Shown one piece after another: positions 1-64,000 of a stretch of 64,000 nt of DNA (position 1 is its first letter; each line of letters begins with the position of its first letter). The notes beneath the pieces were generated by a model. The model saw only the letters and a program-made list of their open reading frames with translations. It had not been told where the DNA came from and made no database searches. A program made the position numbers and the translations under genes. Source of the stretch: Aliarcobacter sp. Its GTDB lineage: Bacteria; Campylobacterota; Campylobacteria; Campylobacterales; Arcobacteraceae. The stretch covers positions 124,001-188,000 of the forward strand of contig JAQVBE010000001.1 of NCBI GenBank assembly GCA_028690445.1, written 5' to 3'.

Positions 1-323
1 TTTTACTAGTTTGTATTTTTTCAAGATTGAATTTGATTTATCTTCTTGGATATTTTAAATTTAGTAAAGATAGTTTTTTATCTTTGGCTTTTGCAAATGG
101 CGGAGTTTTACAGCTAAAAATTTTTGCTTTGATTTATGTGATTATTGCATTTTTTATTGGAGTAAATGTTTTGGTTTTATTTGTTTTAAGTTTGGCAAGT
201 TTTTATGTTATTTTAAAAATCTTAAACAATAAATTTGCTTTTGTAAATGGCGATTGTTTGGGATTTACTCTTGAACACACAGAATTAATACTTTTAAATA
301 TAGGACTAGCGATAATATTATGA
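1..323 (+). CDS. cobS: Adenosylcobinamide-GDP ribazoletransferase (cobalamin synthase), C-terminal part
   Basis: This frame is open from the left edge, so the gene is cut and only its last 107 or so codons are present; the TTG at 27 is internal. What remains is hydrophobic, with two or three membrane segments, and ends in a segment (GDCLGFTLEHTEL) that matches the CobS C-terminal pattern GDxLGAxxExxE. CobS joins adenosylcobinamide-GDP and alpha-ribazole in the inner membrane, the last assembly steps of B12. The stop overlaps the start of the next gene by 4 bases (ATGA), which suggests translational coupling within a cobalamin operon. The neighbouring cobQ and cbiB support the call. Confidence 0.75.
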   Translation, partial: LLVCIFSRLNLIYLLGYFKFSKDSFLSLAFANGGVLQLKIFALIYVIIAFFIGVNVLVLFVLSLASFYVILKILNNKFAFVNGDCLGFTLEHTELILLNIGLAIIL

Positions 324-1333
324 AAACATTTGAACATGGCGGACAAATAGAAAAATTTGCATTTGATTTGGGTTGTAGTGTAAATGAAATAATAGATTTA
401 TCTTCAAATATAAATTTTGTAAAACCTCAAATCAACATTGATTTTAACTCTTTGGAGATTTCATCGTATCCAACTTATGATAAGTTATATGAAAAAATAG
501 CTTCAAATTATGGAGTTCAAACTTCTCAAATCGAGCTTTTCAACGGTGGAAGTAGTGCTATTTTTACTCTGTTTCGTCATTTAGCCTTAGAAACTTGTAC
601 TATTTATTCACCTGCATATTTGGAGTATAAAAAAGCGGCTTTAAATTTTGGATATAAGTTACAAACTATAAACAGATTTGAAGATATAAAAGAAGATGTA
701 AAAGAGAATTCTTTAGTAATTTTTGTAAATCCTTCAACTCCAGATGGAAAATATTATGACTTAGAAGAGTTGATGAAATCGTGGATAAAAAAATCTTGTA
801 CTATTTTAATAGATGAGAGTTTTTTAGATTTTTGTGATAAACCAAGTGCTATAAAATATTTAGAAACTTACGATAAATTATATATTCTAAAATCAATGAC
901 AAAGTTTTATTCAAGTGCAGGAATAAGAGTTGGAACAATAGTTTCTACAAAAGAGAATATTGAAAAACTAAAAAGATTTGAACCTATGTGGAAACTTTCA
1001 CAATTTGATTCAAACTATTTACAAGCAGCACTTGATGATAAACTTTTTAAGAGCTTCTCAAAAGAGATAAATCTAAAAAATAAAATAGAGTTAGAAAATA
1101 TCTTAAAAAGCTCAGCTTTAGTAGAAGAGATTTTTGAAAGTAGCGCAAATTATCTGCTTATAAAACTAAAAAATCTAAGTGCAAAAGAGTTCCAAGAAAA
1201 ACTAAAACCTTATAAAATAATGGTTAGAGATTGTTCAAATTTTGATTATTTAAACGAAAAATTTGTAAGAATTGCAGTGAAAAGTTCAAGTGCAAATGAG
1301 ATTTTACAAAGGGCTTTAAAAGAGATATGTTAA
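320..1333 (+). CDS. PLP-dependent threonine-phosphate decarboxylase-like (CobD/CobC) aminotransferase-fold protein
   Basis: 337 residues of the class I/II aminotransferase fold. The N-terminus (EHGG, then DLSSNIN) is typical of CobD/CobC and HisC-like proteins of cobalamin clusters. Visible PLP features are an Asp in ILIDESF (about D165) and the Schiff-base Lys in SMTKFYSSAGIRVG (about K195). The likely reaction is decarboxylation of L-threonine phosphate to the aminopropanol phosphate used by CbiB. That substrate is inferred from context (cobS upstream, cobQ and cbiB downstream), because HisC shares the fold; a separate full-length hisC lies at 54508, so this copy is unlikely to serve histidine synthesis. 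It overlaps the next gene by 7 bases. Confidence 0.8.
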   Translation: MKTFEHGGQIEKFAFDLGCSVNEIIDLSSNINFVKPQINIDFNSLEISSYPTYDKLYEKIASNYGVQTSQIELFNGGSSAIFTLFRHLALETCTIYSPAYLEYKKAALNFGYKLQTINRFEDIKEDVKENSLVIFVNPSTPDGKYYDLEELMKSWIKKSCTILIDESFLDFCDKPSAIKYLETYDKLYILKSMTKFYSSAGIRVGTIVSTKENIEKLKRFEPMWKLSQFDSNYLQAALDDKLFKSFSKEINLKNKIELENILKSSALVEEIFESSANYLLIKLKNLSAKEFQEKLKPYKIMVRDCSNFDYLNEKFVRIAVKSSSANEILQRALKEIC

Positions 1334-1929
1334 TAGAAAATAGATTTTTAAAATATATATCTTTTTTAATCTCTTTTATTTTTGTAACTTATGTGATTTA
1401 TATAATCATCACCTCTTTTTTTATAGTTAAAAATCAGTTTATAGATATTGGCGATGCAACTTATGTAAATCAAGTTAGAACGGATGATTACACTATAAAA
1501 TTGGCAAATTTTTTAACAAAAGATTGCAACAAAAATAAAGTTTGTGAAGTTCAAATGATGCTTGATTTTGTAACAGCAATTCCATATAAAATAAATGAAA
1601 GTATTGCAAGAAGTGCAAAACAAGTGGTTGAACAAAACTTTGGGGATTGTGATGACAAATCAAATTTACTGATTTCTATATTGAAAGTTCGTGGATATGA
1701 AGCCTATTTTGTGCTTGTTCCTGAACATATTTTTGTTATTGTAGATTTAGAAAAGTTGCCAAATAAGAAAGCACTTTATGTAAATGATAAAAGATTTTAT
1801 ATTTTAGAAAGTACAGCCACAAACTCTAAAATAGGTTTTCCTTTGAAATATAAATTAGAGCAAATAGAAGCAATAGTTGACCCATTTGTAAATAAAAAAT
1901 TAGTTATTGAGAAATTAGAATATAAGTAA
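1327..1929 (+). CDS. Membrane-anchored transglutaminase-like cysteine peptidase family protein
   Basis: 200 residues. One membrane segment at about 10-35 should hold the domain on the periplasmic side. The soluble part has the transglutaminase-like core: FGDCDDKSNLL with the candidate nucleophile C108, followed by PEHIFVIVD with H134 and D140, in the right order for a Cys-His-Asp triad. A second Cys pair (DCNKNKVC, 67-73) may form a disulfide. It sits between cobalamin genes with a 7-base overlap upstream and about 10 bases to the next start, so it is co-transcribed with them. No B12 role for this family is known to me; the substrate is unknown. Confidence 0.7.
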   Translation: MLIENRFLKYISFLISFIFVTYVIYIIITSFFIVKNQFIDIGDATYVNQVRTDDYTIKLANFLTKDCNKNKVCEVQMMLDFVTAIPYKINESIARSAKQVVEQNFGDCDDKSNLLISILKVRGYEAYFVLVPEHIFVIVDLEKLPNKKALYVNDKRFYILESTATNSKIGFPLKYKLEQIEAIVDPFVNKKLVIEKLEYK

Positions 1930-1938
1930 GGAGTTATA

Positions 1939-2625
1939 ATGAAAAACATAATAATCACTGGTGCTTCAAATGGAATAGGAAGAACAATAGCAAAAAACTT
2001 GCGAAAAAAATATCATGTAATAAATATAGATATTGTTGAAAATAAAATGGATGGAGTGGATTTTTATAAATGTGATTTATCTGATAAAGGGCAACTTTTA
2101 AAAACTATTGAAAAAATAAAATCAAACATAGATTCACTTTATGCACTTATAAATAATGCTGCAATGTTTTCAAAAAAGATTTTAGAGAAACAGACCTTTG
2201 AAGAGTGGGAAAATATAATAAATACAAATCTAACTGCTCCATATATTCTTTCAAAAGAGTTTGCAAATTTTCTAAAAGAATCACAAGGACATATTATAAA
2301 TATTTCTTCAACAAGAGCTTTAATGAGTGAAGAAGGAACTGAAGCTTATAGTGCTTCAAAAGGTGGAATAAGCTCTTTAACTCATGCACTTGCAATTTCA
2401 CTTAGCCCTGAAATAAAAGTAAATTCAATAACTCCTGGTTGGATAAATACAAATGAAGATTATCTTCCAACAAAAAATGATAATTTACAACATCCAAGCG
2501 GAAGAGTTGGAACTCCTGATGATGTTGTTGATGTTGTTAAATTTTTACTAAAAAATAAAGGTTTTATAACGGGAAGTGATTTTGTAATAGATGGTGGAAT
2601 GACTAAAAAAATGATTTATGTTTAG
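1939..2625 (+). CDS. Short-chain dehydrogenase/reductase (SDR)
   Basis: 228 residues, classical SDR. It has the N-terminal dinucleotide motif TGASNGIGR (about 7-15), an NNAA motif near residue 72, a catalytic Ser in INISSTRA and the YSASK pair (YxxxK) near residues 138-142, with a C-terminal TGSDFVIDGG typical of FabG-like enzymes. A good Shine-Dalgarno (AAGGAG) precedes the ATG. It reduces or oxidises an unidentified substrate with NAD(P). Its place in the cobalamin operon is notable but does not prove a role in B12 synthesis. Confidence 0.8.
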   Translation: MKNIIITGASNGIGRTIAKNLRKKYHVINIDIVENKMDGVDFYKCDLSDKGQLLKTIEKIKSNIDSLYALINNAAMFSKKILEKQTFEEWENIINTNLTAPYILSKEFANFLKESQGHIINISSTRALMSEEGTEAYSASKGGISSLTHALAISLSPEIKVNSITPGWINTNEDYLPTKNDNLQHPSGRVGTPDDVVDVVKFLLKNKGFITGSDFVIDGGMTKKMIYV

Positions 2626-2634
2626 GAACTTATA

Positions 2635-2685
2635 ATGGATAAATCAAATCAACAACTTCATAGAAATAGGAATCCTAATAAATGA
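2635..2685 (+). CDS. Possible 16-residue upstream peptide (MDKSNQQLHRNRNPNK)
   Basis: A very short frame with a good Shine-Dalgarno (AGGAA, 6 bases before ATG). Its stop TGA overlaps the cobQ ATG as ATGA. The cobQ start itself has its purine-rich site further upstream, so reading this peptide could carry ribosomes onto cobQ. It could equally be a chance frame. It is basic and polar with no recognisable domain. Confidence 0.3.
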   Translation: MDKSNQQLHRNRNPNK

Positions 2686-4073
2686 ATAACATCTCAATCT
2701 TCGGAACATCAAGTGACGCAGGAAAATCAACAATAACTTTTGTAATAGCAAAAATACTTCAAGATTTGGGCTACAGTGTTGCTCCCTTTAAAGCTCAAAA
2801 TGTATCAAATAACTCTCACGTTTGTGATGATGGAAGTGAAATTGCTATTGCTCAGTATTTTCAAGCTGAGGTTTTGGGTGTACAAACTTCTTATCATTTA
2901 AATCCAGTATTACTCAAATCAGGTCGAGGAAGTTCGGCTTCACTTATTGTTGAGGGGAAAGTTGTAACTTCTAAAGATGTACGAGAATATTATAGGGATT
3001 TAGACTTACTTAAACCAGCTGTGAAGCGATGTTTTGATTATTTGGATGCGAAGTATGATTGTGTTGTTTGTGAGGGTGCAGGAAGTCCCGTAGAGTTAAA
3101 TCTTATGGATAAAGATTTATCAAATATTTTTATAGCTACAGAATATAACACAAAAATCATTTTAGTAGCAGACATAGAAAAAGGTGGAGTTTTTGCTTCT
3201 ATTTGGGGAGTTTATAATCTATTGCCAGAAAAGTTACGAAAAAATGTAATAGGTGTGATTGTAAATAAATTCAGAGGTGATTTAACACTTTTTGATGAGG
3301 GAATTAGAATTATTCAAGAAGATTTTAAAATTCCGGTTTTAGGAGTTCTGCCATATTTACCTTTTAATCTTGGTTTTGAAGATAGTGCAAGTTTGAAAAA
3401 TTTTGTTCAACAACCACGAAATAAAAAACTAGATATTGCAGTGATTGCATATCCATATATGAGTAATTACAATGATTTTGAACCTTTGATTGCTGATGAT
3501 GAAGTTTTTGTGGAGTTTGTGAGTTCCAATATTTCACTTGAAAAGTTTGATTTAGTAATTTTGCCAGGAAGTAAACTTGTAATCAAAGATTTAAAATGGT
3601 TAAAACAAATGGGACTTTTTTCTCAAATACAAAATTATAATAAAAATATTTGTGCTATTTGTGGCGGTTATGAAATGATGTTTGAATCACTAAATGACAT
3701 TTATGCCCTTGAAAATGAAGAGTCTTTAAAAGAAGAGGGTTTTGCTTTTATTCCTGATAATATCATTTTTGAAAAAGAAAAAATCTTAGAAAAAAAGTCT
3801 TATGATTTATTTGGTGAAAAAATATCTGGATTTGAAATACATCATGGAATGTGCCAAAAATATCCAATATCATTTGAAAAAGAAAATTTCAAAGGAACTT
3901 TTGTACATCAAATTTTTGATAACAATGAATTTAGAACAAAATATTTAAAATCAATAAAAGCTGATTATATAGGTTTTGATTTTCAAGAGTACAAAAAACA
4001 AACGGTTGATAATTTTATCTCTACTTTAAAATCAAAACTCGATGTAGAACATATAATAAAAAGCATAAGCTAA
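2682..4073 (+). CDS. cobQ: Cobyric acid synthase, glutamine-hydrolysing
   Basis: 463 residues. The N-terminal half is a dethiobiotin-synthetase-like ATPase with GTSSDAGKST (P-loop, about residues 8-17) and FKAQNVSNNS. The C-terminal half is a class I glutamine amidotransferase whose nucleophile lies in AICGGYEMM, with a His-containing GFEIHHG further on. CobQ amidates four side chains of adenosylcobyrinic a,c-diamide. Length is slightly under the usual 480-510. The start follows the small frame at 2635. Its stop overlaps the convergent gene at 4070 by 4 bases, so this transcript and the opposite one run into each other with no room for a separate terminator. Confidence 0.93.
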   Translation: MNNISIFGTSSDAGKSTITFVIAKILQDLGYSVAPFKAQNVSNNSHVCDDGSEIAIAQYFQAEVLGVQTSYHLNPVLLKSGRGSSASLIVEGKVVTSKDVREYYRDLDLLKPAVKRCFDYLDAKYDCVVCEGAGSPVELNLMDKDLSNIFIATEYNTKIILVADIEKGGVFASIWGVYNLLPEKLRKNVIGVIVNKFRGDLTLFDEGIRIIQEDFKIPVLGVLPYLPFNLGFEDSASLKNFVQQPRNKKLDIAVIAYPYMSNYNDFEPLIADDEVFVEFVSSNISLEKFDLVILPGSKLVIKDLKWLKQMGLFSQIQNYNKNICAICGGYEMMFESLNDIYALENEESLKEEGFAFIPDNIIFEKEKILEKKSYDLFGEKISGFEIHHGMCQKYPISFEKENFKGTFVHQIFDNNEFRTKYLKSIKADYIGFDFQEYKKQTVDNFISTLKSKLDVEHIIKSIS

Positions 4074-5488
4074 AGAGCTTTTGCTTTTTTGATTATACTT
4101 TTTATCATATTGTTAAATACAAAATAGTGTAATGGAACTAATGCATACCAATACAATCTTCCTAAAACACCTTTTGGATAGAAGTAGGCTGATTGGATTA
4201 GTTTATTATCTTTGATTTTAAACTCAAGCCAAGCCGTTCCAGGAAGTTTCATTTGTGCGTAAAGTAAAAGTCTTTCATCTTTTTGTAAATCTACAACTTT
4301 CCAAAAATCCAAACAATCACTAATTCTTAAATCACATTGGCTTCTTCTTCCTCTTTTAAGTCCCACTCCACCAATTAATTTATCAATAATTCCTCTTAAT
4401 TCCCATAAAAAATCAAAGTCAAACCAGCCATTATCTCCACCGATTCCTATAAATACTTGATAAACTTTTGAAGCATCTAGGTCTGAAATATCCATCTCTT
4501 TTCTATCTATAAAAATAGCTTTTGAGATTTCATTTTGAACATTTTTCTCCCAAACTCCATCTCCTTTGTCATTCCATCTACTAATAACTTGATTTGCTTC
4601 TATCTCTTTTATGGCATTTTTTACAGATTCTTCATAAGAGATTGGAATAATATTTGGAAAATACTTTTTTGCATTGTCATTTTGAATTATAACCTCTGAT
4701 TTAAGTCCTTCAATCAAAGCTTTTGCAACCGCATAAGGAACAGGTGTAAAAAGATTTAACCAATATGAAGAGAGATTTATACTCATAAAAGGTAAGGTTA
4801 TTAAATATCTTTTTAGTCCTAAAGCCTTTGCAGTTTTTAACATCATATTTTTATAACTTAGTTGCTCACTTCCAATATCAACGATTAAATTTTCTTTCAT
4901 ATCTAAATACAAGGCATCATGAAGATATGATAAAACATCATTTACAGCTATTGGTTGAGCTTTTGTATCTACCCATTTTGGAGTCGTCATAACGGGAAGT
5001 TTTTCTGTTAAGTTTCTAATGATTTCAAAACTTGCACTTCCAGAACCAATTATAACTCCTGCTCTAACCCAAATAGTTTGGACATTTTTATTTGAACTTA
5101 AAATTTCTCCTGTTTCAATACGGCTGAGTAAATGTTCACTTGTATTTTCATCTTTTACACCCAAACCACCTAAATAAATGATTCTTTTAACGCCACATTC
5201 ATTTGCAACATCCAAAAAGTTTTGAGCCGATGTTTTATCTAGGTCTTTGTAGTTTTCATTACTCAAAGAGTGAATTAGATAATAAGCAATTTCGACATCT
5301 TTTAGGGCTTGTCTTAAAGACTCTTTATCAAAAGTATCACCTTCAATAATCTCTACATTTTTATCTATTGATGAAACGCTTTTTTTATTTCTAACAAGAA
5401 GCTTTAACTCTATATTTTCATCATTTAATAGTATTTGTTTTAATCTTCTTCCAATATATCCCGTTGAACCAGTAAGTAGTATTTTCAT
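4070..5488 (-). CDS. NAD(P)-binding epimerase-like protein with C-terminal DUF2867-type domain
   Basis: 472 residues. The N-terminal half is an atypical SDR of the NmrA/epimerase kind with GSTGYIGRRL (about 7-16), then YYLIHSL and a Rossmann core. The C-terminal half (from about 310) resembles DUF2867, with WFDFDFLWELRG and the closing GRLYWYALVPLHYFVF stretch, probably a lipid- or membrane-associated module. The substrate is unknown. It runs against the cobalamin operon and separates cobQ from cbiB, which suggests it inserted into a once continuous cluster. A Shine-Dalgarno (AAGGAG) precedes its ATG on the minus strand. Confidence 0.8.
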   Translation of the reverse strand: MKILLTGSTGYIGRRLKQILLNDENIELKLLVRNKKSVSSIDKNVEIIEGDTFDKESLRQALKDVEIAYYLIHSLSNENYKDLDKTSAQNFLDVANECGVKRIIYLGGLGVKDENTSEHLLSRIETGEILSSNKNVQTIWVRAGVIIGSGSASFEIIRNLTEKLPVMTTPKWVDTKAQPIAVNDVLSYLHDALYLDMKENLIVDIGSEQLSYKNMMLKTAKALGLKRYLITLPFMSINLSSYWLNLFTPVPYAVAKALIEGLKSEVIIQNDNAKKYFPNIIPISYEESVKNAIKEIEANQVISRWNDKGDGVWEKNVQNEISKAIFIDRKEMDISDLDASKVYQVFIGIGGDNGWFDFDFLWELRGIIDKLIGGVGLKRGRRSQCDLRISDCLDFWKVVDLQKDERLLLYAQMKLPGTAWLEFKIKDNKLIQSAYFYPKGVLGRLYWYALVPLHYFVFNNMIKSIIKKAKAL

Positions 5489-5581
5489 TTTGGGACTCCT
5501 TTTAATAAAGTAATGCTAGTATTTCGATAATTTAATTATATCACTAATAAAAAAATTATAAATAAGGAATATGTTAATTCG

Positions 5582-6472
5582 ATGTTTTATGAAGTGGCTT
5601 TAATCGCATATATTATAGATAGATTTTTTGGAGAGTTTGAAAAAGTGAAGTTTTTTAAACATCCTATTATTTTTATGGGAGATTATATCTCTTGGTTTCA
5701 AAAGAAGTTTTATAAGGATTCTATTTTTAGAGGATTCCTTTTAACTATTTCTTTAGTTTTTATAGTTTTTTGTATTGTTTATTTGATTTCATTTATAGAT
5801 AATATGTTTATTCAAGGTTTATTAGCTTCTTTTACACTTTCATCTAAAATGCTTTTTGATGCTGTAAAAGATGTGGTTTCAAGTGATGAAATAGAGACTA
5901 AAAGATATAAAATCTCTATGTTAGTTAGTCGTGATACAACAACTCTTTCAAATAGTGATATAAATAAAGCAGCTATTGAAACTTACGCTGAAAATCTAAG
6001 TGATGGAGTTATTGCGCCACTTTTTTATCTTTTATGTTTTGGAATAGTTGGAGCTTTTGTTTATAAAGCTATAAATACACTTGATTCTATGGTTGGATAT
6101 AGAAATGAAAAATATGAAAAGTTTGGAAAGTTTTCTGCAAGACTTGATGATGTGGCAAACTATATACCTTCAAGAATAACTGCTTTGATAATATCATTTT
6201 TATTTTTTTCTAAAAAAGCTTTTTTAGAGTTTTACAAATATGGGAAAAAACATGAAAGTTTTAATGCGGGACTTCCAATATCAGCATATGCTCTAGCTTT
6301 AAATGTTAAACTTGGCGGTCCTACTTCATATTTTGGAAAAATAAAAAATAAACCTTTCTTTGGAGATGGAAAAGAAAATATTGAAAATAGCGATGTTTTA
6401 AAGGCTTTAGAGTTTAAAACAAGACTTGATATATTTATAATAATTGTATTAATTTTAGGAGTTTTACTATGA
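5582..6472 (+). CDS. cbiB: Adenosylcobinamide-phosphate synthase
   Basis: 296 residues, polytopic membrane protein of the CbiB/CobD family. Family features seen: N-terminal YIIDRFFGE and HPIIFMGDYISW, SRDTTTLSNSDINKAAIETYAENLSDGVIAPLFY in the middle (read as short overlapping blocks), and a late GDGKENIE segment. It attaches aminopropanol phosphate to cobyric acid, the step between cobQ and cobS. The gene is divergent from the epimerase-like gene with about 90 bases between starts, so it has its own promoter. Its stop overlaps the next ATG (ATGA), implying coupling. Confidence 0.92.
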   Translation: MFYEVALIAYIIDRFFGEFEKVKFFKHPIIFMGDYISWFQKKFYKDSIFRGFLLTISLVFIVFCIVYLISFIDNMFIQGLLASFTLSSKMLFDAVKDVVSSDEIETKRYKISMLVSRDTTTLSNSDINKAAIETYAENLSDGVIAPLFYLLCFGIVGAFVYKAINTLDSMVGYRNEKYEKFGKFSARLDDVANYIPSRITALIISFLFFSKKAFLEFYKYGKKHESFNAGLPISAYALALNVKLGGPTSYFGKIKNKPFFGDGKENIENSDVLKALEFKTRLDIFIIIVLILGVLL

Positions 6473-6888
6473 CCTACGAAGAGTGGTTTATAAAGCAAGG
6501 TAATCTTCACGCAAATGTAATGAAGAAATTAACAGATAAATCAATTGATGAAGTAATAGAGTATTTTAGATTTGAGAATATGGTAAAAAATGAACCAGAT
6601 TTTTGCCCATTATATAAAGATAATAAAAAATGCCATGATATGGAAGATTTGAATTGTTATTTATGTGCATGTCCAAATTTTAGATTTAAAATGGAAGGAT
6701 TTGAAAAAACAGAAGATGGAAAAACACTTTTTTCAGTTTGTAATATCAAATCTCGTGATGGAAGCCAATATATAGGTGAAGATTATATTCACCAAAATTG
6801 TTCAGGCTGTATAGTGCCTCACAGGGCTAAATATATCAAAAAACACTTCAATACAAATTGGTTTGAAGTTATGAAAGATGTTCGATAA
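6469..6888 (+). CDS. Cysteine-rich small-domain (zf-like) protein of cobalamin clusters
   Basis: 139 residues. Cysteines appear in a fixed layout: FCPLYKDNKKCH, then NCYLCACPNF, then CN, then QNCSGCIVPHRAKYI. This fits the Pfam family called cysteine-rich small domain (zf-like), which I recall being found beside cobalamin genes. The pattern suggests zinc or an iron-sulfur cluster. The function is not established. It is translationally coupled to cbiB. A long hairpin terminator follows at 6891. Confidence 0.65.
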   Translation: MTYEEWFIKQGNLHANVMKKLTDKSIDEVIEYFRFENMVKNEPDFCPLYKDNKKCHDMEDLNCYLCACPNFRFKMEGFEKTEDGKTLFSVCNIKSRDGSQYIGEDYIHQNCSGCIVPHRAKYIKKHFNTNWFEVMKDVR

Positions 6889-6890
6889 AT

Positions 6891-6932
6891 AAAAACTATT
6901 TCATCATATTTATGATGAAGTAGTTTTTCCCC
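6891..6932 (+). terminator. Strong intrinsic terminator overlapping the kinase 3' end
   Basis: A 17-bp stem (6891-6907 pairing with 6912-6928, one G-U pair) with loop ATTT, closed by an A-run and a T-run on its outer sides, so it can work in both directions. It ends the cbiB transcript. On the other strand the right arm codes for the last residues of the histidine kinase (stop at 6896), so the hairpin is partly coding. Confidence 0.8.
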
Positions 6933-8119
6933 TCTTCGTATTTATATTCTAGTTTATAACCATGTAAATTTACAATTGTTTTTACAATATAAAGTCCTAA
7001 CCCAAAACCATCACTTCTTTTTTCTTCTTGTGAAAATGCCTCTGTATAATATGAAAGTTCATGTTTTAGTTGTTCTCCCATAGAAATAATTTCTATTTTT
7101 TCTTTATTTGCTTTGATTATTGCTTTTTTATTTGGTGAAAATTTTATTGCATTATCAATTAAATTTTTTAGAGCAATTGGCATCATTGAGTTATCAACTT
7201 TGAAATCAAAATCTTCAATTTGCGTTGTTAAGTTAATAGGATTTATCATCATAATTTCTAGAGTTCTATTATAAATATTTAAAAAACTATTTTCTTCTTT
7301 GTAAATCATTGTATTTTTAGAAGTTAGTTTTTCAACTGTTGCCAACTCTTTTATAATATCATCCATTCTTTTGAAAGCTCTTTGAAGGTTTAATCTGGTC
7401 TTTTCATCTTCTAAAGTTTCAGCAATAAACATTGCTTTTGTGATTGGAGTTTTAAGTTCATGCATCATGTTTCTCATAAATAAATCTTTTGATTTTGATT
7501 GATTATTTATGATATTTATAGCTTCATTAAAACTTTTTGCTATTGTTCCTACTTCATCTTGACTTGTGTAGTTTAATTTTATATCTTTATTTCCATTTGA
7601 AAATTCAATTAGTTGTTTATTTAAAAGTTTAAGAGGTTTTAGTTTTCTTTTTAAAATCTCATATAAAATTAAAAAAGTCAAAATAGAAACAATGAACCCA
7701 GCAATTATAAAAGCAATACTATAATTGTGACCATCTGAATCTTTTAACATAATGTTATAGCCATATTGTTGCACATAAATATAATAATTGCCATCATATT
7801 TATAAACACGATATGTTCCTAAATAGTTTTGAGTTATTGTTAATTCTTGAGCATTTTTTATAATTTCTAATCTCTTTTCTCTTTCTTCAATAGGCTTAAC
7901 TTTAAATTTTTTAAAAATAGTTAATAATGATTCTGCCGTTGGTTGATTTTGAAAAGAGCTTAAAAAAATTTCTGCTATTAATTCATATCTATTTTGTAAA
8001 GATATTTCATGTTTTTGTTGGTCATAGTTTATAAACATGGCAAATGTTATAAAAATAGAGATAAAAGCTAATGAAAATATTATATTTACAAAAGTAGAAA
8101 TAGAAATATTTTTTATCAT
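6896..8119 (-). CDS. Sensor histidine kinase (CprS-like)
   Basis: 407 residues. There are two membrane segments (about 10-28 and 137-157) enclosing a periplasmic sensor of about 110 residues, then HAMP, a HisKA region with the phosphoacceptor in MMHELKTPITKA, an N-box (LIDNAIKFSPN) and a G-box (GFGLGLYIVKTI). The DxG box is degenerate (SMGEQ), which is worth checking. It overlaps the response regulator by 4 bases and follows htrA, the same order as C. jejuni htrA-cprR-cprS, so a role in sensing envelope state is likely. The CprS equivalence is inferred from gene order. Confidence 0.85.
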   Translation of the reverse strand: MIKNISISTFVNIIFSLAFISIFITFAMFINYDQQKHEISLQNRYELIAEIFLSSFQNQPTAESLLTIFKKFKVKPIEEREKRLEIIKNAQELTITQNYLGTYRVYKYDGNYYIYVQQYGYNIMLKDSDGHNYSIAFIIAGFIVSILTFLILYEILKRKLKPLKLLNKQLIEFSNGNKDIKLNYTSQDEVGTIAKSFNEAINIINNQSKSKDLFMRNMMHELKTPITKAMFIAETLEDEKTRLNLQRAFKRMDDIIKELATVEKLTSKNTMIYKEENSFLNIYNRTLEIMMINPINLTTQIEDFDFKVDNSMMPIALKNLIDNAIKFSPNKKAIIKANKEKIEIISMGEQLKHELSYYTEAFSQEEKRSDGFGLGLYIVKTIVNLHGYKLEYKYEEGKNYFIINMMK

Positions 8120-8793
8120 ATTAACTGATACCCAATACCTCTTACCGATTTTATAGGCATAGTAGTTTCATCTATTTTTGCTAATTTTGTTCTAATTCTT
8201 GAAATTATTACATCAATATTTTTTAAAGATGAATCATCTTCAATATTATCACTTGCATAAATAAAATCTTCCCTTGCTACAACTCCATGATTTCTTTGAA
8301 TTAAAAGTTTTAAAATATCATATTCAGCAAGTGTCAAAGTAAGTGCAGTTCCTTGAAATAGGATTTGCATATCATCTTCTCTTACCTCAAAAAGTGAGTT
8401 TTGTTCTGGTTTTTTATGTTCATTATTTGAATCAACTCTTTTTAAAATAGTTTTGATTCTAGCTTGAAGTTCTCTTGGATTGTAAGGTTTTGGAAGATAA
8501 TCATCAGCACCTCGTTCAAGTCCCATAACTTTGTCTAAAATATCATCTCTTGCTGAACTAATAATAATTGGAATATTAGATTTTTCTCTTATTTTTGGAA
8601 TCAATTCTAAACCATCTATTTCAGGAAGAGTTAAATCTAAAATAATAAGTTGATAATCTTTATGAACATCAAGCATTGATAATCCATTATATGGACTATC
8701 TGTGTTTACTACTTCTATGTCAAACGATTTTAAATAATCAGTGATGATTTGAGCTAATTCTAGATCATCTTCTATCATAAGTACTTTTATAAT
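8116..8793 (-). CDS. OmpR-family response regulator (CprR-like), apparent AUU start
   Basis: Receiver domain with the phosphoacceptor Asp in LIILDLTLPEIDGLEL and a Lys in DDYLPKPYNPREL, then an OmpR/PhoB winged helix (C-terminal VRGIGYQL). The first ATG (8778) gives 220 residues but begins at MIEDD and loses the first half of strand beta-1. Reading five codons upstream, ATT ATA AAA GTA CTT, gives IIKVLMIEDD, the normal family beginning. The ATT at 8793-8791 sits 6 bases after AAAGGA, an ideal ribosome site. I therefore extend the gene to an AUU start (225 residues). It lies 10 bases after the htrA stop and overlaps the kinase. Confidence 0.85.
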   Translation of the reverse strand: MIKVLMIEDDLELAQIITDYLKSFDIEVVNTDSPYNGLSMLDVHKDYQLIILDLTLPEIDGLELIPKIREKSNIPIIISSARDDILDKVMGLERGADDYLPKPYNPRELQARIKTILKRVDSNNEHKKPEQNSLFEVREDDMQILFQGTALTLTLAEYDILKLLIQRNHGVVAREDFIYASDNIEDDSSLKNIDVIISRIRTKLAKIDETTMPIKSVRGIGYQLI

Positions 8794-8803
8794 GGGTTAT
8801 CCT

Positions 8804-10240
8804 TTATTGAATGATAAATAAAATAGTTTGTCCGTATCTATTTACATACACTCTTTTATATTTATTAGCATATTTTTTTAATACTGTTTCAACATTTGCA
8901 AAATTCTTTACCTCTAAATCTTCAATTTGAACAATAATGTCCCCTGCTTGAAAACCAGCTTTTTCAGCTTTTGATTTTAGTTCAACATCTGAAATTAATA
9001 TTCCTATAACATCAGTTGGTAATCTAAATTGTTTTTGAGTTTCACCATCTATAACACTCAATTTTAATCCACCAAGAAAAATATTATTATTTACAGGAGA
9101 AGCCGTTGCAGGTGTTTCTAATACTGTAGTTCGGTCAGCTAAAATAATAGTTAATTCAATATCTTTTTCATCTCTTTCAACTTGAATTTTTACTTTTTCA
9201 TCAGGTTTAAAAGATGCAATTGTATTTTGTAAAGAAGATTTATCTTTAGCTAATTTACCATTTATTGCATAAATTAAGTCACCTCTTTTTAGACCACCTT
9301 TAGCAGCTGGTGTGTCAGCTGAAATATCTAAAACTAAAGAACCTTCTTTTCTTTTATAAACTTTTGAAGATTCATTGTCTAAATCAGCAATAGCAACGCC
9401 TAAATATCCTCTTGTTACTTTTCCATCGGCAACTAATTTCCCAACTACATCTTTAACCATTGCAACTGGGATTGCAAAACCAATTCCATTGTTTCCACCA
9501 CCTTTTGAAATAATTGCAGTATTTATTCCAATTAAAGCACCTCTTGAATCAACTAATGCACCACCTGAGTTTCCAGGATTTATAGAAGCATCTGTTTGAA
9601 TATAATTTTCATATCTATTTATTCCAACTTTATTTTTATTTAAAGCTGAAATAATTCCTTGAGTTACAGTACTTCCTATTCCAAAAGGATTTCCAATAGC
9701 AAATATAACATCTCCAACTAATAATGAGTTAGAATCAGCTAGTTTTATAGGTCTTAATGCAATATTTGCTTCAATTTTAATAACAGCAATATCACTATCA
9801 GCATCACGACCTACAAGTTTTGCATTATATTCTGTTGTTTCATCACCAATTGTAACAGTGATTTCTTCTGCATTCTCAATAACATGATTATTTGTAACTA
9901 TATAACCATCTTTTGAAATAATAACACCAGAACCAAGTGATCTTTGAATTCTATTTTGTTTGAATTGATTTCCAAATTGGTCTCCAAAAAATCTTTTGAA
10001 AAAGGGATCATTAAACATTTGTAAAGGAAGATTTTCTATTCCTTCATTTACATGTTTTTTTGCAGAAATATTTACAATAGATTGAACAGAATTTTTAACA
10101 CTATTGTTAAAAGATAAGATTTCATTTGCAGAGTTTGGAGAAACTCTAGTAGGATTTGAATCTACTACTTCAAAATCAATTGTTTTTGAAAACAGTTGAG
10201 TGGCTATTAATGTAGAAATTAGTAGAAGTTTTTTCTTCAC
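8804..10240 (-). CDS. htrA: Periplasmic serine protease/chaperone HtrA (Do/DegP family)
   Basis: 478 residues. There is a signal peptide (MKKKLLLISTLIATQLFSKT), a trypsin-like protease with H119 (TNNHVIE), D150 (DSDIAVI) and S225 (NPGNSGGA), and two PDZ domains (about 275-365 and 385-475). It degrades and refolds misfolded envelope proteins. It is first in a three-gene operon with the two-component regulator and kinase, which suggests the kinase controls its own stress protease. About 120 bases separate it from ilvD. Confidence 0.95.
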   Translation of the reverse strand: MKKKLLLISTLIATQLFSKTIDFEVVDSNPTRVSPNSANEILSFNNSVKNSVQSIVNISAKKHVNEGIENLPLQMFNDPFFKRFFGDQFGNQFKQNRIQRSLGSGVIISKDGYIVTNNHVIENAEEITVTIGDETTEYNAKLVGRDADSDIAVIKIEANIALRPIKLADSNSLLVGDVIFAIGNPFGIGSTVTQGIISALNKNKVGINRYENYIQTDASINPGNSGGALVDSRGALIGINTAIISKGGGNNGIGFAIPVAMVKDVVGKLVADGKVTRGYLGVAIADLDNESSKVYKRKEGSLVLDISADTPAAKGGLKRGDLIYAINGKLAKDKSSLQNTIASFKPDEKVKIQVERDEKDIELTIILADRTTVLETPATASPVNNNIFLGGLKLSVIDGETQKQFRLPTDVIGILISDVELKSKAEKAGFQAGDIIVQIEDLEVKNFANVETVLKKYANKYKRVYVNRYGQTILFIIQ

Positions 10241-10328
10241 TTTGTTATCCTCTTTTTAATTTTTATAGTGACATTATGAAGTATAAGTGTAAACTATTTT
10301 CCAATCAAAGGTTAATGTTTGGTTAATA

Positions 10329-10356
10329 CTAACTAAGGAATAAAATCCTTAGTTAG
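10329..10356 (-). terminator. Hairpin after ilvD
   Basis: An 11-bp perfect stem (10329-10339 with 10346-10356, CTAACTAAGGA and its complement) with a 6-base loop just beyond the ilvD stop. No long T-run follows on the minus strand, so termination may be partial and could allow some read-through into htrA. Confidence 0.5.
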
Positions 10357-10361
10357 ATTTA

Positions 10362-12050
10362 TTATAAATCAGTTTTTAATACAGCACCGCTACTTGCATT
10401 TGTAACTAATGCTCTGTATTGTCCCAACCATGAAGAGTTAAGAGGTTTTTTAAGTGGAACAAAATTATCTCTTCTTTGAGCAATTTCTTCAAATGTAAGG
10501 TTTACACTTAAAATATATTGGTCAACATCAATATGAATTTCATCCCCATCTTTTAATAATCCAATCATTCCACCCTCTGCTGCTTCTGGTGAAACATGAC
10601 CAATTGAAGCTCCTCTTGTTGCTCCTGAGAATCTTCCATCAGTAATAAGAGCAACATCATCACCAAGACCCATTCCCATAATAAGACTTGTAGGTGCTAG
10701 CATTTCTTGCATTCCAGGACCACCTTTTGGACCTTCGTATCTAATAACAACAACATCTCCAGCTTTTACTTTACCGCTTACAATTCCTTTGATAGCTTCT
10801 GCTTGACCATCAAAACAAACAGCTTTTCCTGTCATTACTCTTGAACCTGTAATCCCAGCTGTTTTAATAACAGCCCCTTGTTCTGCAAGGTTTCCATAAA
10901 GAATTGCTAATCCACCAACTTGTGAATATGGATTATCAATAGTGTGAATAATATTTGTATCTTTGATATAAGCATCTTTGATTTTTTCTAATACTGTTTC
11001 GCCACTAATTGTAAGGTTATCTAATAAAATATCATCACCTCTTTTACTCATTTCTTTCATAACAGCGTTCACACCACCAGCTTTATTAATATCTTCCATG
11101 TGAACAGTAGTTAAAGATGGAGAAATCTTTGCAATATGAGAAACTCTTTTAGAGATTTTATTAATATCTTCAAGATTAAAATTAACTTTTGCTTCTTTCG
11201 CAATTGCTAACATATGTAAAACAGTGTTTGAACTTCCACCCATTGCCATGTCAACAGCAAATGCATTTCTTACTGCATTTTCATTTAAAATATTTGTTAA
11301 TTTATATTTTTCACTAGATTTTGCATCAAGTGCAATTTCACAAATTCTTCTAGCCGCTTGTCTGTATAAAACTTCTCGCTCAGGTGTTAGTGCTAAAATT
11401 GTTCCATTTCCAGGAAGTGCAATTCCCATTGCTTCCATAAGCGTATTCATAGAGTTAGCTGTAAACATTCCTGAACATGAACCACCACTTGGACATGCAT
11501 TACACTCAATATCTTTTAACTCTTCATCACTCATCTCTCCAGCTTCATGTTTTCCAACAGCTTCAAATGCAGTTGCTAAGTCAATTGGAGTTCCATCTTG
11601 TGTGTAACCTTTTTCCATTGGTCCACCACTTACAAAAATAGTAGGAACATTTACTCTTAAAGCTCCCATAATCATACCTGGAACGATTTTATCACAGTTA
11701 GGAATAGCAATCATTGCATCAAGTTTATGTGCATTCATTACAGTTTCAATAGAGTTTGCGATTAACTCTCTTGAAGGTAATGAAAATAACATACCATCAT
11801 GACCCATAGCAATTCCATCATCAACACCAATAGTATTGAACTCAAATGGTACACAACCATTTGCTCTTATTTCTTCTTTTATTATGGCACTTACTTTATC
11901 TAAGAAAAAGTGTCCAGGAATTAACTCAATAAAAGAGTTTGCAACTCCAATAAATGGTTTATCAAAATCTTCATCTTTAAGTCCTGTTGCTCTTAATAAT
12001 GACCGGTGAGGAGTTCTATCAAACCCTTTTTTTACTTCATCACTTCTCAA
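10362..12050 (-). CDS. ilvD: Dihydroxy-acid dehydratase
   Basis: 562 residues, normal family length. Recognised by the N-terminal [20 protein letters not shown] (at most 20 shown), the cluster-binding CDKIVPGM and [18 protein letters not shown] segments, and the C-terminal [10 protein letters not shown]. It dehydrates dihydroxy-acids in valine, isoleucine and pantothenate synthesis using an iron-sulfur cluster. The gene stands alone between the htrA operon and the tRNA cluster, transcribed away from the tRNAs. Confidence 0.97.
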
Positions 12051-12163
12051 TTTTCATCCTTTAAATATGCATAAATTATATGGCTAGATTATACATTTAT
12101 TGCAGTTCAATTTTAATTAAATAAGTCATTTTATTAAAATTTTAGAATTTCGTAAAAAATATC

Positions 12164-12192
12164 TTGACAAATAAATAAAAAGCTATTATAAT
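12164..12192 (+). promoter_or_regulatory. Sigma-70 promoter of the tRNA cluster
   Basis: TTGACA at 12164-12169 and TATAAT at 12187-12192 with exactly 17 bases between them, about 45 bases before tRNA-Leu. Both boxes are perfect consensus, unusual for this lineage where the -35 is often weak, and fits a stable-RNA promoter. Confidence 0.85.
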
Positions 12193-12239
12193 TCCAGTCC
12201 AATTTAAGTATAAGATACTTTAAATTGACTTCAAAGTGT

Positions 12240-12326
12240 GCGAGTGTGGCGGAACAGGTAGACGCGTTGGACTTAAAATCCAATTCCGGTTTCGGAGTAT
12301 CGGTTCGATTCCGATCATTCGCACCA
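12240..12326 (+). tRNA. tRNA-Leu (UAA anticodon)
   Basis: 87 nt. The acceptor arm GCGAGTG pairs with CATTCGC (one G-U); discriminator A and encoded CCA. The anticodon loop CTTAAAA gives anticodon UAA. A long variable arm and the T-loop GGTTCGATTCC fit a class II leucine tRNA. Confidence 0.95.
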
Positions 12327-12335
12327 TTATAATGT

Positions 12336-12424
12336 AGAGGGTTGACAGAGTTGGTCTATCGTACCGGTTTTGAAAACCGGCGAGGTGAAAGCCTCCGAGG
12401 GTTCGAATCCCTTGCCCTCTGCCA
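12336..12424 (+). tRNA. tRNA-Ser (UGA anticodon)
   Basis: 89 nt. The acceptor arm AGAGGGT pairs with GCCCTCT (one G-T), discriminator G, CCA encoded. The anticodon arm CCGGT-TTTGAAA-ACCGG gives UGA. A long variable arm (GGTGAAAGCC region) marks a class II serine tRNA. It is 9 bases after tRNA-Leu, so co-transcribed. Confidence 0.95.
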
Positions 12425-12494
12425 TTATTCATAACTAAATCATCTAACTTTTTTAATTTTAAATGATTTAAAAAATAGACTATACATTTCTGTT

Positions 12495-12570
12495 GGAGGT
12501 ATAGCAAAGCTGGTAATGCCTCGGATTGCAAATCCGACATGCGTTGGTTCGAGTCCGACTACCTCCTCCA
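12495..12570 (+). tRNA. tRNA-Cys (GCA anticodon); probable island attachment gene
   Basis: 76 nt. The acceptor GGAGGTA pairs with TACCTCC, with discriminator T and encoded CCA. The anticodon stem TCGGA/TCCGA encloses TTGCAAA, anticodon GCA. The integrase gene lies 222 bases downstream in the same direction, the usual layout for P4-type integrases that recombine into a tRNA 3' end. The bases GACTACCT at 12557-12564 recur at the far end of the island. Confidence 0.93.
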
Positions 12571-12586
12571 CTTCATAATTTCAATC

Positions 12587-12665
12587 AATCTATATCAATC
12601 TAACAATTTACCATAAAATCGAAGTTCCTTTACGATTAAAGCGTTTTCTAATCTATATTAATCTA
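12587..12665 (+). repeat. Direct repeat AATCTATATyAATCTA, two copies
   Basis: Copies at 12587-12602 and 12650-12665 match in 15 of 16 bases and lie 63 bases apart, between tRNA-Cys and the integrase. They may be binding sites for the integrase or the AlpA-like protein; no direct evidence. Confidence 0.5.
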
Positions 12666-12683
12666 TCATCATCTAATAATTAT

Positions 12684-12743
12684 TGGGTTGTAAATTGGGT
12701 GGTTATACTTTAACTTATTAAAAAGATTAAATTTAACCACCCA
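12684..12743. repeat. Left set of integrase arm-like sites (TGGGTkGTwA)
   Basis: Three copies: TGGGTTGTAA at 12684-12693, TGGGTGGTTA at 12696-12705, and the inverted TAACCACCCA at 12734-12743. The first two are spaced 12 bases apart. The same motif appears twice at 31787-31808 near the other end. Placement inside the island and outside any gene fits arm-type sites for the integrase. Confidence 0.65.
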
Positions 12744-12792
12744 AAATATGCTTATAAGTACCTATAAATCAATTGTCTAAGAGGATTGTATT

Positions 12793-14031
12793 ATGTCTAA
12801 TATTAATTTACTAAAAGATATTCAAGTTAAACAAGCTAAACCAAAAGAAAAAGCTTATTTTCTTAATGATGGTTCGGGTCTTCGATTAAATGTAACTGTA
12901 GACAATAAAAAAATTTGGGAATTCAGATATACATTAAATGGGAAGAGAAGAATAACAACTTTCCAAACTTATCCTAAAATATCATTAATTCAAGCTAGAA
13001 AAAAAAGAGATGAATATAATGATTTAATATTTAGTAATATTGACCCTATTGATTACATTAAAGAACAAAAAGAAAAATTAGCTATTGAAGATAAAAGTGA
13101 TTTCAAAAATATTTTTTATAATTGGTGGGAAAAAGAAGAAAATAGAAGTGCTAAAGCTCAACATGAATGGAAGAAGGTTAGGTTTGAAAATGATGTACTT
13201 CCTCATATCGGTAATAAAAAGATTAAAGATATTAAAATTCAAGATATAGTTGAAACACTTATTAATAAATCAAAAACTTCACCAGAAACAGCAAATAGAT
13301 TATTCTCTTATTTAAAAAGTATATATAGTTTTGCAATTTTGCAAGGCTATATAGATAAAAATATACTATTAGAAGTGAATAAAAATCATTTTTTAGTAAC
13401 ACAAAAAGTTAAACATTTCCCAAAAATTACAGATATAGAAAATTTAAAAGACTTAGTGAATAATATTTATAACTATAAAGGTCATTACTCTGTAAAAAAT
13501 GCTTTAAAAACGGTTCTACATTTGCCTTTAAGAGCTACTAATTTATGTAGTTTAAAATGGGAATATATTGATTTTGATAATAAGGTTTTAACTATTCCTA
13601 GAAAACTAATGAAGGTAAAAGATAAAAATTTCGATGATTTTAAAATGCCTCTAAGTGAAGAATTAATTAAAATTTTTAAAGAACAAAAAGATTTAACAGG
13701 TTATCAAAGTTGGGTTTTTTTAGGCACAAATCATAGTACACCGATTAATGTTGAAAGTCCAAACAAAGCTTTGAAAATAATGGGTTTTGATGATGAAAGC
13801 AATGGTAAGAAAATTACACTTCATGGTTTTCGAGGTACTTTTAGAAGTATGATTGAAACATTAGATGTAAATAATCAATTCAGTTTTGAAATTAAAGAAA
13901 GAGCATTAGACCATCAAGAATCATCAAAAGTTGTTAGAGCATATGCTCACAAAGCTGATTATATAAAACAACTTTCTTTATTAATGGATTACTGGAGTGA
14001 TTTTATTATTACTCTTAAAACCAAAAATTAA
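12793..14031 (+). CDS. Tyrosine recombinase, P4-type island integrase
   Basis: 412 residues. The N-terminal DUF4102-like domain (about 1-90) has FLNDGSGLRLNV and the TTFQTYPKISLIQARK segment typical of P4 integrases, then a SAM-like domain, then the catalytic domain with R247 (LPLRATNL), H344 and R347 (HGFRGTFR), H374 and the likely nucleophile Y384 (VRAYAH). It integrates and excises the island at the tRNA. All catalytic residues are present, so it appears active. A Shine-Dalgarno (AGAGGA) precedes the ATG. Confidence 0.93.
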   Translation: MSNINLLKDIQVKQAKPKEKAYFLNDGSGLRLNVTVDNKKIWEFRYTLNGKRRITTFQTYPKISLIQARKKRDEYNDLIFSNIDPIDYIKEQKEKLAIEDKSDFKNIFYNWWEKEENRSAKAQHEWKKVRFENDVLPHIGNKKIKDIKIQDIVETLINKSKTSPETANRLFSYLKSIYSFAILQGYIDKNILLEVNKNHFLVTQKVKHFPKITDIENLKDLVNNIYNYKGHYSVKNALKTVLHLPLRATNLCSLKWEYIDFDNKVLTIPRKLMKVKDKNFDDFKMPLSEELIKIFKEQKDLTGYQSWVFLGTNHSTPINVESPNKALKIMGFDDESNGKKITLHGFRGTFRSMIETLDVNNQFSFEIKERALDHQESSKVVRAYAHKADYIKQLSLLMDYWSDFIITLKTKN

Positions 14032-14043
14032 AAAATATCAAAT

Positions 14044-14069
14044 AAGATAAGAGTTAATTCTCTTATCTT
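14044..14069. terminator. Bidirectional hairpin between integrase and AlpA-like gene
   Basis: A perfect 10-bp stem, AAGATAAGAG with CTCTTATCTT, loop TTAATT. It lies between two convergent stops (14031 and 14071), with T-rich sequence on the plus side. Confidence 0.7.
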
Positions 14070-14070
14070 G

Positions 14071-14253
14071 TTAATTTTCTTTCATACCTAAATTTAATAA
14101 AACTTCTTCTATATCAAAAACTGTTACTCCTGTTGAAATCTTATGAGCTTTAATTTTCCCATCTTTAACCCATTTCCAAACAGTTGATAAACCTATCCCT
14201 AAATACTCTGCTAACTCTTTAGCTCTATATTTTGTTTTTTTTCTATTTTCCAT
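14071..14253 (-). CDS. AlpA-like helix-turn-helix regulator (possible excisionase)
   Basis: 60 residues. YRAKELAEYLGIGLSTVWKW is a MerR/AlpA-type helix-turn-helix beginning, followed by VKDGKIKAHKISTGVTVF, the family's recognition wing. AlpA proteins switch on P4-type integrases and act as excisionases. It converges with the integrase gene, sharing the hairpin at 14044. Small size is normal for the family. Confidence 0.8.
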   Translation of the reverse strand: MENRKKTKYRAKELAEYLGIGLSTVWKWVKDGKIKAHKISTGVTVFDIEEVLLNLGMKEN

Positions 14254-14596
14254 AAATTAATGCCTAATGCTAAATTTATAGTTGCAACTACATAAACTGA
14301 TTTAAATCTGATGGAATCCTACTTAAATTTAAACCTTTACTGCTCAGGAATTTTGATTTCATTTTTCCTGAGAATAAAAAAATTTGCGAGCGTATAATTC
14401 GACTGTATATTTTGTAAAAAAGAGTTTTGAAGATAAATAGTATTTGAAAATAGTCTGTAATTATATAAGAAAATTGCTTAGACATTTTTAAATTTAGAAT
14501 GTAGTTTTATTACAAAATATTGATAGAGAAATAGGTGGTAAATATTTACCGAACAATAAAGCTATTTAGTTTAGCTTATTATATTAAGGAAAAAGA
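14254..14596. promoter_or_regulatory. 343-base non-coding region with two inverted repeats
   Basis: Between the divergent AlpA-like and ATPase genes. It contains CTCAGGAA (14343-14350) with TTCCTGAG (14365-14372), an 8-bp stem with a 14-base loop, and the perfect 14-base palindrome GGTAAATATTTACC at 14537-14550, placed like an operator before the ATPase start. A minus-strand frame at 14288-14485 has no recognisable content and I do not call it. Confidence 0.5.
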
Positions 14597-15970
14597 ATGA
14601 ATGATAATAGTTTCCGAAAACCTAATTATCCACCCAAAGGAATTTATCCTGGTTGTCATCTTAATGTATCATATAAAATTGATCCACAAGAAACGGAACA
14701 ATTTAATCAAATAATACCTCCTGATGAAATAGATAGTCATATGCACGTAACTGCATCTACTAGAAAAGGGAAAAGTGAATTTTTAAAAATAATGTTTATG
14801 CATCGTGTTTCTAAAAAAGAAGGTAGTGTCGTACTATTTGATGTACATGGTGATTTATCTTTGCAGTGCATAAAAATGATGAACAGATTAAGTTTAGATG
14901 TAGAAGATTTTATTTTTGTAGATTTATTTCTAAAAAAGGGTTATACCCCAACAATAAATCCATTTAGAATTGGAAAAGTTAAGGAAGAAACTGTTTCAAT
15001 AGTTGCACAAGAATTAATGAGTGCATTTGAAAGTATTATTTCTACCGATTTTACTGATAATATGGAAGTATTTCTCACTCCTTTAATCTATATATTGCTT
15101 ATGAAAGGAGATTCTGGAATTGATGAGTTAATAAAATACTTAGATAATGAGAATTATGAAGAACTGCTTGCATTTGCTTTGACCATACAAAGTAAGTATC
15201 ATAGAGATTTTATTAAAAATGAGTTTAATAAACCAAAATTCACAAAAACAAAAGAAGCTCTCTCTACAAAATTAAGAATATTTTTGTGTAATCCTGTATT
15301 TAGTCGTTTTGTTACTGGAGAATCTACAATTAATCTTAGAAAAGCTTTGAATAGTGGTAAAAACTTAATTTTCAGATTTCCAAAAGGAAAAATGAGAAAA
15401 GTATTAGCACCAGCAATAAAGCTTATTATGGCATTAATTCAAGGCATAGTTTTTCAAAAAGCAGATTCACCAAAAGATTTAAGACCAAAAACTTATTTAA
15501 TTTGTGATGAGTTTCAAAACTTTTTTAGTCAAATATCTGATGAGATATTAAGTGAAAGTGGTAAAAATAATCTATTTATTACTATGGCACATCAATATTT
15601 AACTCAACTTGACACAACAAGTAGAGATGGTGTCTTAAGTGGTGCAAATATTTTTGTTGTTGGTAAAAACTCTGATAAAGAGTTAAATGCAATGGCAAAA
15701 CAAATAGAAGTTGATGTTTCTTTACTCAAAAATTTAAAAAGAGGTGAATTTTATATCAAAGTAGGTTCTAATAATGCTATTAAAATATTAACTACGAATA
15801 AATATATTGATGATAAATATTCTATGTCCGAAATAGAATGGAAAAAAGTTAAAAAATATCAAAGAAAACGTTATTATAAAAAAATAGATGAAACAATTGA
15901 AGATATTTCTATTGTTTCTATTCCTGATAAGACTCCATCTTTACCAATACCAAAATTTGATGAAAATTAG
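14597..15970 (+). CDS. TraD/TraG- or HerA-like DNA-transfer ATPase
   Basis: 457 residues. The Walker A region reads ASTRKGKS (53-60), with Ala where the first Gly is usual. VVLFDVHGDL follows, and a Walker B TYLICDEFQNFF lies near residues 300-312. A later MAHQYLTQLD resembles the sensor or recognition region of conjugative coupling proteins (Q-x-x-x-Q-L). There are no membrane segments, unlike full VirD4 proteins, so it may be a cytosolic DNA pump for mobilisation. A strong Shine-Dalgarno (AAGGAAAA) precedes the ATG; the next gene follows by 9 bases. Confidence 0.75.
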   Translation: MNDNSFRKPNYPPKGIYPGCHLNVSYKIDPQETEQFNQIIPPDEIDSHMHVTASTRKGKSEFLKIMFMHRVSKKEGSVVLFDVHGDLSLQCIKMMNRLSLDVEDFIFVDLFLKKGYTPTINPFRIGKVKEETVSIVAQELMSAFESIISTDFTDNMEVFLTPLIYILLMKGDSGIDELIKYLDNENYEELLAFALTIQSKYHRDFIKNEFNKPKFTKTKEALSTKLRIFLCNPVFSRFVTGESTINLRKALNSGKNLIFRFPKGKMRKVLAPAIKLIMALIQGIVFQKADSPKDLRPKTYLICDEFQNFFSQISDEILSESGKNNLFITMAHQYLTQLDTTSRDGVLSGANIFVVGKNSDKELNAMAKQIEVDVSLLKNLKRGEFYIKVGSNNAIKILTTNKYIDDKYSMSEIEWKKVKKYQRKRYYKKIDETIEDISIVSIPDKTPSLPIPKFDEN

Positions 15971-15979
15971 GATTGTAAT

Positions 15980-16819
15980 ATGGCTAACTTAACAGAAAAT
16001 CAACTAAGAGCTATTATATTATTAGCAATCTATAAATATCTCTCATCTTCAGATTTTGTGAAGATGGGGGTATTTAAAAAAAGGTCTTATTTAACTAACT
16101 CGTTAAAAATTTTAAAAGACTCAAAAAATCCATTAATTTCTAAATATGATTTTAATCCAATTAACGGAAAAGTTGAAAGTTTATATTTTTTAACAAAGAA
16201 TGGTAAAAAGTTGTTAATTAATGAATTTTCATATGATGAATCAAATATTAAAATGCCAAGAGGATTGGATATGGTTTATCTCCACGATTATTATCATCGT
16301 AAATATACTATTGATTTTCATATTGCTTTTAGATTATGGATTGAGTCTAAAAATGGACAAGTTAATTTCCTAAATTATTATTTTGATAAAGCAGGTAATA
16401 ATAGAAATGGAAATAGAAATGACTATGTAACTGCTTTAAATAAAATCCAACTAGATGAAAGAACTTCATTTATTCCAGATATTAATGCAAAATTTACAAT
16501 TGATGAAAAAGAATATCTTTTTTTGTTTGAACAACATAATGGGAAGGATGCTAAAAGACTATTTGAACAATTATTTATACATATTCATGCTATATCAGCA
16601 AAAGCAATATCTTCTAAATATAATTATCAAAAACCATATAAAGTTGTAGTCGTTTGTGAAGAAGAGAGTGTTAAAACTTCAGTTATTAAAAGACTTCAAA
16701 AACTAAATAGAATTGAACACTATAACAATTTTTTTATCTTTAAAACAAACAATGAACTATTAGAAGATTTCTATAGTAATTGGACTTTGATAGATGAAAA
16801 AAAAGTCAATTTTTTCTAA
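15980..16819 (+). CDS. Replication-relaxation-like protein
   Basis: 279 residues. The N-terminal winged helix (about 5-80) has SLYFLTKNGKKLL, then MVYLHDYYHRKYTIDFHIAF, then FIPDINAKF...EYLFLFEQHNGKD. The order wHTH, H-N/D motif, PD and (E/F)xExxxG resembles the replication-relaxation family (PF13814), which accompanies TraG/TcpA-like ATPases on mobile elements. The PD...E layout recalls nuclease folds but the catalytic Lys is unclear. It is in an operon with the ATPase, so a role in DNA processing for transfer is likely. Family assignment is from memory of the pattern. Confidence 0.6.
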   Translation: MANLTENQLRAIILLAIYKYLSSSDFVKMGVFKKRSYLTNSLKILKDSKNPLISKYDFNPINGKVESLYFLTKNGKKLLINEFSYDESNIKMPRGLDMVYLHDYYHRKYTIDFHIAFRLWIESKNGQVNFLNYYFDKAGNNRNGNRNDYVTALNKIQLDERTSFIPDINAKFTIDEKEYLFLFEQHNGKDAKRLFEQLFIHIHAISAKAISSKYNYQKPYKVVVVCEEESVKTSVIKRLQKLNRIEHYNNFFIFKTNNELLEDFYSNWTLIDEKKVNFF

Positions 16820-17084
16820 TCAGTACAAAATCTTAATATAGAATTATGTGTAGCATTATGAATAGCATTATGTATAACATCCCAATACTATTGAAGAAGC
16901 CTATAACTAGGTTATTTGATAGTATTTTTTCTATTTAAATATATACTATAAGTAGTAAATATTTTCTTTTTTTTAATATCAAAATTTTTTGGCGATATAT
17001 CATAAAACTAATCAAATCTAGAGTAACTCTTTTTTTAGAGTTGCTTTATGTTTTATATCCCAAAAATGATAGAAGGAGTCGTAT

Positions 17085-17312
17085 ATGAAAAAAGAAAATA
17101 AATGCTTTGATATAAATAACTTGAGGCAAAAACAGCACTATACCAAGTGGAAGAAATTAATCAAAAATCTTGGTGATAAAGTAAATGATGAAGATAAGCA
17201 AAAAGAAAAAAAGGAAAAATCCAAAAATTTTGAGGATGTTTTTCCCATTAGTACCATAACTAGATGTTATGTAAATAGGTCAGATTATAAACTTTTTATA
17301 GAGGGAGCTTAA
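17085..17312 (+). CDS. Small basic hypothetical protein
   Basis: 75 residues, very Lys-rich, with a charged central stretch (DEDKQKEKKEKSK) and a more ordered C-terminal end (FPISTITRCYVNRSDYKLF). An excellent Shine-Dalgarno (AAGGAG, 7 bases before ATG) makes translation likely. Not recognised. The 265 bases before it are AT-rich, with a repeated AGCATTATG pair near 16850 and a small AACTC/GAGTT hairpin near 17024-17041. Confidence 0.55.
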   Translation: MKKENKCFDINNLRQKQHYTKWKKLIKNLGDKVNDEDKQKEKKEKSKNFEDVFPISTITRCYVNRSDYKLFIEGA

Positions 17313-17313
17313 C

Positions 17314-17400
17314 ATGAATATTCCCCCATCTGCATTGATTGCTATTTTTATAGCTTGTTTTCAAATCCTTAAGGATACATTAGACAAAAAAGAAAATTAG
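17314..17400 (+). CDS. 28-residue hydrophobic peptide
   Basis: The peptide begins MNIPPSALIAIFIACFQ and ends in a charged tail (KDTLDKKEN), one short membrane helix. A Shine-Dalgarno (GGGAG) overlaps the end of the upstream gene, whose stop lies 2 bases before this ATG, so coupling is likely. The form resembles small membrane peptides such as type I toxins or holin-like proteins, but nothing proves that. Confidence 0.45.
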   Translation: MNIPPSALIAIFIACFQILKDTLDKKEN

Positions 17401-17452
17401 ATAACAGCTTTTAACAAAAAATATAAAAAACAAAAAAATAAAGGAAAAACCC

Positions 17453-18274
17453 ATGTCAAAAAATATAAGACCCCTTTCAAATGATGAGCTTTTAAAAATT
17501 GCTCCATCAATCTTTTCTGAAAATCCAATTGAAACAGTTTCAGATAAATACGCATTTGTAGCAACTCATAAGTTGCTAGATACATTTAGAGATTCAGGTT
17601 ACTACCCAATTATGGCTAGTGAAAATAAGGTTAGAGATGAAAATAATCAAGGTTATCAAAAACATATAATCCAATTTAGAAGCCTAGAAAACCTACTTAG
17701 ACCTAATGCAAAAACTGAATATGAAGATATTGTTCTTACAAATTCTCATAATAAATCCTCTAGCTTCATTTTAGACCTAGCCATATTTAGGCTAGTGTGT
17801 GCCAATATGCTTGTAATTCCTAGTAAAAGTTTCGTTCATACTTCTATTGTCCATGTGGGCTTTACAGAAGATAAGGTTATAAATGCAATAACAGAAGTAA
17901 CTTCATATATGCCAAAGATAAAAGAACAAGTTGCTTTCTTTAAATCTATACATCTCTCAAAGGCAGAAGAACAAATGTTAGCAAATGCTGCAATAGATAT
18001 ACGATTTGATACAAACACTCATTACATAAAATCAGAGGAGCTTTTAAAAGTGAATCATCAAGAAGATGAAATCCCAAGTCTTTGGAATGTTTATAACAGA
18101 ATTCAAGAAGCGATGATTAGAGGTGGAGTTAAAATGAAAAATCTAGTTACAAATAAAACTTTTACCTCAAAAGCCATCAATGGTATTGATGCAACTATTA
18201 AATTCAATAAAGAACTATTCGAAGTTGTTGAAAAAGTTGCATATTTAAAATCAAACTACAAATTAGTAGCATAA
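17453..18274 (+). CDS. DUF932 phage/plasmid-type protein
   Basis: 273 residues. The layout fits DUF932: an N-terminal lead, HKLLDTFRDSGYYPI, then HIIQFRSLENL, and the conserved centre LAIFRLVCANMLVI (R-x-x-C-x-N). These proteins are common on plasmids, phages and islands, without an established activity. First of a tight five-gene block (gaps of 10 bases or less) with the Gp157-, ERF- and DUF2958-like genes, which suggests a job in DNA recombination or replication. An A-rich Shine-Dalgarno (AAAGGAAAAA) precedes it. Confidence 0.8.
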   Translation: MSKNIRPLSNDELLKIAPSIFSENPIETVSDKYAFVATHKLLDTFRDSGYYPIMASENKVRDENNQGYQKHIIQFRSLENLLRPNAKTEYEDIVLTNSHNKSSSFILDLAIFRLVCANMLVIPSKSFVHTSIVHVGFTEDKVINAITEVTSYMPKIKEQVAFFKSIHLSKAEEQMLANAAIDIRFDTNTHYIKSEELLKVNHQEDEIPSLWNVYNRIQEAMIRGGVKMKNLVTNKTFTSKAINGIDATIKFNKELFEVVEKVAYLKSNYKLVA

Positions 18275-18284
18275 GGAGAAAACA

Positions 18285-18872
18285 ATGAATCATCCAATAT
18301 CACAATACATACCACAACTCGAAGTTGATTTAATAGCACTACACACAGGTAATAATCAAGCCAAACAATGGTTTTACCAAAGTGTTATAAATATCTTAGA
18401 AAATCAAAATCTAACAGCTTTTACAAAAGCAGACCAAATAGCTGATGCTTTTATCTCTTTAGATTCAAAGCTTGATTACATAATAGAGCAACAACGATTA
18501 TTAGCTAGTCTAAAGAAACAAATTGAGATAGCTAAAGAGTTAGCAAAAGAAGAAGTCTCAAAAGCTTTATTATCATTTGGTGTTACTAAGCTTGAGGGAA
18601 TGAAAGTATCTAGTATAACAGCATCTAAAGAAACTGTTAAAAGTGTTGCAAAGCTTCAAATTCTAAATGAGGATGAACTTTTAAAAGCTGGATATTTTAA
18701 AGTTGAACTAGACTTACAAGCAATAGAAGAAGCTTTATTATCTGCAGATAAAAGAGAAGAAGTGCAAGATTATGCAGATATGAAAATTGAAAAAGTTGTA
18801 AAAGGTGCAACTATTAGAATAAATAAAAGAAAAAATGGTTTATCTAGTGATGAACTAAGTCTTGCAGCATAA
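18285..18872 (+). CDS. Siphovirus Gp157-like protein
   Basis: 195 residues. A predicted coiled-coil centre (about 65-95) leads to a pattern seen in Gp157 proteins: a beta hairpin, LNEDELLKAGYFKVELDLQA, an acidic helix, then a final KGATIRINKR. Phage Gp157 proteins were first linked to phage resistance in Streptococcus and now are usually found next to single-strand annealing proteins, as here. Similarity is by pattern only. AAGGAG precedes the ATG; 10 bases to the next gene. Confidence 0.6.
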   Translation: MNHPISQYIPQLEVDLIALHTGNNQAKQWFYQSVINILENQNLTAFTKADQIADAFISLDSKLDYIIEQQRLLASLKKQIEIAKELAKEEVSKALLSFGVTKLEGMKVSSITASKETVKSVAKLQILNEDELLKAGYFKVELDLQAIEEALLSADKREEVQDYADMKIEKVVKGATIRINKRKNGLSSDELSLAA

Positions 18873-18882
18873 GGAGTAAATT

Positions 18883-19518
18883 ATGAATTCACAAAACCAA
18901 CACCCTTTACAATTGGCACTTGAAGAATTAAAAACAATGCCTACTATTGATATTGATGGAAAATCATATACAACAGTTGCAAATAGAATATCTATTTTTA
19001 GAAGATATTTTTCTGATTATTCAATAGTTACAAATATTCTAAATGACGATGATATTAAAGTCGTAGTTCAAACAAAAATTACAACACCATCAGGAGTTAT
19101 AATAGCAACTGGATTAGCTGAAGAGTTTAGAGGTAAAAATATCATAAATACAACATCAGCCTTAGAAAATGCAGAAACAAGTTCAATTGGTAGAGCTTTA
19201 GCTTGTTTATCTTTAGGTGGTAGCGAATATGCAAGTGCCAATGAAGTTGAAAATGCAATTTTTCAACAAAAGCAAATTAATCAAAACACTACAAATCAAC
19301 AAAGTTACCAACCTCAAAGACAAGCTCAAAACCAATATCAACATCAAAAAGACTTCTCAACCTTACTAAATGCTGGTTTACAAATAATAGATAATGGTGA
19401 TTCATTATTTATTTCAGGAGAGGGGATTTTCGAGAAAAAAAATATCATAAAAAATGCGGGTTTTAGGTGGAATGCTCAAAATAAGCAATGGTTTTTACCA
19501 AAAAGGCAAGCAGCATGA
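18883..19518 (+). CDS. ERF-like single-strand annealing protein with a C-terminal GFRWN domain
   Basis: 211 residues. Residues 20-125 match phage annealing proteins: TTVANRISIFRRYF, VVVQTKI, then NTTSALENAETSSIGRALA and LGGSEYASANEVENA, the signature of ERF/Rad52-type annealers. A Gln-rich linker (about 128-155) leads to a short module ending AGFRWNAQNKQWFLPK, which resembles DUF5710-type domains. The protein probably anneals single strands for recombination or replication of the island. The fused module is less usual. The stop overlaps the next start (ATGA). Confidence 0.7.
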   Translation: MNSQNQHPLQLALEELKTMPTIDIDGKSYTTVANRISIFRRYFSDYSIVTNILNDDDIKVVVQTKITTPSGVIIATGLAEEFRGKNIINTTSALENAETSSIGRALACLSLGGSEYASANEVENAIFQQKQINQNTTNQQSYQPQRQAQNQYQHQKDFSTLLNAGLQIIDNGDSLFISGEGIFEKKNIIKNAGFRWNAQNKQWFLPKRQAA

Positions 19519-19817
19519 GTGAATTAATACCAAAAGAATTATTAAAAAATATTCCAAAACTCTATGAAACAGAAGAACAAGTAGACCCGATTGCCTATGT
19601 TAAGCTTTTCATTGATGGCTGGACTTGGTTTATAACTGAAATATCAATAGATAAAAACATTTGCTTTGGATATGTAATATCACCATTTTGTAGTGGAGAA
19701 TTAGGTTATTTTAGTCTTAGTGAAATTGGAAATATTAAAGGAACTCTTAGAATAAGGGTTGAAAGAGATTTAGAATTTAAACCCACTAGATTATCGGTAA
19801 TTAAAAGGGCTTCCTGA
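19515..19817 (+). CDS. DUF2958 protein
   Basis: 100 residues from the ATG at 19515; the longer frame from 19488 would read into the end of the upstream gene and is unlikely. Family pattern: ELIPKELLKNIPKLYETEE, DPIAYVKLF, GWTWFITE, then CFGYV, ELGYFSLSEI and a closing VERDLEFKPTRLS. Function is unknown in general; it is frequent on plasmids and islands. It overlaps the ERF-like gene by 4 bases, so is coupled. Confidence 0.85.
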   Translation: MSELIPKELLKNIPKLYETEEQVDPIAYVKLFIDGWTWFITEISIDKNICFGYVISPFCSGELGYFSLSEIGNIKGTLRIRVERDLEFKPTRLSVIKRAS

Positions 19818-19819
19818 TA

Positions 19820-19981
19820 ATGTTAAAAAATATCTATATTCAAAATGAAGCAAAAAAAGGTTTCAAAGGGTGGACTAAAGAGGGATTGGAATTTTTATTA
19901 TCATTGACAAGCAAGAATAATAGACTTAGATATAAAATAAAAAAACAGTTTGAAAAGCACATAAAAAATGAAAAAATATAG
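19820..19981 (+). CDS. Small basic protein, end of the recombination operon
   Basis: 53 residues, beginning MLKNIYIQNEAKKGFKGW and ending in a Lys-rich helix. It begins 2 bases after the DUF2958 stop. Not recognised. Position and basic charge suggest nucleic-acid binding, but this is a guess. Confidence 0.5.
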   Translation: MLKNIYIQNEAKKGFKGWTKEGLEFLLSLTSKNNRLRYKIKKQFEKHIKNEKI

Positions 19982-20359
19982 TCTAAGCCACATGGTTTAG
20001 GCTATTAAAAAATGATTATTTTTTTGTTTAAATATCATTATGATTTTGTCCTAACTTTGTATATGGCACTAAAATCAGAAATGTTAAGAAATCCTATATA
20101 TTCAAGATTTGTATACAAAAGTTTGTCTAGCTATGCTTAACTATTTTAAATTAGTTAATTTAGGTTATTAATATTATTAATAATATTTATATTTATTATA
20201 TTAATACATAAATACTAGATAGTAATGATAAGAAAGAATCAAGGAAGATAGAGAAAAATAACTATAGTCTACGATTAAGCTAATACTCAAAATAGTAGTA
20301 ACAATAAATGTATACAAAAATTATATATATGAATAAAAATAATAAATAAGGAAATAATC
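19982..20359. other. 378-base AT-rich region before the Rep-like gene; candidate origin
   Basis: It has almost no G or C between 20150 and 20215 (a TTAATATTATTAATAATAT palindromic stretch) and two copies of TGTATACAAAA, at 20110-20120 and 20309-20319; the first extends to a perfect TTGTATACAA palindrome. An easily melted block beside short repeats and upstream of a Rep-like gene is how a small replication origin looks. There is no convincing ORF in it. Confidence 0.4.
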
Positions 20360-20950
20360 ATGGAAAATAAAAAAAGAAATAGAAAACAGCTAATAAGTAC
20401 AGAGGGTTATATAAATAGATTGTTCCTTGAAAATTCAAAGTTAAATGTAGCAAGATTTGATTTAGGATATAAAAAACCTTTTAGTAATGAAATAACACTT
20501 GAAGATGCAAATAAAGACATTAACAAAATGTTAAATAACATGAGAAGTAAACCATCAATCTTCGAGCATAAAAAAGGTTATATTATAAAAAGGGAATATA
20601 CAGAAGCTAAAGGAGTCCATCTGCATTGTGTATTTTTCTTTGACGGAAATAAAATTTTAAAAGATGAACACAAGATCCAAAAAATCGGTGAATACTGGAA
20701 TAATGAGATTACTAAAGGTAAAGGAAGTTTTCACAATTGTAATATGAATACTTACAAATTCGATGGAACGGGTATGATAGATTATAAAGATACTGAAAAA
20801 AGAAAAATATTATTAGAGAATGTAACAAGCTATTTATGTAAAAATGAACAATCTATAGAGTCTGAAAATGAAGATAAAATAAACAGAGCATTTACTAGAG
20901 GAACATTACCAAGAGAAAAGAGTACAAGAGGTAGACCTAGAAAAGATTAA
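20360..20950 (+). CDS. YagK/YfjJ-type, inovirus Gp2-like protein (candidate Rep)
   Basis: 196 residues. It has a YIIKREYTEAKGVHLHCVFFF segment (split here: GVHLHCVFFF, H87 and H89), which is an HxH-type metal pair as in HUH nucleases, then a helix-rich part with ENVTSYLCKNEQ, and an end RAFTRGTLPREKSTRGRPRK. This order matches the YagK/YfjJ C-terminal domain and inovirus Gp2. Such proteins sit on P4-like islands and may start replication. No clear catalytic Tyr could be assigned. A Shine-Dalgarno (AAGGAAA) precedes the ATG. The final GRPRK is AT-hook-like. Confidence 0.65.
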   Translation: MENKKRNRKQLISTEGYINRLFLENSKLNVARFDLGYKKPFSNEITLEDANKDINKMLNNMRSKPSIFEHKKGYIIKREYTEAKGVHLHCVFFFDGNKILKDEHKIQKIGEYWNNEITKGKGSFHNCNMNTYKFDGTGMIDYKDTEKRKILLENVTSYLCKNEQSIESENEDKINRAFTRGTLPREKSTRGRPRKD

Positions 20951-21026
20951 AATTCTTAATCTAAAACGACACCACCTGTCAATCTTATATATCATACTTC
21001 TATAAATAAAACATTAGGAGTAAGGG

Positions 21027-21620
21027 ATGTTAAGATATATTTTTGGAGGTGTAGCACTTGCTGCAACTGGTTATGGAGTTAAAAGATATTTAGAAAGTAA
21101 TATTAATATTTTTGATACATTTTCTGAATATGAAAAAAAGAGAGAATATTATGATGATTCACAAGGTGAAATTTTATCAGAATTAAAACAGCCGATTGAA
21201 AGATTTGAAAAAAGTTTGAATAATTTATATGGTGAAGTTTTGAAAGAGCTTAGAACAGCTGTTAGTGAAATAGATAATTTATCTAAAGATGAGTTTTGTG
21301 TAGATTTTGAATTATCACAAAAGAACTACAATTTTACTTGTGTAAATGATGAAACAGTACAAAATCTTAACAAATACACTGAAATATTAGTAAATGTTGA
21401 AAAATATATTTTAAAATATCTTGATACATTAGATACGATAATTATAAGTTCTAATGATTTTACAAAATATACAAGAGAAGATAAAGAATTAATTCAAGAG
21501 TTAATATATATACATAAAATAGTAGATAATATTAATAATCATGAGATAACTTCTGATGGAATAACTATTTCAAGAGAAGTAAAAAGAGCTTTTGGAAAGT
21601 TAGAAGGAATTATTGCTTAG
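21027..21620 (+). CDS. Unknown protein with an N-terminal membrane helix
   Basis: 197 residues. A Gly/Ala-rich membrane helix at 4-20 (YIFGGVALAATGYGV), then an almost wholly helical soluble part rich in Asp and Glu with likely coiled coil (about 45-85). Not recognised. Its end overlaps the end of the convergent XRE gene by 4 bases. It stands just across the repressor from the 604-residue gene and could be part of the same function. AGGAG Shine-Dalgarno. Confidence 0.6.
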   Translation: MLRYIFGGVALAATGYGVKRYLESNINIFDTFSEYEKKREYYDDSQGEILSELKQPIERFEKSLNNLYGEVLKELRTAVSEIDNLSKDEFCVDFELSQKNYNFTCVNDETVQNLNKYTEILVNVEKYILKYLDTLDTIIISSNDFTKYTREDKELIQELIYIHKIVDNINNHEITSDGITISREVKRAFGKLEGIIA

Positions 21621-21856
21621 GCTTCTTGTTTAAAGAAATTACATAATTCTATATCCAGAATCTGGGATATTCTTAAAAGTTGTTCTAAATTGAAATGTTT
21701 GTTACTATAGCAAATCTCAGCACCTGAAACAACAGAAACAGATTTATATCCCATTTGTAATGATAAATCAAGTTGAGATAAGCCTTTAGCTTTTCTGTGT
21801 TTTGCAACATTTTTGCCAATTACTTGGTAAAGCTGTTCAGGGGTAATGTCATGCAT
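21617..21856 (-). CDS. XRE-family helix-turn-helix repressor
   Basis: 79 residues, one HTH_3 domain: IGKNVAKHRKAKGLSQLDLS, then a recognition helix, LEQLLRISQILDIELCNFF. It has no partner domain. It is divergent from the 604-residue gene across 117 bases that hold three copies of GATAC (one inverted), so it probably controls both itself and that gene. Start chosen at ATG 21856. Confidence 0.85.
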   Translation of the reverse strand: MHDITPEQLYQVIGKNVAKHRKAKGLSQLDLSLQMGYKSVSVVSGAEICYSNKHFNLEQLLRISQILDIELCNFFKQEA

Positions 21857-21858
21857 AT

Positions 21859-21947
21859 AGATACAACCTACTATTAGTGATAAAATAATTATCTAAGTGT
21901 ATCTTGTGTAGAATTTTGCATCAATCTATTTTGATACAATGTATAAT
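21859..21947. promoter_or_regulatory. Divergent control region with three GATAC sites and a -10 box
   Basis: AGATACAA at 21859-21866, the inverted GTATCTTG at 21899-21906 and TTGATACAA at 21931-21939 share the core GATAC. TATAAT at 21942-21947 serves the 604-residue gene, so the third site lies directly on the promoter. This fits repression by the XRE protein. Confidence 0.5.
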
Positions 21948-21973
21948 AATAGATATTAATTATAGGAACTAAA

Positions 21974-23788
21974 ATGAACATTCAAGTTGGACAAAAATAT
22001 ATAGATAAAAATAACAAAGTTTATCTTCTTTCAGAACAAGGATTAAGAAATGATGAAACTGGTGAATTAGTTGAATGTTATGAAGATAGTATAAAACTTT
22101 TAAGAGATGGAGGGTTATATACTGGATTATTTGAGAGTGCGTCTAATTATGCAGATAATGTTGTTATGGCTGGAAAACAAGGACATGGATTTGCAGGAGA
22201 AAAAGTAAATAATTTATATGACAAATTAACTGGAAAAGATGCACAAATAATTGGTGGTGATAATGCAAAGAATGGTGCTGATAGATTAGTAGATGGTGTA
22301 AATATTCAAACTAAATATTGTGCTACTGGATCAAGATGTGTTAATGAGTGTTTTGATGATACTACTAAGTTAATGAAGTATTTAAATTCTGATGGAAGTC
22401 CGATGCAAATAGAAGTACCATCTGACAAATATGAAGATGCTATTCGTTCTATGGAAGATAAAATTAGAAAAGGTCATGTACCAGGTATTACAGATCCAGA
22501 AAAAGCAAAAGATATTGTTAGGAAAGGAAATTTTACTTATCAACAAGCTGTAAATGTTGCTAAATTCGGAACAATTGAGAGTTTAACCTATGATGCAATA
22601 AATGGAATTAAGTTAGCTGGTATAAGTATGGGTATTTCTTCTGCAATATCTTTTGGAGTTGCTATTTGGAATGGTAAAGATTGGGAAGAAGCTTTAAAAG
22701 ATTCTGTATATTCAGGATTAAAAGTTGGTGGTGTTGCTTGGGCAGGAAGTATTGTTGCAGCTCAATTGGGAAGAACTGGAATGGAGCAAACTTTAAGAGG
22801 AGCTACTGATTATTTAGTTAAAAATATGGGTTCAAAAGCTTATCATTTATTAGCAAATGCTTTAAGAAGTAGTGATAAGATGATTTATGGTGCAGCAGCA
22901 ATGAATCATGCAAGTAAATTATTAAGAGGTAATGTTGTTACAGGTATAGCTACTACATTGGTATTATCAACAGCTGATTTTTACAGATTATTTAATGGAC
23001 GAGTTTCAGGTTCTCAAGTATTCAAAAATGTTACAAAAACTGGTGCAAGTGTTGCTGGTGGTATTGGTGGATGGATGGGTGGTGCAATGGCAGGAGGAGC
23101 ATTAGGAAGTGCTATTCCTATTGTTGGAAATGTTGCGGGAGCTATTGTTGGTGGAATAATTGGAAGTATGGCAGGTGGAACAGCTGCTCATAAAGTTACT
23201 GAAACAGTTTTAGACCATTTTATAGAAGATGATGCAAAAGAGATGTTAAGAATTATTGAAGTTGAATTTTCTCAATTAGCTTTTGACTATTTACTTAATG
23301 AAGAAGAAGCAAAAAAAGTAATAGATATATTTAAAGAAAAAGATATTCCTGATGTATTAAGAGATATGTTTGCTTCTAATGATAGAAATTTATTTGCTAA
23401 AAATCTTTTTGAAGCAAATATTGTAGAAATAGTAAAAAGTAGAAAAAAAATAACTCTTCCTTCAAATGAAAAGTTAATACAAGAATTAGGTATTGTTTTA
23501 GAAGAATTGGATGAAGAAAATAAAGATGAAACTAAACCAATATGTAAAAATTGTGGTTCATCAAAACACGTTATTTCAATTCAAAGTATAAAAACTGGGA
23601 AGAATGAGTCTAAATATAAATCAGATATTATGTCATCATATGTAGGTTCTAGCTCTGTACTTGGTGTAGCTAAAATATTTATGGATAATTTTGATAAAAA
23701 AGTAGAGAACACTGAATATAATACAAATGGGTTTGTATGTGGTGTATTTTATAAATGTAATAAATGTGAAATTGAGTTTAGTGAATAA
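21974..23788 (+). CDS. Large multi-domain protein: candidate QxK nuclease, glycine-zipper membrane region, zinc ribbon
   Basis: 604 residues, family not identified. Region 1 (about 65-200): GHGFAGEK, then NGADRLVDGVNIQTKY. An E (76), D (103) and QxK (112-114) in this order fit the PD-(D/E)xK fold in its QxK variety, but this is my inference. Region 2 (about 205-410): several hydrophobic helices and a Gly-rich stretch at 360-405 (GGIGGWMGGAMAGGALGSA), a glycine zipper that often inserts in membranes. Region 3: CKNCG (524-528) and CNKC (about 595) form a likely zinc ribbon. It lies alone behind the XRE-controlled promoter. The island setting suggests a defence or toxin effector. Confidence 0.6.
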   Translation: MNIQVGQKYIDKNNKVYLLSEQGLRNDETGELVECYEDSIKLLRDGGLYTGLFESASNYADNVVMAGKQGHGFAGEKVNNLYDKLTGKDAQIIGGDNAKNGADRLVDGVNIQTKYCATGSRCVNECFDDTTKLMKYLNSDGSPMQIEVPSDKYEDAIRSMEDKIRKGHVPGITDPEKAKDIVRKGNFTYQQAVNVAKFGTIESLTYDAINGIKLAGISMGISSAISFGVAIWNGKDWEEALKDSVYSGLKVGGVAWAGSIVAAQLGRTGMEQTLRGATDYLVKNMGSKAYHLLANALRSSDKMIYGAAAMNHASKLLRGNVVTGIATTLVLSTADFYRLFNGRVSGSQVFKNVTKTGASVAGGIGGWMGGAMAGGALGSAIPIVGNVAGAIVGGIIGSMAGGTAAHKVTETVLDHFIEDDAKEMLRIIEVEFSQLAFDYLLNEEEAKKVIDIFKEKDIPDVLRDMFASNDRNLFAKNLFEANIVEIVKSRKKITLPSNEKLIQELGIVLEELDEENKDETKPICKNCGSSKHVISIQSIKTGKNESKYKSDIMSSYVGSSSVLGVAKIFMDNFDKKVENTEYNTNGFVCGVFYKCNKCEIEFSE

Positions 23789-23837
23789 AAACTGCTATTA
23801 TTAGGGAATGAATAAAATTAAGAAAGTTTTTTTATAA

Positions 23838-24719
23838 ATGAAAAAATCACACGATACACTAGCTCTTAGACTTTCACTTATTTTAACAAAGTTAAATAGC
23901 GGTGAAAGTTTTACAGCTAAAGAATTAGCCGAAGAGTTCAATGTAAATATTAGAACAATTCAAAGGGATATAAAAGAAAGACTTTTTTATATCCCTATTG
24001 ATAAAAAAGGTGATTACTATAGTATGGAAAGCTATGCACTAGGTAAACTTAGCTTTCAAGATATTAAAAACTTTGCAACATTAAGTGGTATAAAAGAGCT
24101 TTATCCAGAACTTAGCAATGATTTTATTTCAGATATTTTAAATGTAAAACTAAATAAAGCCTATCTTATCAAAAATCAAAGCTTTGAAAATATTACTTCT
24201 AAAAAAGATTGCTTTGAACAACTAAGTGCTGCTATTATAAAAAATAGTCCAGTAAATTTTATATATTCAAATAAACCTAGAGTTGTAAATCCATATAAAC
24301 TAATCAACAATAATAGTATTTGGTATGTATTGGCTGATGAAAATAATCAACTAAAAAACTTTACATTTTCAAAAATAGAAAAGTTTAAATGGGAAGATGA
24401 AACAAAAAAATTTACTCCTAAAAAAGAGTTTTTAGAACAAATTGAAAGAAATGATACTAATTGGTTTTCAAATGAAAGTATTGAAGTAACACTAAAAATT
24501 GATAATAGTGCTAAAGAGTATTTCTTAAGAAAAGAGATTTTACCAAATAAAAAACTACTTGAACAAAATGACAAGTATTTTACAATTTCTACGATAGTTT
24601 CTTATGATGATGAGATATTAAGAGTTGTGAAAGCTTGGTTACCTAATATCAAAATTGTTTCACCACAATACTTGCAAATAAAGTTAAATGATATATTAAT
24701 TGCCTATACAAAACAATAA
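23838..24719 (+). CDS. WYL-domain transcriptional regulator
   Basis: 293 residues. The N-terminal HTH_11-type helix-turn-helix (about 10-60) includes FTAKELAEEFNVNIRTIQRD. The WYL domain (about 125-195) follows, with VNPYKLINNNSIWYVLA, then a WCX-like C-terminal part ending in VKAWLPNIKIVSP. Such regulators bind ligands, possibly nucleic acids, and control many defence islands (BrxR and CapW are known cases). It is just upstream of the R-M genes on the same strand (175 bases), which it may regulate. Confidence 0.88.
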   Translation: MKKSHDTLALRLSLILTKLNSGESFTAKELAEEFNVNIRTIQRDIKERLFYIPIDKKGDYYSMESYALGKLSFQDIKNFATLSGIKELYPELSNDFISDILNVKLNKAYLIKNQSFENITSKKDCFEQLSAAIIKNSPVNFIYSNKPRVVNPYKLINNNSIWYVLADENNQLKNFTFSKIEKFKWEDETKKFTPKKEFLEQIERNDTNWFSNESIEVTLKIDNSAKEYFLRKEILPNKKLLEQNDKYFTISTIVSYDDEILRVVKAWLPNIKIVSPQYLQIKLNDILIAYTKQ

Positions 24720-24894
24720 TTTTTAAATAAAACCTACTAGACATTCTATGAGAAAATAATTCTATCTTAAAAGATTTGAGTCTTTCTAAACTAAATAATA
24801 CAAAAACTATAATAATTTAAATTGCTAAAATAATTATCAAATTAAACTTTAGATAAAATCCAGCTCATTATTAATTTAGAGGACTATAAAATAA

Positions 24895-26940
24895 ATGGCA
24901 AAAAAGAAAACTGTACAATCAATAGAACCCAATATTGCAGATTTAGCAAATAGTTGGCTAAAATCATTTAAATTAGATTATAAACTTGAACAGGAATCTT
25001 TAAATACAGAAATAGACAAAGCACTTAATGATTACCATTCTAAAAATGGTGGTATAGGTGGAAATCGTCCTGATGCAAAACTTTTATTACAAGATAAAAA
25101 TCTAAATTTTTTCCCAATACTAATTGAATATAAAGGTTACAAAGATAAGTTAATTAAACTTGATATCAATGGTCAAATTGAAAATAAAACTGCTAAAAAT
25201 GAACCTCATTTAACAAATATAAACTCTTATGCTGTTAATGGTGCTGTACACTATGCTAATGCATTACTTCATTATACTAGCTATACAGATATTATAGCTA
25301 TAGGTATGACTGGTTATAAAAATGAAAGTGACTATAATATTAAACATTCAATAGGTGTATATTATGTTTCAAAATCAAACCTTGGAGCTGGTCAAAAGGT
25401 AGGTGAATATTCTGATTTTTCCTTTTTATCTTCTGAAAATTTTGATGATTTTGTTGCTAAAGTAAAGACATTACATTTAACACAAGAGGAACTGGACAAA
25501 CTAAGAGAGCAAAAAGAAAAAGAGATTGACAAAAGTTTAAGAGACCTAAATAATGACATTTATCAAAATGAAAAAGGTTTAGGTGAAAATGATAGAGTTT
25601 ATCTTGTAGCTGCTTCAATTATGGCAACGATAGGAATTCCTGGTAAAGTTGCTCCACTTGAGAAAGAAGATTTAAAATCTTCAATTGAAGAAGGTAATAC
25701 AGATGGAGAAATAGTACTTAGAAAAATAAAAGCTTTTCTAAAAGAAAAAAAAATACCTCAAGATAAACAAGATATTATTATAAGAACTCTTTCGAATACT
25801 CTTTTAACAGACAACATAAACAAAGTTGAAGATGGAGAAACCCAATTAAAGAGAGTATTTACTAAAATTGTAGATGATTTAGGAATTTACTATAAAATTG
25901 GATTATCTACAGATTTTACTGGAAAACTTTTCAATGAAATGTATAGTTGGCTTGGGTTTACTCAAGATAAACTTAATGATGTAGTACTAACACCTTCTTA
26001 TATTTCAACATTATTAGTTAAGTTAGCCAGAGTTAATAAAGATTCTTATGTATGGGATTTTGCAACTGGTTCAGCTGGGTTATTAGTATCAGCTATGAAT
26101 GAAATGTTAAATGACGCAAAAGATACAATAACTTCACCAGAAGAACTAGTACAAAAAGAGATAAAAATAAAAGCAGAGCAACTATTAGGTTTAGAAGTAC
26201 TGTCAAATGTTTATATGTTAGCAGTTTTAAACATGATAATGATGGGTGATGGAAGTTCTAATATACTAAATAAAGACTCTTTGAAATTTGATGGAAAATA
26301 TGGATTTGGAAGAACTGATGAGATATTCCCTGCAGATGCATTTATATTAAATCCTCCATATTCTGCTAGTGGGAATGGTATGATTTTTGTTGAAAAAGCT
26401 CTTCAAATGATGAATAAAGGTTATGCAGCTATTATTATTCAAAATTCAGCTGGTTCAGGAAAAGCAAAAGACTATAATATAAATATTTTAAAACAAAATA
26501 CATTAATTGCAAGTATTAAAATGCCTATAGATATATTTGTAGGTAAAGCTAGTGTACAAACAAATATTTATGTTTTTAAAGTCGGTGAGAAACACCACAA
26601 AGATGAAATCGTAAAATTTATTGACTTTTCAAAAGATGGATACTCAAGATCAAATCGTAAAAAAGCAAGTAGTAATCTAAAAGATACAGATAGAGCAAAA
26701 GAAAGATATCAAGAACTGGTAAATTTAGTAAGATTTGGTAAAAGTAAACTTAAAATATTTAGTGAAAAAGAATATTATGAATCTACTATAAATCCTAATG
26801 ATGGTGCAGATTGGAACTATAATCCAATAATTGATACAAAACCAACTTTAGAAGATTTTAAAAAAACTATTAATGATTATTTATCTTGGGAGATAAGCCA
26901 ATTATTGAAGTATCAAGGAAAGAAACAAGAGGGAAAGTAG
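24895..26940 (+). CDS. BcgI-like restriction-modification subunit A (nuclease plus N6-adenine methylase)
   Basis: 681 residues. The N-terminal nuclease has RPDAKLLL (D60) and LIEYKG (E78, K80), a clear PD-ExK. After a helical spacer (about 195-350) comes an HsdM-like methylase: motif I DFATGSAGLL and the catalytic NPPY (486-489). Nuclease and methylase fused in one chain, with a separate S subunit, is the BcgI (type IIB) plan; those enzymes cut on both sides of the site. A type I M subunit would lack the N-terminal nuclease, and no HsdR is present. All key residues seem intact. The S gene overlaps or directly follows. Confidence 0.85.
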   Translation: MAKKKTVQSIEPNIADLANSWLKSFKLDYKLEQESLNTEIDKALNDYHSKNGGIGGNRPDAKLLLQDKNLNFFPILIEYKGYKDKLIKLDINGQIENKTAKNEPHLTNINSYAVNGAVHYANALLHYTSYTDIIAIGMTGYKNESDYNIKHSIGVYYVSKSNLGAGQKVGEYSDFSFLSSENFDDFVAKVKTLHLTQEELDKLREQKEKEIDKSLRDLNNDIYQNEKGLGENDRVYLVAASIMATIGIPGKVAPLEKEDLKSSIEEGNTDGEIVLRKIKAFLKEKKIPQDKQDIIIRTLSNTLLTDNINKVEDGETQLKRVFTKIVDDLGIYYKIGLSTDFTGKLFNEMYSWLGFTQDKLNDVVLTPSYISTLLVKLARVNKDSYVWDFATGSAGLLVSAMNEMLNDAKDTITSPEELVQKEIKIKAEQLLGLEVLSNVYMLAVLNMIMMGDGSSNILNKDSLKFDGKYGFGRTDEIFPADAFILNPPYSASGNGMIFVEKALQMMNKGYAAIIIQNSAGSGKAKDYNINILKQNTLIASIKMPIDIFVGKASVQTNIYVFKVGEKHHKDEIVKFIDFSKDGYSRSNRKKASSNLKDTDRAKERYQELVNLVRFGKSKLKIFSEKEYYESTINPNDGADWNYNPIIDTKPTLEDFKKTINDYLSWEISQLLKYQGKKQEGK

Positions 26941-28091
26941 ATATCTCACTCAACAAAAAACTAGAAAGTGTTGAGTGGGGAGAATATAAATTAGGGGACT
27001 TATTTGAAATCAGAGGAAACCCACAATTAAATAAAGATAGTTTTAAATTCCATGAAAATGCAGAATTCCCTTATTTTACAAGAACAGCTTTTAATAATGG
27101 TATTTTAGGTTATGTAGAGTATTTCGATGACGAGCACAAAATAGAAGGGAACTGTTTGGCTGTAGGAATGATTGCAATGCAATTTTTTTACATGAAAAAA
27201 GATTTTTATGCAGGACAATTTACAAAAAGAGCAATTCCTAAATCTTTTTCATTGACACAAGGAATAGCAACTTATTTCATTAGTTTATTAAATAAAAATC
27301 AACAACGGTTTCAAAATGTTTTAGTTAGAGATTTTGAAAACGAATTTAATAAAACTATAGTTAAATTACCAATTAAAAATAGCCAAATTGATTTTGACTT
27401 TATGGAATATTTCATTGCAGAGCTTGAAATGGAACAAATAAATGAACTTCACACATACCTAAATGCTAGTGGTTTAAAAGATTATAATCTTACAGATGAA
27501 GAGCAAAAAGTTTTATATGAATTTGATAGTATGAAGTGGGGAGAGTTTAGACTTGGAGATTTATTTGAAAGAATAAAGACAAATAAGTTACCTTTTAAAG
27601 CAGATGAGCTACAAAAAGAGCCAACAGATAAATATATTCTTCCTTGTCTTACTTCAAGTTTTCAAAATCAGGGATTAAACTATTTTGCACCTAAAGATAA
27701 TGCAACTATTTTGAAAAATGTAATTTCTATTCCTTCAAATAGTGATGTTTATAGAGCCTATTTTCAATCAAGAGAATTTACAGTTTTATCTGATGCTTAT
27801 GCAATTGAGTGGATTTATGCGGATGATGAGCTATCATCTAATCAGTATTTGTTTACAGTGCCATGTATAAATAAAGTTACCGATTTATCTATTTACTCTT
27901 ACAAAAATAAATTAGGTGGTTGGAATATTGTAAAAAATAAATATATAGGACTTCTTATAAAAGACAATCAGCCTGATTATAAAGCTATGGAAACTTTAAT
28001 ATCTGCTATAAAAAAACTTGTAATAAAAGATGTAGTTTTATATGCAGATAGTAAGATTTCAGCAACAAAGAAAGTGGTAAGTGGTAAATAA
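26886..28091 (+). CDS. R-M specificity subunit (BcgI B / HsdS-like), start uncertain
   Basis: Up to 401 residues, with two target-recognition domains, each beginning with a similar motif: VEWGEYKLGDLFEI (about 28-41) and MKWGEFRLGDLFERI (about 217-231). Two half-sites recognise a bipartite sequence. The frame has no ATG or GTG before the first motif. TTG 26886 has no ribosome site; ATT 26901 lies 7 bases after GGGAGA, and ATC 26943 lies about 9 after AGAGGGA. Any of these overlaps or abuts the A-subunit stop (26940). Coordinates use the longest frame. The stop overlaps the next ATG (TAATG). Confidence 0.85.
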   Translation: MGDKPIIEVSRKETRGKVDISLNKKLESVEWGEYKLGDLFEIRGNPQLNKDSFKFHENAEFPYFTRTAFNNGILGYVEYFDDEHKIEGNCLAVGMIAMQFFYMKKDFYAGQFTKRAIPKSFSLTQGIATYFISLLNKNQQRFQNVLVRDFENEFNKTIVKLPIKNSQIDFDFMEYFIAELEMEQINELHTYLNASGLKDYNLTDEEQKVLYEFDSMKWGEFRLGDLFERIKTNKLPFKADELQKEPTDKYILPCLTSSFQNQGLNYFAPKDNATILKNVISIPSNSDVYRAYFQSREFTVLSDAYAIEWIYADDELSSNQYLFTVPCINKVTDLSIYSYKNKLGGWNIVKNKYIGLLIKDNQPDYKAMETLISAIKKLVIKDVVLYADSKISATKKVVSGK

Positions 28092-28414
28092 TGACAACAG
28101 ATACAATTGATAAATTTTTTCTTGATAATTTTATTAGCCTATTTGGTATAACAGGAACTTTTGTAATTATCATGATTGGAATAATCGCTTATTTATCATT
28201 TAAAATTGGTAAAAAACAAGTTCCAGATAGTTATAACACAAATAAAGTCCAATGTATGGATTATACGAATGAAATGGAAAAAAAAGGTTTTCCTTATCAA
28301 TATTTAGCAATGACTTATTGCAATGGAAAACCTTTAAATACAAATTGTCCTTACTGGCAACCAAAAAAAATTTGTGAAATTAATCCACAAAATAAGTGTA
28401 AATTTTTTGTTTAA
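28091..28414 (+). CDS. Small membrane protein with Cys-rich tail, coupled to the R-M genes
   Basis: 107 residues. One membrane helix (about 18-40, IIMIGIIAYLSF), then a soluble part with Cys at about 54, 77, 86, 95 and 103. The set could hold a metal or disulfides. Not recognised. It begins in the stop codon of the S gene (TAATG), so it is translated with the R-M system. This suggests a linked role. Confidence 0.55.
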   Translation: MTTDTIDKFFLDNFISLFGITGTFVIIMIGIIAYLSFKIGKKQVPDSYNTNKVQCMDYTNEMEKKGFPYQYLAMTYCNGKPLNTNCPYWQPKKICEINPQNKCKFFV

Positions 28415-28596
28415 AATTTAGTTCTGAAAAAATATACATTTGCGTTATACAAATAGTTAATCCACTAGAGACTACTCATAAAGATTAAGTACATAGTGGT
28501 ATTCAGCTAAAAATATTGAACTATTCGCAAATTTGGAACAGTTTCAAGGAAATATTAAGAACTTAAAATAATATATTTTATTAAGTTTAAACTTGA

Positions 28597-28620
28597 TATA
28601 ATATTCACCTTTAGGGTGAA
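28597..28620 (+). promoter_or_regulatory. HigBA promoter with operator-like inverted repeat
   Basis: TATAAT at 28597-28602 is followed at once by TTCACC (28604-28609), TTTAG, GGTGAA (28615-28620), a 6-bp inverted repeat at the expected transcription start. HigA-type antitoxins bind such sites to repress their own operon. The 180 bases upstream (28415-28596) hold nothing else convincing. Confidence 0.6.
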
Positions 28621-28634
28621 ATAATAGGAATAAT

Positions 28635-28937
28635 TTGGAAGTAAGATTTAAAACAAATAAATTACAAAAACAATATGAAAATTCAAAAGAAGCTATAAAA
28701 GAATATGGTGTAGATGTAGCAAAAAAATATATTAATAGAGTTACTTTATTAAAAAGTGCTAAATCTTTTGATGATTTATCAAAAATTCCACAATTAAAAT
28801 TTCATCCACTTACAGGAAATAGAAAAGGAGAGTTTGCAATATCCTTAACAGGATTTTACAGACTAATTATCACAAATGATGGTGATACATTCGATATTGC
28901 AAAAATCGAGGAAGTGAGTAAACATTATGATGACTAA
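28635..28937 (+). CDS. higB: HigB-type toxin (RelE/ParE superfamily)
   Basis: 100 residues from a TTG start with AGGAA before it. The pattern fits HigB: LKSAKSFDDLSKIPQLKFHPLTG, then GEFAISLTGFYRLII and a late IEEVSKHYD. HigB toxins cleave mRNA on the ribosome. It overlaps the antitoxin gene by 11 bases and precedes it, the HigBA order. Confidence 0.85.
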   Translation: MEVRFKTNKLQKQYENSKEAIKEYGVDVAKKYINRVTLLKSAKSFDDLSKIPQLKFHPLTGNRKGEFAISLTGFYRLIITNDGDTFDIAKIEEVSKHYDD

Positions 28938-30015
28938 TACATATATTTCAGATTTAGCCATACATGCAGGAGAGTTTTTAGAAGAAACTTTAGAAGAAAT
29001 AGGGATGACTCAAGCAGAATTAGCAAATAGATTGGGAAGACCTATTCAAGCTATAAATGAAATAATAAAAGGTAAAAAAAGTATAACTTCAACTACTTCA
29101 CTTGAACTTGAAGATGTTTTAGGTATTCCTTCTCATATTTGGATTGGATTAGAAACTGAATATCAAATTGTAATTGCAAGACAAGAAGAGTTAAAACAAA
29201 TGGAAGAAGAGAGTAAATTTGTAAAAATTTTCCCGTATATTGATTTAGTAAAGCTTGGATTTGTAAAGGCTACAAATATAGCAGTTGAAAAAGTTGATGA
29301 GCTAAAAAGTTTTTTTGGTGTAGCAAAATTAGCTCAAATACCACAAGTAAAAGCATATCAAGCAGCTTTTAGAGTAGCTAATGTAGATAATATTTCAAAT
29401 GAAGCAATTGCTACTTGGATACAAGCTGTAAGACTAAAAGCAAAAGATATACAAACAGATAAATTTGATAAAAAAAAGTTAAAAGATAATTTACCTCAAA
29501 TTAAATCATTGATGAATTTAGGTATAAAAGAAGCCTTGAAAGAGATACAAAAAATCCTAAATAGTTGTGGGATAGCGCTTGTGATGTTACCACATTTTAA
29601 AAATACTAAAGTTCATGGTGCAACTTTTTGGTTAGATAATGAAAAAAAAGCTGTAATAGCTATGACTCTAAGAGGTTCTTATAGTGATATATTTTGGTTT
29701 AGTTTCTTCCATGAAATAGGACATATTTTATTACACCCAAAAAGAGAAGTATTTTTGGAAAATAGTTGTGTAGATGAGAAACTAAAAAAACAAGAAGATG
29801 AAGCAGATAAATTTGCTAGTGAAACTTTGATAAATGAAAAAGAATATAATAAATTTATATCAAAAAAAGATTTTTCAAAAGATAGTGTAGTGAATTTTGC
29901 TAAAAAACTTGAAATAAAATCTTCTATTATTGTTGGAAGATTAATGCACGACAATATTGTTAAATTCAGTGATTATAATCTCTTATCTTTAAGAGATAAA
30001 TATATATGGGAATAA
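28927..30015 (+). CDS. higA: HigA-type antitoxin fused to an ImmA/IrrE-like metallopeptidase domain
   Basis: 362 residues, far longer than plain HigA (about 100). The N-terminal XRE domain (about 10-75) has AGEFLEETLEEIGMTQAELA and a recognition helix. The C-terminal half has FFHEIGHILLH, an HExxH zinc site (H262, E263, H266), as in ImmA/IrrE peptidases; DEADKFASE later supplies the usual EADxFA motif. The fusion suggests the antitoxin might be self-cut on a signal or cleave a partner. The start could be ATG 28927 or 28930. Confidence 0.88.
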   Translation: MMTNTYISDLAIHAGEFLEETLEEIGMTQAELANRLGRPIQAINEIIKGKKSITSTTSLELEDVLGIPSHIWIGLETEYQIVIARQEELKQMEEESKFVKIFPYIDLVKLGFVKATNIAVEKVDELKSFFGVAKLAQIPQVKAYQAAFRVANVDNISNEAIATWIQAVRLKAKDIQTDKFDKKKLKDNLPQIKSLMNLGIKEALKEIQKILNSCGIALVMLPHFKNTKVHGATFWLDNEKKAVIAMTLRGSYSDIFWFSFFHEIGHILLHPKREVFLENSCVDEKLKKQEDEADKFASETLINEKEYNKFISKKDFSKDSVVNFAKKLEIKSSIIVGRLMHDNIVKFSDYNLLSLRDKYIWE

Positions 30016-30170
30016 AAGAGTGGTAAATTAGACCATACCATAGAGATAATTAAAAAGATTTATTAGATATAGCATTGTTGTATTTAATAAAATACGTTTT
30101 TATAGTTTTTATTAAGAAATTAACATTACAATAACTAAAAGTTAAATTTACAAAGAAAGTCAAGAAATAT

Positions 30171-31673
30171 CTATAATTTAGAAGATGCATCATTTTTGTC
30201 GTCAATAAAACTATTTTTTGTATGATTCCTACCATCTACTAATTTTATATATTCAGGATTTTTACCTTCAATAAATTTCTTAATTTTATCATAAAGTGTA
30301 TCTTTTATGTAATCAGCAGTTATGTAAAATTTTACTATTTCTTCTTTTCCTCCTTGTTTACTTTTTTTTAGTTTTATATATTTTTCATATTCTTTATTTT
30401 CTTCAATCTTTTCTTTATTTTCTTCAATCTTTTCTTTATTTTCTTCAATCTTTTCTTTAATTTCATAAAAAAGATCCATTTCATATTTATTGTAGGCAGA
30501 TTTATAATTACCAATATCAGCAAACTCAGAAAAATCTAATGGTTTTTTATATTTCAGAATATGGTAGAATGATAGTTGTAAACTTACTTCTTTTGCCACA
30601 GTAGTCAAATCTTCTTGTTTGCTTTTTTTGTTATTTTCGGTTTTGCCTTTATTAATTTTATTCCCTTCTGAAAAATAAAATTTGAAATAATCGTAAATGT
30701 AAAACATATCTGCCCACTTCTTTTTATCATGACTTGATATATCACCAATTGTGGTTTTTGTATCAGAATCTACAATTAAATCTTCCAAAGAAAGTTCAAA
30801 AAAATTTTTAAAATCACATCTTTTATCATAATCTTCTTTTATTTTTTTTACAAAAGATAAAATATCATTTAAAGGTAAAGATGGATTTATAGAAATAGAC
30901 ATAGTATTAAACATTCTGAGCGGTTGTGCAAAATTTGGTATAACTTTATTTATAGTAAAGCTATTATCATTTTCATAAGCACCTTGATAAACTATATATC
31001 CCGCTCTTTCTTCATGGATATAGTTTTCTTTATAATTAGGGTCAGTAAATACTGTATCAATATGACTACTTATCTCTTCACTTGGTTCATAGTTATTGTT
31101 TTTTGGAAATAATTTATCTATATGTTTTTTAGTTATAGATTTCATTTCGTTTACAACATAATATTCTCTTTCTAATTTCCAATCTACGCTAACACATAAA
31201 ACCATGATAATAAGAATTTTATCTGCATTAGTTGCTTTATTAAATAAGTTTTTTAGACTCTTTTTTTCATTATAATGGGATTTAAACATTTGAAATGTAG
31301 CATTATTATATGTTTGTATAATATTAAGTAAATAATCATTTTCGTATTGATTTAATAAAAGACTAAAATTATCAAATATAATTTTTAAATATATTAATTC
31401 TGACATAGCATAGGAATTAATTTCTTCTATATTTGAGTCTAAAAAGTTTTGATTTAAAAACAGTTCTTTATTTAAAATATTTAAATTTTCTAATAGTTTT
31501 GTTAATATTATAACTTCTTCATTTCTAATTGCCATTTCGTAAGCTATACAATGAGTGAATTCATAATCTTCATATTTCTCAATTCTACGATATTTCCATT
31601 TATTTCTATTAGGTATCTTTTTTGTAGAATAGATATTATAATCTTTAGTAGCTGGTGCTTTATCTTTTTCCAT
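30171..31673 (-). CDS. Unknown 500-residue protein with a tandem KEKIEEN repeat
   Basis: Not recognised. It is mostly helical, highly charged and without membrane segments or a signal. One short conserved-looking stretch is YIVYQGAYENDNSFTI (about 230-250). From about residue 405 the motif KEKIEEN repeats three times plus a partial copy, as coiled coil, and this is matched by an exact 21-bp DNA repeat. It is the last gene of the island, opposite in direction to the HigBA operon, a typical place for defence or cargo genes. The end of the upstream 155 bases (30016-30170) is empty of features. Confidence 0.6.
   Translation of the reverse strand: MEKDKAPATKDYNIYSTKKIPNRNKWKYRRIEKYEDYEFTHCIAYEMAIRNEEVIILTKLLENLNILNKELFLNQNFLDSNIEEINSYAMSELIYLKIIFDNFSLLLNQYENDYLLNIIQTYNNATFQMFKSHYNEKKSLKNLFNKATNADKILIIMVLCVSVDWKLEREYYVVNEMKSITKKHIDKLFPKNNNYEPSEEISSHIDTVFTDPNYKENYIHEERAGYIVYQGAYENDNSFTINKVIPNFAQPLRMFNTMSISINPSLPLNDILSFVKKIKEDYDKRCDFKNFFELSLEDLIVDSDTKTTIGDISSHDKKKWADMFYIYDYFKFYFSEGNKINKGKTENNKKSKQEDLTTVAKEVSLQLSFYHILKYKKPLDFSEFADIGNYKSAYNKYEMDLFYEIKEKIEENKEKIEENKEKIEENKEYEKYIKLKKSKQGGKEEIVKFYITADYIKDTLYDKIKKFIEGKNPEYIKLVDGRNHTKNSFIDDKNDASSKL
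30391..30453 (-). repeat. Three exact 21-bp tandem repeats in the 500-residue gene
   Basis: Units at 30391-30411, 30412-30432 and 30433-30453 are identical (TCTTTATTTTCTTCAATCTT plus T on the plus strand), and a partial unit follows. Each unit codes for seven residues, so a change in copy number keeps the frame; coiled-coil length can therefore vary by slippage. Confidence 0.9.
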
Positions 31674-31786
31674 TGAAAATTAAATCCTATCTTAATAATC
31701 TTGCTATAATATTATCTAAGATAAACTTCAAAATCTTTCGGTAATTTATTTTTAATTAGGTGTTTGAGTAATATGAAAAATATAAA

Positions 31787-31808
31787 TGGGTTGTAAATTG
31801 GGTTGTTA
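31787..31808 (+). repeat. Right pair of integrase arm-like sites (TGGGTTGTwA)
   Basis: TGGGTTGTAA (31787-31796) and TGGGTTGTTA (31799-31808), spaced 12 bases apart as at the left end. The bases TGGGTTGTAAATTGGGT at 31787 match the left copy at 12684 exactly. Together with the left set they fit arm-type sites on both sides of an attachment core. Confidence 0.65.
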
Positions 31809-31870
31809 TAAATATAATAGTATTTAATTTAATACTATATTATAGTACTTGTGTAGATATTTCCGAATGA

Positions 31871-31878
31871 GACTACCT
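31871..31878 (+). other. Candidate right attachment core
   Basis: GACTACCT is identical to 12557-12564 in tRNA-Cys and stands in the same direction, 63 bases outside the right arm-like sites; TCATA follows in both places. The match is only 8 bases so chance is possible. The intergenic 31674-31975 holds no other recognised element. Confidence 0.4.
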
Positions 31879-31975
31879 AATTAAGTCATATTTATTTGTG
31901 GGAAAGTTTTTTGTAAAGCTTTAAATAAGCAAGAAAAAGAATATGATTTCTTGCTATTATTTAAGATTAAAGTAG

Positions 31976-33088
31976 TTAAATTTTATTATCTAATTTATTT
32001 TCTCTAACAGAGTGAATAAATGCAATGGCAATTGGAATAATAGCAAAAGCGATTATTAGACCATGAGGTAAATGCATAAATATCTGAACAATCATACTTA
32101 TTGCTAAAAATCCAACAGACCACATTGCTCCATGTTCTAGATATTTATATTCAGCAACCATACCTCTGTCAACCATTAATATTGTGAGATTTCTTACGGC
32201 AAATGCACCAGCTCCTAAACCTAACATAATAATAATGATGTTTTGACTAACTGCAAAAGCTCCTAAAACACCATCAAAAGAGAAAGACATATCAATAAGC
32301 TCTAAATAAACAAATGATGCAAATCCTCCTTTTGTAAGTTTAGAATTAGCAACATGTTCTATTTTTTCTCTTTCAGTTTCCATGCTATTTGTTTCATGTT
32401 TTGTTCCATCATCTTCTAAAATACCTCTTAAAAATTCAATACAAAGATATAATAAAATACCATAAATCATAGGTAAGATTATTTCACTTTTATCAATTTT
32501 CTTTACAACATCAGATATCATTATTTCAGAAGGCGCATAAAACCCGATTATTGCAACTGTTAATATTGAAATTAGTATTTTTAAATTTCCAATGCTTGAC
32601 CATCTTGACGCATATTTTTCAATTACTGCAATCCAATGAACATCTTTGTTTTCATTAAATAGAAATGATAAGAATATCATTAATAAGAATACTCCACCAA
32701 AAGCCATAACTATATGATGTGAAGCTGTAATAATTTTTTCATATTCAGCTGGATTATTTATTGCCAAAGTAAATGATTCAATAAAACTTAATTCTGTTGT
32801 TGTAAAAACTATTAAAATTGGAAAAACTAACCTTACCCCAAATACTGCAATTAACATACCCCATGTAAGGAATCTTCTTCTCCAAATAGGAGGCATATTT
32901 ACTAAAATTAATGCATTTATAACTGCATTATCAAATGATAAACTTAATTCTAAAATTGTAAGAGTTGTACCTTGAACTATACCCAATATTCCCATATAAA
33001 ATAGTTCAATTACTACTGATACAGCAAAAAATAAAAAGAAAGTATTAAAATAACTTAATGTTGATTTTTGTTTAATTTGTTCGACCAT
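31976..33088 (-). CDS. DUF475 (TerC-like) integral membrane protein
   Basis: 370 residues with about nine membrane segments. TerC-type signatures are ELSLSFDNAVINALIL near the start and ELIDMSFSFDGVLGAFAV in the second half, each with an acidic residue inside a helix, which suggests metal-ion transport. The exact substrate is unknown (manganese export is known for some TerC relatives). It is the first chromosomal gene right of the island. Confidence 0.88.
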   Translation of the reverse strand: MVEQIKQKSTLSYFNTFFLFFAVSVVIELFYMGILGIVQGTTLTILELSLSFDNAVINALILVNMPPIWRRRFLTWGMLIAVFGVRLVFPILIVFTTTELSFIESFTLAINNPAEYEKIITASHHIVMAFGGVFLLMIFLSFLFNENKDVHWIAVIEKYASRWSSIGNLKILISILTVAIIGFYAPSEIMISDVVKKIDKSEIILPMIYGILLYLCIEFLRGILEDDGTKHETNSMETEREKIEHVANSKLTKGGFASFVYLELIDMSFSFDGVLGAFAVSQNIIIIMLGLGAGAFAVRNLTILMVDRGMVAEYKYLEHGAMWSVGFLAISMIVQIFMHLPHGLIIAFAIIPIAIAFIHSVRENKLDNKI

Positions 33089-33240
33089 AAATTTATCCTA
33101 AATTTGTTAAATGAGCCCGAATCTTAGCAGTTGTAAACTGAATATATGATTTCAACACAATTTATATACAATTGTTTTGGTACTATTCCATATTGTTTTT
33201 TGGGAAACAAAAATTAATTATATTTAAAAGGACGCAATCC

Positions 33241-33489
33241 ATGAAAAGAATTTTATTAGGAACAGCAGTAGTATTAGCATTATTAACAGGTTGTACAGAA
33301 GAAAAAAAAGAAACTCCCGCACAAAAAACTGAAGTTGCTCCTGTGGCTGAAGTAAAAAAAGAAGTAGAATCCGCAACTAAAGTGGTTGAAGAAGTGAAAA
33401 AAGAAGCTGAAGCAGCAGCAACTCAAGTTGTTGAAGATGTTAAAAAAGAAGATGAAGCAACTGAAGAAAAAAAAGAAGAAACTAAATAA
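33241..33489 (+). CDS. Small Lys/Glu-rich lipoprotein
   Basis: 82 residues from the ATG at 33241, chosen over an earlier start at 33172 because it gives a clean signal peptide, ends in the lipobox LLTGC and follows AAAGGA. The mature part is a low-complexity chain of Lys, Glu and Ala (EVKKEVESATKVVEEVKKE), probably helical. Function unknown. Confidence 0.75.
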   Translation: MKRILLGTAVVLALLTGCTEEKKETPAQKTEVAPVAEVKKEVESATKVVEEVKKEAEAAATQVVEDVKKEDEATEEKKEETK

Positions 33490-33497
33490 TTCTATTA

Positions 33498-33533
33498 TTC
33501 CGTGTTAATCTATAAAATTGACACGGAACTTTT
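33498..33533 (+). terminator. Intrinsic terminator of the lipoprotein gene
   Basis: A 12-bp stem (TTCCGTGTTAAT with ATTGACACGGAA, one wobble) with a CTATAAA loop, then CTTTTAT. It sits 9 bases after the stop and may also serve the convergent operon. Confidence 0.75.
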
Positions 33534-34500
33534 ATAAAAAAACTCCATTTATAAAATAATATCTAAGTAAATAAAAAGAACACAAAAATATAAAAATCGA
33601 ATTAAATAAAATTGAGTATTTAAAGCTGTAATTTAAATCTTTATTTGTAAATTTAGGTACAACAAAACTTGCAATCGCAAAAAAAGTTCCTAAAAATAAT
33701 GTGAACCAAATAAAATATCCTACAAAATAATACTCTTTTTGAAGCATACAAAACGGACATTGATGAGTGGGAAGTTGATAAATATATGTTGAAAAGAAAT
33801 AAGTAATTGCATAATATGCAATATATAAGAAAAATAGATTAATTATAAAATTTAGCATTTTTTGCTTTTGAATATTTGTAAAAATAGTTAAAATATAAAT
33901 TAAATAGAACAGACCCACAAGCATAGAAGTTGATAGATTAAAAGGAATGTTATTTCCTGTTGAATTAGCTCCAAAAATTACAGAACAACACATTACAGGC
34001 TCTTTTGTTGAAATACTTGAAAGATACAATATATCAAGGGTTGTTTCAATTAAAATTAATATAAAAATAGAAATAAAAAAAGCAAATTTTCTTTTTGTAT
34101 ATGGATAGATTTTTTCTTTTAAATCCAAACTATTAATTATTAACCAAACACCAATACAAAATAAAATGATCAGCTTTAAAGCTAATAATATTTCACCATA
34201 ATTATTCGCTTTTATAACTCCAGCTGCACACATGGCTCCTGGAATTATATGTGATAAATTATCTAAACTATAAGCAAAATATGGAAATAAAAATATTTTT
34301 ACAATAAGAGTAAAAAATATAATAAGTATTACTAAATATGAGGTTTTTTCAAGCTTGTATTGTTTAGATGTTGTTTTTTCATAATCCCAATTTTTAATTA
34401 TAAAAGTAGAAAAATAAAAAGCTATAAAAAGAAGAATAAATAAAATAATTTGAGTAAATAAATATATAATAATCTCATTAGATAAAAGTATTTCACTCAC
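33532..34500 (-). CDS. Polytopic membrane protein with DsbB-like CPFC motif
   Basis: 322 residues, about eight membrane segments. Cys residues lie at likely membrane edges: GAMCAAG, VMCCSV and HQCPFCMLQ. The last strongly recalls the CxxC of DsbB (CPLCIYQ), so a disulfide or quinone exchange role is possible, or metal handling. The full family is not identified. It overlaps the ABC ATPase gene by 8 bases and forms one operon with it. Confidence 0.6.
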   Translation of the reverse strand: MSEILLSNEIIIYLFTQIILFILLFIAFYFSTFIIKNWDYEKTTSKQYKLEKTSYLVILIIFFTLIVKIFLFPYFAYSLDNLSHIIPGAMCAAGVIKANNYGEILLALKLIILFCIGVWLIINSLDLKEKIYPYTKRKFAFFISIFILILIETTLDILYLSSISTKEPVMCCSVIFGANSTGNNIPFNLSTSMLVGLFYLIYILTIFTNIQKQKMLNFIINLFFLYIAYYAITYFFSTYIYQLPTHQCPFCMLQKEYYFVGYFIWFTLFLGTFFAIASFVVPKFTNKDLNYSFKYSILFNSIFIFLCSFYLLRYYFINGVFL

Positions 34501-35164
34501 AAATTATTCCATTTTTGATATTTATTATATCGTCAACGAAATTAAGATTATCAAATATTGGGTCGTGAGTTGCCACAATTATTGTTTTATTTAAATCTTT
34601 TAATATTTTTAAAGTTTCGATAAAAATAATAGAGTTATCATAATCTAAATTTGCAGTAGGTTCATCACAAAGGATAATCTCTGGATTATTAACAATTGCT
34701 CTAGCAATGGCACATCTTTGTTTCTCTCCACCTGAAAGATTATAAACTAACTCATCTTTTTTATGATTTATATTTGCCAATTCCAAAGCTTTTGAAACCA
34801 TTTCATCTATTTGTTTTTGATTAAATCCAAGTGGGATTAAAGCGATAGAAACATTGTCTTTTACACTTAAAGTATCAAATAAATTGTATGATTGAAAAAT
34901 AAATCCAAGGCGTTTTGCTCTAAAATTTGAGGCGTGCAAATCAGGAAGTTTTGCGATATTTTCATTTTCTACAACTATACTTCCACTTGTTGGTTTTAAT
35001 AAAGTTCCAATAATCGATAAAAGTGTAGATTTTCCACTTCCGCTTATTCCTTTTAAAATAACACATGACGAATTTTTGATTTCTAAATTGATATTTTTTA
35101 AAGCTTGAAATTCTCTTTTTGTATTTTCATTAAATATTTTATTTAGGTTTGTGATTTTTATCAT
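34493..35164 (-). CDS. ABC transporter ATPase, LolD/MacB-type
   Basis: 223 residues. Walker A GISGSGKST (about 38-46), Q-loop FQSYNLF, signature LSGGEKQR, Walker B IILCDEPTANLD and a switch His in ATHD. The PTANLD and short length mark the group that works with FtsX-type permeases. It overlaps the permease by 4 bases. Confidence 0.93.
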   Translation of the reverse strand: MIKITNLNKIFNENTKREFQALKNINLEIKNSSCVILKGISGSGKSTLLSIIGTLLKPTSGSIVVENENIAKLPDLHASNFRAKRLGFIFQSYNLFDTLSVKDNVSIALIPLGFNQKQIDEMVSKALELANINHKKDELVYNLSGGEKQRCAIARAIVNNPEIILCDEPTANLDYDNSIIFIETLKILKDLNKTIIVATHDPIFDNLNFVDDIINIKNGIICE

Positions 35165-36339
35165 TTCATACTCTCATTTGCATCGATTACTGATATTTTC
35201 CAAACTGGAATTAAAATAGCACTCAAAAAGGGAATTATAAAAAATAAGAAAAGAGTCACAATTATTGTGAAATCAATATTTGGATTTAAAATAAAATCAT
35301 TTTGAACATTTGAAAAACCAATAAAAATATTTTTTAAAATAGGCGCATTTAATATAAATACAAAAATATATGAAATAATAATTCCAATAATAAAAGCCAT
35401 GAATCCAACTATAAAATTTTCAATAATTTTTAATTTAATAATATCTTTTATGCTCCAACCAACTGCTTTTAAAATACCAATCTCTTTTTTATCACTTGAA
35501 CTAATCATCGAATATCTTTGGTATAAAATTAAAATAAAAGTAAAGATTACAACTATAAATAAAACTAAGAAAATCCCGCCTTTATAGTTGAACATATTTT
35601 CGTACTCTTTTTTTAGGCTTTCTTTTTGTAAAATTCTAATATTTGAGTGTTTTAAAATCAGTTGTTCTTTTATATTTTGTCTTTCTAAATTATTTGGGAC
35701 ATTTAAAACAATATCAGTTGAATTTTCTTCATTAATATTTAAAATCCTTTTTGCAAGATTTATATCCATAATTATTAAATCATTTGCAACTAAATTTGCT
35801 TCTTGTGGTAAGTCTTTGAATATTTTTACGGTTGTTAATTCATTATTAGAAAGTTTAAAATCATAAGAATCAAAATAGTGATATTTATTAAATATTTTTT
35901 TTATTCCATTTCCAATAATCATTGAGTCATTTTGTAGAAAATCAGAGATATTTAAGATTTTTAAAAGTTCTTTTAGATTTTTATTGGTATTTTCTTCAAA
36001 TAAATCAAGCCCAACAATTGTAAAATAAACATTTTCAGGCATAAAATAATATTGTCCATAAACTCTTTGTTGTGTATTCTTTATTCCATTTATAGAAGAA
36101 AAATCTTCAATCCATGAGATTGGTGTATCCAAAATTTTCCCACTATTTATTTTTTGAATTACAAAATCATTTTGGTTCTCTAAAGTAGAAAAAGCTTCTT
36201 TTTTTAAACTATTAGAAATAAATAAAACACTAGAAATCAAAAAAACAATTAAAATTGAGATAATAAAAATGGCAATATGTTTTGATTTATGTTTGAGTAG
36301 TAAAAGAAATAAGAAATTAAAAAAAACACTATTTTTCAT
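35161..36339 (-). CDS. FtsX-like ABC transporter permease
   Basis: 392 residues. A first membrane helix (about 22-45), a long periplasmic domain (about 50-255), then three helices; the KKEIGILKAVGWS segment between the second and third is the FtsX/MacB coupling motif. These transporters move substrates out of the membrane or transmit force rather than pump through a pore. The substrate is unknown. The ATG overlaps the upstream small ORF's last codons. Confidence 0.9.
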   Translation of the reverse strand: MKNSVFFNFLFLLLLKHKSKHIAIFIISILIVFLISSVLFISNSLKKEAFSTLENQNDFVIQKINSGKILDTPISWIEDFSSINGIKNTQQRVYGQYYFMPENVYFTIVGLDLFEENTNKNLKELLKILNISDFLQNDSMIIGNGIKKIFNKYHYFDSYDFKLSNNELTTVKIFKDLPQEANLVANDLIIMDINLAKRILNINEENSTDIVLNVPNNLERQNIKEQLILKHSNIRILQKESLKKEYENMFNYKGGIFLVLFIVVIFTFILILYQRYSMISSSDKKEIGILKAVGWSIKDIIKLKIIENFIVGFMAFIIGIIISYIFVFILNAPILKNIFIGFSNVQNDFILNPNIDFTIIVTLFLFFIIPFLSAILIPVWKISVIDANESMK

Positions 36340-36586
36340 AGATAAAATCCAAGTAGTTTATTTGTAAGTTTATAAAATGAATCGTATTAGAAAAATCATC
36401 TTGTTCTTTTATTCTTGATTCGTAGATATTATTTGAATAACTGAAATTTGAAAGTTTTGAAATCGTACTTATTTTTGTAGTGTAGTCAATTTTATTATTT
36501 AATTTAGAGTGAAAAAAAATAAAAAAAACAAAAGATAAAATAAAAAAAGTTATAAAAAAGGTAAATCTTTTTGTTAATGTTGTGAT
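36329..36586 (-). CDS. Small single-helix membrane protein, apparent AUC start
   Basis: The frame is open for about 85 residues, with a strong membrane helix (FFITFFILSFVFFIFF, about 11-26) and a hydrophilic outer part rich in Asn, Ser and Ile. There is no ATG, GTG or TTG upstream of the helix. ATC at 36586-36584 lies 6 bases after GAGGAG, a perfect ribosome site, and the frame is closed by a TAG just above. The stop overlaps the permease start, like other operon joints here. Either AUC starts it or the gene was inactivated by a G-to-C change. No family recognised. Confidence 0.5.
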   Translation of the reverse strand: MTTLTKRFTFFITFFILSFVFFIFFHSKLNNKIDYTTKISTISKLSNFSYSNNIYESRIKEQDDFSNTIHFINLQINYLDFIYEK

Positions 36587-36758
36587 TGAAAACTCCTCTT
36601 CGAACTAAGGTATTTTATCTTTATTTAGTTAATTTATAGTTAAACAAATTATATAAAAAAGTAATTTAATGATATTATTAATAATAATTTCTATTGCCAG
36701 AAAGCCCGTAAAATAGCTGTTTAAGTCTTATCTAAGTAATAATATATATAAAAAAGTA

Positions 36759-36764
36759 TATAAT
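36759..36764 (+). promoter_or_regulatory. -10 box of dksA
   Basis: TATAAT preceded by a T/A-rich run, 25 bases before the ATG; a ribosome site (AAGGAG) follows. The rest of 36600-36788 is an AT-rich divergent spacer. Confidence 0.55.
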
Positions 36765-36788
36765 TGCGCGAATATTTAAGGAGAAACT

Positions 36789-37160
36789 ATGCCAAATAAA
36801 CAGCAAATTGATGAGTTAAAAGTAATTTTACTTGAAAGAAAAGAAAATATTTTATCAAATATTAATAATAGTAGAGCGAATATTGATCAATTAAAAGAGC
36901 AAGAAATTAATGATGAATTAGATTATGCTGAATTAATTAGTGATTCTTTTACAGAAGGAATGATTGCTAATCATCAAATTGATGAATTAAGACAAATTGA
37001 AGAGTCTCTTAAAAAAATTGAGCTAGGAACTTATGGAATTTGTGACATGTGTGGAGTAGTTATTCCAATAGGAAGATTAAAAGCAAAACCATTTGCAAAA
37101 TTTTGTACAGAGTGTAGAACAGTTTATGAAAATGAAACAATGAAAAGAGCTAAAAATTGA
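36789..37160 (+). CDS. dksA: RNA polymerase-binding DksA/TraR-type protein
   Basis: 123 residues. A coiled coil (about 1-70) is followed by a four-Cys zinc finger, CDMCGVVIP and CTECRTVYE, with the LGTYGICDMC lead typical of the family. DksA works with ppGpp at the polymerase secondary channel in the stringent response. The tip acids are DELDYAEL. The stop TGA overlaps the truD start (TTGA). Confidence 0.93.
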   Translation: MPNKQQIDELKVILLERKENILSNINNSRANIDQLKEQEINDELDYAELISDSFTEGMIANHQIDELRQIEESLKKIELGTYGICDMCGVVIPIGRLKAKPFAKFCTECRTVYENETMKRAKN

Positions 37161-38155
37161 TAAAAAGAGTTTATCCGAAGAATGATAAAACTTTAAATTT
37201 CAAATTTGTTCAAAATGATGAAGATTTTATAGTTGAAGAACAACCTATAAAATTTTCTGGTGCAGGAAGTTTTTTAGTTTTAAAGATAGTAAAAAATAAC
37301 TGTGATACTTGGGAATTAATAGATAGATTAGCAAAATTCTTGAATGTTTTTTCCAATGAAATTGGTTATGCTGGTCTTAAAGATAAAAGAGCAACAACAA
37401 TTCAATATATTACTATTCCAAAAAAATATTCAAAAGAAATCAAACTTTTTAGAAATAAAAAAATAGAAATTCTAGATACTTTTTTACATAATGAAAAGTT
37501 AAATATCGGTGATTTAGAAGGAAATAGATTTAAAATCAACCTTCACAATGTTGAAATAACTGATATAAATCATATTCAAAAAATCATAAAACTTATTGTT
37601 AAAGAAGGGATGCCCAACTATTTCGGTTATCAAAGGTTTGGGAAAGAAGTTGTTGATAATCTTGCTAAAGCAAAAGATGTAGTTTATGGTGAAGAAATAG
37701 TAAAAGATAAGAAGTTGTCAAAAATGCTTATTGCTGCTTACCAAAGTAGTTTTTTTAATGCTTGGTTAGTTGAGCGATTACAATTATCAAATGAAGAATT
37801 TAAACTTTTAGATGGAGATATTTTTTTAGATTTGCAAAAAGATAAATTATTTACTCCAAAAGTTATAACAGCAAATATAATAAATGATTTTAATAATTTT
37901 AAAATTACACCAACTGGATTACTTCCAGGAAGAAAAGTTTTTAAAGCAGTAGGTGAGGCATTATTAATTGAGCAGAAGTATGATGATTTATATATTCAAG
38001 AAAAAGGCTATAGAAGAGAAGCAATTATTTTTCCAAGAGATATAACATGTAAATATGATGCTAATAAAAAGATATGTAGTTTAGATTTTGTTCTACCAAA
38101 AGGTTCTTATGCTACAGTTTTGGTTGAATATTTAGCTAATAGAAATTTTTCTTAA
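37157..38155 (+). CDS. truD: tRNA pseudouridine(13) synthase
   Basis: 332 residues. Family marks: FIVEEQP near the start, GYAGLKDKRATTIQY with the catalytic Asp, and NYFGYQRFG. TruD makes pseudouridine at position 13 of tRNA-Glu. The start is TTG in the overlapping TTGA, implying coupling with dksA; no strong ribosome site is needed there. Confidence 0.94.
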   Translation: MIKRVYPKNDKTLNFKFVQNDEDFIVEEQPIKFSGAGSFLVLKIVKNNCDTWELIDRLAKFLNVFSNEIGYAGLKDKRATTIQYITIPKKYSKEIKLFRNKKIEILDTFLHNEKLNIGDLEGNRFKINLHNVEITDINHIQKIIKLIVKEGMPNYFGYQRFGKEVVDNLAKAKDVVYGEEIVKDKKLSKMLIAAYQSSFFNAWLVERLQLSNEEFKLLDGDIFLDLQKDKLFTPKVITANIINDFNNFKITPTGLLPGRKVFKAVGEALLIEQKYDDLYIQEKGYRREAIIFPRDITCKYDANKKICSLDFVLPKGSYATVLVEYLANRNFS

Positions 38156-38176
38156 ATTTTTAAATTTTTCGAGCAT

Positions 38177-38219
38177 AAAAAAAGGGATATTTGGTTTTCC
38201 AAATATCCCTTTTTTATTT
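38177..38219. terminator. Bidirectional intrinsic terminator
   Basis: A long stem AAAGGGATATTTGG with CCAAATATCCCTTT, loop TTTT, with an A-run before and a T-run after. It ends truD on the plus strand and the BamB-like gene on the minus strand. Confidence 0.92.
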
Positions 38220-38231
38220 TATAGTTTTTTC

Positions 38232-39215
38232 TTATGGTAAAGTGATATATTTTGAATCGAAATATATTTTATTCCCAATTGCTATCATTCTTTCTTTATT
38301 GTCAAAGCTAAATTTATAAATTCTATCATCAGTAAAATCATGATTTATATTTATCAAATAACCTTGTGATTCAACAGCATATAATGAATCAGAAAATCCT
38401 AAAGCATGGATTTTTGCATATTTATATTTTTTCTTTGCAACTTCTACTAAATTTGGAGTTAATCTTATAATTTGACCATCAATTGTAGCTATGTAAACAT
38501 CTTCTTTATTTACAATAATATCTCTTACTTCATAATTTTTAGTGATAATTTCTTTTGAAGAAATAGATACGACTTTATTTGGACTAGCAACTATTAGTGT
38601 TTGAGAACCATCAATTACATTTAATGAAATAATATTATTAAATTCACTATCTGGATCAACTGAAATATTTCTAATAGACTCATTTGTTTGTGATGAAACA
38701 ATAATAACTTTTCCATTTAATGTTGGGAAAAGTATCAAATTCCCCATAAAATATGGATTTGTTATTCTTGTATCATTTGCTAATGATATAGGTAAATACT
38801 CTTTATATAATGTTTTATTTGTTTTAATATCAATTAATTCAATTGTATTATTTGAATAAACCAAAGCTAATTTGTTATCTTTTAAAGATGCTGCAACAAC
38901 AACATCTTTTACAATTCTCTCTTCACTACCAATTAATATTTTATTGATATAATTTGTTGCAATAATTTTTCCATCAGCACTTACGTTTAAAAAGTCAAAA
39001 TTTTCTGGTAATTTAAAAGATGAAATTCCTTGTGTAGTTATAACTTTTTTATTATCTAGTGTTGCACCAATTTTATTCATCGATGTTATTGATGAAGACA
39101 TAGATTCTTTATTTAATTCTATATTACTGCTTACATCTTCAGGTTCGAAATACTTTTTCCCTGAACAAGCTGTAAATAAAAATATTGCTGATAATGAAAT
39201 TAAAAAATATCTCAT
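38232..39215 (-). CDS. BamB-like beta-propeller lipoprotein
   Basis: 327 residues. A lipoprotein signal with lipobox FTAC (Cys 17), then a chain of repeated beta motifs of the type INPYFMGNLILFPTLNGKVIIV and EDVYIATIDGQIIRLT, as in PQQ-like propellers. In E. coli, yfgM and bamB are adjacent; the same order here supports BamB, part of outer-membrane protein assembly. Sequence similarity to BamB is weak by eye. Confidence 0.65.
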   Translation of the reverse strand: MRYFLISLSAIFLFTACSGKKYFEPEDVSSNIELNKESMSSSITSMNKIGATLDNKKVITTQGISSFKLPENFDFLNVSADGKIIATNYINKILIGSEERIVKDVVVAASLKDNKLALVYSNNTIELIDIKTNKTLYKEYLPISLANDTRITNPYFMGNLILFPTLNGKVIIVSSQTNESIRNISVDPDSEFNNIISLNVIDGSQTLIVASPNKVVSISSKEIITKNYEVRDIIVNKEDVYIATIDGQIIRLTPNLVEVAKKKYKYAKIHALGFSDSLYAVESQGYLININHDFTDDRIYKFSFDNKERMIAIGNKIYFDSKYITLP

Positions 39216-39223
39216 GGTTTTCC

Positions 39224-39805
39224 TTATTTTGTAAGTAGATAGTGGTTTAATAATTTGGCTAATTCAAAAGCTTTTGAAGTTTGTGGAATCAATGCTAGAG
39301 TTGTTTTTGCTTCATTAAATTTTCCTTCATTTGTTAAAAAAAGTGCTTTGTTAAAAATAGCAAATTCTTTTAATAAAAAATCATTTTGCATAGATAAATT
39401 ATCTAATTCACTAATATTTTTATTAGCTAATGCAGTTTGATATTTTGATAACTCTTTTAATAAAGGAACACTTATCTGTGCAACTTTAGCTTCTTTTTTT
39501 GCTTGTAAATAAAGAGCAATATCATAAAGCTGAGGATTTTTATCTTTTAATGTTGCCAAAGCTTGAGCATTGTTGCTATTTTCTAAAACCTGATTGAAAG
39601 CAATATTTGCTTTAAGTTTATTTGATTGTGCTAAATTTTCTTTAATAAAAAAACCAATAATTCCTACTATTATAATAATCACAAATGCAAAGATTAATGT
39701 TTTATATTTTTCAAAAAACCTTTCACTTTTTACAAAACTTTCTAAAAATTTCTCTTCGCTACTTAGCCCTGTTTTAACATAATCAACATTTTCTTTTATA
39801 CTCAT
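39224..39805 (-). CDS. YfgM-like membrane-anchored TPR-type protein
   Basis: 193 residues. One membrane helix (about 36-54), then a helical repeat part (AFNQVLENSNNAQALATLKD). The YfgM family has an N-terminal anchor and periplasmic TPRs and associates with the Sec translocon in E. coli. It is immediately before the BamB-like gene with 8 bases between, one operon. Confidence 0.65.
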   Translation of the reverse strand: MSIKENVDYVKTGLSSEEKFLESFVKSERFFEKYKTLIFAFVIIIIVGIIGFFIKENLAQSNKLKANIAFNQVLENSNNAQALATLKDKNPQLYDIALYLQAKKEAKVAQISVPLLKELSKYQTALANKNISELDNLSMQNDFLLKEFAIFNKALFLTNEGKFNEAKTTLALIPQTSKAFELAKLLNHYLLTK

Positions 39806-39880
39806 TTTAATAACCTTTTTGAAAAGTAGTTGATATGGTACAAAATTTTTAATAAAATCTTACTTTTATCTTACTTTTTG

Positions 39881-39886
39881 TATAAT
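39881..39886 (+). promoter_or_regulatory. -10 box of ctpA
   Basis: TATAAT directly after TTTTTG, an extended -10 style common in Campylobacterota, 25 bases before the ctpA ATG at 39911. Confidence 0.55.
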
Positions 39887-39910
39887 ATTTATCTATAAAT
39901 TTATAAGGTT

Positions 39911-41212
39911 ATGAAAAATATGAAGAGATTATTATTAGCTTCTGCACTTACATTGGTTATATCGCAAAGCATTTTTGCAAACGAGGAAGTTGTTCCTGAA
40001 CAATCAAGATTTGAATCTTTATCAAAACTGACAAAAGTAATTGGCACTGTTGAGAAGTATTATGTTGATGACATAAAATTGCAAGAAATTGTTGATAAAG
40101 CACTAAAAGGTTTAATGCAAGAATTAGATGCCCATTCATCATACTTGGATAAAAAGGCATCAAAAGAGATGTCTGTTCAAACTCAAGGTGAATTTGGTGG
40201 ATTAGGTATTACCGTTGGAATGAGAGATGGAGCTTTAACAGTAATCTCACCTATCGATGATACTCCTGCATTTAAAGCAGGAATCAAGCCATTAGATATC
40301 ATTTTAAAAATTGATAACACATCATCAATAAATATGACTTTAGATGAAGCAGTTACATTAATGAGAGGAAATCCTCAAACAGACATTACGCTAACAGTTG
40401 TTAGAAAAGGTGAAGTTAAACCTTTAGAAATAAAAATGAAAAGAGACATAATTAAAATTCAATCTGTTTTTGCTAAAACAATTGAGAATACGGATTTGTT
40501 ATATTTAAGAGTTTCTAGTTTTGATGCAAAAGTTACAGAAGACTTAGAAAAAGCCATATTAGCAAATAAAAATATAAAAGGTTATATTCTAGATTTAAGA
40601 AATAATCCAGGTGGATTGTTGTCTCAAGCTATTGGTGCGGTTAATTTATTTGTTGACAAGGGCATTATTGTCTCTCAAAAGGGAAAAAATCCTGATGATG
40701 AAGAAAAATTTGAAGCATCAGCATCAAAAACAAAAACTAAATTACCTTTAGTTGTTCTCGTAAATGAAGGTTCAGCATCAGCTTCAGAAATTGTAAGTGG
40801 ATCATTACAAGATCATAAAAGAGCAGTAATTATTGGTGAAAAAACATTTGGAAAAGGATCTGTTCAAGCAGTTTTACCTATTGAAAATGATAGAAGTGAG
40901 AATATAAAATTAACTATTGCAAAATATTACTTACCAAGTGGAAGAACTATTCAAGCAACAGGAGTAACACCTGATGTTATTGTAAATTCTGGAAAAGTTA
41001 CACAAGATGATGAAGATAAATTTAAAATAAAAGAAGCTGATTTAAAAAAACATCTTGAGGGAGAACTTGAAAAAGTAGGAAATAAGAAAAAAGAAGAAAA
41101 AGTAATAGTAGATGAAAATAAAAAAGTGATTACAGGTGAAGATGTATTAGGAGATAATCAATTGAATACTTCTATTGCAATTTTAAAAAGTTTAATAATA
41201 ATGAATAAATAA
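39911..41212 (+). CDS. ctpA: Carboxy-terminal processing protease (S41)
   Basis: 433 residues. A signal peptide, then DELDAHSSYLD, a PDZ domain (about 95-170; FGGLGITVGMRDG), and the serine protease core: NEGSASASEIVSG with the catalytic Ser, and EKTFGKGSVQ with the Lys. A charged C-terminal tail follows. It trims envelope proteins. Same order as C. jejuni ctpA-purC. Confidence 0.93.
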   Translation: MKNMKRLLLASALTLVISQSIFANEEVVPEQSRFESLSKLTKVIGTVEKYYVDDIKLQEIVDKALKGLMQELDAHSSYLDKKASKEMSVQTQGEFGGLGITVGMRDGALTVISPIDDTPAFKAGIKPLDIILKIDNTSSINMTLDEAVTLMRGNPQTDITLTVVRKGEVKPLEIKMKRDIIKIQSVFAKTIENTDLLYLRVSSFDAKVTEDLEKAILANKNIKGYILDLRNNPGGLLSQAIGAVNLFVDKGIIVSQKGKNPDDEEKFEASASKTKTKLPLVVLVNEGSASASEIVSGSLQDHKRAVIIGEKTFGKGSVQAVLPIENDRSENIKLTIAKYYLPSGRTIQATGVTPDVIVNSGKVTQDDEDKFKIKEADLKKHLEGELEKVGNKKKEEKVIVDENKKVITGEDVLGDNQLNTSIAILKSLIIMNK

Positions 41213-41223
41213 TAGGAGACTAA

Positions 41224-42177
41224 ATGAAAATAAGTGATATTGTAGCACTTAATCTTTGGCCTGATTCAAAGAAAACAACAACTCAAAAAGGTATTTCTGA
41301 GTTGGAAGACTTAGGTTATAATCTATTTTATATTGGTAAAAATGCAGATCTTTATACTTGTCCTGGAGTTGAACCAAAAGTATTATTAGTAAGAAGTGAT
41401 AGATGTTCTGTTTTTGATATTCCATTAAATCTTTTAATTGATGGAAAAGGTGTTTCTCAAACTACTATTTCTAATAATGGAGCTGAATTTGCAAAAGAGG
41501 CTGGTATCAGAACAGCAATTTTATCAGAAAAAGTTGATCAAACTTTGAACATAGCGCCAAGATGTCAACTTATGGAATTATGTAAACCTTTGGAAGCTGA
41601 AGTTAATGGAGATGTGGTTCAATTTGAGTTAATTTTTAGAAATTATCTAACTGGTTCACTTTTTGATGCTTATCAAAATAATTTAGATCCATATGGTCTT
41701 AATTTAGCTTCAGGTTTAAAACAATGGCATAAATTTGAAACTCCAATTTTTACACCAACTACGAAAGGTGTTAAAGATGAACCTTTAAATTCACAAAAAA
41801 TTAGAGAATTATTTCCTGAAATTATTTCAAGTCTTGAAAAATTATTCAAAGATTTTACTGCTTTTGCATATGAAAGAGGAATCATTGTAGTTGATACTAA
41901 ATTTGAAATATTTGTTAATTCAAAAAATGAGTGGGTTTTAGGTGATGAAGTTTTAACACCTGAAAGTTCAAGATTTATTTCAAAAGAAGATTTTGATGCA
42001 CAAAATTATATTTCAATGGATAAACAAATTCTTAGGGATTTTGGTAAAGAAGATAACTGGAAAGAAAAAGCTAAAGCACTTAAATCTGGTGAAAAATTAG
42101 ATGTAGTTGTTCCTCAAGTAATTAAAGATAAAATTTTAAGCGGATATACAACAATCTTAAACAGATTGAGTAAATAG
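41224..42177 (+). CDS. purC: Phosphoribosylaminoimidazole-succinocarboxamide synthase
   Basis: 317 residues, longer than the common bacterial form (about 240). Family marks include VLLVRSDRCSVFDI, LTGSLFDAYQN, GVKDEPLNSQKI and DTKFEIFVN with VLGDEVLTPESSRF. It makes SAICAR in purine synthesis. AGGAG Shine-Dalgarno. It lies 11 bases after ctpA, within its transcript. Confidence 0.93.
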   Translation: MKISDIVALNLWPDSKKTTTQKGISELEDLGYNLFYIGKNADLYTCPGVEPKVLLVRSDRCSVFDIPLNLLIDGKGVSQTTISNNGAEFAKEAGIRTAILSEKVDQTLNIAPRCQLMELCKPLEAEVNGDVVQFELIFRNYLTGSLFDAYQNNLDPYGLNLASGLKQWHKFETPIFTPTTKGVKDEPLNSQKIRELFPEIISSLEKLFKDFTAFAYERGIIVVDTKFEIFVNSKNEWVLGDEVLTPESSRFISKEDFDAQNYISMDKQILRDFGKEDNWKEKAKALKSGEKLDVVVPQVIKDKILSGYTTILNRLSK

Positions 42178-42233
42178 TTTAAAAGGATAAATATTAGGTT
42201 TTTTTGCCTAAATTATTGTAAGGCAGATTTAGA

Positions 42234-42239
42234 TATAAT
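42234..42239 (+). promoter_or_regulatory. -10 box of purS-purQ
   Basis: TATAAT in TTTAGATATAATC, 28 bases before the purS ATG, so the pair can be transcribed apart from purC. Confidence 0.5.
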
Positions 42240-42267
42240 CGCAAAAAAAATAAATTGAAGGTAATAA

Positions 42268-42513
42268 ATGAAAGCAATCGTAAATGTAGCATTGAAACAA
42301 GGTGTATTAGATGACCAAGGCAAAGCAACTCATCATGCATTAGATACTCTAGGATTTAAAGAATTAGTTAAAAATGTAAGAATTGGAAAACAAATTGTTA
42401 TAGAATTAAACTCTACAGATAAAGTATCAGCAATAGAAGAAGTTACAAAAATGTGCCAAAAACTTTTAGCTAATACTGTTATTGAAGATTATGATATAGA
42501 AATAGTAGGTTAA
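42268..42513 (+). CDS. purS: FGAM synthase, PurS subunit
   Basis: 81 residues, normal for PurS: LKQGVLDDQGKATHHALDTL and GFKELVKNVRIGKQIVIEL. It bridges PurL and PurQ in the three-part FGAM synthase. The purL gene is not in the window. The next gene starts 1 base after the stop. Confidence 0.95.
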   Translation: MKAIVNVALKQGVLDDQGKATHHALDTLGFKELVKNVRIGKQIVIELNSTDKVSAIEEVTKMCQKLLANTVIEDYDIEIVG

Positions 42514-42514
42514 T

Positions 42515-43186
42515 ATGAAAATTTCAGTATTACAATTTCCTGGAACAAATTGTGAATATGATGCAAAGTATGCATTTGAACAATTAGGTTGTGTTGTAGA
42601 GATTATTTGGCATAAAGAAAAAGAAATTCCTTCAGATACAGATTTATTAGTAATTCCTGGTGGATTTTCTTATGGAGATTATTTACGAAGTGGAGCAATT
42701 GCTAGATTTGCAAATATTATGGAATCAGTTCAAACTTATGCTGCAAATGGTGGAAAAGTTTTAGGAATTTGTAATGGATTTCAAATTTTATTAGAAGCTG
42801 GATTATTACCAGGTGCTATGAAAAGAAATGATTCTTTACATTTTATTTCTAAATATCACACTTTAAAGGTGATAAATACTGATAATAAATTTTTATCTTT
42901 AATGAAAAAAGATCAAGTTGTAAATATTCCAGTTGCACATCATGATGGAAATTATTATATAGATAAAGCTGGATTAAAAGATTTAGAAGATAATAATCAA
43001 ATTCTTTTAAAATACTGTGATAAAGATGGGAATCTAGTAAATATGAATGGTTCTTTATTAAATATTGCTGGTATTTGTAACAAAGAAAAAAATGTTTTTG
43101 GTTTAATGCCACATCCTGAACGAGCTATTGAAGAACTTTTGGGTTCTATTGATGGTGTAAATATGTTAAAGGGTTTTTTACAATAG
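42515..43186 (+). CDS. purQ: FGAM synthase, glutaminase subunit PurQ
   Basis: 223 residues, class I glutamine amidotransferase: PGTNCEYD, PGGFSYGDYLRSGAIA, nucleophile in LGICNGFQIL (about C86), and the His-Glu pair in MPHPERAIEE. It provides ammonia to PurL. A hairpin overlaps its end (43180). Confidence 0.95.
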   Translation: MKISVLQFPGTNCEYDAKYAFEQLGCVVEIIWHKEKEIPSDTDLLVIPGGFSYGDYLRSGAIARFANIMESVQTYAANGGKVLGICNGFQILLEAGLLPGAMKRNDSLHFISKYHTLKVINTDNKFLSLMKKDQVVNIPVAHHDGNYYIDKAGLKDLEDNNQILLKYCDKDGNLVNMNGSLLNIAGICNKEKNVFGLMPHPERAIEELLGSIDGVNMLKGFLQ

Positions 43187-43204
43187 GGAGTAATCTCCTA
43201 TTGT
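43180..43204 (+). other. Hairpin between purQ and the next gene
   Basis: ACAATAGGGAG (43180-43190) pairs with CTCCTATTGT (43195-43204) around one bulged G and a TAAT loop. No T-run follows, so it is not a standard terminator. It lies 10 bases before the next ATG, and contains the only GGGAG ribosome-site-like stretch there. Confidence 0.5.
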
Positions 43205-43214
43205 AAAGACTAAA

Positions 43215-44285
43215 ATGCTAAAAATATTAAAACTACTTATTTTATTAAATGTTTTTTTATGTGTAAATCTTTTTGCATCAAAAAGTTTATATCTCTCATA
43301 CAATAAAATACCAACAAATATTTACAAAAATCAGAAATTTGAAGTTGTAGTAAAGGCTTTAATTACAACAAATGATTTTGATTCTTTGGCAACAACTTTT
43401 TCTAATTCTTCAAATATTACAATTTTAAATCCAAAAAATCCTTGGCGAAAAGTTACAAATGATACCTATGAAAATAGTTACTTTTTTAAAGTGAAACAAG
43501 GAAATTTTAAATTTCCAGAAATTAGTATAGTATTAATGAACGGTAGTGCAATGATTGATTCTAGTGAATTAAGTGCTCCTGTAATTAGATATTCAGATAT
43601 TGGGAAAGGGGACGAAAGATATTCAGGTGTGATTGCTGATGATATTTTTTTAAAAGCATATAAAACAAAACAATATAATAACAAAGAAGCTTTAACTATA
43701 GTAGATATAGATGCGATTAATTCAAATCTTGAAGATTTTAAACTAAAAGATGTCGAAGAACAAGGTGTATCTGCAATAAAAGAAAATGATGAAAAACAAA
43801 ATTTAGTTTATTATTTTGTTACACCAATATACAAAAAGAAAATTGTAATTACTTATTATAATACTAAAACGAAAAGTCTAAAGGATTTTACTATTCCTTT
43901 ATTATTGCAAAATGAATTAGTAAGTACACAAACAGATTTAAATCCAAATGATTCAAGTTTTGAAAAGTATAAAAAAATAGCTTCAACTACTTTTTTTATT
44001 CTATTTTTAATATTATTTATATTAAAAAGAAAAAAAATATTTTTATATATTTCATTGATACTTCTGGTAATTTCAATTATTTATTTTTTACCAAATAGTA
44101 CTGGAATAGTAAAAAAAGATTCTTTTGTTTATATTTTACCAACAAAAAATTCAACTATATTCTTTAAATTAGAAAATGACCAAAAAGTTGAGATATTAGA
44201 AAAGAAAAATGGCTTTATTAAAATCTTAGGGAAAGAGAATGATTTTATAGGCTGGATAAAGGAAGAAAGTTTTGCCACGAATTAG
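43215..44285 (+). CDS. Membrane protein with BatD-like periplasmic part and C-terminal SH3 domain
   Basis: 356 residues. A signal sequence (1-21), a beta-rich periplasmic part with PTNIYKNQKFEVVVKA, two membrane helices (about 258-275 and 278-295), and a C-terminal SH3-like piece (KNGFIKILGKENDFIGWIK). It matches the position of the gene between purQ and plsC in C. jejuni. Function unknown; SH3 modules often bind peptidoglycan. It overlaps plsC by 14 bases. Confidence 0.7.
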   Translation: MLKILKLLILLNVFLCVNLFASKSLYLSYNKIPTNIYKNQKFEVVVKALITTNDFDSLATTFSNSSNITILNPKNPWRKVTNDTYENSYFFKVKQGNFKFPEISIVLMNGSAMIDSSELSAPVIRYSDIGKGDERYSGVIADDIFLKAYKTKQYNNKEALTIVDIDAINSNLEDFKLKDVEEQGVSAIKENDEKQNLVYYFVTPIYKKKIVITYYNTKTKSLKDFTIPLLLQNELVSTQTDLNPNDSSFEKYKKIASTTFFILFLILFILKRKKIFLYISLILLVISIIYFLPNSTGIVKKDSFVYILPTKNSTIFFKLENDQKVEILEKKNGFIKILGKENDFIGWIKEESFATN

Positions 44286-44958
44286 AGGAATTATATTATT
44301 TATACAATTTTCAATTACTGTTGCAATAACAGTAGTTTTGATGTATATATTTAAAAATCATACGCATAAAGTAATAAAAGCATGGATGATTTTTCAAATG
44401 TATGTTTTAGGAATAAAATTAGAAACTCAAGGGAACTTGGATGAGTCATGTGACATGATTTTAATGAACCATCAATCTTTATTAGATATTATCGTAATGG
44501 AATATATACATTCAAGAGACTTAGCTTGGGTTGCAAAAAAAGAGATAACTGATTTATTCTTTTTTGGACATATAATAAAAGCTCCTAGAATGATTAGCAT
44601 TGATAGAGAAAATAAAGCAGGAATAATGCATCTTTTTAAAGAAGCAAGAGATAGGCTAGATAAAGGTCGACCAATTGCAATGTTCCCTGAGGGAACTAGA
44701 AGTAATGGAAAAACAATGTTAAGTTTTAGACCAGGAGCTAAAATGTTGGCAAATAGATTTAATTTAAGAGTTCAGCCTATTGTTTTGTTTAATACAAGAA
44801 ATATTGTTGACTCAAAAAAATTATTAGCAACTCCTGGTATTGTAAAAGTTATTTATTTAGAACCTGTACAAGCAGACAAAAATACAGATTGGTTTGAAAA
44901 AGTAGAAGAAAAAATGAATGAAGTTTTTAATAAAGAATGCAATAACTATGTCTCTTAA
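44272..44958 (+). CDS. plsC: 1-acyl-sn-glycerol-3-phosphate acyltransferase
   Basis: 228 residues from TTG, with AAGGAAG before it. Acyltransferase motifs: NHQSLLD (H-x4-D), PRMISIDRE, and FPEGTRSNG. One N-terminal membrane helix. It makes phosphatidic acid. The start inside the upstream gene and the overlap with crcB mark a compact operon. Confidence 0.92.
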   Translation: MPRIRGIILFIQFSITVAITVVLMYIFKNHTHKVIKAWMIFQMYVLGIKLETQGNLDESCDMILMNHQSLLDIIVMEYIHSRDLAWVAKKEITDLFFFGHIIKAPRMISIDRENKAGIMHLFKEARDRLDKGRPIAMFPEGTRSNGKTMLSFRPGAKMLANRFNLRVQPIVLFNTRNIVDSKKLLATPGIVKVIYLEPVQADKNTDWFEKVEEKMNEVFNKECNNYVS

Positions 44959-45334
44959 TTGGTCAATGATTCTTGCAATTGGAGTTGGAGGATTTATAGG
45001 TGCAATTGCAAGAGCTTATGCAGTTCATGTAACAAATAGATATTTCCCTATAGAATTTCCTCTCGGAATATTACTCGTAAACTTAGTAGGTTCATTTTTA
45101 GCTGGAGTTTTATTCGCTTATTTTTCAAATTATCCACTTTCTGTAAATCTTAAAGCATTTTTAACAACTGGCTTTTTAGGTGCTTTAACTACTTATTCAA
45201 CTTTTGCCATAGAATCATATTTATTGTGGGGAACATCAATCTATATAGCTATTGCAAACATCGCGTTAAATTTAGTTGGAACAATATTAGCTGCTGGTGG
45301 TGGATTTAAACTTATGCATTTCTTTTTAAAGTAA
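44948..45334 (+). CDS. crcB: Fluoride-specific channel Fluc
   Basis: 128 residues from ATG 44948; a frame from 44918 would add ten residues that overlap plsC. Four helices with GGFIGAIARAYA, FPLGILLVNLVGSFLAGV and TTGFLGALTTYSTFAIE, the Fluc signature. It exports fluoride. No fluoride riboswitch is visible upstream, since the start is inside plsC. Confidence 0.93.
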   Translation: MSLNWSMILAIGVGGFIGAIARAYAVHVTNRYFPIEFPLGILLVNLVGSFLAGVLFAYFSNYPLSVNLKAFLTTGFLGALTTYSTFAIESYLLWGTSIYIAIANIALNLVGTILAAGGGFKLMHFFLK

Positions 45335-45365
45335 AAATCACAAATTTTTTTAAGCATTATGTAGT

Positions 45366-45371
45366 TATAAT
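45366..45371 (+). promoter_or_regulatory. -10 box of tatA-argS
   Basis: TATAAT, 27 bases before the tatA ATG; AAGGA precedes the start. Confidence 0.5.
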
Positions 45372-45398
45372 GACGCAAAATCAATAGAAGGATATATC

Positions 45399-45626
45399 AT
45401 GAGTATGCCAAGTGGTATGGAGTTAGTATTAATTGTATTAGTAATATTATTAATGTTCGGAGGTAAAAAGATACCAGAATTAGCTAAAGGTTTAGGTTCA
45501 GGTATTAGAAACTTCAAAAAAGCTATAAAAGATGACGAAGATGAAGTAGTACAAAATAAATCAGATGAAATTGAAAAAAAATCTGGAACAACTACAACAG
45601 AAAAAAATGAAACAAAACAAGCATAA
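45399..45626 (+). CDS. tatA: Twin-arginine translocase subunit TatA
   Basis: 75 residues. A single N-terminal helix (about 5-20), the hinge [21 protein letters not shown] and a charged tail, as in TatA. It forms the pore of the Tat export system. Followed by argS, as in C. jejuni. Confidence 0.93.
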
Positions 45627-45635
45627 GAGAAAATA

Positions 45636-47225
45636 TTGCAAAATTTAGTAAAAGAATTTATTGAAAATAAATTAAATACAAGCATTGTTTTAGAAAAACC
45701 AAAAGATTTATCTTTTGGACACTATGCAACACCTGTCGCATTTTCTCTGGCAAAAGAACTCAAAAAATCACCAATGGTTATTGCTGATGAATTAGTTTTA
45801 AGTTTAAGCAATTCTGATATGTTTGAAAAAGTTGAAGCTGTAAAAGGTTTTATAAATTTTAAATTATCATCATCGTTCTTACAATCATTAGTAAATAATG
45901 CATTAAATAACAAAGAATTATTTGCAAAACAAACAAAAAAAGATGAAAAGATACTATTAGAATTTGTTTCTGCAAACCCAACAGGTCCTTTACATATTGG
46001 TCATGCGCGAGGTGCTATTGCTGGTGATTCATTGGCTCGTGTTGGAAAATATTTGGGTTATGATATAACAACTGAGTATTACATAAATGATGCTGGTGCT
46101 CAAATGGATTTATTGGGATTATCAGTTTCACTAGCTGCTAGAGATTTCCTTTTTAAAGAAGATGTAACTTATCCAGAAACTTATTATAGGGGCGAATATT
46201 TGATAGATATTGCAAATGTAGTAATAGAAAAATTTGGAAAAGATATAATTTATGATGAGGCAAGATTTAAAGAGATAGCCTTTTTTTCAAAAGATTTAGT
46301 TATGGAAATAATAATTAAAGATTTAAAAGATTTAGGTATTACTTTTGATAATTTTGTATCTGAAAAATCATTATATTCTTCATGGGATACTACAAAAGAA
46401 GTACTAGAGAAGAATGGTTCTCTTTATTCTAAGGATGAGAAAATTTATCTAAAATCAACTCAATTTGGTGATGATTCAGATAGAGTAGTTGTAAGAGATA
46501 ATGGAATCCCAACATATCTTGCCGGTGATATTATTTATCATAAAAATAAATATGATAGAAAATTTGATAGATATATAAATATTTGGGGTGCTGATCATCA
46601 TGGTTATATCTCAAGAGTAAAAGCAGCTGTTGAGTTTTTAGGAAATGATTCTTCAAAACTTGAAGTAATTTTATCTCAAATGGTTCAACTCTTAAAAGGT
46701 GGAGAACCTTATAAAATGAGTAAACGAGCTGGAAATGTTATTTTGATGTCTGATATAACAGAAGAAATTGGTGCTGATGCATTAAGATTTATTTTTTTAA
46801 CAAGAAAAAGTGATACTCATTTAGAGTTTGATATTGATATGCTAAAAAATCAAGATTCTTCAAATCCTATTTTTTATATAAATTATGCCCATGCAAGAAT
46901 AAATCAAGTATTTAAGAAGGCTGAAATAACGCAAGAAGAGATAAAAGATATTGATATAAAAGATTTAAATCAAGATGGATTAAACTTAGTTTATGAATCA
47001 CTTTTATTAGAATCTATTTTAGTAGAAGCGTTTACAAAAAGAGATATGCAAAAAATTACAGAATATTTATATTCATTAGCTTCAAGTGTTCATAAATTTT
47101 ACAATGAACATAAAGTTATAGGAAGTGATGAACAAAATATGTATTTAAAAGTTTTAGCAATGGCAGCTTTAAGTATAAATGTTGGTTTAAGTCTTTTAGG
47201 AATTAAAGCTAAGGAACAGATGTAG
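45636..47225 (+). CDS. argS: Arginyl-tRNA synthetase
   Basis: 529 residues, class I. HIGH-type motif in GPLHIGHARGA, and MSKRAGN as KMSKS-type, plus an N-terminal Add-1 domain and an anticodon-binding C-terminal part (INYAHARINQVF). Start TTG 45636 with AAGAGAAAA before it, 9 bases after tatA. Confidence 0.95.
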   Translation: MQNLVKEFIENKLNTSIVLEKPKDLSFGHYATPVAFSLAKELKKSPMVIADELVLSLSNSDMFEKVEAVKGFINFKLSSSFLQSLVNNALNNKELFAKQTKKDEKILLEFVSANPTGPLHIGHARGAIAGDSLARVGKYLGYDITTEYYINDAGAQMDLLGLSVSLAARDFLFKEDVTYPETYYRGEYLIDIANVVIEKFGKDIIYDEARFKEIAFFSKDLVMEIIIKDLKDLGITFDNFVSEKSLYSSWDTTKEVLEKNGSLYSKDEKIYLKSTQFGDDSDRVVVRDNGIPTYLAGDIIYHKNKYDRKFDRYINIWGADHHGYISRVKAAVEFLGNDSSKLEVILSQMVQLLKGGEPYKMSKRAGNVILMSDITEEIGADALRFIFLTRKSDTHLEFDIDMLKNQDSSNPIFYINYAHARINQVFKKAEITQEEIKDIDIKDLNQDGLNLVYESLLLESILVEAFTKRDMQKITEYLYSLASSVHKFYNEHKVIGSDEQNMYLKVLAMAALSINVGLSLLGIKAKEQM

Positions 47226-47283
47226 TGAGATGGATTATTACTGTATCTGTTATAATTATTGCATAGAATTATAACAAGTTGTT

Positions 47284-47317
47284 AAAAGGAGAGAAGTAAT
47301 TCTCTCCTTTTTTTAAT
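47284..47317. terminator. Bidirectional terminator between argS and rsfS
   Basis: A perfect 12-bp stem AAAAGGAGAGAA (47284-47295) with TTCTCTCCTTTT, loop GTAA, followed by more Ts. It serves both convergent transcripts. Confidence 0.93.
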
Positions 47318-47639
47318 TTTCTTTAGTTGTTAATTCAGATAAAAATTCTTCTAATGAGTATTTATTTCTATATTTTTCACTCATTAAATGAATAAACATA
47401 TCACCTAAATCAATAATTGTCCATTCGTCATCTTCATCTACTCTTAAAAACTCTTCACCTCTTGGTTTTAACTCTGTTTTTAGGTAGTTTAATAATGCGA
47501 ATCCATGTTTTGAATTTAATGTTGTAGCAATTACAACATAATCAACTATATAGCTTTTTGATGTTAAATCAATAATTTCTATATTTTCTGCTTTTTTGTC
47601 ATCTAATATTTTTCTTATGTTTTCTAATCTAGTATTCAA
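47313..47639 (-). CDS. rsfS: Ribosome silencing factor
   Basis: 108 residues, RsfS/Iojap: NIEIIDLTSKSYIVDYVVIA, EWTIIDLGDMFIHLM and the closing YRNKYSLEEF. It blocks joining of ribosomal subunits during starvation. It follows nadD by 6 bases, the usual pair. Confidence 0.93.
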   Translation of the reverse strand: MNTRLENIRKILDDKKAENIEIIDLTSKSYIVDYVVIATTLNSKHGFALLNYLKTELKPRGEEFLRVDEDDEWTIIDLGDMFIHLMSEKYRNKYSLEEFLSELTTKEN

Positions 47640-47645
47640 AAACTT

Positions 47646-48188
47646 TTACCTTTTCTCTTGAAGATTTAATATATCATCTTTAATTTCTTTTGGAATATAA
47701 TTCAAATCAATTTTATCTCTTAGTAAACTTGAGCTAATATCAATATTTACATCCAAATTTTTAAACTCTTTTGCCTTTTTACTCTCAAACCCTTTTCTTG
47801 AAGCAACTACAAATTCAACAAGTTCTTTTAGTTTATCAATTTCATGCCATTTATCTAGGTTTTTTAAATTATCCTCGCCAATTATTAGATAAATTTTTGA
47901 TGGATTATATAAGTCTTTTAGATAATTTACAGTGTCTATTGAATAGCTAGTTTTTTTTTGATTTATTTCGTAATCACAAATTTGAACTTTTTCAAACTCT
48001 TTAAAAACTTTTTTAAGTAGTTTAAATCTAGTTTCAGGATTTAAGTAAAAGCTACTCTTGAAAGGATTTAGATATGTTGGAACTACAATTACTGTATCGA
48101 TGTCTAGTTTATTCAATGCTTCCTTTACTACTGTAACATGAGCTACATGTATTGGGTCAAAACTTCCACCAAATATTGCAATTCGCAC
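47646..48188 (-). CDS. nadD: Nicotinate-nucleotide adenylyltransferase
   Basis: 180 residues. Nucleotidyl transferase marks GGSFDPIHVAHV (about 6-17) and the late SSSLLRDKI (SxTxxR type). It makes NaAD in NAD synthesis. The gene is divergent from gapA with about 90 bases between. Confidence 0.93.
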   Translation of the reverse strand: MRIAIFGGSFDPIHVAHVTVVKEALNKLDIDTVIVVPTYLNPFKSSFYLNPETRFKLLKKVFKEFEKVQICDYEINQKKTSYSIDTVNYLKDLYNPSKIYLIIGEDNLKNLDKWHEIDKLKELVEFVVASRKGFESKKAKEFKNLDVNIDISSSLLRDKIDLNYIPKEIKDDILNLQEKR

Positions 48189-48277
48189 CTATTTAAAACC
48201 TTTGTAATATACTTAAATATTATTATAGCAATTTTTCGATAAAATATCTACAATTAGATTTATTTAAAGGGAAAAAT

Positions 48278-49276
48278 ATGGCTATTAAAGTTGCAATAAA
48301 TGGTTTTGGAAGAATTGGAAGATGTGTTGCAAGAATCATCGCAACAAGAGATGATGTAGAATTAGTGGCAATAAATGATACCGCCGCACCTGAGATGTTA
48401 GAATATATTACAAAATACGATACTGTTCATGGAACTTTTAATGGTGATGTTAAAGTTGAAAATGGTTATTTGAAAATGGGAAAAGTTAATGCAAAACTTT
48501 ATTCTACAAGAGATGCTTCTGCATTAACATTTACAAAAGATTGTGGAGCAGAAGTTATTTTAGAATGCACCGGAGCTTATTTAACACAAGAAAAATGCCA
48601 AATCCATATTGATAATGGAGCAAAAAAAGTCGTAATGTCTGCACCTGCAAAGGATAATACACCAACTTTTGTTATGGGTGTAAATGAATCAACTTATGCT
48701 GGACAAACTATTATTTCAAATGCTTCTTGTACAACAAATTGTTTAGGACCAATAGCAAAAATAATTGATGATGCTTTTGGAATTGAAAAAGGTCTAATGA
48801 CAACTATTCACTCTTATACAAATGATCAAAATATTTTAGATGTAAAACATAATTCAGATAAAAGAAGAGCAAGAGCTGGAGCTGCAAATATGATTCCTAC
48901 ATCAACGGGAGCTGCTAAAGCTATGAAATTAATTATGCCACAGCTTGATGGTAAATTACATGGACAAAGTGTTAGAGTTCCAACTCCAAATGTTTCAATG
49001 GTTGATGTAAATTTTATGATTAAAAAAGATACAACAAAAGAAGAAATTAACGCTTTATTTGAATCAAAATCAAAAGAATTATCTGGAATTGTAGCTGTTG
49101 ATAATGATATGATGGTTTCAAGTGATTTAGTTGGAAATACGAATTCAACAATAGTTGCGTCAGATTTAACACAAGTAATTGGTGGAAATATGATAAAAGT
49201 TATGAGTTGGTATGATAATGAGTGGGGTTATTCATCAAGATTAATTGATATGGCCGTTTTTGTAGCTAATAAATAG
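48278..49276 (+). CDS. gapA: Glyceraldehyde-3-phosphate dehydrogenase
   Basis: 332 residues. NAD motif INGFGRIGR, catalytic [26 protein letters not shown] and the end [11 protein letters not shown]. First of the gapA-pgk-tpiA run; in Campylobacterota these serve gluconeogenesis. AAAGGGA precedes the ATG. Confidence 0.97.
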
Positions 49277-49284
49277 GGTTAAAA

Positions 49285-50486
49285 ATGAAATTACAAGAGA
49301 TTAAGAATATTGATATTGCTGGGAAAAAAGTTTTTATTAGATGTGATTTTAATGTTCCAATGGATGAATACAATAATATTACAGATGATAGAAGAATTAG
49401 AAGTGCATTAAGTACTATTAGATATTGTATTGATAATGATTGTTCAGTTATTTTAGCTTCACACTTTGGAAGACCAAAAGGTGGATTTGAAGAAGAATTT
49501 TCTTTACAACCAATCGCAAAAAGATTACACACTCTTTTAAAACAAGAGATAAAAATGGCTCCAAGTATTATTTGTGATGAAACTATGAAAATGGCAAAAG
49601 AGCTTAAATCTGGTGAAATTTTATTATTGGAAAATATGAGATTTGAAACAGGTGAAACTAAAAATGATGAAGCTTTAAGTGCAAAATTAGCATCAATGGC
49701 AGAAGTTTATATTAATGATGCTTTTGGAGTTTCTCATAGAGCTCATTCATCTGTTGAGGGAATTGCAAAATATTTTGATATGCAACACAAAGCAGCTGGA
49801 TTTTTAATGGCAAAAGAGATTAAATTTTTCCATCATATTGTTCATAATCCAAAAAGACCATTTATATCAATTGTTGGAGGTTCAAAAGTTTCTGGGAAAC
49901 TTGAAGCTTTACATAATTTAGTTCCAAAAGTTGACAAAATTATTATTGGCGGAGGAATGGCCTTTACATTTCTAAAAGCTTTAGGGCATGAAATTGGTAA
50001 ATCTTTAGTTGAAGAGGATTTAATTCCTGAAGCTTTAAAAATTATTGAACAAGCAAAAAAATTAGGTGTAAAACTTTATTTACCAGTTGATGTTGTTGCT
50101 GCTGAAACATTTAGTGCAGAAGCAATTGCAAAAATTGTAACAATTCAAGAAATTCCAAAAGATTGGATGGGACTTGATATTGGACCGGCATCTGCTTTAT
50201 TATTTTCTGAAGCTTTAGAAGATGCAAATACTATTTTATGGAATGGACCAATGGGTGTTTATGAAATGGATAAATTTGCAAAAGGAAGTACAAAAATTTC
50301 ACATGCTGTTGCTAATTCATTTGCTACAACAGTTGTAGGTGGTGGAGATACTGCTGACCTTGTTAGAATTACAGGGGATGAAGATGAAATGACATTTATA
50401 AGTACAGGTGGTGGAGCATCACTTGAACTAATTGAAGGAAAAATTCTTCCAGGTGTTAGAGCGCTTGTACTAGAGGAAGATAATTA

Positions 50487-50487
<1 letters not shown>
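49285..50487 (+). CDS. pgk: Phosphoglycerate kinase
   Basis: 400 residues. [14 protein letters not shown], the substrate site HFGRPKGG, and the nucleotide loop GGGDTADL with a late STGGGASLE. The stop shares a base with the tpiA start (TAATG). Confidence 0.97.
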
Positions 50488-52026
<1,539 letters not shown>

Positions 52027-52053
52027 AAAAAAGCCAACTGCTTGGCTTTTTTA
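52027..52053 (+). terminator. Terminator of the gapA-fabI operon
   Basis: A-run plus GCCAA, loop CTGC, TTGGC and TTTTTT: an 11-bp stem including the A/T pairs, directly after the fabI stop. Confidence 0.92.
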
Positions 52054-52065
52054 GGTTTGTGCGAG

Positions 52066-52096
52066 ATGATGGTCGTAGCGAATGCGAAGCCATCAT
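52066..52096. repeat. GC-rich inverted-repeat element
   Basis: ATGATGG (52066-52072) pairs with CCATCAT (52090-52096); inside is TCGTAGCGAATGCGAAG, where TCG and CGA can extend the stem. Base composition is clearly richer in G and C than its surroundings. A REP-like or mobile palindrome is possible; no second copy was seen in the window. Nothing else is recognised in 52054-52185. Confidence 0.5.
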
Positions 52097-52185
52097 GTCA
52101 GAGACTGATAAATTCAATATAAAATTTTACTTTTAAATTTAATGAAATTTTAAATTAAGATTTTAAATATAGGATAATTATAATA

Positions 52186-53394
52186 ATGAGTATAAATTTT
52201 AAAGAGTTAGCAAATAAATATCAAACGCCTTATTATGTGTATGATTTTGACCATATTACAAAACAATATGAAGAGTTAAAAGGTGCATTTAGAGCTAGAA
52301 AATCTCTTATTGCATATGCTGTAAAAGCAAATTCAAATCTATCTGTGATTAAACACTTAGCAAACCTTGGAGCTGGTGCTGATTGTGTTAGTATTGGTGA
52401 AGTAAAACGTGCTTTAAAAGTTGGAATTGCTCCTTATAAAATCATCTTTTCAGGTGTTGGAAAGATTGATGAAGAGATTAGACAAGCTTTAGAACTTGAT
52501 ATTTTAATGATAAATGTTGAAAGTGATGCTGAGTTAAATAGAGTTGAATTAATTGCGAAAGAACTTGGAAAAGTTGCAAGAATTTCTATTAGAGTTAATC
52601 CAAATATCGACCCACAAACACATCCTTATATTTCAACAGGTTTACATGAAAATAAATTTGGTGTAGATATTGATACTGCAAAAAGAATGTATATTCAGTG
52701 TAAAAATTCGCAAAACTTAGACCCAGTAGGAATTCATTGTCATATTGGCTCTCAATTAACTCAATTACAACCAATTATAGAATCAGTTAAAATTATTACT
52801 GATTTAGTGAGAAATTTAAAAGCAATTAAAATTGAATTATCATTTATGGATATTGGTGGTGGATTAGGTATTGTTTACAAAGATGAAGTTTTAATTGATA
52901 CTAAAGAGTATGCTCAAAGTGTATTAGATGCTATGTTTAAATTAGATATTACAGTAATTTGTGAACCAGGTAGATTTATGGTTGGAAATGCTGGAACTTT
53001 TGTAACTAAAGTTTTATATGAAAAAGTAAATGGGAATAAAAGATTTGTTATTGTTGATGGAGCTATGAATGATTTAATAAGACCATCTTTATATAATGCA
53101 TACCATAGAATTGAAGTTTTAAATGATAACCAAGAGTTTTCTGATTGTAATTTAGTTGGTCCTGTTTGTGAAAGTGGTGATTTTTTTGCTAAAAATGTTC
53201 AATTACCAAAAACTCAACATAATGATTTAGTTGCTATTTATAGTGCTGGTGCTTATGGATTTACGATGGCAAGTAATTATAATACAAGAGGAAGAGTTGC
53301 TGAAATAGCATATGAAAAAGGAATTGATAGATTAATAAGAAAAAGAGAAACTTTTGAAGATATAATTGCTTTAGAAGAAGAGTTTATAAAATAA
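52186..53394 (+). CDS. lysA: Diaminopimelate decarboxylase
   Basis: 402 residues, PLP fold III: AYAVKANSNLSV with the Schiff-base Lys, HCHIGSQ, GGGLGI, CEPGRFMV and the late CESGDFFA. It makes lysine. Same lysA-pheA-hisC order as in C. jejuni. Confidence 0.96.
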   Translation: MSINFKELANKYQTPYYVYDFDHITKQYEELKGAFRARKSLIAYAVKANSNLSVIKHLANLGAGADCVSIGEVKRALKVGIAPYKIIFSGVGKIDEEIRQALELDILMINVESDAELNRVELIAKELGKVARISIRVNPNIDPQTHPYISTGLHENKFGVDIDTAKRMYIQCKNSQNLDPVGIHCHIGSQLTQLQPIIESVKIITDLVRNLKAIKIELSFMDIGGGLGIVYKDEVLIDTKEYAQSVLDAMFKLDITVICEPGRFMVGNAGTFVTKVLYEKVNGNKRFVIVDGAMNDLIRPSLYNAYHRIEVLNDNQEFSDCNLVGPVCESGDFFAKNVQLPKTQHNDLVAIYSAGAYGFTMASNYNTRGRVAEIAYEKGIDRLIRKRETFEDIIALEEEFIK

Positions 53395-53405
53395 GAAGGG
53401 CATCT

Positions 53406-54485
53406 ATGAATAACGAAGATGGATTATTAGAGCTTAGAAATAAACTTGATAATATTGATAATACATTACTTGATTTAATAAATCAAAGAATGAAAATTGT
53501 TCATGAAGTTGGCACTTTAAAAGCGAAAAGTGGTGGAGCGATTTATAGACCTGAACGAGAGAAATCAATTATTGATAGACTTGAAAAAATCAATAATGAA
53601 AATAAGGGACTTTTAAATAGAAGTGCAATTGAAGCACTATTTTTAGAAATTTTTGCCATTTCAAGAAATATTGAATTACCAGAAAATATAGCATATTTAG
53701 GTCCTGAGGGAAGTTTTACCCATCAAGCGGCAGAGAGCCGTTTTGGTGCAATGAGTTCATATATTCCTGTTGGTTCTATAAAAGGAATTTTTAGAGAAGT
53801 TGATACAAAAAAAGTTAAATTTGGTGTGGTTCCAATTGAAAATTCATCAAATGGAATAGTAACTGATACAATAAATTGTTTAAGTACTTATAATTTAAAA
53901 ATTATTGCAGAAGTGATTTTAGATATTCATCATACACTTGCAACTACTTGTGATAAAATAAAAGATATAAAAAGAATTTATTCAAAAGATATTGCATTTG
54001 AGCAATGTAGAAAGTTTTTAACAAATATGGGACTTGATGAAGTTGAACTTATTCCAATTGAATCAACGACAAAAGCTGCAAAAATAGCAGCTAAAGAGCC
54101 TGGAAGTGCAGCTATTTGTCCACATGTTGGAGCAAAATTACATAATCTTCCAATTTTATTTGAAAATATTGAAGACAAAGATAATAATAAAACTAGATTT
54201 TTTATAATTAGCGATTTTGAAAATGCACAAAGTGGAAATGATAAAACTTCAATATTAGTAAAATTTCCTGATAGACAAGGAGTTTTAGTTGAATTTTTAA
54301 CTGATTTTAATGAAGCAGGAATTAATCTGACTAAAATAAAATCGCATATTGTTGAGGGAAATTCAATTTTCTTTATAGACTTTGATGGTCACAAAGATGA
54401 TGAAAACGTTAAAAAAGTTATAGAAAAACACAAAAATAGTGTTAAAATTTTAGGTTCTTATATAAAAGAAATAAATGATATTTAA
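53406..54485 (+). CDS. pheA: Chorismate mutase / prephenate dehydratase
   Basis: 359 residues in three parts: chorismate mutase (about 5-85; LRNKLDNIDNTLLDLINQRM), prephenate dehydratase (about 95-270; YLGPEGSFTHQAA, GVVPIENSSNG) and an ACT domain (about 280-350; KTSILVKFPDRQGVL) for phenylalanine feedback. It makes phenylpyruvate. Confidence 0.96.
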   Translation: MNNEDGLLELRNKLDNIDNTLLDLINQRMKIVHEVGTLKAKSGGAIYRPEREKSIIDRLEKINNENKGLLNRSAIEALFLEIFAISRNIELPENIAYLGPEGSFTHQAAESRFGAMSSYIPVGSIKGIFREVDTKKVKFGVVPIENSSNGIVTDTINCLSTYNLKIIAEVILDIHHTLATTCDKIKDIKRIYSKDIAFEQCRKFLTNMGLDEVELIPIESTTKAAKIAAKEPGSAAICPHVGAKLHNLPILFENIEDKDNNKTRFFIISDFENAQSGNDKTSILVKFPDRQGVLVEFLTDFNEAGINLTKIKSHIVEGNSIFFIDFDGHKDDENVKKVIEKHKNSVKILGSYIKEINDI

Positions 54486-54507
54486 TAAAAATTAATAGGA
54501 AATGTAA

Positions 54508-55614
54508 ATGCAATTTAATCAAGTATTAGAAAATGTTACAACTTATGAAGCTGGAAAACCAATAGAATTAGTTGTTAGAGAATATGGTGTTAATCCAAAT
54601 GATGTTATAAAATTAGCTTCAAATGAAAATCCTTATGGAACAAGCCCAAAAGTTGTAGAAAAGATTAAGCAATTAGTACAAAATATGTTTATTTATCCTG
54701 ATGATTCTATGTATGAATTAAAAGAAGCATTAGCAAATAAATTTGACCTTACAAATAAACACGTAATAATTGGTTCTGGAAGTGACCAAATCTTAGAATA
54801 TTGTGTTCATGCAAAATGTGAAAAAGATTCAAAAATTCTAATGGCAAAAACAACATTTGCAATGTATGAAATTTATGGAAAACAAACGGGTGCAAAAATT
54901 ATAAAAACTGAAGATGACCAACATAATCTTGAGCAATTTTCAAAACTTTATAAAGAGCATGGCGCAGATGTAATATTTTTATGTTTACCAAATAATCCAT
55001 TAGGTGAATGCTTAGATAGAGATGATGTTTATGCTTTTTTAGAAACTGTTGATAAAGAAACTTTAGTTGTTGTTGATGGTGCTTATCAAGAGTATGCAGC
55101 TTTTAAAGATGAGAAAAAAAGAATAAATGCAAAAGATTTAATTGCAAATTTTCCAAATGCAATTTATTTAGGAACTTTCTCAAAAGCTTATGCACTTGGT
55201 GGAATGAGAGTTGGATATGGTATTGCTCAACCTGAGATTATTAATACTTTATATAAATTAAGAGCTCCATTTAATATTACAACTTTAACACTAGCAGCTG
55301 CAATTGAAGCACTAAAAGATGAAGAGTTTGTAACGAAATGTATTGCTAAAAATTTTGAAGAGATGACAAGATATGAAGATTATGCTAATTCAAGAGGTTT
55401 TGAATTTATTCCTTCATATACAAATTTTATTACAATTAAATTTGGTGATAAATTTGTATCAAAAGTTGTTGCTCAAAAGCTACTTGAAAAAGGTGTAATA
55501 GTTAGAGACTTAACTGGATATGGACAAAATGCAATTAGAATTACAATAGGAAGAAACGAGCAAAATACAAAAGTATTTGAACAATTAGACGAAGTATTAG
55601 AAAAATTAAAATAA
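54508..55614 (+). CDS. hisC: Histidinol-phosphate aminotransferase
   Basis: 368 residues. PLP motifs: [24 protein letters not shown] and the Lys in [17 protein letters not shown]. In this lineage it may also aminate aromatic keto acids, given pheA next door (inference). Confidence 0.93.
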
Positions 55615-55626
55615 AGTATTAAATAA

Positions 55627-57432
55627 ATGGAAATAAAAGATAAATCAGTAAAAGAGTTAGACGCGTTATCACAAGACATAAGAGATAGAATTATTGATGT
55701 GGTATCAAGAAAGGGTGGGCATTTTTCATCTACCCTTGGTGCGGTTGAGTTAACTCTTGGAATGCATTATGTATTTGATGTATATAGTGATCCTTTTATT
55801 TTCGATGTTTCACACCAATGTTATCCCCACAAACTTTTAACTGGACGTTGGGAAGAGTTTGAAACTGTAAGACAATTTGGAGGACTTAGTGGTTTTACAA
55901 AACCAAAAGAGAGTCCTGCTGATTATTTTGTAGCTGGTCATAGTTCAACTTCTATTTCATTAGCTGTGGGAGCTGCTAAAGCGATCGCCCTTAAAAAAGA
56001 GAATAGAGTACCAGTTGTTATGATTGGAGATGGCTCAATGACTGCTGGGATGGTTTATGAGGCTTTAAATGAACTTGGTGACATAAAACTTCCAGTTGTA
56101 ATTATTTTAAATGATAATGAAATGTCAATTGCTAAACCAATTGGGGCTATTTCAAAATATCTTTCAAAACTTCTAGCAGGTAAATATTATCAAGGTTTCA
56201 AGACAAAAGTTGATAAATTTATTAAAAAAAATATGCCAGAGGGAACTATTTACATTGCAAAAAGAATGGAAGAAGCTTTAAAACTCATAACTCCTGGAAT
56301 TTTGTTTGAAGAAATGGGAATTGATTATATTGGTCCTATTGATGGTCATGATATTGCTGAAATAATTGATACTTTACAAATCGCAAAAGCTATGGGAAAA
56401 CCTGTGATTGTTCATGCAAGAACTGTAAAAGGAAAAGGTTATCCTATTGCTGAAGGTCAACATGAGCATTGGCATGGAGTAGGTCCTTTTAATGTTGAAG
56501 ATGGAGTTTTTATTAAAAAAGAGGGACCTAAAGTAGCAACTGCTGTATTTGCTGATGCTTTAATAGATTTAGCAAATAAATATGAAAACATTGTGGGAGT
56601 TACAGCTGCAATGCCTAGTGGTACAGGAATAAACAAACTTATGGAGAAATTTCCAGATAGATTTTGGGATGTGGCAATTGCTGAACAACATGCGGTAACT
56701 TCAATGGCAGCAATGGCAAAAGAGGGATTTAAACCATATATTACTATTTATTCTACATTTCTACAAAGAGGATTTGATCAAATAATTCATGATGTTTGTT
56801 TAATGAATTTGCCTGTTGTATTTGCAATGGATAGAGCTGGGATGGTTGGAAATGATGGAGAAACACATCAAGGAGTTTTTGATATTTCATATTTAAGATT
56901 TATACCAAATATGGTTTTATTTGCTCCAAGAGATAATGAGACTCTTATTCAAGGTTTAGAGTTTGCATATACTTTAACAAGTCCTAGTGCAATTAGATAT
57001 CCAAGAGGTTACTTTAAAGAGTTAGTTTATAATTCAACACCATTTACTTTAGGAAAAGCAGAATTACTAAAAGATGGAAGTTCTAATAAGCTATTTATTG
57101 GATATGGAGCTGGGGTAAGTCGTGCTATTGATACTGAAGTTTTGCATGGAGAAGATATCGCAATTTTGGATTTAAGATTTGTAAAACCAATAGACAAAAA
57201 TATATTAATTGAATTGTCAAAAAAATATGATAATTGGTATGTATTTAGTGATTCTCAAAAACAAGGTGGAGTTGCGAGTGCAATTTTAGAAGTTTTAAAT
57301 GATGAAAAAATCCATAATATTCAAGTAATAACTTTTGAATATGCAGATAGTTTCATAGAACATGGCGAGACAAAGCAAGTTGAAGAAAGTTTGGGTTTAT
57401 TACCAGAGCAACTTGTATTAAAAGTTAAATAA
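55627..57432 (+). CDS. dxs: 1-deoxy-D-xylulose-5-phosphate synthase
   Basis: 601 residues. Thiamine-diphosphate motif GDGSMTAGMVYEALN, GPIDGHD, and the transketolase-like middle with AEQHAVT and DRAGMVGNDGETHQG. First step of the MEP route to isoprenoids. The stop overlaps the next ATG (TAATG). Confidence 0.96.
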   Translation: MEIKDKSVKELDALSQDIRDRIIDVVSRKGGHFSSTLGAVELTLGMHYVFDVYSDPFIFDVSHQCYPHKLLTGRWEEFETVRQFGGLSGFTKPKESPADYFVAGHSSTSISLAVGAAKAIALKKENRVPVVMIGDGSMTAGMVYEALNELGDIKLPVVIILNDNEMSIAKPIGAISKYLSKLLAGKYYQGFKTKVDKFIKKNMPEGTIYIAKRMEEALKLITPGILFEEMGIDYIGPIDGHDIAEIIDTLQIAKAMGKPVIVHARTVKGKGYPIAEGQHEHWHGVGPFNVEDGVFIKKEGPKVATAVFADALIDLANKYENIVGVTAAMPSGTGINKLMEKFPDRFWDVAIAEQHAVTSMAAMAKEGFKPYITIYSTFLQRGFDQIIHDVCLMNLPVVFAMDRAGMVGNDGETHQGVFDISYLRFIPNMVLFAPRDNETLIQGLEFAYTLTSPSAIRYPRGYFKELVYNSTPFTLGKAELLKDGSSNKLFIGYGAGVSRAIDTEVLHGEDIAILDLRFVKPIDKNILIELSKKYDNWYVFSDSQKQGGVASAILEVLNDEKIHNIQVITFEYADSFIEHGETKQVEESLGLLPEQLVLKVK

Positions 57433-57902
57433 TGAATGATAATTTAACTAACTTATTACAGAATTCTTCTCTAAAAGAAATATTGGAAGTTGTAGAAGCT
57501 AAATTAAAAATAAGTGAAGAAGCTGATTTCTGGAAAGAAAAAATATTACCTTTTTGTGAAGCAACTTTATCAGTATTAATACCTTTAAAAGAGCAAAATT
57601 TATTATTTACTCCTGAGGGGAAAATAGTAATGTCACTGGATAGTTTACTCTTTTATAGATGGAGTGATTTAGTTTGTTTAAAAACATTAGCATTTATAAT
57701 AGAACAAAGCAATGAACAAAATAAATTAGTTAGAACAGAGTATAAAAATGTAGAGTATAAAACAATTAATTTAGAAAAATTAGGAGTTTATTTATCTTCT
57801 AATAAAGTCAATTTAGTTGATGAAGATAGTCTTGACTTCCCCCTTTCAATTTACAATATTCATCAAGGGATGATTACTGTAATTAAAAATCTTTTTAAAT
57901 AA
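57432..57902 (+). CDS. Conserved-looking hypothetical protein after dxs
   Basis: 156 residues, soluble and helical, with no motif I recognise; features are a WKEKILPFCEATLSVLIPL stretch and a closing FPLSIYNIHQGMITV. Translationally coupled to dxs by a shared base. The next gene is convergent. Confidence 0.6.
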   Translation: MNDNLTNLLQNSSLKEILEVVEAKLKISEEADFWKEKILPFCEATLSVLIPLKEQNLLFTPEGKIVMSLDSLLFYRWSDLVCLKTLAFIIEQSNEQNKLVRTEYKNVEYKTINLEKLGVYLSSNKVNLVDEDSLDFPLSIYNIHQGMITVIKNLFK

Positions 57903-57926
57903 TCTTTATAAATTAGAGATTTCCCT

Positions 57927-58472
57927 CTAAAGATAAGGCTTTAATTTTTCAACACATAATCCCATGGCAGTACTTTCATATCCTGTAACACTTTTAATAT
58001 ATGGTTTACAAAATCCTTCAACCATTATTGCACCTGCTTTTCCAAAACATTCTTCTGAATCTAAATACTCTTGCATATGGTTTTTATCAAATTTCTCAAA
58101 CTCATAAGTTGTAATAGATATATCAATTAGTTCTTTTTCTTTTGATTTGTAAATCATACAAGTTATAACTGAAGTTTTATTTCCGCTTTGAAGTTCTAGC
58201 ATAGCTTTTGCATCAGCTAAATCTTTTGCTTTTCTTAAAAGTTTTCCTTCACAAGTTACAACAGAGTCAGCAACTAATAAAGGCATATCTTTAATTCCAT
58301 GTTTTTTATAAAGTTCATCAAACTTTCCAATAGTAGCTTCATAACAAAATGATTTAGGATTTGTTGTAATTATAGAATCCTCATCAAAATCTCCACCATT
58401 TTGAATAAAATTTATGCCAAAATTTTTTAAAATTAATGCTCGCGTAGGTGAATTTGAACCAAGTCTAATCAA
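57927..58472 (-). CDS. maf: Maf-family nucleotide pyrophosphatase
   Basis: 181 residues: LGSNSPTRALILKNFGI (the S-x-S-P-R-R type start, here with T), LLVADSVVTCEGK with the catalytic Asp, and KAGAIMVEG. Maf proteins clear non-canonical nucleotides. The usual Arg pair after Pro is partly changed (PTRA). Confidence 0.85.
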   Translation of the reverse strand: MIRLGSNSPTRALILKNFGINFIQNGGDFDEDSIITTNPKSFCYEATIGKFDELYKKHGIKDMPLLVADSVVTCEGKLLRKAKDLADAKAMLELQSGNKTSVITCMIYKSKEKELIDISITTYEFEKFDKNHMQEYLDSEECFGKAGAIMVEGFCKPYIKSVTGYESTAMGLCVEKLKPYL

Positions 58473-58509
58473 ATTAAGCCCTTTTTATTTGGATTATACA
58501 CAATTTGAA

Positions 58510-58515
58510 TATAAT
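58510..58515 (+). promoter_or_regulatory. -10 box of the permease gene at 58557
   Basis: TATAAT in GAATATAATTGCC, about 40 bases before the ATG, in the divergent space shared with maf. Confidence 0.45.
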
Positions 58516-58556
58516 TGCCTTTTAAAATTTAGACCAAAAATAAAGAGTTAAATTAA

Positions 58557-59846
58557 ATGTCATTTTTGTCAAAAATATCTGGTTTACTAATCTTTCTTTC
58601 TTTTTTAACAACTTTATATTCTTATTTCTTTAATGAGAAATTATTAATCTTTGCAGGAATTTTTGCATGGATTTCATTTTTGATACTTTTTTCTTCTCTT
58701 AAAAATAAAAAAATTATTATAGTTTTATTAATATTGAGTTTTTTAGCTTTTTTTGTTTCATATTTTAATGGTTTTAAAATCGATTTTATAAAAGTATTTA
58801 CAGTAAATCAATATTTATTAACGCTATTAATTGCAGTTGGATTTTTAAGACTTATTGCAACTCCCAAAAAAGAGAAAAATTTCCAACTTCCAAAAGGTAA
58901 AAAATCTTTTATAAAAACATATTTAAGTGTACATCTTTTTGGTTCAGTTATAAATATATCCTCACTTATTTTGGTGGCAGATAAAATGTATAAAAAAGCA
59001 CCTTTGACAAATATTCAAGTTGTTTTATTAACAAGAGCCTTTGCAAGTGATGCTTATTGGTCTCCTTTTTTTGTAGCATTTGCAGCAGCTATTACTTATG
59101 CTCCTAATTTAGATACATCTGTGATTTTATTAAACGGAATAGTTTTATCAATGTTCGCTTTTTTAATTACATATTATGAAGTAAACAATAATAAAGAGTT
59201 TAATATAGATGAATTTAGAGGTTATCCTTTATCTTTTGAAAGTCTATATTTGCCATTTATGTTAGCTTTATTAGTTTTAATTACTAACTATTTTTTCCCA
59301 AATATCAAAGTGATTGTTTTGATTTCTACTTATTCAATATTGATGTGTTTATTTATTCTGCCTATAACAAAAGGCTTAAGTAAATCTTTTTCTAAATTGG
59401 CTTTTTATATAAGTGATGAATTGCCAAAAATGAAAACTGAAATGTCACTTTTTTTAGTTGCAGGAATGTTTGGAATTTCTATTAGTTCCATATTAATTGC
59501 TATGAATTTAGAGTTGCCTTTTGAAATTTTTGATTGGCAAATTGCTTCAATATTACTTTTCATATTTATTATTTTAGCTTTTGTAGGAATTCATCCAATT
59601 ATAACTATTGCAATAATTGGGGATTTTTTAAGTGGAGTAAATCATACTCTTTTAGCTTTGACCTTTTTAATGGCTTGGTCAACAACTGTCTCAACATCCC
59701 CTTTTTCAGGCTTAAACTTAACGGTTGTTGCAAGATATGATTTTTCTGCAAAAGAGATATTTAAATTAAATATTTTTTATGCTTTTAAAATGTATTTAAT
59801 TTGTATTGTATGTCTATTTATTTTATCAAAATATTTAGGTTTATAA
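58557..59846 (+). CDS. Polytopic permease, possibly ion-transporter type
   Basis: 429 residues with about twelve membrane helices. Small-residue motifs near the middle (RAFASDAYWSPFF) and second half (FVGIHPIITIAIIGDFL, STTVSTSPFSGLNLT) recall the re-entrant hairpins of ion-transporter superfamily carriers. Family and substrate not identified. Confidence 0.6.
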   Translation: MSFLSKISGLLIFLSFLTTLYSYFFNEKLLIFAGIFAWISFLILFSSLKNKKIIIVLLILSFLAFFVSYFNGFKIDFIKVFTVNQYLLTLLIAVGFLRLIATPKKEKNFQLPKGKKSFIKTYLSVHLFGSVINISSLILVADKMYKKAPLTNIQVVLLTRAFASDAYWSPFFVAFAAAITYAPNLDTSVILLNGIVLSMFAFLITYYEVNNNKEFNIDEFRGYPLSFESLYLPFMLALLVLITNYFFPNIKVIVLISTYSILMCLFILPITKGLSKSFSKLAFYISDELPKMKTEMSLFLVAGMFGISISSILIAMNLELPFEIFDWQIASILLFIFIILAFVGIHPIITIAIIGDFLSGVNHTLLALTFLMAWSTTVSTSPFSGLNLTVVARYDFSAKEIFKLNIFYAFKMYLICIVCLFILSKYLGL

Positions 59847-60007
59847 AAAATCATACATATATCATTTTATTTTTATAGAATTCTAGAAATATTAGTAGAT
59901 ACGCAGCTATTCGTACTCTTTCTGCTTCCTAGATTTAAGAACTGTGTATTTACTTTATTTTTATCATTATTAGTTACAATTATCCTAAATTATTTTAAGT
60001 GATTTAT

Positions 60008-60934
60008 ATGAATCTATTTTTTATTTTATTAGGAAAAATTTCCCCTTTATATCTAAATATTGCAATTGGATATATTCTAACAAGGTATTTTAGGGTTAAA
60101 CGAAATTTTATAGCTACCTTGCTTATATATATTTTAGGACCAATTGTAATTCTTTTTGCAACTTTATCTATTGAACTAAACTTACAACTGCTTTTCTTAC
60201 CTTTATTTGTTTTCTTTTTTGGAACTACAATTGCTTTTTATATACTAAAAAAATATAAAGATGATTGGAATGATGCTAGTATAAATACTTTATCATTTAC
60301 TTGCGGAACGGGAAATACTGGATATTTTGGAATTCCTTTATCCATGATTTTATTAAGTCCTGAATCTGCAAATATTTTTATTTTTGCAACACTTGGGTCA
60401 TTATTATATGAAAATACAACAGGTTTTTATGTAACTGCAAAGGGAAGTTTTACAGCAAAACAATCTATTATTAAAGTAATTAAACTTCCCCTTTTATATG
60501 CCTTTATTTTAGGTCTTTGTTTAAATATTTTAGGATTTAGAACTCCTGAACATATTATTCCTTATTTTGAAGATTTTAAATGGTCTTATGGAATATTAGG
60601 AATGATGATGCTAGGAATGGGAATGAAAGGATTTAATTTAAAAGCTGATGTCGATATAAAATATCTAAGAATTGCATATTTTTATAAATTTATTTTTTGG
60701 CCAGCTGTTATATTATTCATTATTTTTATAGATAAAAGTTTTCTAGGTTTTTTAAATGAAGAAGTTTATAAAGTTCTATTTTTATTTTCAGTTGTTCCAC
60801 TTGCAGGAAATACTGTAACACTTGCAGTATTATTAAAGGCAAGACCTGAAAAAGCTTCCTTTACAGTTCTTTTAAGCACTTTAATATCAGTTATTTATAT
60901 ACCGATAGTTTTGATTATATATAGTGGGTTTTAG
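60008..60934 (+). CDS. AEC-family (auxin efflux carrier-like) transporter
   Basis: 308 residues from ATG 60008; a GTG at 59999 would add three residues. About ten helices, with PLYLNIAIGYIL, FTCGTGNTGYFGIPL (the N-x-G-x-x-G-x-P motif of the family) and a late PLAGNTVTLAVLLKA. Substrates are usually organic acids. The 150 bases before it (59847-59998) have nothing recognisable. Confidence 0.85.
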   Translation: MNLFFILLGKISPLYLNIAIGYILTRYFRVKRNFIATLLIYILGPIVILFATLSIELNLQLLFLPLFVFFFGTTIAFYILKKYKDDWNDASINTLSFTCGTGNTGYFGIPLSMILLSPESANIFIFATLGSLLYENTTGFYVTAKGSFTAKQSIIKVIKLPLLYAFILGLCLNILGFRTPEHIIPYFEDFKWSYGILGMMMLGMGMKGFNLKADVDIKYLRIAYFYKFIFWPAVILFIIFIDKSFLGFLNEEVYKVLFLFSVVPLAGNTVTLAVLLKARPEKASFTVLLSTLISVIYIPIVLIIYSGF

Positions 60935-60958
60935 AAGAATTAATTCATAATTCTTCTA
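60932..60958. terminator. Hairpin between the AEC gene and the NlpC/P60 gene
   Basis: TAGAAGAATTA pairs with TAATTCTTCTA (11 bp) over a 5-base loop, overlapping both convergent stops. No long T-run. Confidence 0.5.
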
Positions 60959-61587
60959 GCAGTCCAATAAGCATCTTTATAAAAAGGTTTGTCTAATTTT
61001 GAAAATTGGATACCATTAATTGATGAGTGTAAAAAAGCACCATCTCCCATGTAAATTCCAACATGTTTATCTCTTTTACTAGTTTTGAAAAAAACTAAAT
61101 CACCCATTTTAAGGTCAGCTTTTTTAACTTCAGTTCCTACATTTACTTGTGTTAAAGTAGTTCTTGGTAATTCAATACCAAATTTTTCTTTAAAAGCTTT
61201 TTGTGTAAAAGCAGAACAATCTATACCTGTTCTTGAAGTTCCACCCATTTTATATTTAACATTTTTCCAATCGTTATAAAAATCAACGAAGGCTTGTTTT
61301 TTTGTTAAAATTCTTGAATTTAAAGATTCAACTTTTTCAGTATCATCTAAAACCAATTTATCATAATCTTTTTTACTTATAGTAGGCTCATATTTTGAAT
61401 GAGGTCTATTTTTAAGTTTATTATTCTCTTCTGCTTCATAAGATGATTTATAATCATTATAAGATATGCTAGAAGCATTCAAATTACTGTTTTTTATCTT
61501 ATTGTTCTCTTCTATTTGAATATTCTTGTTACTACAAGCTGTAAGTAATAACATAATTGGTAGAAGTATAAAAGTCTTCTTTATCAC
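60940..61587 (-). CDS. NlpC/P60 lipoprotein (peptidoglycan endopeptidase)
   Basis: 215 residues from GTG 61587; a frame from 61638 runs into the previous gene and spoils the signal, whereas GTG follows AGGAG and gives a clean lipobox (LLTAC). Catalytic region: TGIDCSAFTQ (Cys) and RDKHVGIYMGDG (His), YKMGGTSRTG before. It likely cuts stem peptides in the cell wall. Tandem with a second copy upstream (23 bases apart). Confidence 0.88.
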   Translation of the reverse strand: MIKKTFILLPIMLLLTACSNKNIQIEENNKIKNSNLNASSISYNDYKSSYEAEENNKLKNRPHSKYEPTISKKDYDKLVLDDTEKVESLNSRILTKKQAFVDFYNDWKNVKYKMGGTSRTGIDCSAFTQKAFKEKFGIELPRTTLTQVNVGTEVKKADLKMGDLVFFKTSKRDKHVGIYMGDGAFLHSSINGIQFSKLDKPFYKDAYWTARRIMN

Positions 61588-61610
61588 TAATTCTCCTTTT
61601 ATAATAAAAT

Positions 61611-62216
61611 TTAATCGATAATTCTTTGTGCCTTCCAATAGCTTTTGCTAAAATAAGAATTACTTAATTCGGAAATTGTCACACCAATCTTTGTTGAGGC
61701 ATGAACAAATAATCCATCTTCAAGATATATGCCAACATGGTTTATATCATCACCTGTTTTGAAGAATACTAAATCTCCACTTAGTAATTGACCTTTATCT
61801 ATTTCTTTCCCAACCTGAGACTGTAAAAGGGTTGTTCTTGGTACAGATAAATTAAATTTCTCTTTAAAGGCTTTTTGTATAAAACCAGAGCAATCAATTC
61901 CGCTTTTTGAATCACCACCTAATTTATATTCTACACCCTCCCATTCACTATAAAAATCGAATAGTTCTAAGTTTAAATCTATTCGTTCATTCTGATAGCT
62001 TAAAGAGTCTAGGTTTTTCTTTGATTTCATAATTTCTTTATACTTTTTAAATTTCATATCTCTTTGTCTTATAGTGTTTTCCAAAGAAGCACTTTGAAAT
62101 ATGTATTCACCATTTTGTGATGATAAACTATTATCATCATTATTTTTAAGTGAACACCCTGCCATTATAAGTGACAAAATAAGAAATAGTAAAAAGTTTT
62201 TAAAATATATAATCAA
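61611..62216 (-). CDS. NlpC/P60 lipoprotein, second copy
   Basis: 201 residues. Lipobox IMAGC (Cys about 21), then a spacer, then KSGIDCSGFIQ (Cys) and INHVGIYLEDG (His). Same layout as the downstream gene (KEKFxLSVPRTTL in both), so they arose by duplication and diverged mainly in the linker. Confidence 0.9.
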   Translation of the reverse strand: MIIYFKNFLLFLILSLIMAGCSLKNNDDNSLSSQNGEYIFQSASLENTIRQRDMKFKKYKEIMKSKKNLDSLSYQNERIDLNLELFDFYSEWEGVEYKLGGDSKSGIDCSGFIQKAFKEKFNLSVPRTTLLQSQVGKEIDKGQLLSGDLVFFKTGDDINHVGIYLEDGLFVHASTKIGVTISELSNSYFSKSYWKAQRIID

Positions 62217-62299
62217 ATTAAATACCTTTTAAATTATAGGTTTCCGACTTTAATAGTATTAAAAAATAAAACATATGTCAAGTTTTAATCTCTATTTTG

Positions 62300-62305
62300 T
62301 ATAAT
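62300..62305 (+). promoter_or_regulatory. -10 box of the lipoprotein gene at 62332
   Basis: TATAAT preceded by TTTTG, 26 bases before the TTG start, which has AAAGGA ahead of it. Confidence 0.5.
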
Positions 62306-62331
62306 ATAATTATAAAAACAAAGGACTAATT

Positions 62332-62898
62332 TTGAGAAAAATTATATATTTATCATTATTTTTACTGTTAGGTGGTTGTTCTTCGGTAGAAAATAATTCT
62401 ATTGATAATATTCAAATTTTTAAAAATAATAAAAAGAATTTTACATACGATTCTTGTACAAAATTCTCTTATATTTCACAAAATGAAGAAGAAAAATATG
62501 GAAAATTATTTTATGAGTACATAAACTTAGATTCAAATTGTTCTTGGAATGGAATGTCAAGAGGATTTTTTGATGATTTGTTCAAATCAACATTAAAGAT
62601 TAAAAAGATTAAAAATATTGAAAGAATTGAATATAAAAATTATGAATTTAGTACTTATATTATAGATGATAAATATTATATGAATTTAATTTACAGTTAT
62701 TCTGTATATGAAGATTTTTTTATTATTGATTATGAAGGAAAACTTTTTGATGAAATGATTAGGTTATATGATAAAAATTATATAAATAAATATACAAATG
62801 AGCCTAGATTTAATTCTAATTATTCGAATAGTTTAGTAAGGATGAATATTTTAAATGGGTATTTTTCTAAGCAGGGTGAATCAGATTTTGGGAATTAG
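62332..62898 (+). CDS. Hypothetical lipoprotein
   Basis: 188 residues from TTG. Signal peptide with lipobox LLGGC (Cys 16). The mature part is rich in Asn, Tyr and Lys, with Cys at about 37 and 65. No family recognised. It is divergent from the NlpC/P60 pair. Confidence 0.7.
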   Translation: MRKIIYLSLFLLLGGCSSVENNSIDNIQIFKNNKKNFTYDSCTKFSYISQNEEEKYGKLFYEYINLDSNCSWNGMSRGFFDDLFKSTLKIKKIKNIERIEYKNYEFSTYIIDDKYYMNLIYSYSVYEDFFIIDYEGKLFDEMIRLYDKNYINKYTNEPRFNSNYSNSLVRMNILNGYFSKQGESDFGN

Positions 62899-62920
62899 AG
62901 GATTTATTAAAATCCTCTAA
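62895..62920. terminator. Hairpin between the lipoprotein and alaS
   Basis: TTAGAGGATTT (62895-62905) pairs with AAATCCTCTAA (62910-62920), 11 bp, loop ATTA. It overlaps the lipoprotein stop and lies at the alaS end; no long T-run. Confidence 0.6.
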
Positions 62921-62922
62921 AA

Positions 62923-64000
62923 TTATAAGTTTTCTTTTGCATAAGTTAAAGCAGCAATTTTTGCATCTTCAACTTTTGTTACATCTTTTCCACCAGCTTG
63001 TGCGAAGTCAGGTCTTCCACCTCCACCTCCACCAACGATTGGAGCAATGTTTTTAATCCATTCACCAGCTTTGATATTTGTATTTTTACTTCCTGCAACG
63101 ATTAAAACTTTGTCGTCTTTTGCTTGAAGTAATAAAACAGCTAGTTTTTCATTCGCATTTTTTAAATCATCAACAATTTTCTTTAAATCACCATTTTCAA
63201 CAACAGCAACTACAACTTTTGTATCGCCAATTAACTCTTCATTAATTGGTGCTGATGTTTGGCTCTGCACAGTTTCAACTTCTTTTTTTAAATCTTTGAT
63301 TTGCTCTTTTAATTTTTTAATTCCAGAAATTACATCATTGTTTTTAATTTCAGCTTTGATCTCATTCATTGAATTGATAATTTCTTTAGTATAAGCAATA
63401 GCAGCAGCTCCACAAACAGCTTCTATTCTTCGCACACCTGCGCTTACGCCTGATTCTTTAACTACATAAAAACTTCCAATATCAGCTGTGTTTTTCACAT
63501 GTGTTCCACCACAAAACTCAACAGAAACATCAGAAAAACTTACAACTCTAACCATATCACCATATTTTTCGCCAAACATAGCAATAGCACCTTTGTTTTT
63601 AGCTTGGTCTATTGGTAACTCTTCTACATTACCAGCGATTCCTCTTGAAATCATAGTATTTACTAAATCTTCAACTTCATCAATTTGAGCAGTTGTCATA
63701 GCTTTTGGATAAGTAAAGTCAAATCTTAATCTTGAACTATCATTTAAAGAACCAGCCTGAGAAACACTGTCTCCTAAAACCATTTTTAATGCACTTTGTA
63801 AAAGGTGAGTAGCACTATGATGTTTTGCTATTTCATATCTATTTACTACAACTGCATCAACAGTTTCATTTTGATTTAAACTTGAATTTGCAACTTTAAC
63901 TTTTGAAAGATTTAATCCATGGAATTTTTGAGTATCTTCAATAATAGCAATATGTTTATTATCTTCTAATGCTCCAATATCTCCACTTTGCCCACCACTT
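62923..64000 (-). CDS. alaS: Alanyl-tRNA synthetase, C-terminal part
   Basis: The frame is open to the right edge; the ATG at 63783 is internal, as the codons beyond it read AKHHSATHLLQSALKMV, the editing-domain HxxxH site. Also seen: FCGGTHVKNTADIGSF with the second zinc-site residues, a coiled coil and the C-Ala end GGGGGGRPDFAQAGG. About the last 360 residues are present; the catalytic domain lies outside. It charges and edits tRNA-Ala. Confidence 0.95.
   Translation of the reverse strand, partial: SGGQSGDIGALEDNKHIAIIEDTQKFHGLNLSKVKVANSSLNQNETVDAVVVNRYEIAKHHSATHLLQSALKMVLGDSVSQAGSLNDSSRLRFDFTYPKAMTTAQIDEVEDLVNTMISRGIAGNVEELPIDQAKNKGAIAMFGEKYGDMVRVVSFSDVSVEFCGGTHVKNTADIGSFYVVKESGVSAGVRRIEAVCGAAAIAYTKEIINSMNEIKAEIKNNDVISGIKKLKEQIKDLKKEVETVQSQTSAPINEELIGDTKVVVAVVENGDLKKIVDDLKNANEKLAVLLLQAKDDKVLIVAGSKNTNIKAGEWIKNIAPIVGGGGGGRPDFAQAGGKDVTKVEDAKIAALTYAKENL

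Follow-up and report, generated by a model that had tools for sequence, protein, structure and literature searches.

The question raised by this locus is how a short gene might be read when its frame holds no usable start codon. The window, the whole 64,000-nucleotide stretch of Aliarcobacter DNA analysed here, contains such a frame just ahead of a gene for an FtsX-like permease. Few bacterial genes that start with AUH (AUU, AUC or AUA) have been well studied, infC foremost among them. A preliminary description of the window had pointed to a hidden ORF of 85 codons with an AUC start, GAGGAG six bases ahead of it and an overlap with the permease, and all of these were seen again, on the minus strand. 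It had also left two explanations side by side: that AUH starts are used more than once in this genome, the other instance being a response regulator, or that an ATG had recently been lost from one of these genes.

From stop to stop the frame comprises 91 codons (36604..36329, minus), with the ATC as its codon 7 (36584..36586) and a TAG at 36331-36329, giving an ORF of 85 codons from AUC to TAG (36329..36586, minus). The predicted Shine-Dalgarno (SD) sequence, GAGGAG, is located at 36593..36598 on the same strand, and its GGA(G) is kept in relatives. The ATC is followed by a hydrophobic stretch, roughly RFTFFITFFILSFVFFIFFHSK. In the window, the frame offers no ATG, GTG or TTG until codon index 84, and up to 30 bases away from the ATC none occurs in the other frames either. 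In some relatives a TTG or ATG is found a few codons inside the ORF.

Comparison with relatives had been proposed as a check, with stop codons or frameshifts across the frame as the outcome that would tell against a gene. With the permease as query, 34 of 41 genomes were matched, many of them through distant paralogues; the search in the Arcobacteraceae matched 73 of 104 genomes at E up to 1e-20. The 35 small-ORF loci read come from four genera of this family (25 from the window's genus, eight from g35, and one each from g32 and g29). In none of the 35 is the frame interrupted by a stop or a frameshift. The start column is ATT in 21, ATC in 13, ATA in one and ATG in none, and a GGA(G) core is found at a fixed distance from it in every locus. 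The AUC is therefore part of a conserved AUH start, not the result of a recent AUG loss, and the persistence of both frame and start column in every orthologue puts the ORF beyond chance. An upstream in-frame start is impossible in the three g35 loci where a TAA stands in frame immediately 5′ of the ATC (L036, L039, L041), and likewise in three loci of the window's genus where the frame opens TAG-GGC-ATT (L016, L050, L051).

Substitutions in the small ORF, compared with the copy in the window, gave dN/dS values of 0.11–0.80, all below 1, for 31 of 34 comparisons (the other three were saturated); mean pN/pS over all pairs, uncorrected for saturation, was 0.63. Conservation of the protein is seen in the hydrophobic N-terminal half, in the membrane helix, and in the C-terminal motif Y-x-x-F-x-Y-E. 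No usable family match was obtained for it in Pfam, NCBIfam or PDB. Matches to the 8xMP and YneA profiles were below the curated cut-offs (14.8 bits vs. 30 and 10.9 bits vs. 60, respectively), and no family was common to the 20 members scanned. To judge from this conservation, the small ORF is genuine and forms the first gene of an ABC-transporter operon, and a protein product is presumably made from it.

Elsewhere in the family the position is occupied in several ways. Of the four loci read in genus g36, three have ATA in the equivalent position (L049, L052, L053), and the fourth, L077, has a different layout there. The five g31 loci (L044-L048) have an ATG but lack a GGA core at the normal distance; start codon and SD strength thus seem to trade off, and AUH is not essential throughout the family. 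The remaining family loci are laid out differently and encode ATG-started small proteins, many of them following a gene called NosL-like on the basis of a sequence motif. A profile comparison of the AUH- and ATG-started small proteins was weak (probability 28, E 6e-4), and homology between them, for which the argument would be mainly position and a short motif, was not adopted.

The first 11 bases of the permease gene (35161..36339, minus; PF02687, E 9.4e-13) overlap the small ORF, whose TAG sits 11 bases into the permease start (ATGAAAAATAG); translational coupling is a likely consequence of this arrangement. Next come an ABC ATPase of LolD/MacB type, by profile matches (34493..35164, minus), and downstream of it in the same operon the gene for a polytopic membrane protein of 322 aa (33532..34500, minus); this gene starts with GTG, its product contains a CPFCM motif, and no Pfam match to it exceeded the cut-off. 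Upstream of the small ORF, the sequence TTAAC-N6-TTAAC-N10-TAAAAT (36612..36643, minus) is a probable activated promoter. The repeat and the −10 motif are present at 23 of the 35 loci, and the leader would be only ~20 bases if TAAAAT is the −10 element. The geometry of the TTAAC direct repeat presumably resembles that of an OmpR/PhoB-type activator site. A sigma-70 promoter scan did not list this site, and its output was no better than that from shuffled sequences. Genome-wide, the repeat was found at eight sites with up to one mismatch, two of them exact (the second at C8:107176-107207), vs. two in a reversed control; a wider TTAAC regulon was not accepted. The LolCDE/MacB-type FtsX operons near nosL in Campylobacterota are alike in their FtsX-like permease and LolD-like ATPase, and in related loci outside the genus this place is taken by a NosL-like gene together with a small membrane protein that starts with ATG. 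In Aliarcobacter, unlike the nosL-type operons, the small ORF comes first, with an AUH start, a promoter-like motif of its own and a divergent dksA-like neighbor.

The response regulator named in the preliminary description as a second AUH case is of the OmpR family and, extended to its AUU start, has 225 aa (8116..8793, minus). From 8805 downward on the minus strand its start region reads AAAGGA-taaccc-ATT-ATA-AAA-GTA-CTT-ATG, the part from AAAGGA to the first ATT being 8805..8791, and this gene too proved real. The AUU is at 8791..8793, and the SD sequence AAAGGA, six bases before it (8800..8805), overlaps the stop codon of the upstream gene for an htrA/degP-type periplasmic protease (8804..10240, minus; TIGR02037 above cut-off). 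The regulator's partner is an ArsS-family sensor kinase (6896..8119, minus; NF038389, 399 bits, cut-off 250), which adjoins it as in an ArsS/ArsR two-component system. The stretch between regulator and permease, from ~12.2 to 31.7 kb, is a probable mobile element, with genes named by eye as integrase-like, helicase/mobilization-like, restriction-modification-like and HigBA-like. The two genes are ~27 kb apart in the window vs. ~8 kb in genome G022.

Seventy regulator loci were drawn from the 80 genomes with a match. All have ATH at the start column (ATT 32, ATA 29, ATC 9, ATG 0), with six bases between GGA and this codon in every case, and in 69 of them an in-frame stop is met upstream before any canonical start; the exception, L128, has a distant TTG. 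Homologues from other families of the order, a set of 23 loci that may mix in paralogues, were read by eye: 13 have ATG as the aligned codon, one has GTG, six have ATH with no other visible start (L287, L291, L292, L294, L295, L296), and L298, L300 and L301 have ATH with an ATG further upstream. The ATG at the aligned column in these sister families identifies it as the true start codon.

A survey for further cases covered 275.55 kb (contig C18) and 109.1 kb (contig C20), ~16% of one genome, against the syntenic parts of genomes G022 and G018; 290 genes had orthologues in both (209 on C18, 81 on C20). A gene was retained if a conserved site with its own SD sequence lay four codons or more ahead of every canonical start, a limit applied by eye, and if the gene had no conserved canonical SD start. 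The SD rule was strict, recognizing conserved canonical SD starts in only 64 of the 209 and 27 of the 81 genes, and weaker cases are missed by it. Just three of the 290 genes passed, all with ATH: the small ORF, the response regulator and a lipoprotein, with no qualifying gene among the 81 on C20. The first two had been flagged before the survey, so the lipoprotein is the only independent case, and scaling these numbers up to the whole genome is uncertain.

The lipoprotein gene is outside the window (G000:C18:42184-42588, locus L238; placed at C18:42199 in the survey) and begins AAAGGATTAGCC-ATA-AAA; its match to the HP0838 family was weak and below cut-off. Among 30 loci in the family, AAAGGA-N6-ATH is found in 25 and AAAGGA-N6-ATG in two (L257, L258), with the motif absent in three. 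Since the two ATG codons stand at the same place after AAAGGA-N6, this column too is a start codon. A canonical codon is thus found at the same column in relatives for the lipoprotein and the regulator, and for the small ORF only in g31, in a different upstream context. As far as conservation of sequence can tell, an AUH start is kept in the Aliarcobacter group in at least three genes (the small ORF, the ArsR/CprR-like regulator and the lipoprotein), and the suggestion that such starts are used repeatedly in this genome has held up.

That AUH is the genuine start codon of these genes is very probable from these alignments, and the other accounts of the same sequences fare poorly. Were the small ORF a decaying remnant, its ATG recently lost and the frame now untranslated, the lack of a canonical start for it in the window would follow naturally; but ATH and an open frame in all 35 orthologues from four genera, dN/dS below 1, and the same ATH in a fully intact response regulator make this scarcely credible. 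The recent ATG loss entertained in the preliminary description finds no trace in the relatives of either gene, with no ATG at the start column in any of the 35 small-ORF loci or the 70 regulator loci. The conserved stretch is also extremely unlikely to function in the permease leader as an RNA element that is not translated. Its situation between a promoter-like motif and the permease would suit one, but its substitutions follow codons, as the dN/dS values indicate, the membrane helix and Y-x-x-F-x-Y-E are kept, and there is no Rfam match over it at E up to 1. Translation could also begin elsewhere, at an upstream start in another frame followed by a programmed frameshift or at an internal canonical start. 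In some relatives (e.g., L015-L017) a TTG does occur close by, either out of frame or slightly inside the ORF, and in the regulator an ATG lies five codons past the AUU. However, no canonical start codon is close to the small-ORF AUC in any frame in the window, the first one in frame being near the C-terminus. For the regulator, an internal start would drop the conserved first strand (I-I-K-V-L) and would lie 21 bases from the SD sequence, whereas family profiles match the AUU-started protein from residues 2–3. A start elsewhere is therefore considered very unlikely.

If AUH is where translation begins, the next point is what reads it. A search of the Aliarcobacter genome for initiator-type anticodon arms with any anticodon yielded one site accepted by ARAGORN, with anticodon CAU, and a second in which ARAGORN found no tRNA. 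A special initiator tRNA for AUH was rejected, as the only recognizable initiator in the genome is the ordinary CAU one, and AUH must then be read by the normal initiator with a third-base mismatch. Ribosomes would start the small ORF at AUC by means of its strong GAGGAG site, the ordinary initiator tRNA pairing with AUH at the first two bases, and the strong SD site would offset part of the resulting loss. Start-codon discrimination of the IF3 type would keep the output of AUH starts low and dependent on initiation fidelity, and the low rate of the small ORF would probably be handed to the overlapping permease by translational coupling. In published work, IF3 excludes weak third-base pairs in vitro (PMC10158994) and represses the AUU of infC and the GTC of Streptomyces sigR, and changing the sigR GTC to a canonical start upsets the ratio of regulator to antisigma factor (PMC5472188). 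Low expression restrained by IF3 is, by analogy with these cases, somewhat favored as the reason for the AUH starts, the link to IF3 being extrapolated from E. coli and Streptomyces. The infC gene itself has an in-frame TTG (UUG) after GGGAG/GGAAG/GGATG-like cores in the 37 family loci read (L150-L179, L180-L186), with a nearby ATG as well in L172. An autoregulatory loop through an AUU or AUC start of infC was thus discarded; because infC has UUG, the classic IF3 feedback loop is not present here in its usual form, and IF3 control may act through the UUG of infC instead.

The choice of AUH might instead reflect history alone, an inefficient start being sufficient for genes of low need, with the SD site merely compensating and no regulatory role. 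A low dose is plausible for all three genes, each of which has a strong SD site, and SD compensation of weak start codons is on record (PMC5622118). ATG is also tolerated, at two lipoprotein loci and in the small ORF of g31, which leaves a regulatory role unproved. On the other side, ATG is a single substitution from ATT, ATC or ATA and yet is found in none of the 70 regulator loci, although T, A and C replace one another at the third base; this looks like avoidance of AUG, not neglect. History alone is judged the less likely account, and the weak start was probably selected for dose or regulation. The preferred reading as a whole, weak conserved AUH starts with strong SD sites, restrained by IF3, is given a probability of roughly 0.75. 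A broader version is put forward only tentatively, at less than an even chance: a family-wide translational regulon of envelope-related genes in which initiation fidelity, through the level or state of IF3 or the pool of free 30S subunits, would jointly set the dose of the envelope-stress regulator, the transporter operon and the lipoprotein, with AUG selected against.

If this reading is true, AUH starts are something that an entire bacterial family uses routinely and under selection (three of 290 genes, with the regulator in every member read), and annotation limited to ATG, GTG and TTG loses or truncates the genes that use them. The conserved AUH points to a start signal kept weak on purpose, one that gene-finding programs pass over. 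It also provides a natural substitution series, with T, C or A and occasionally G as third base at fixed SD spacing, for studying initiation fidelity as regulation. No AUH starts in Arcobacter or Campylobacter came up in searches of open-licence papers, and a term search of the main text of a C. jejuni translatome paper (PMC11955535) did not find ATT, AUU or ATA as words.

Non-canonical starts are known in principle from infC and sigR. The infC gene (AUU in E. coli, ATC in Streptomyces, with autorepression by IF3; PMC5472188) shares with the genes described here a conserved AUH after a strong SD site. It differs in that they encode a regulator, a small membrane protein and a lipoprotein, for which no autoregulatory loop is implied. 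Streptomyces sigR is alike in that it encodes a regulator and combines a conserved non-canonical start with a strong ribosome binding site, repressed there by IF3; according to the same paper, its GTC is kept in 32 of 34 species, with GTT in two (PMC5472188). Its third base thus drifts without a return to G, as in the AUH genes. As in infC and sigR, a start other than ATG, GTG or TTG is found at a fixed distance from the SD sequence, in 35 of 35 loci for the small ORF, 70 of 70 for the regulator and 25 of the 27 with the motif for the lipoprotein, and in the window no canonical in-frame start is available to serve instead. IF3 dependence has been measured for sigR. The sigR case is GTY in one gene of one genus, in contrast to AUH in three genes, one of them in 70 of 70 family loci; what appears to be new here is this family-wide extent, with AUG absent at two of the three sites in the loci compared.
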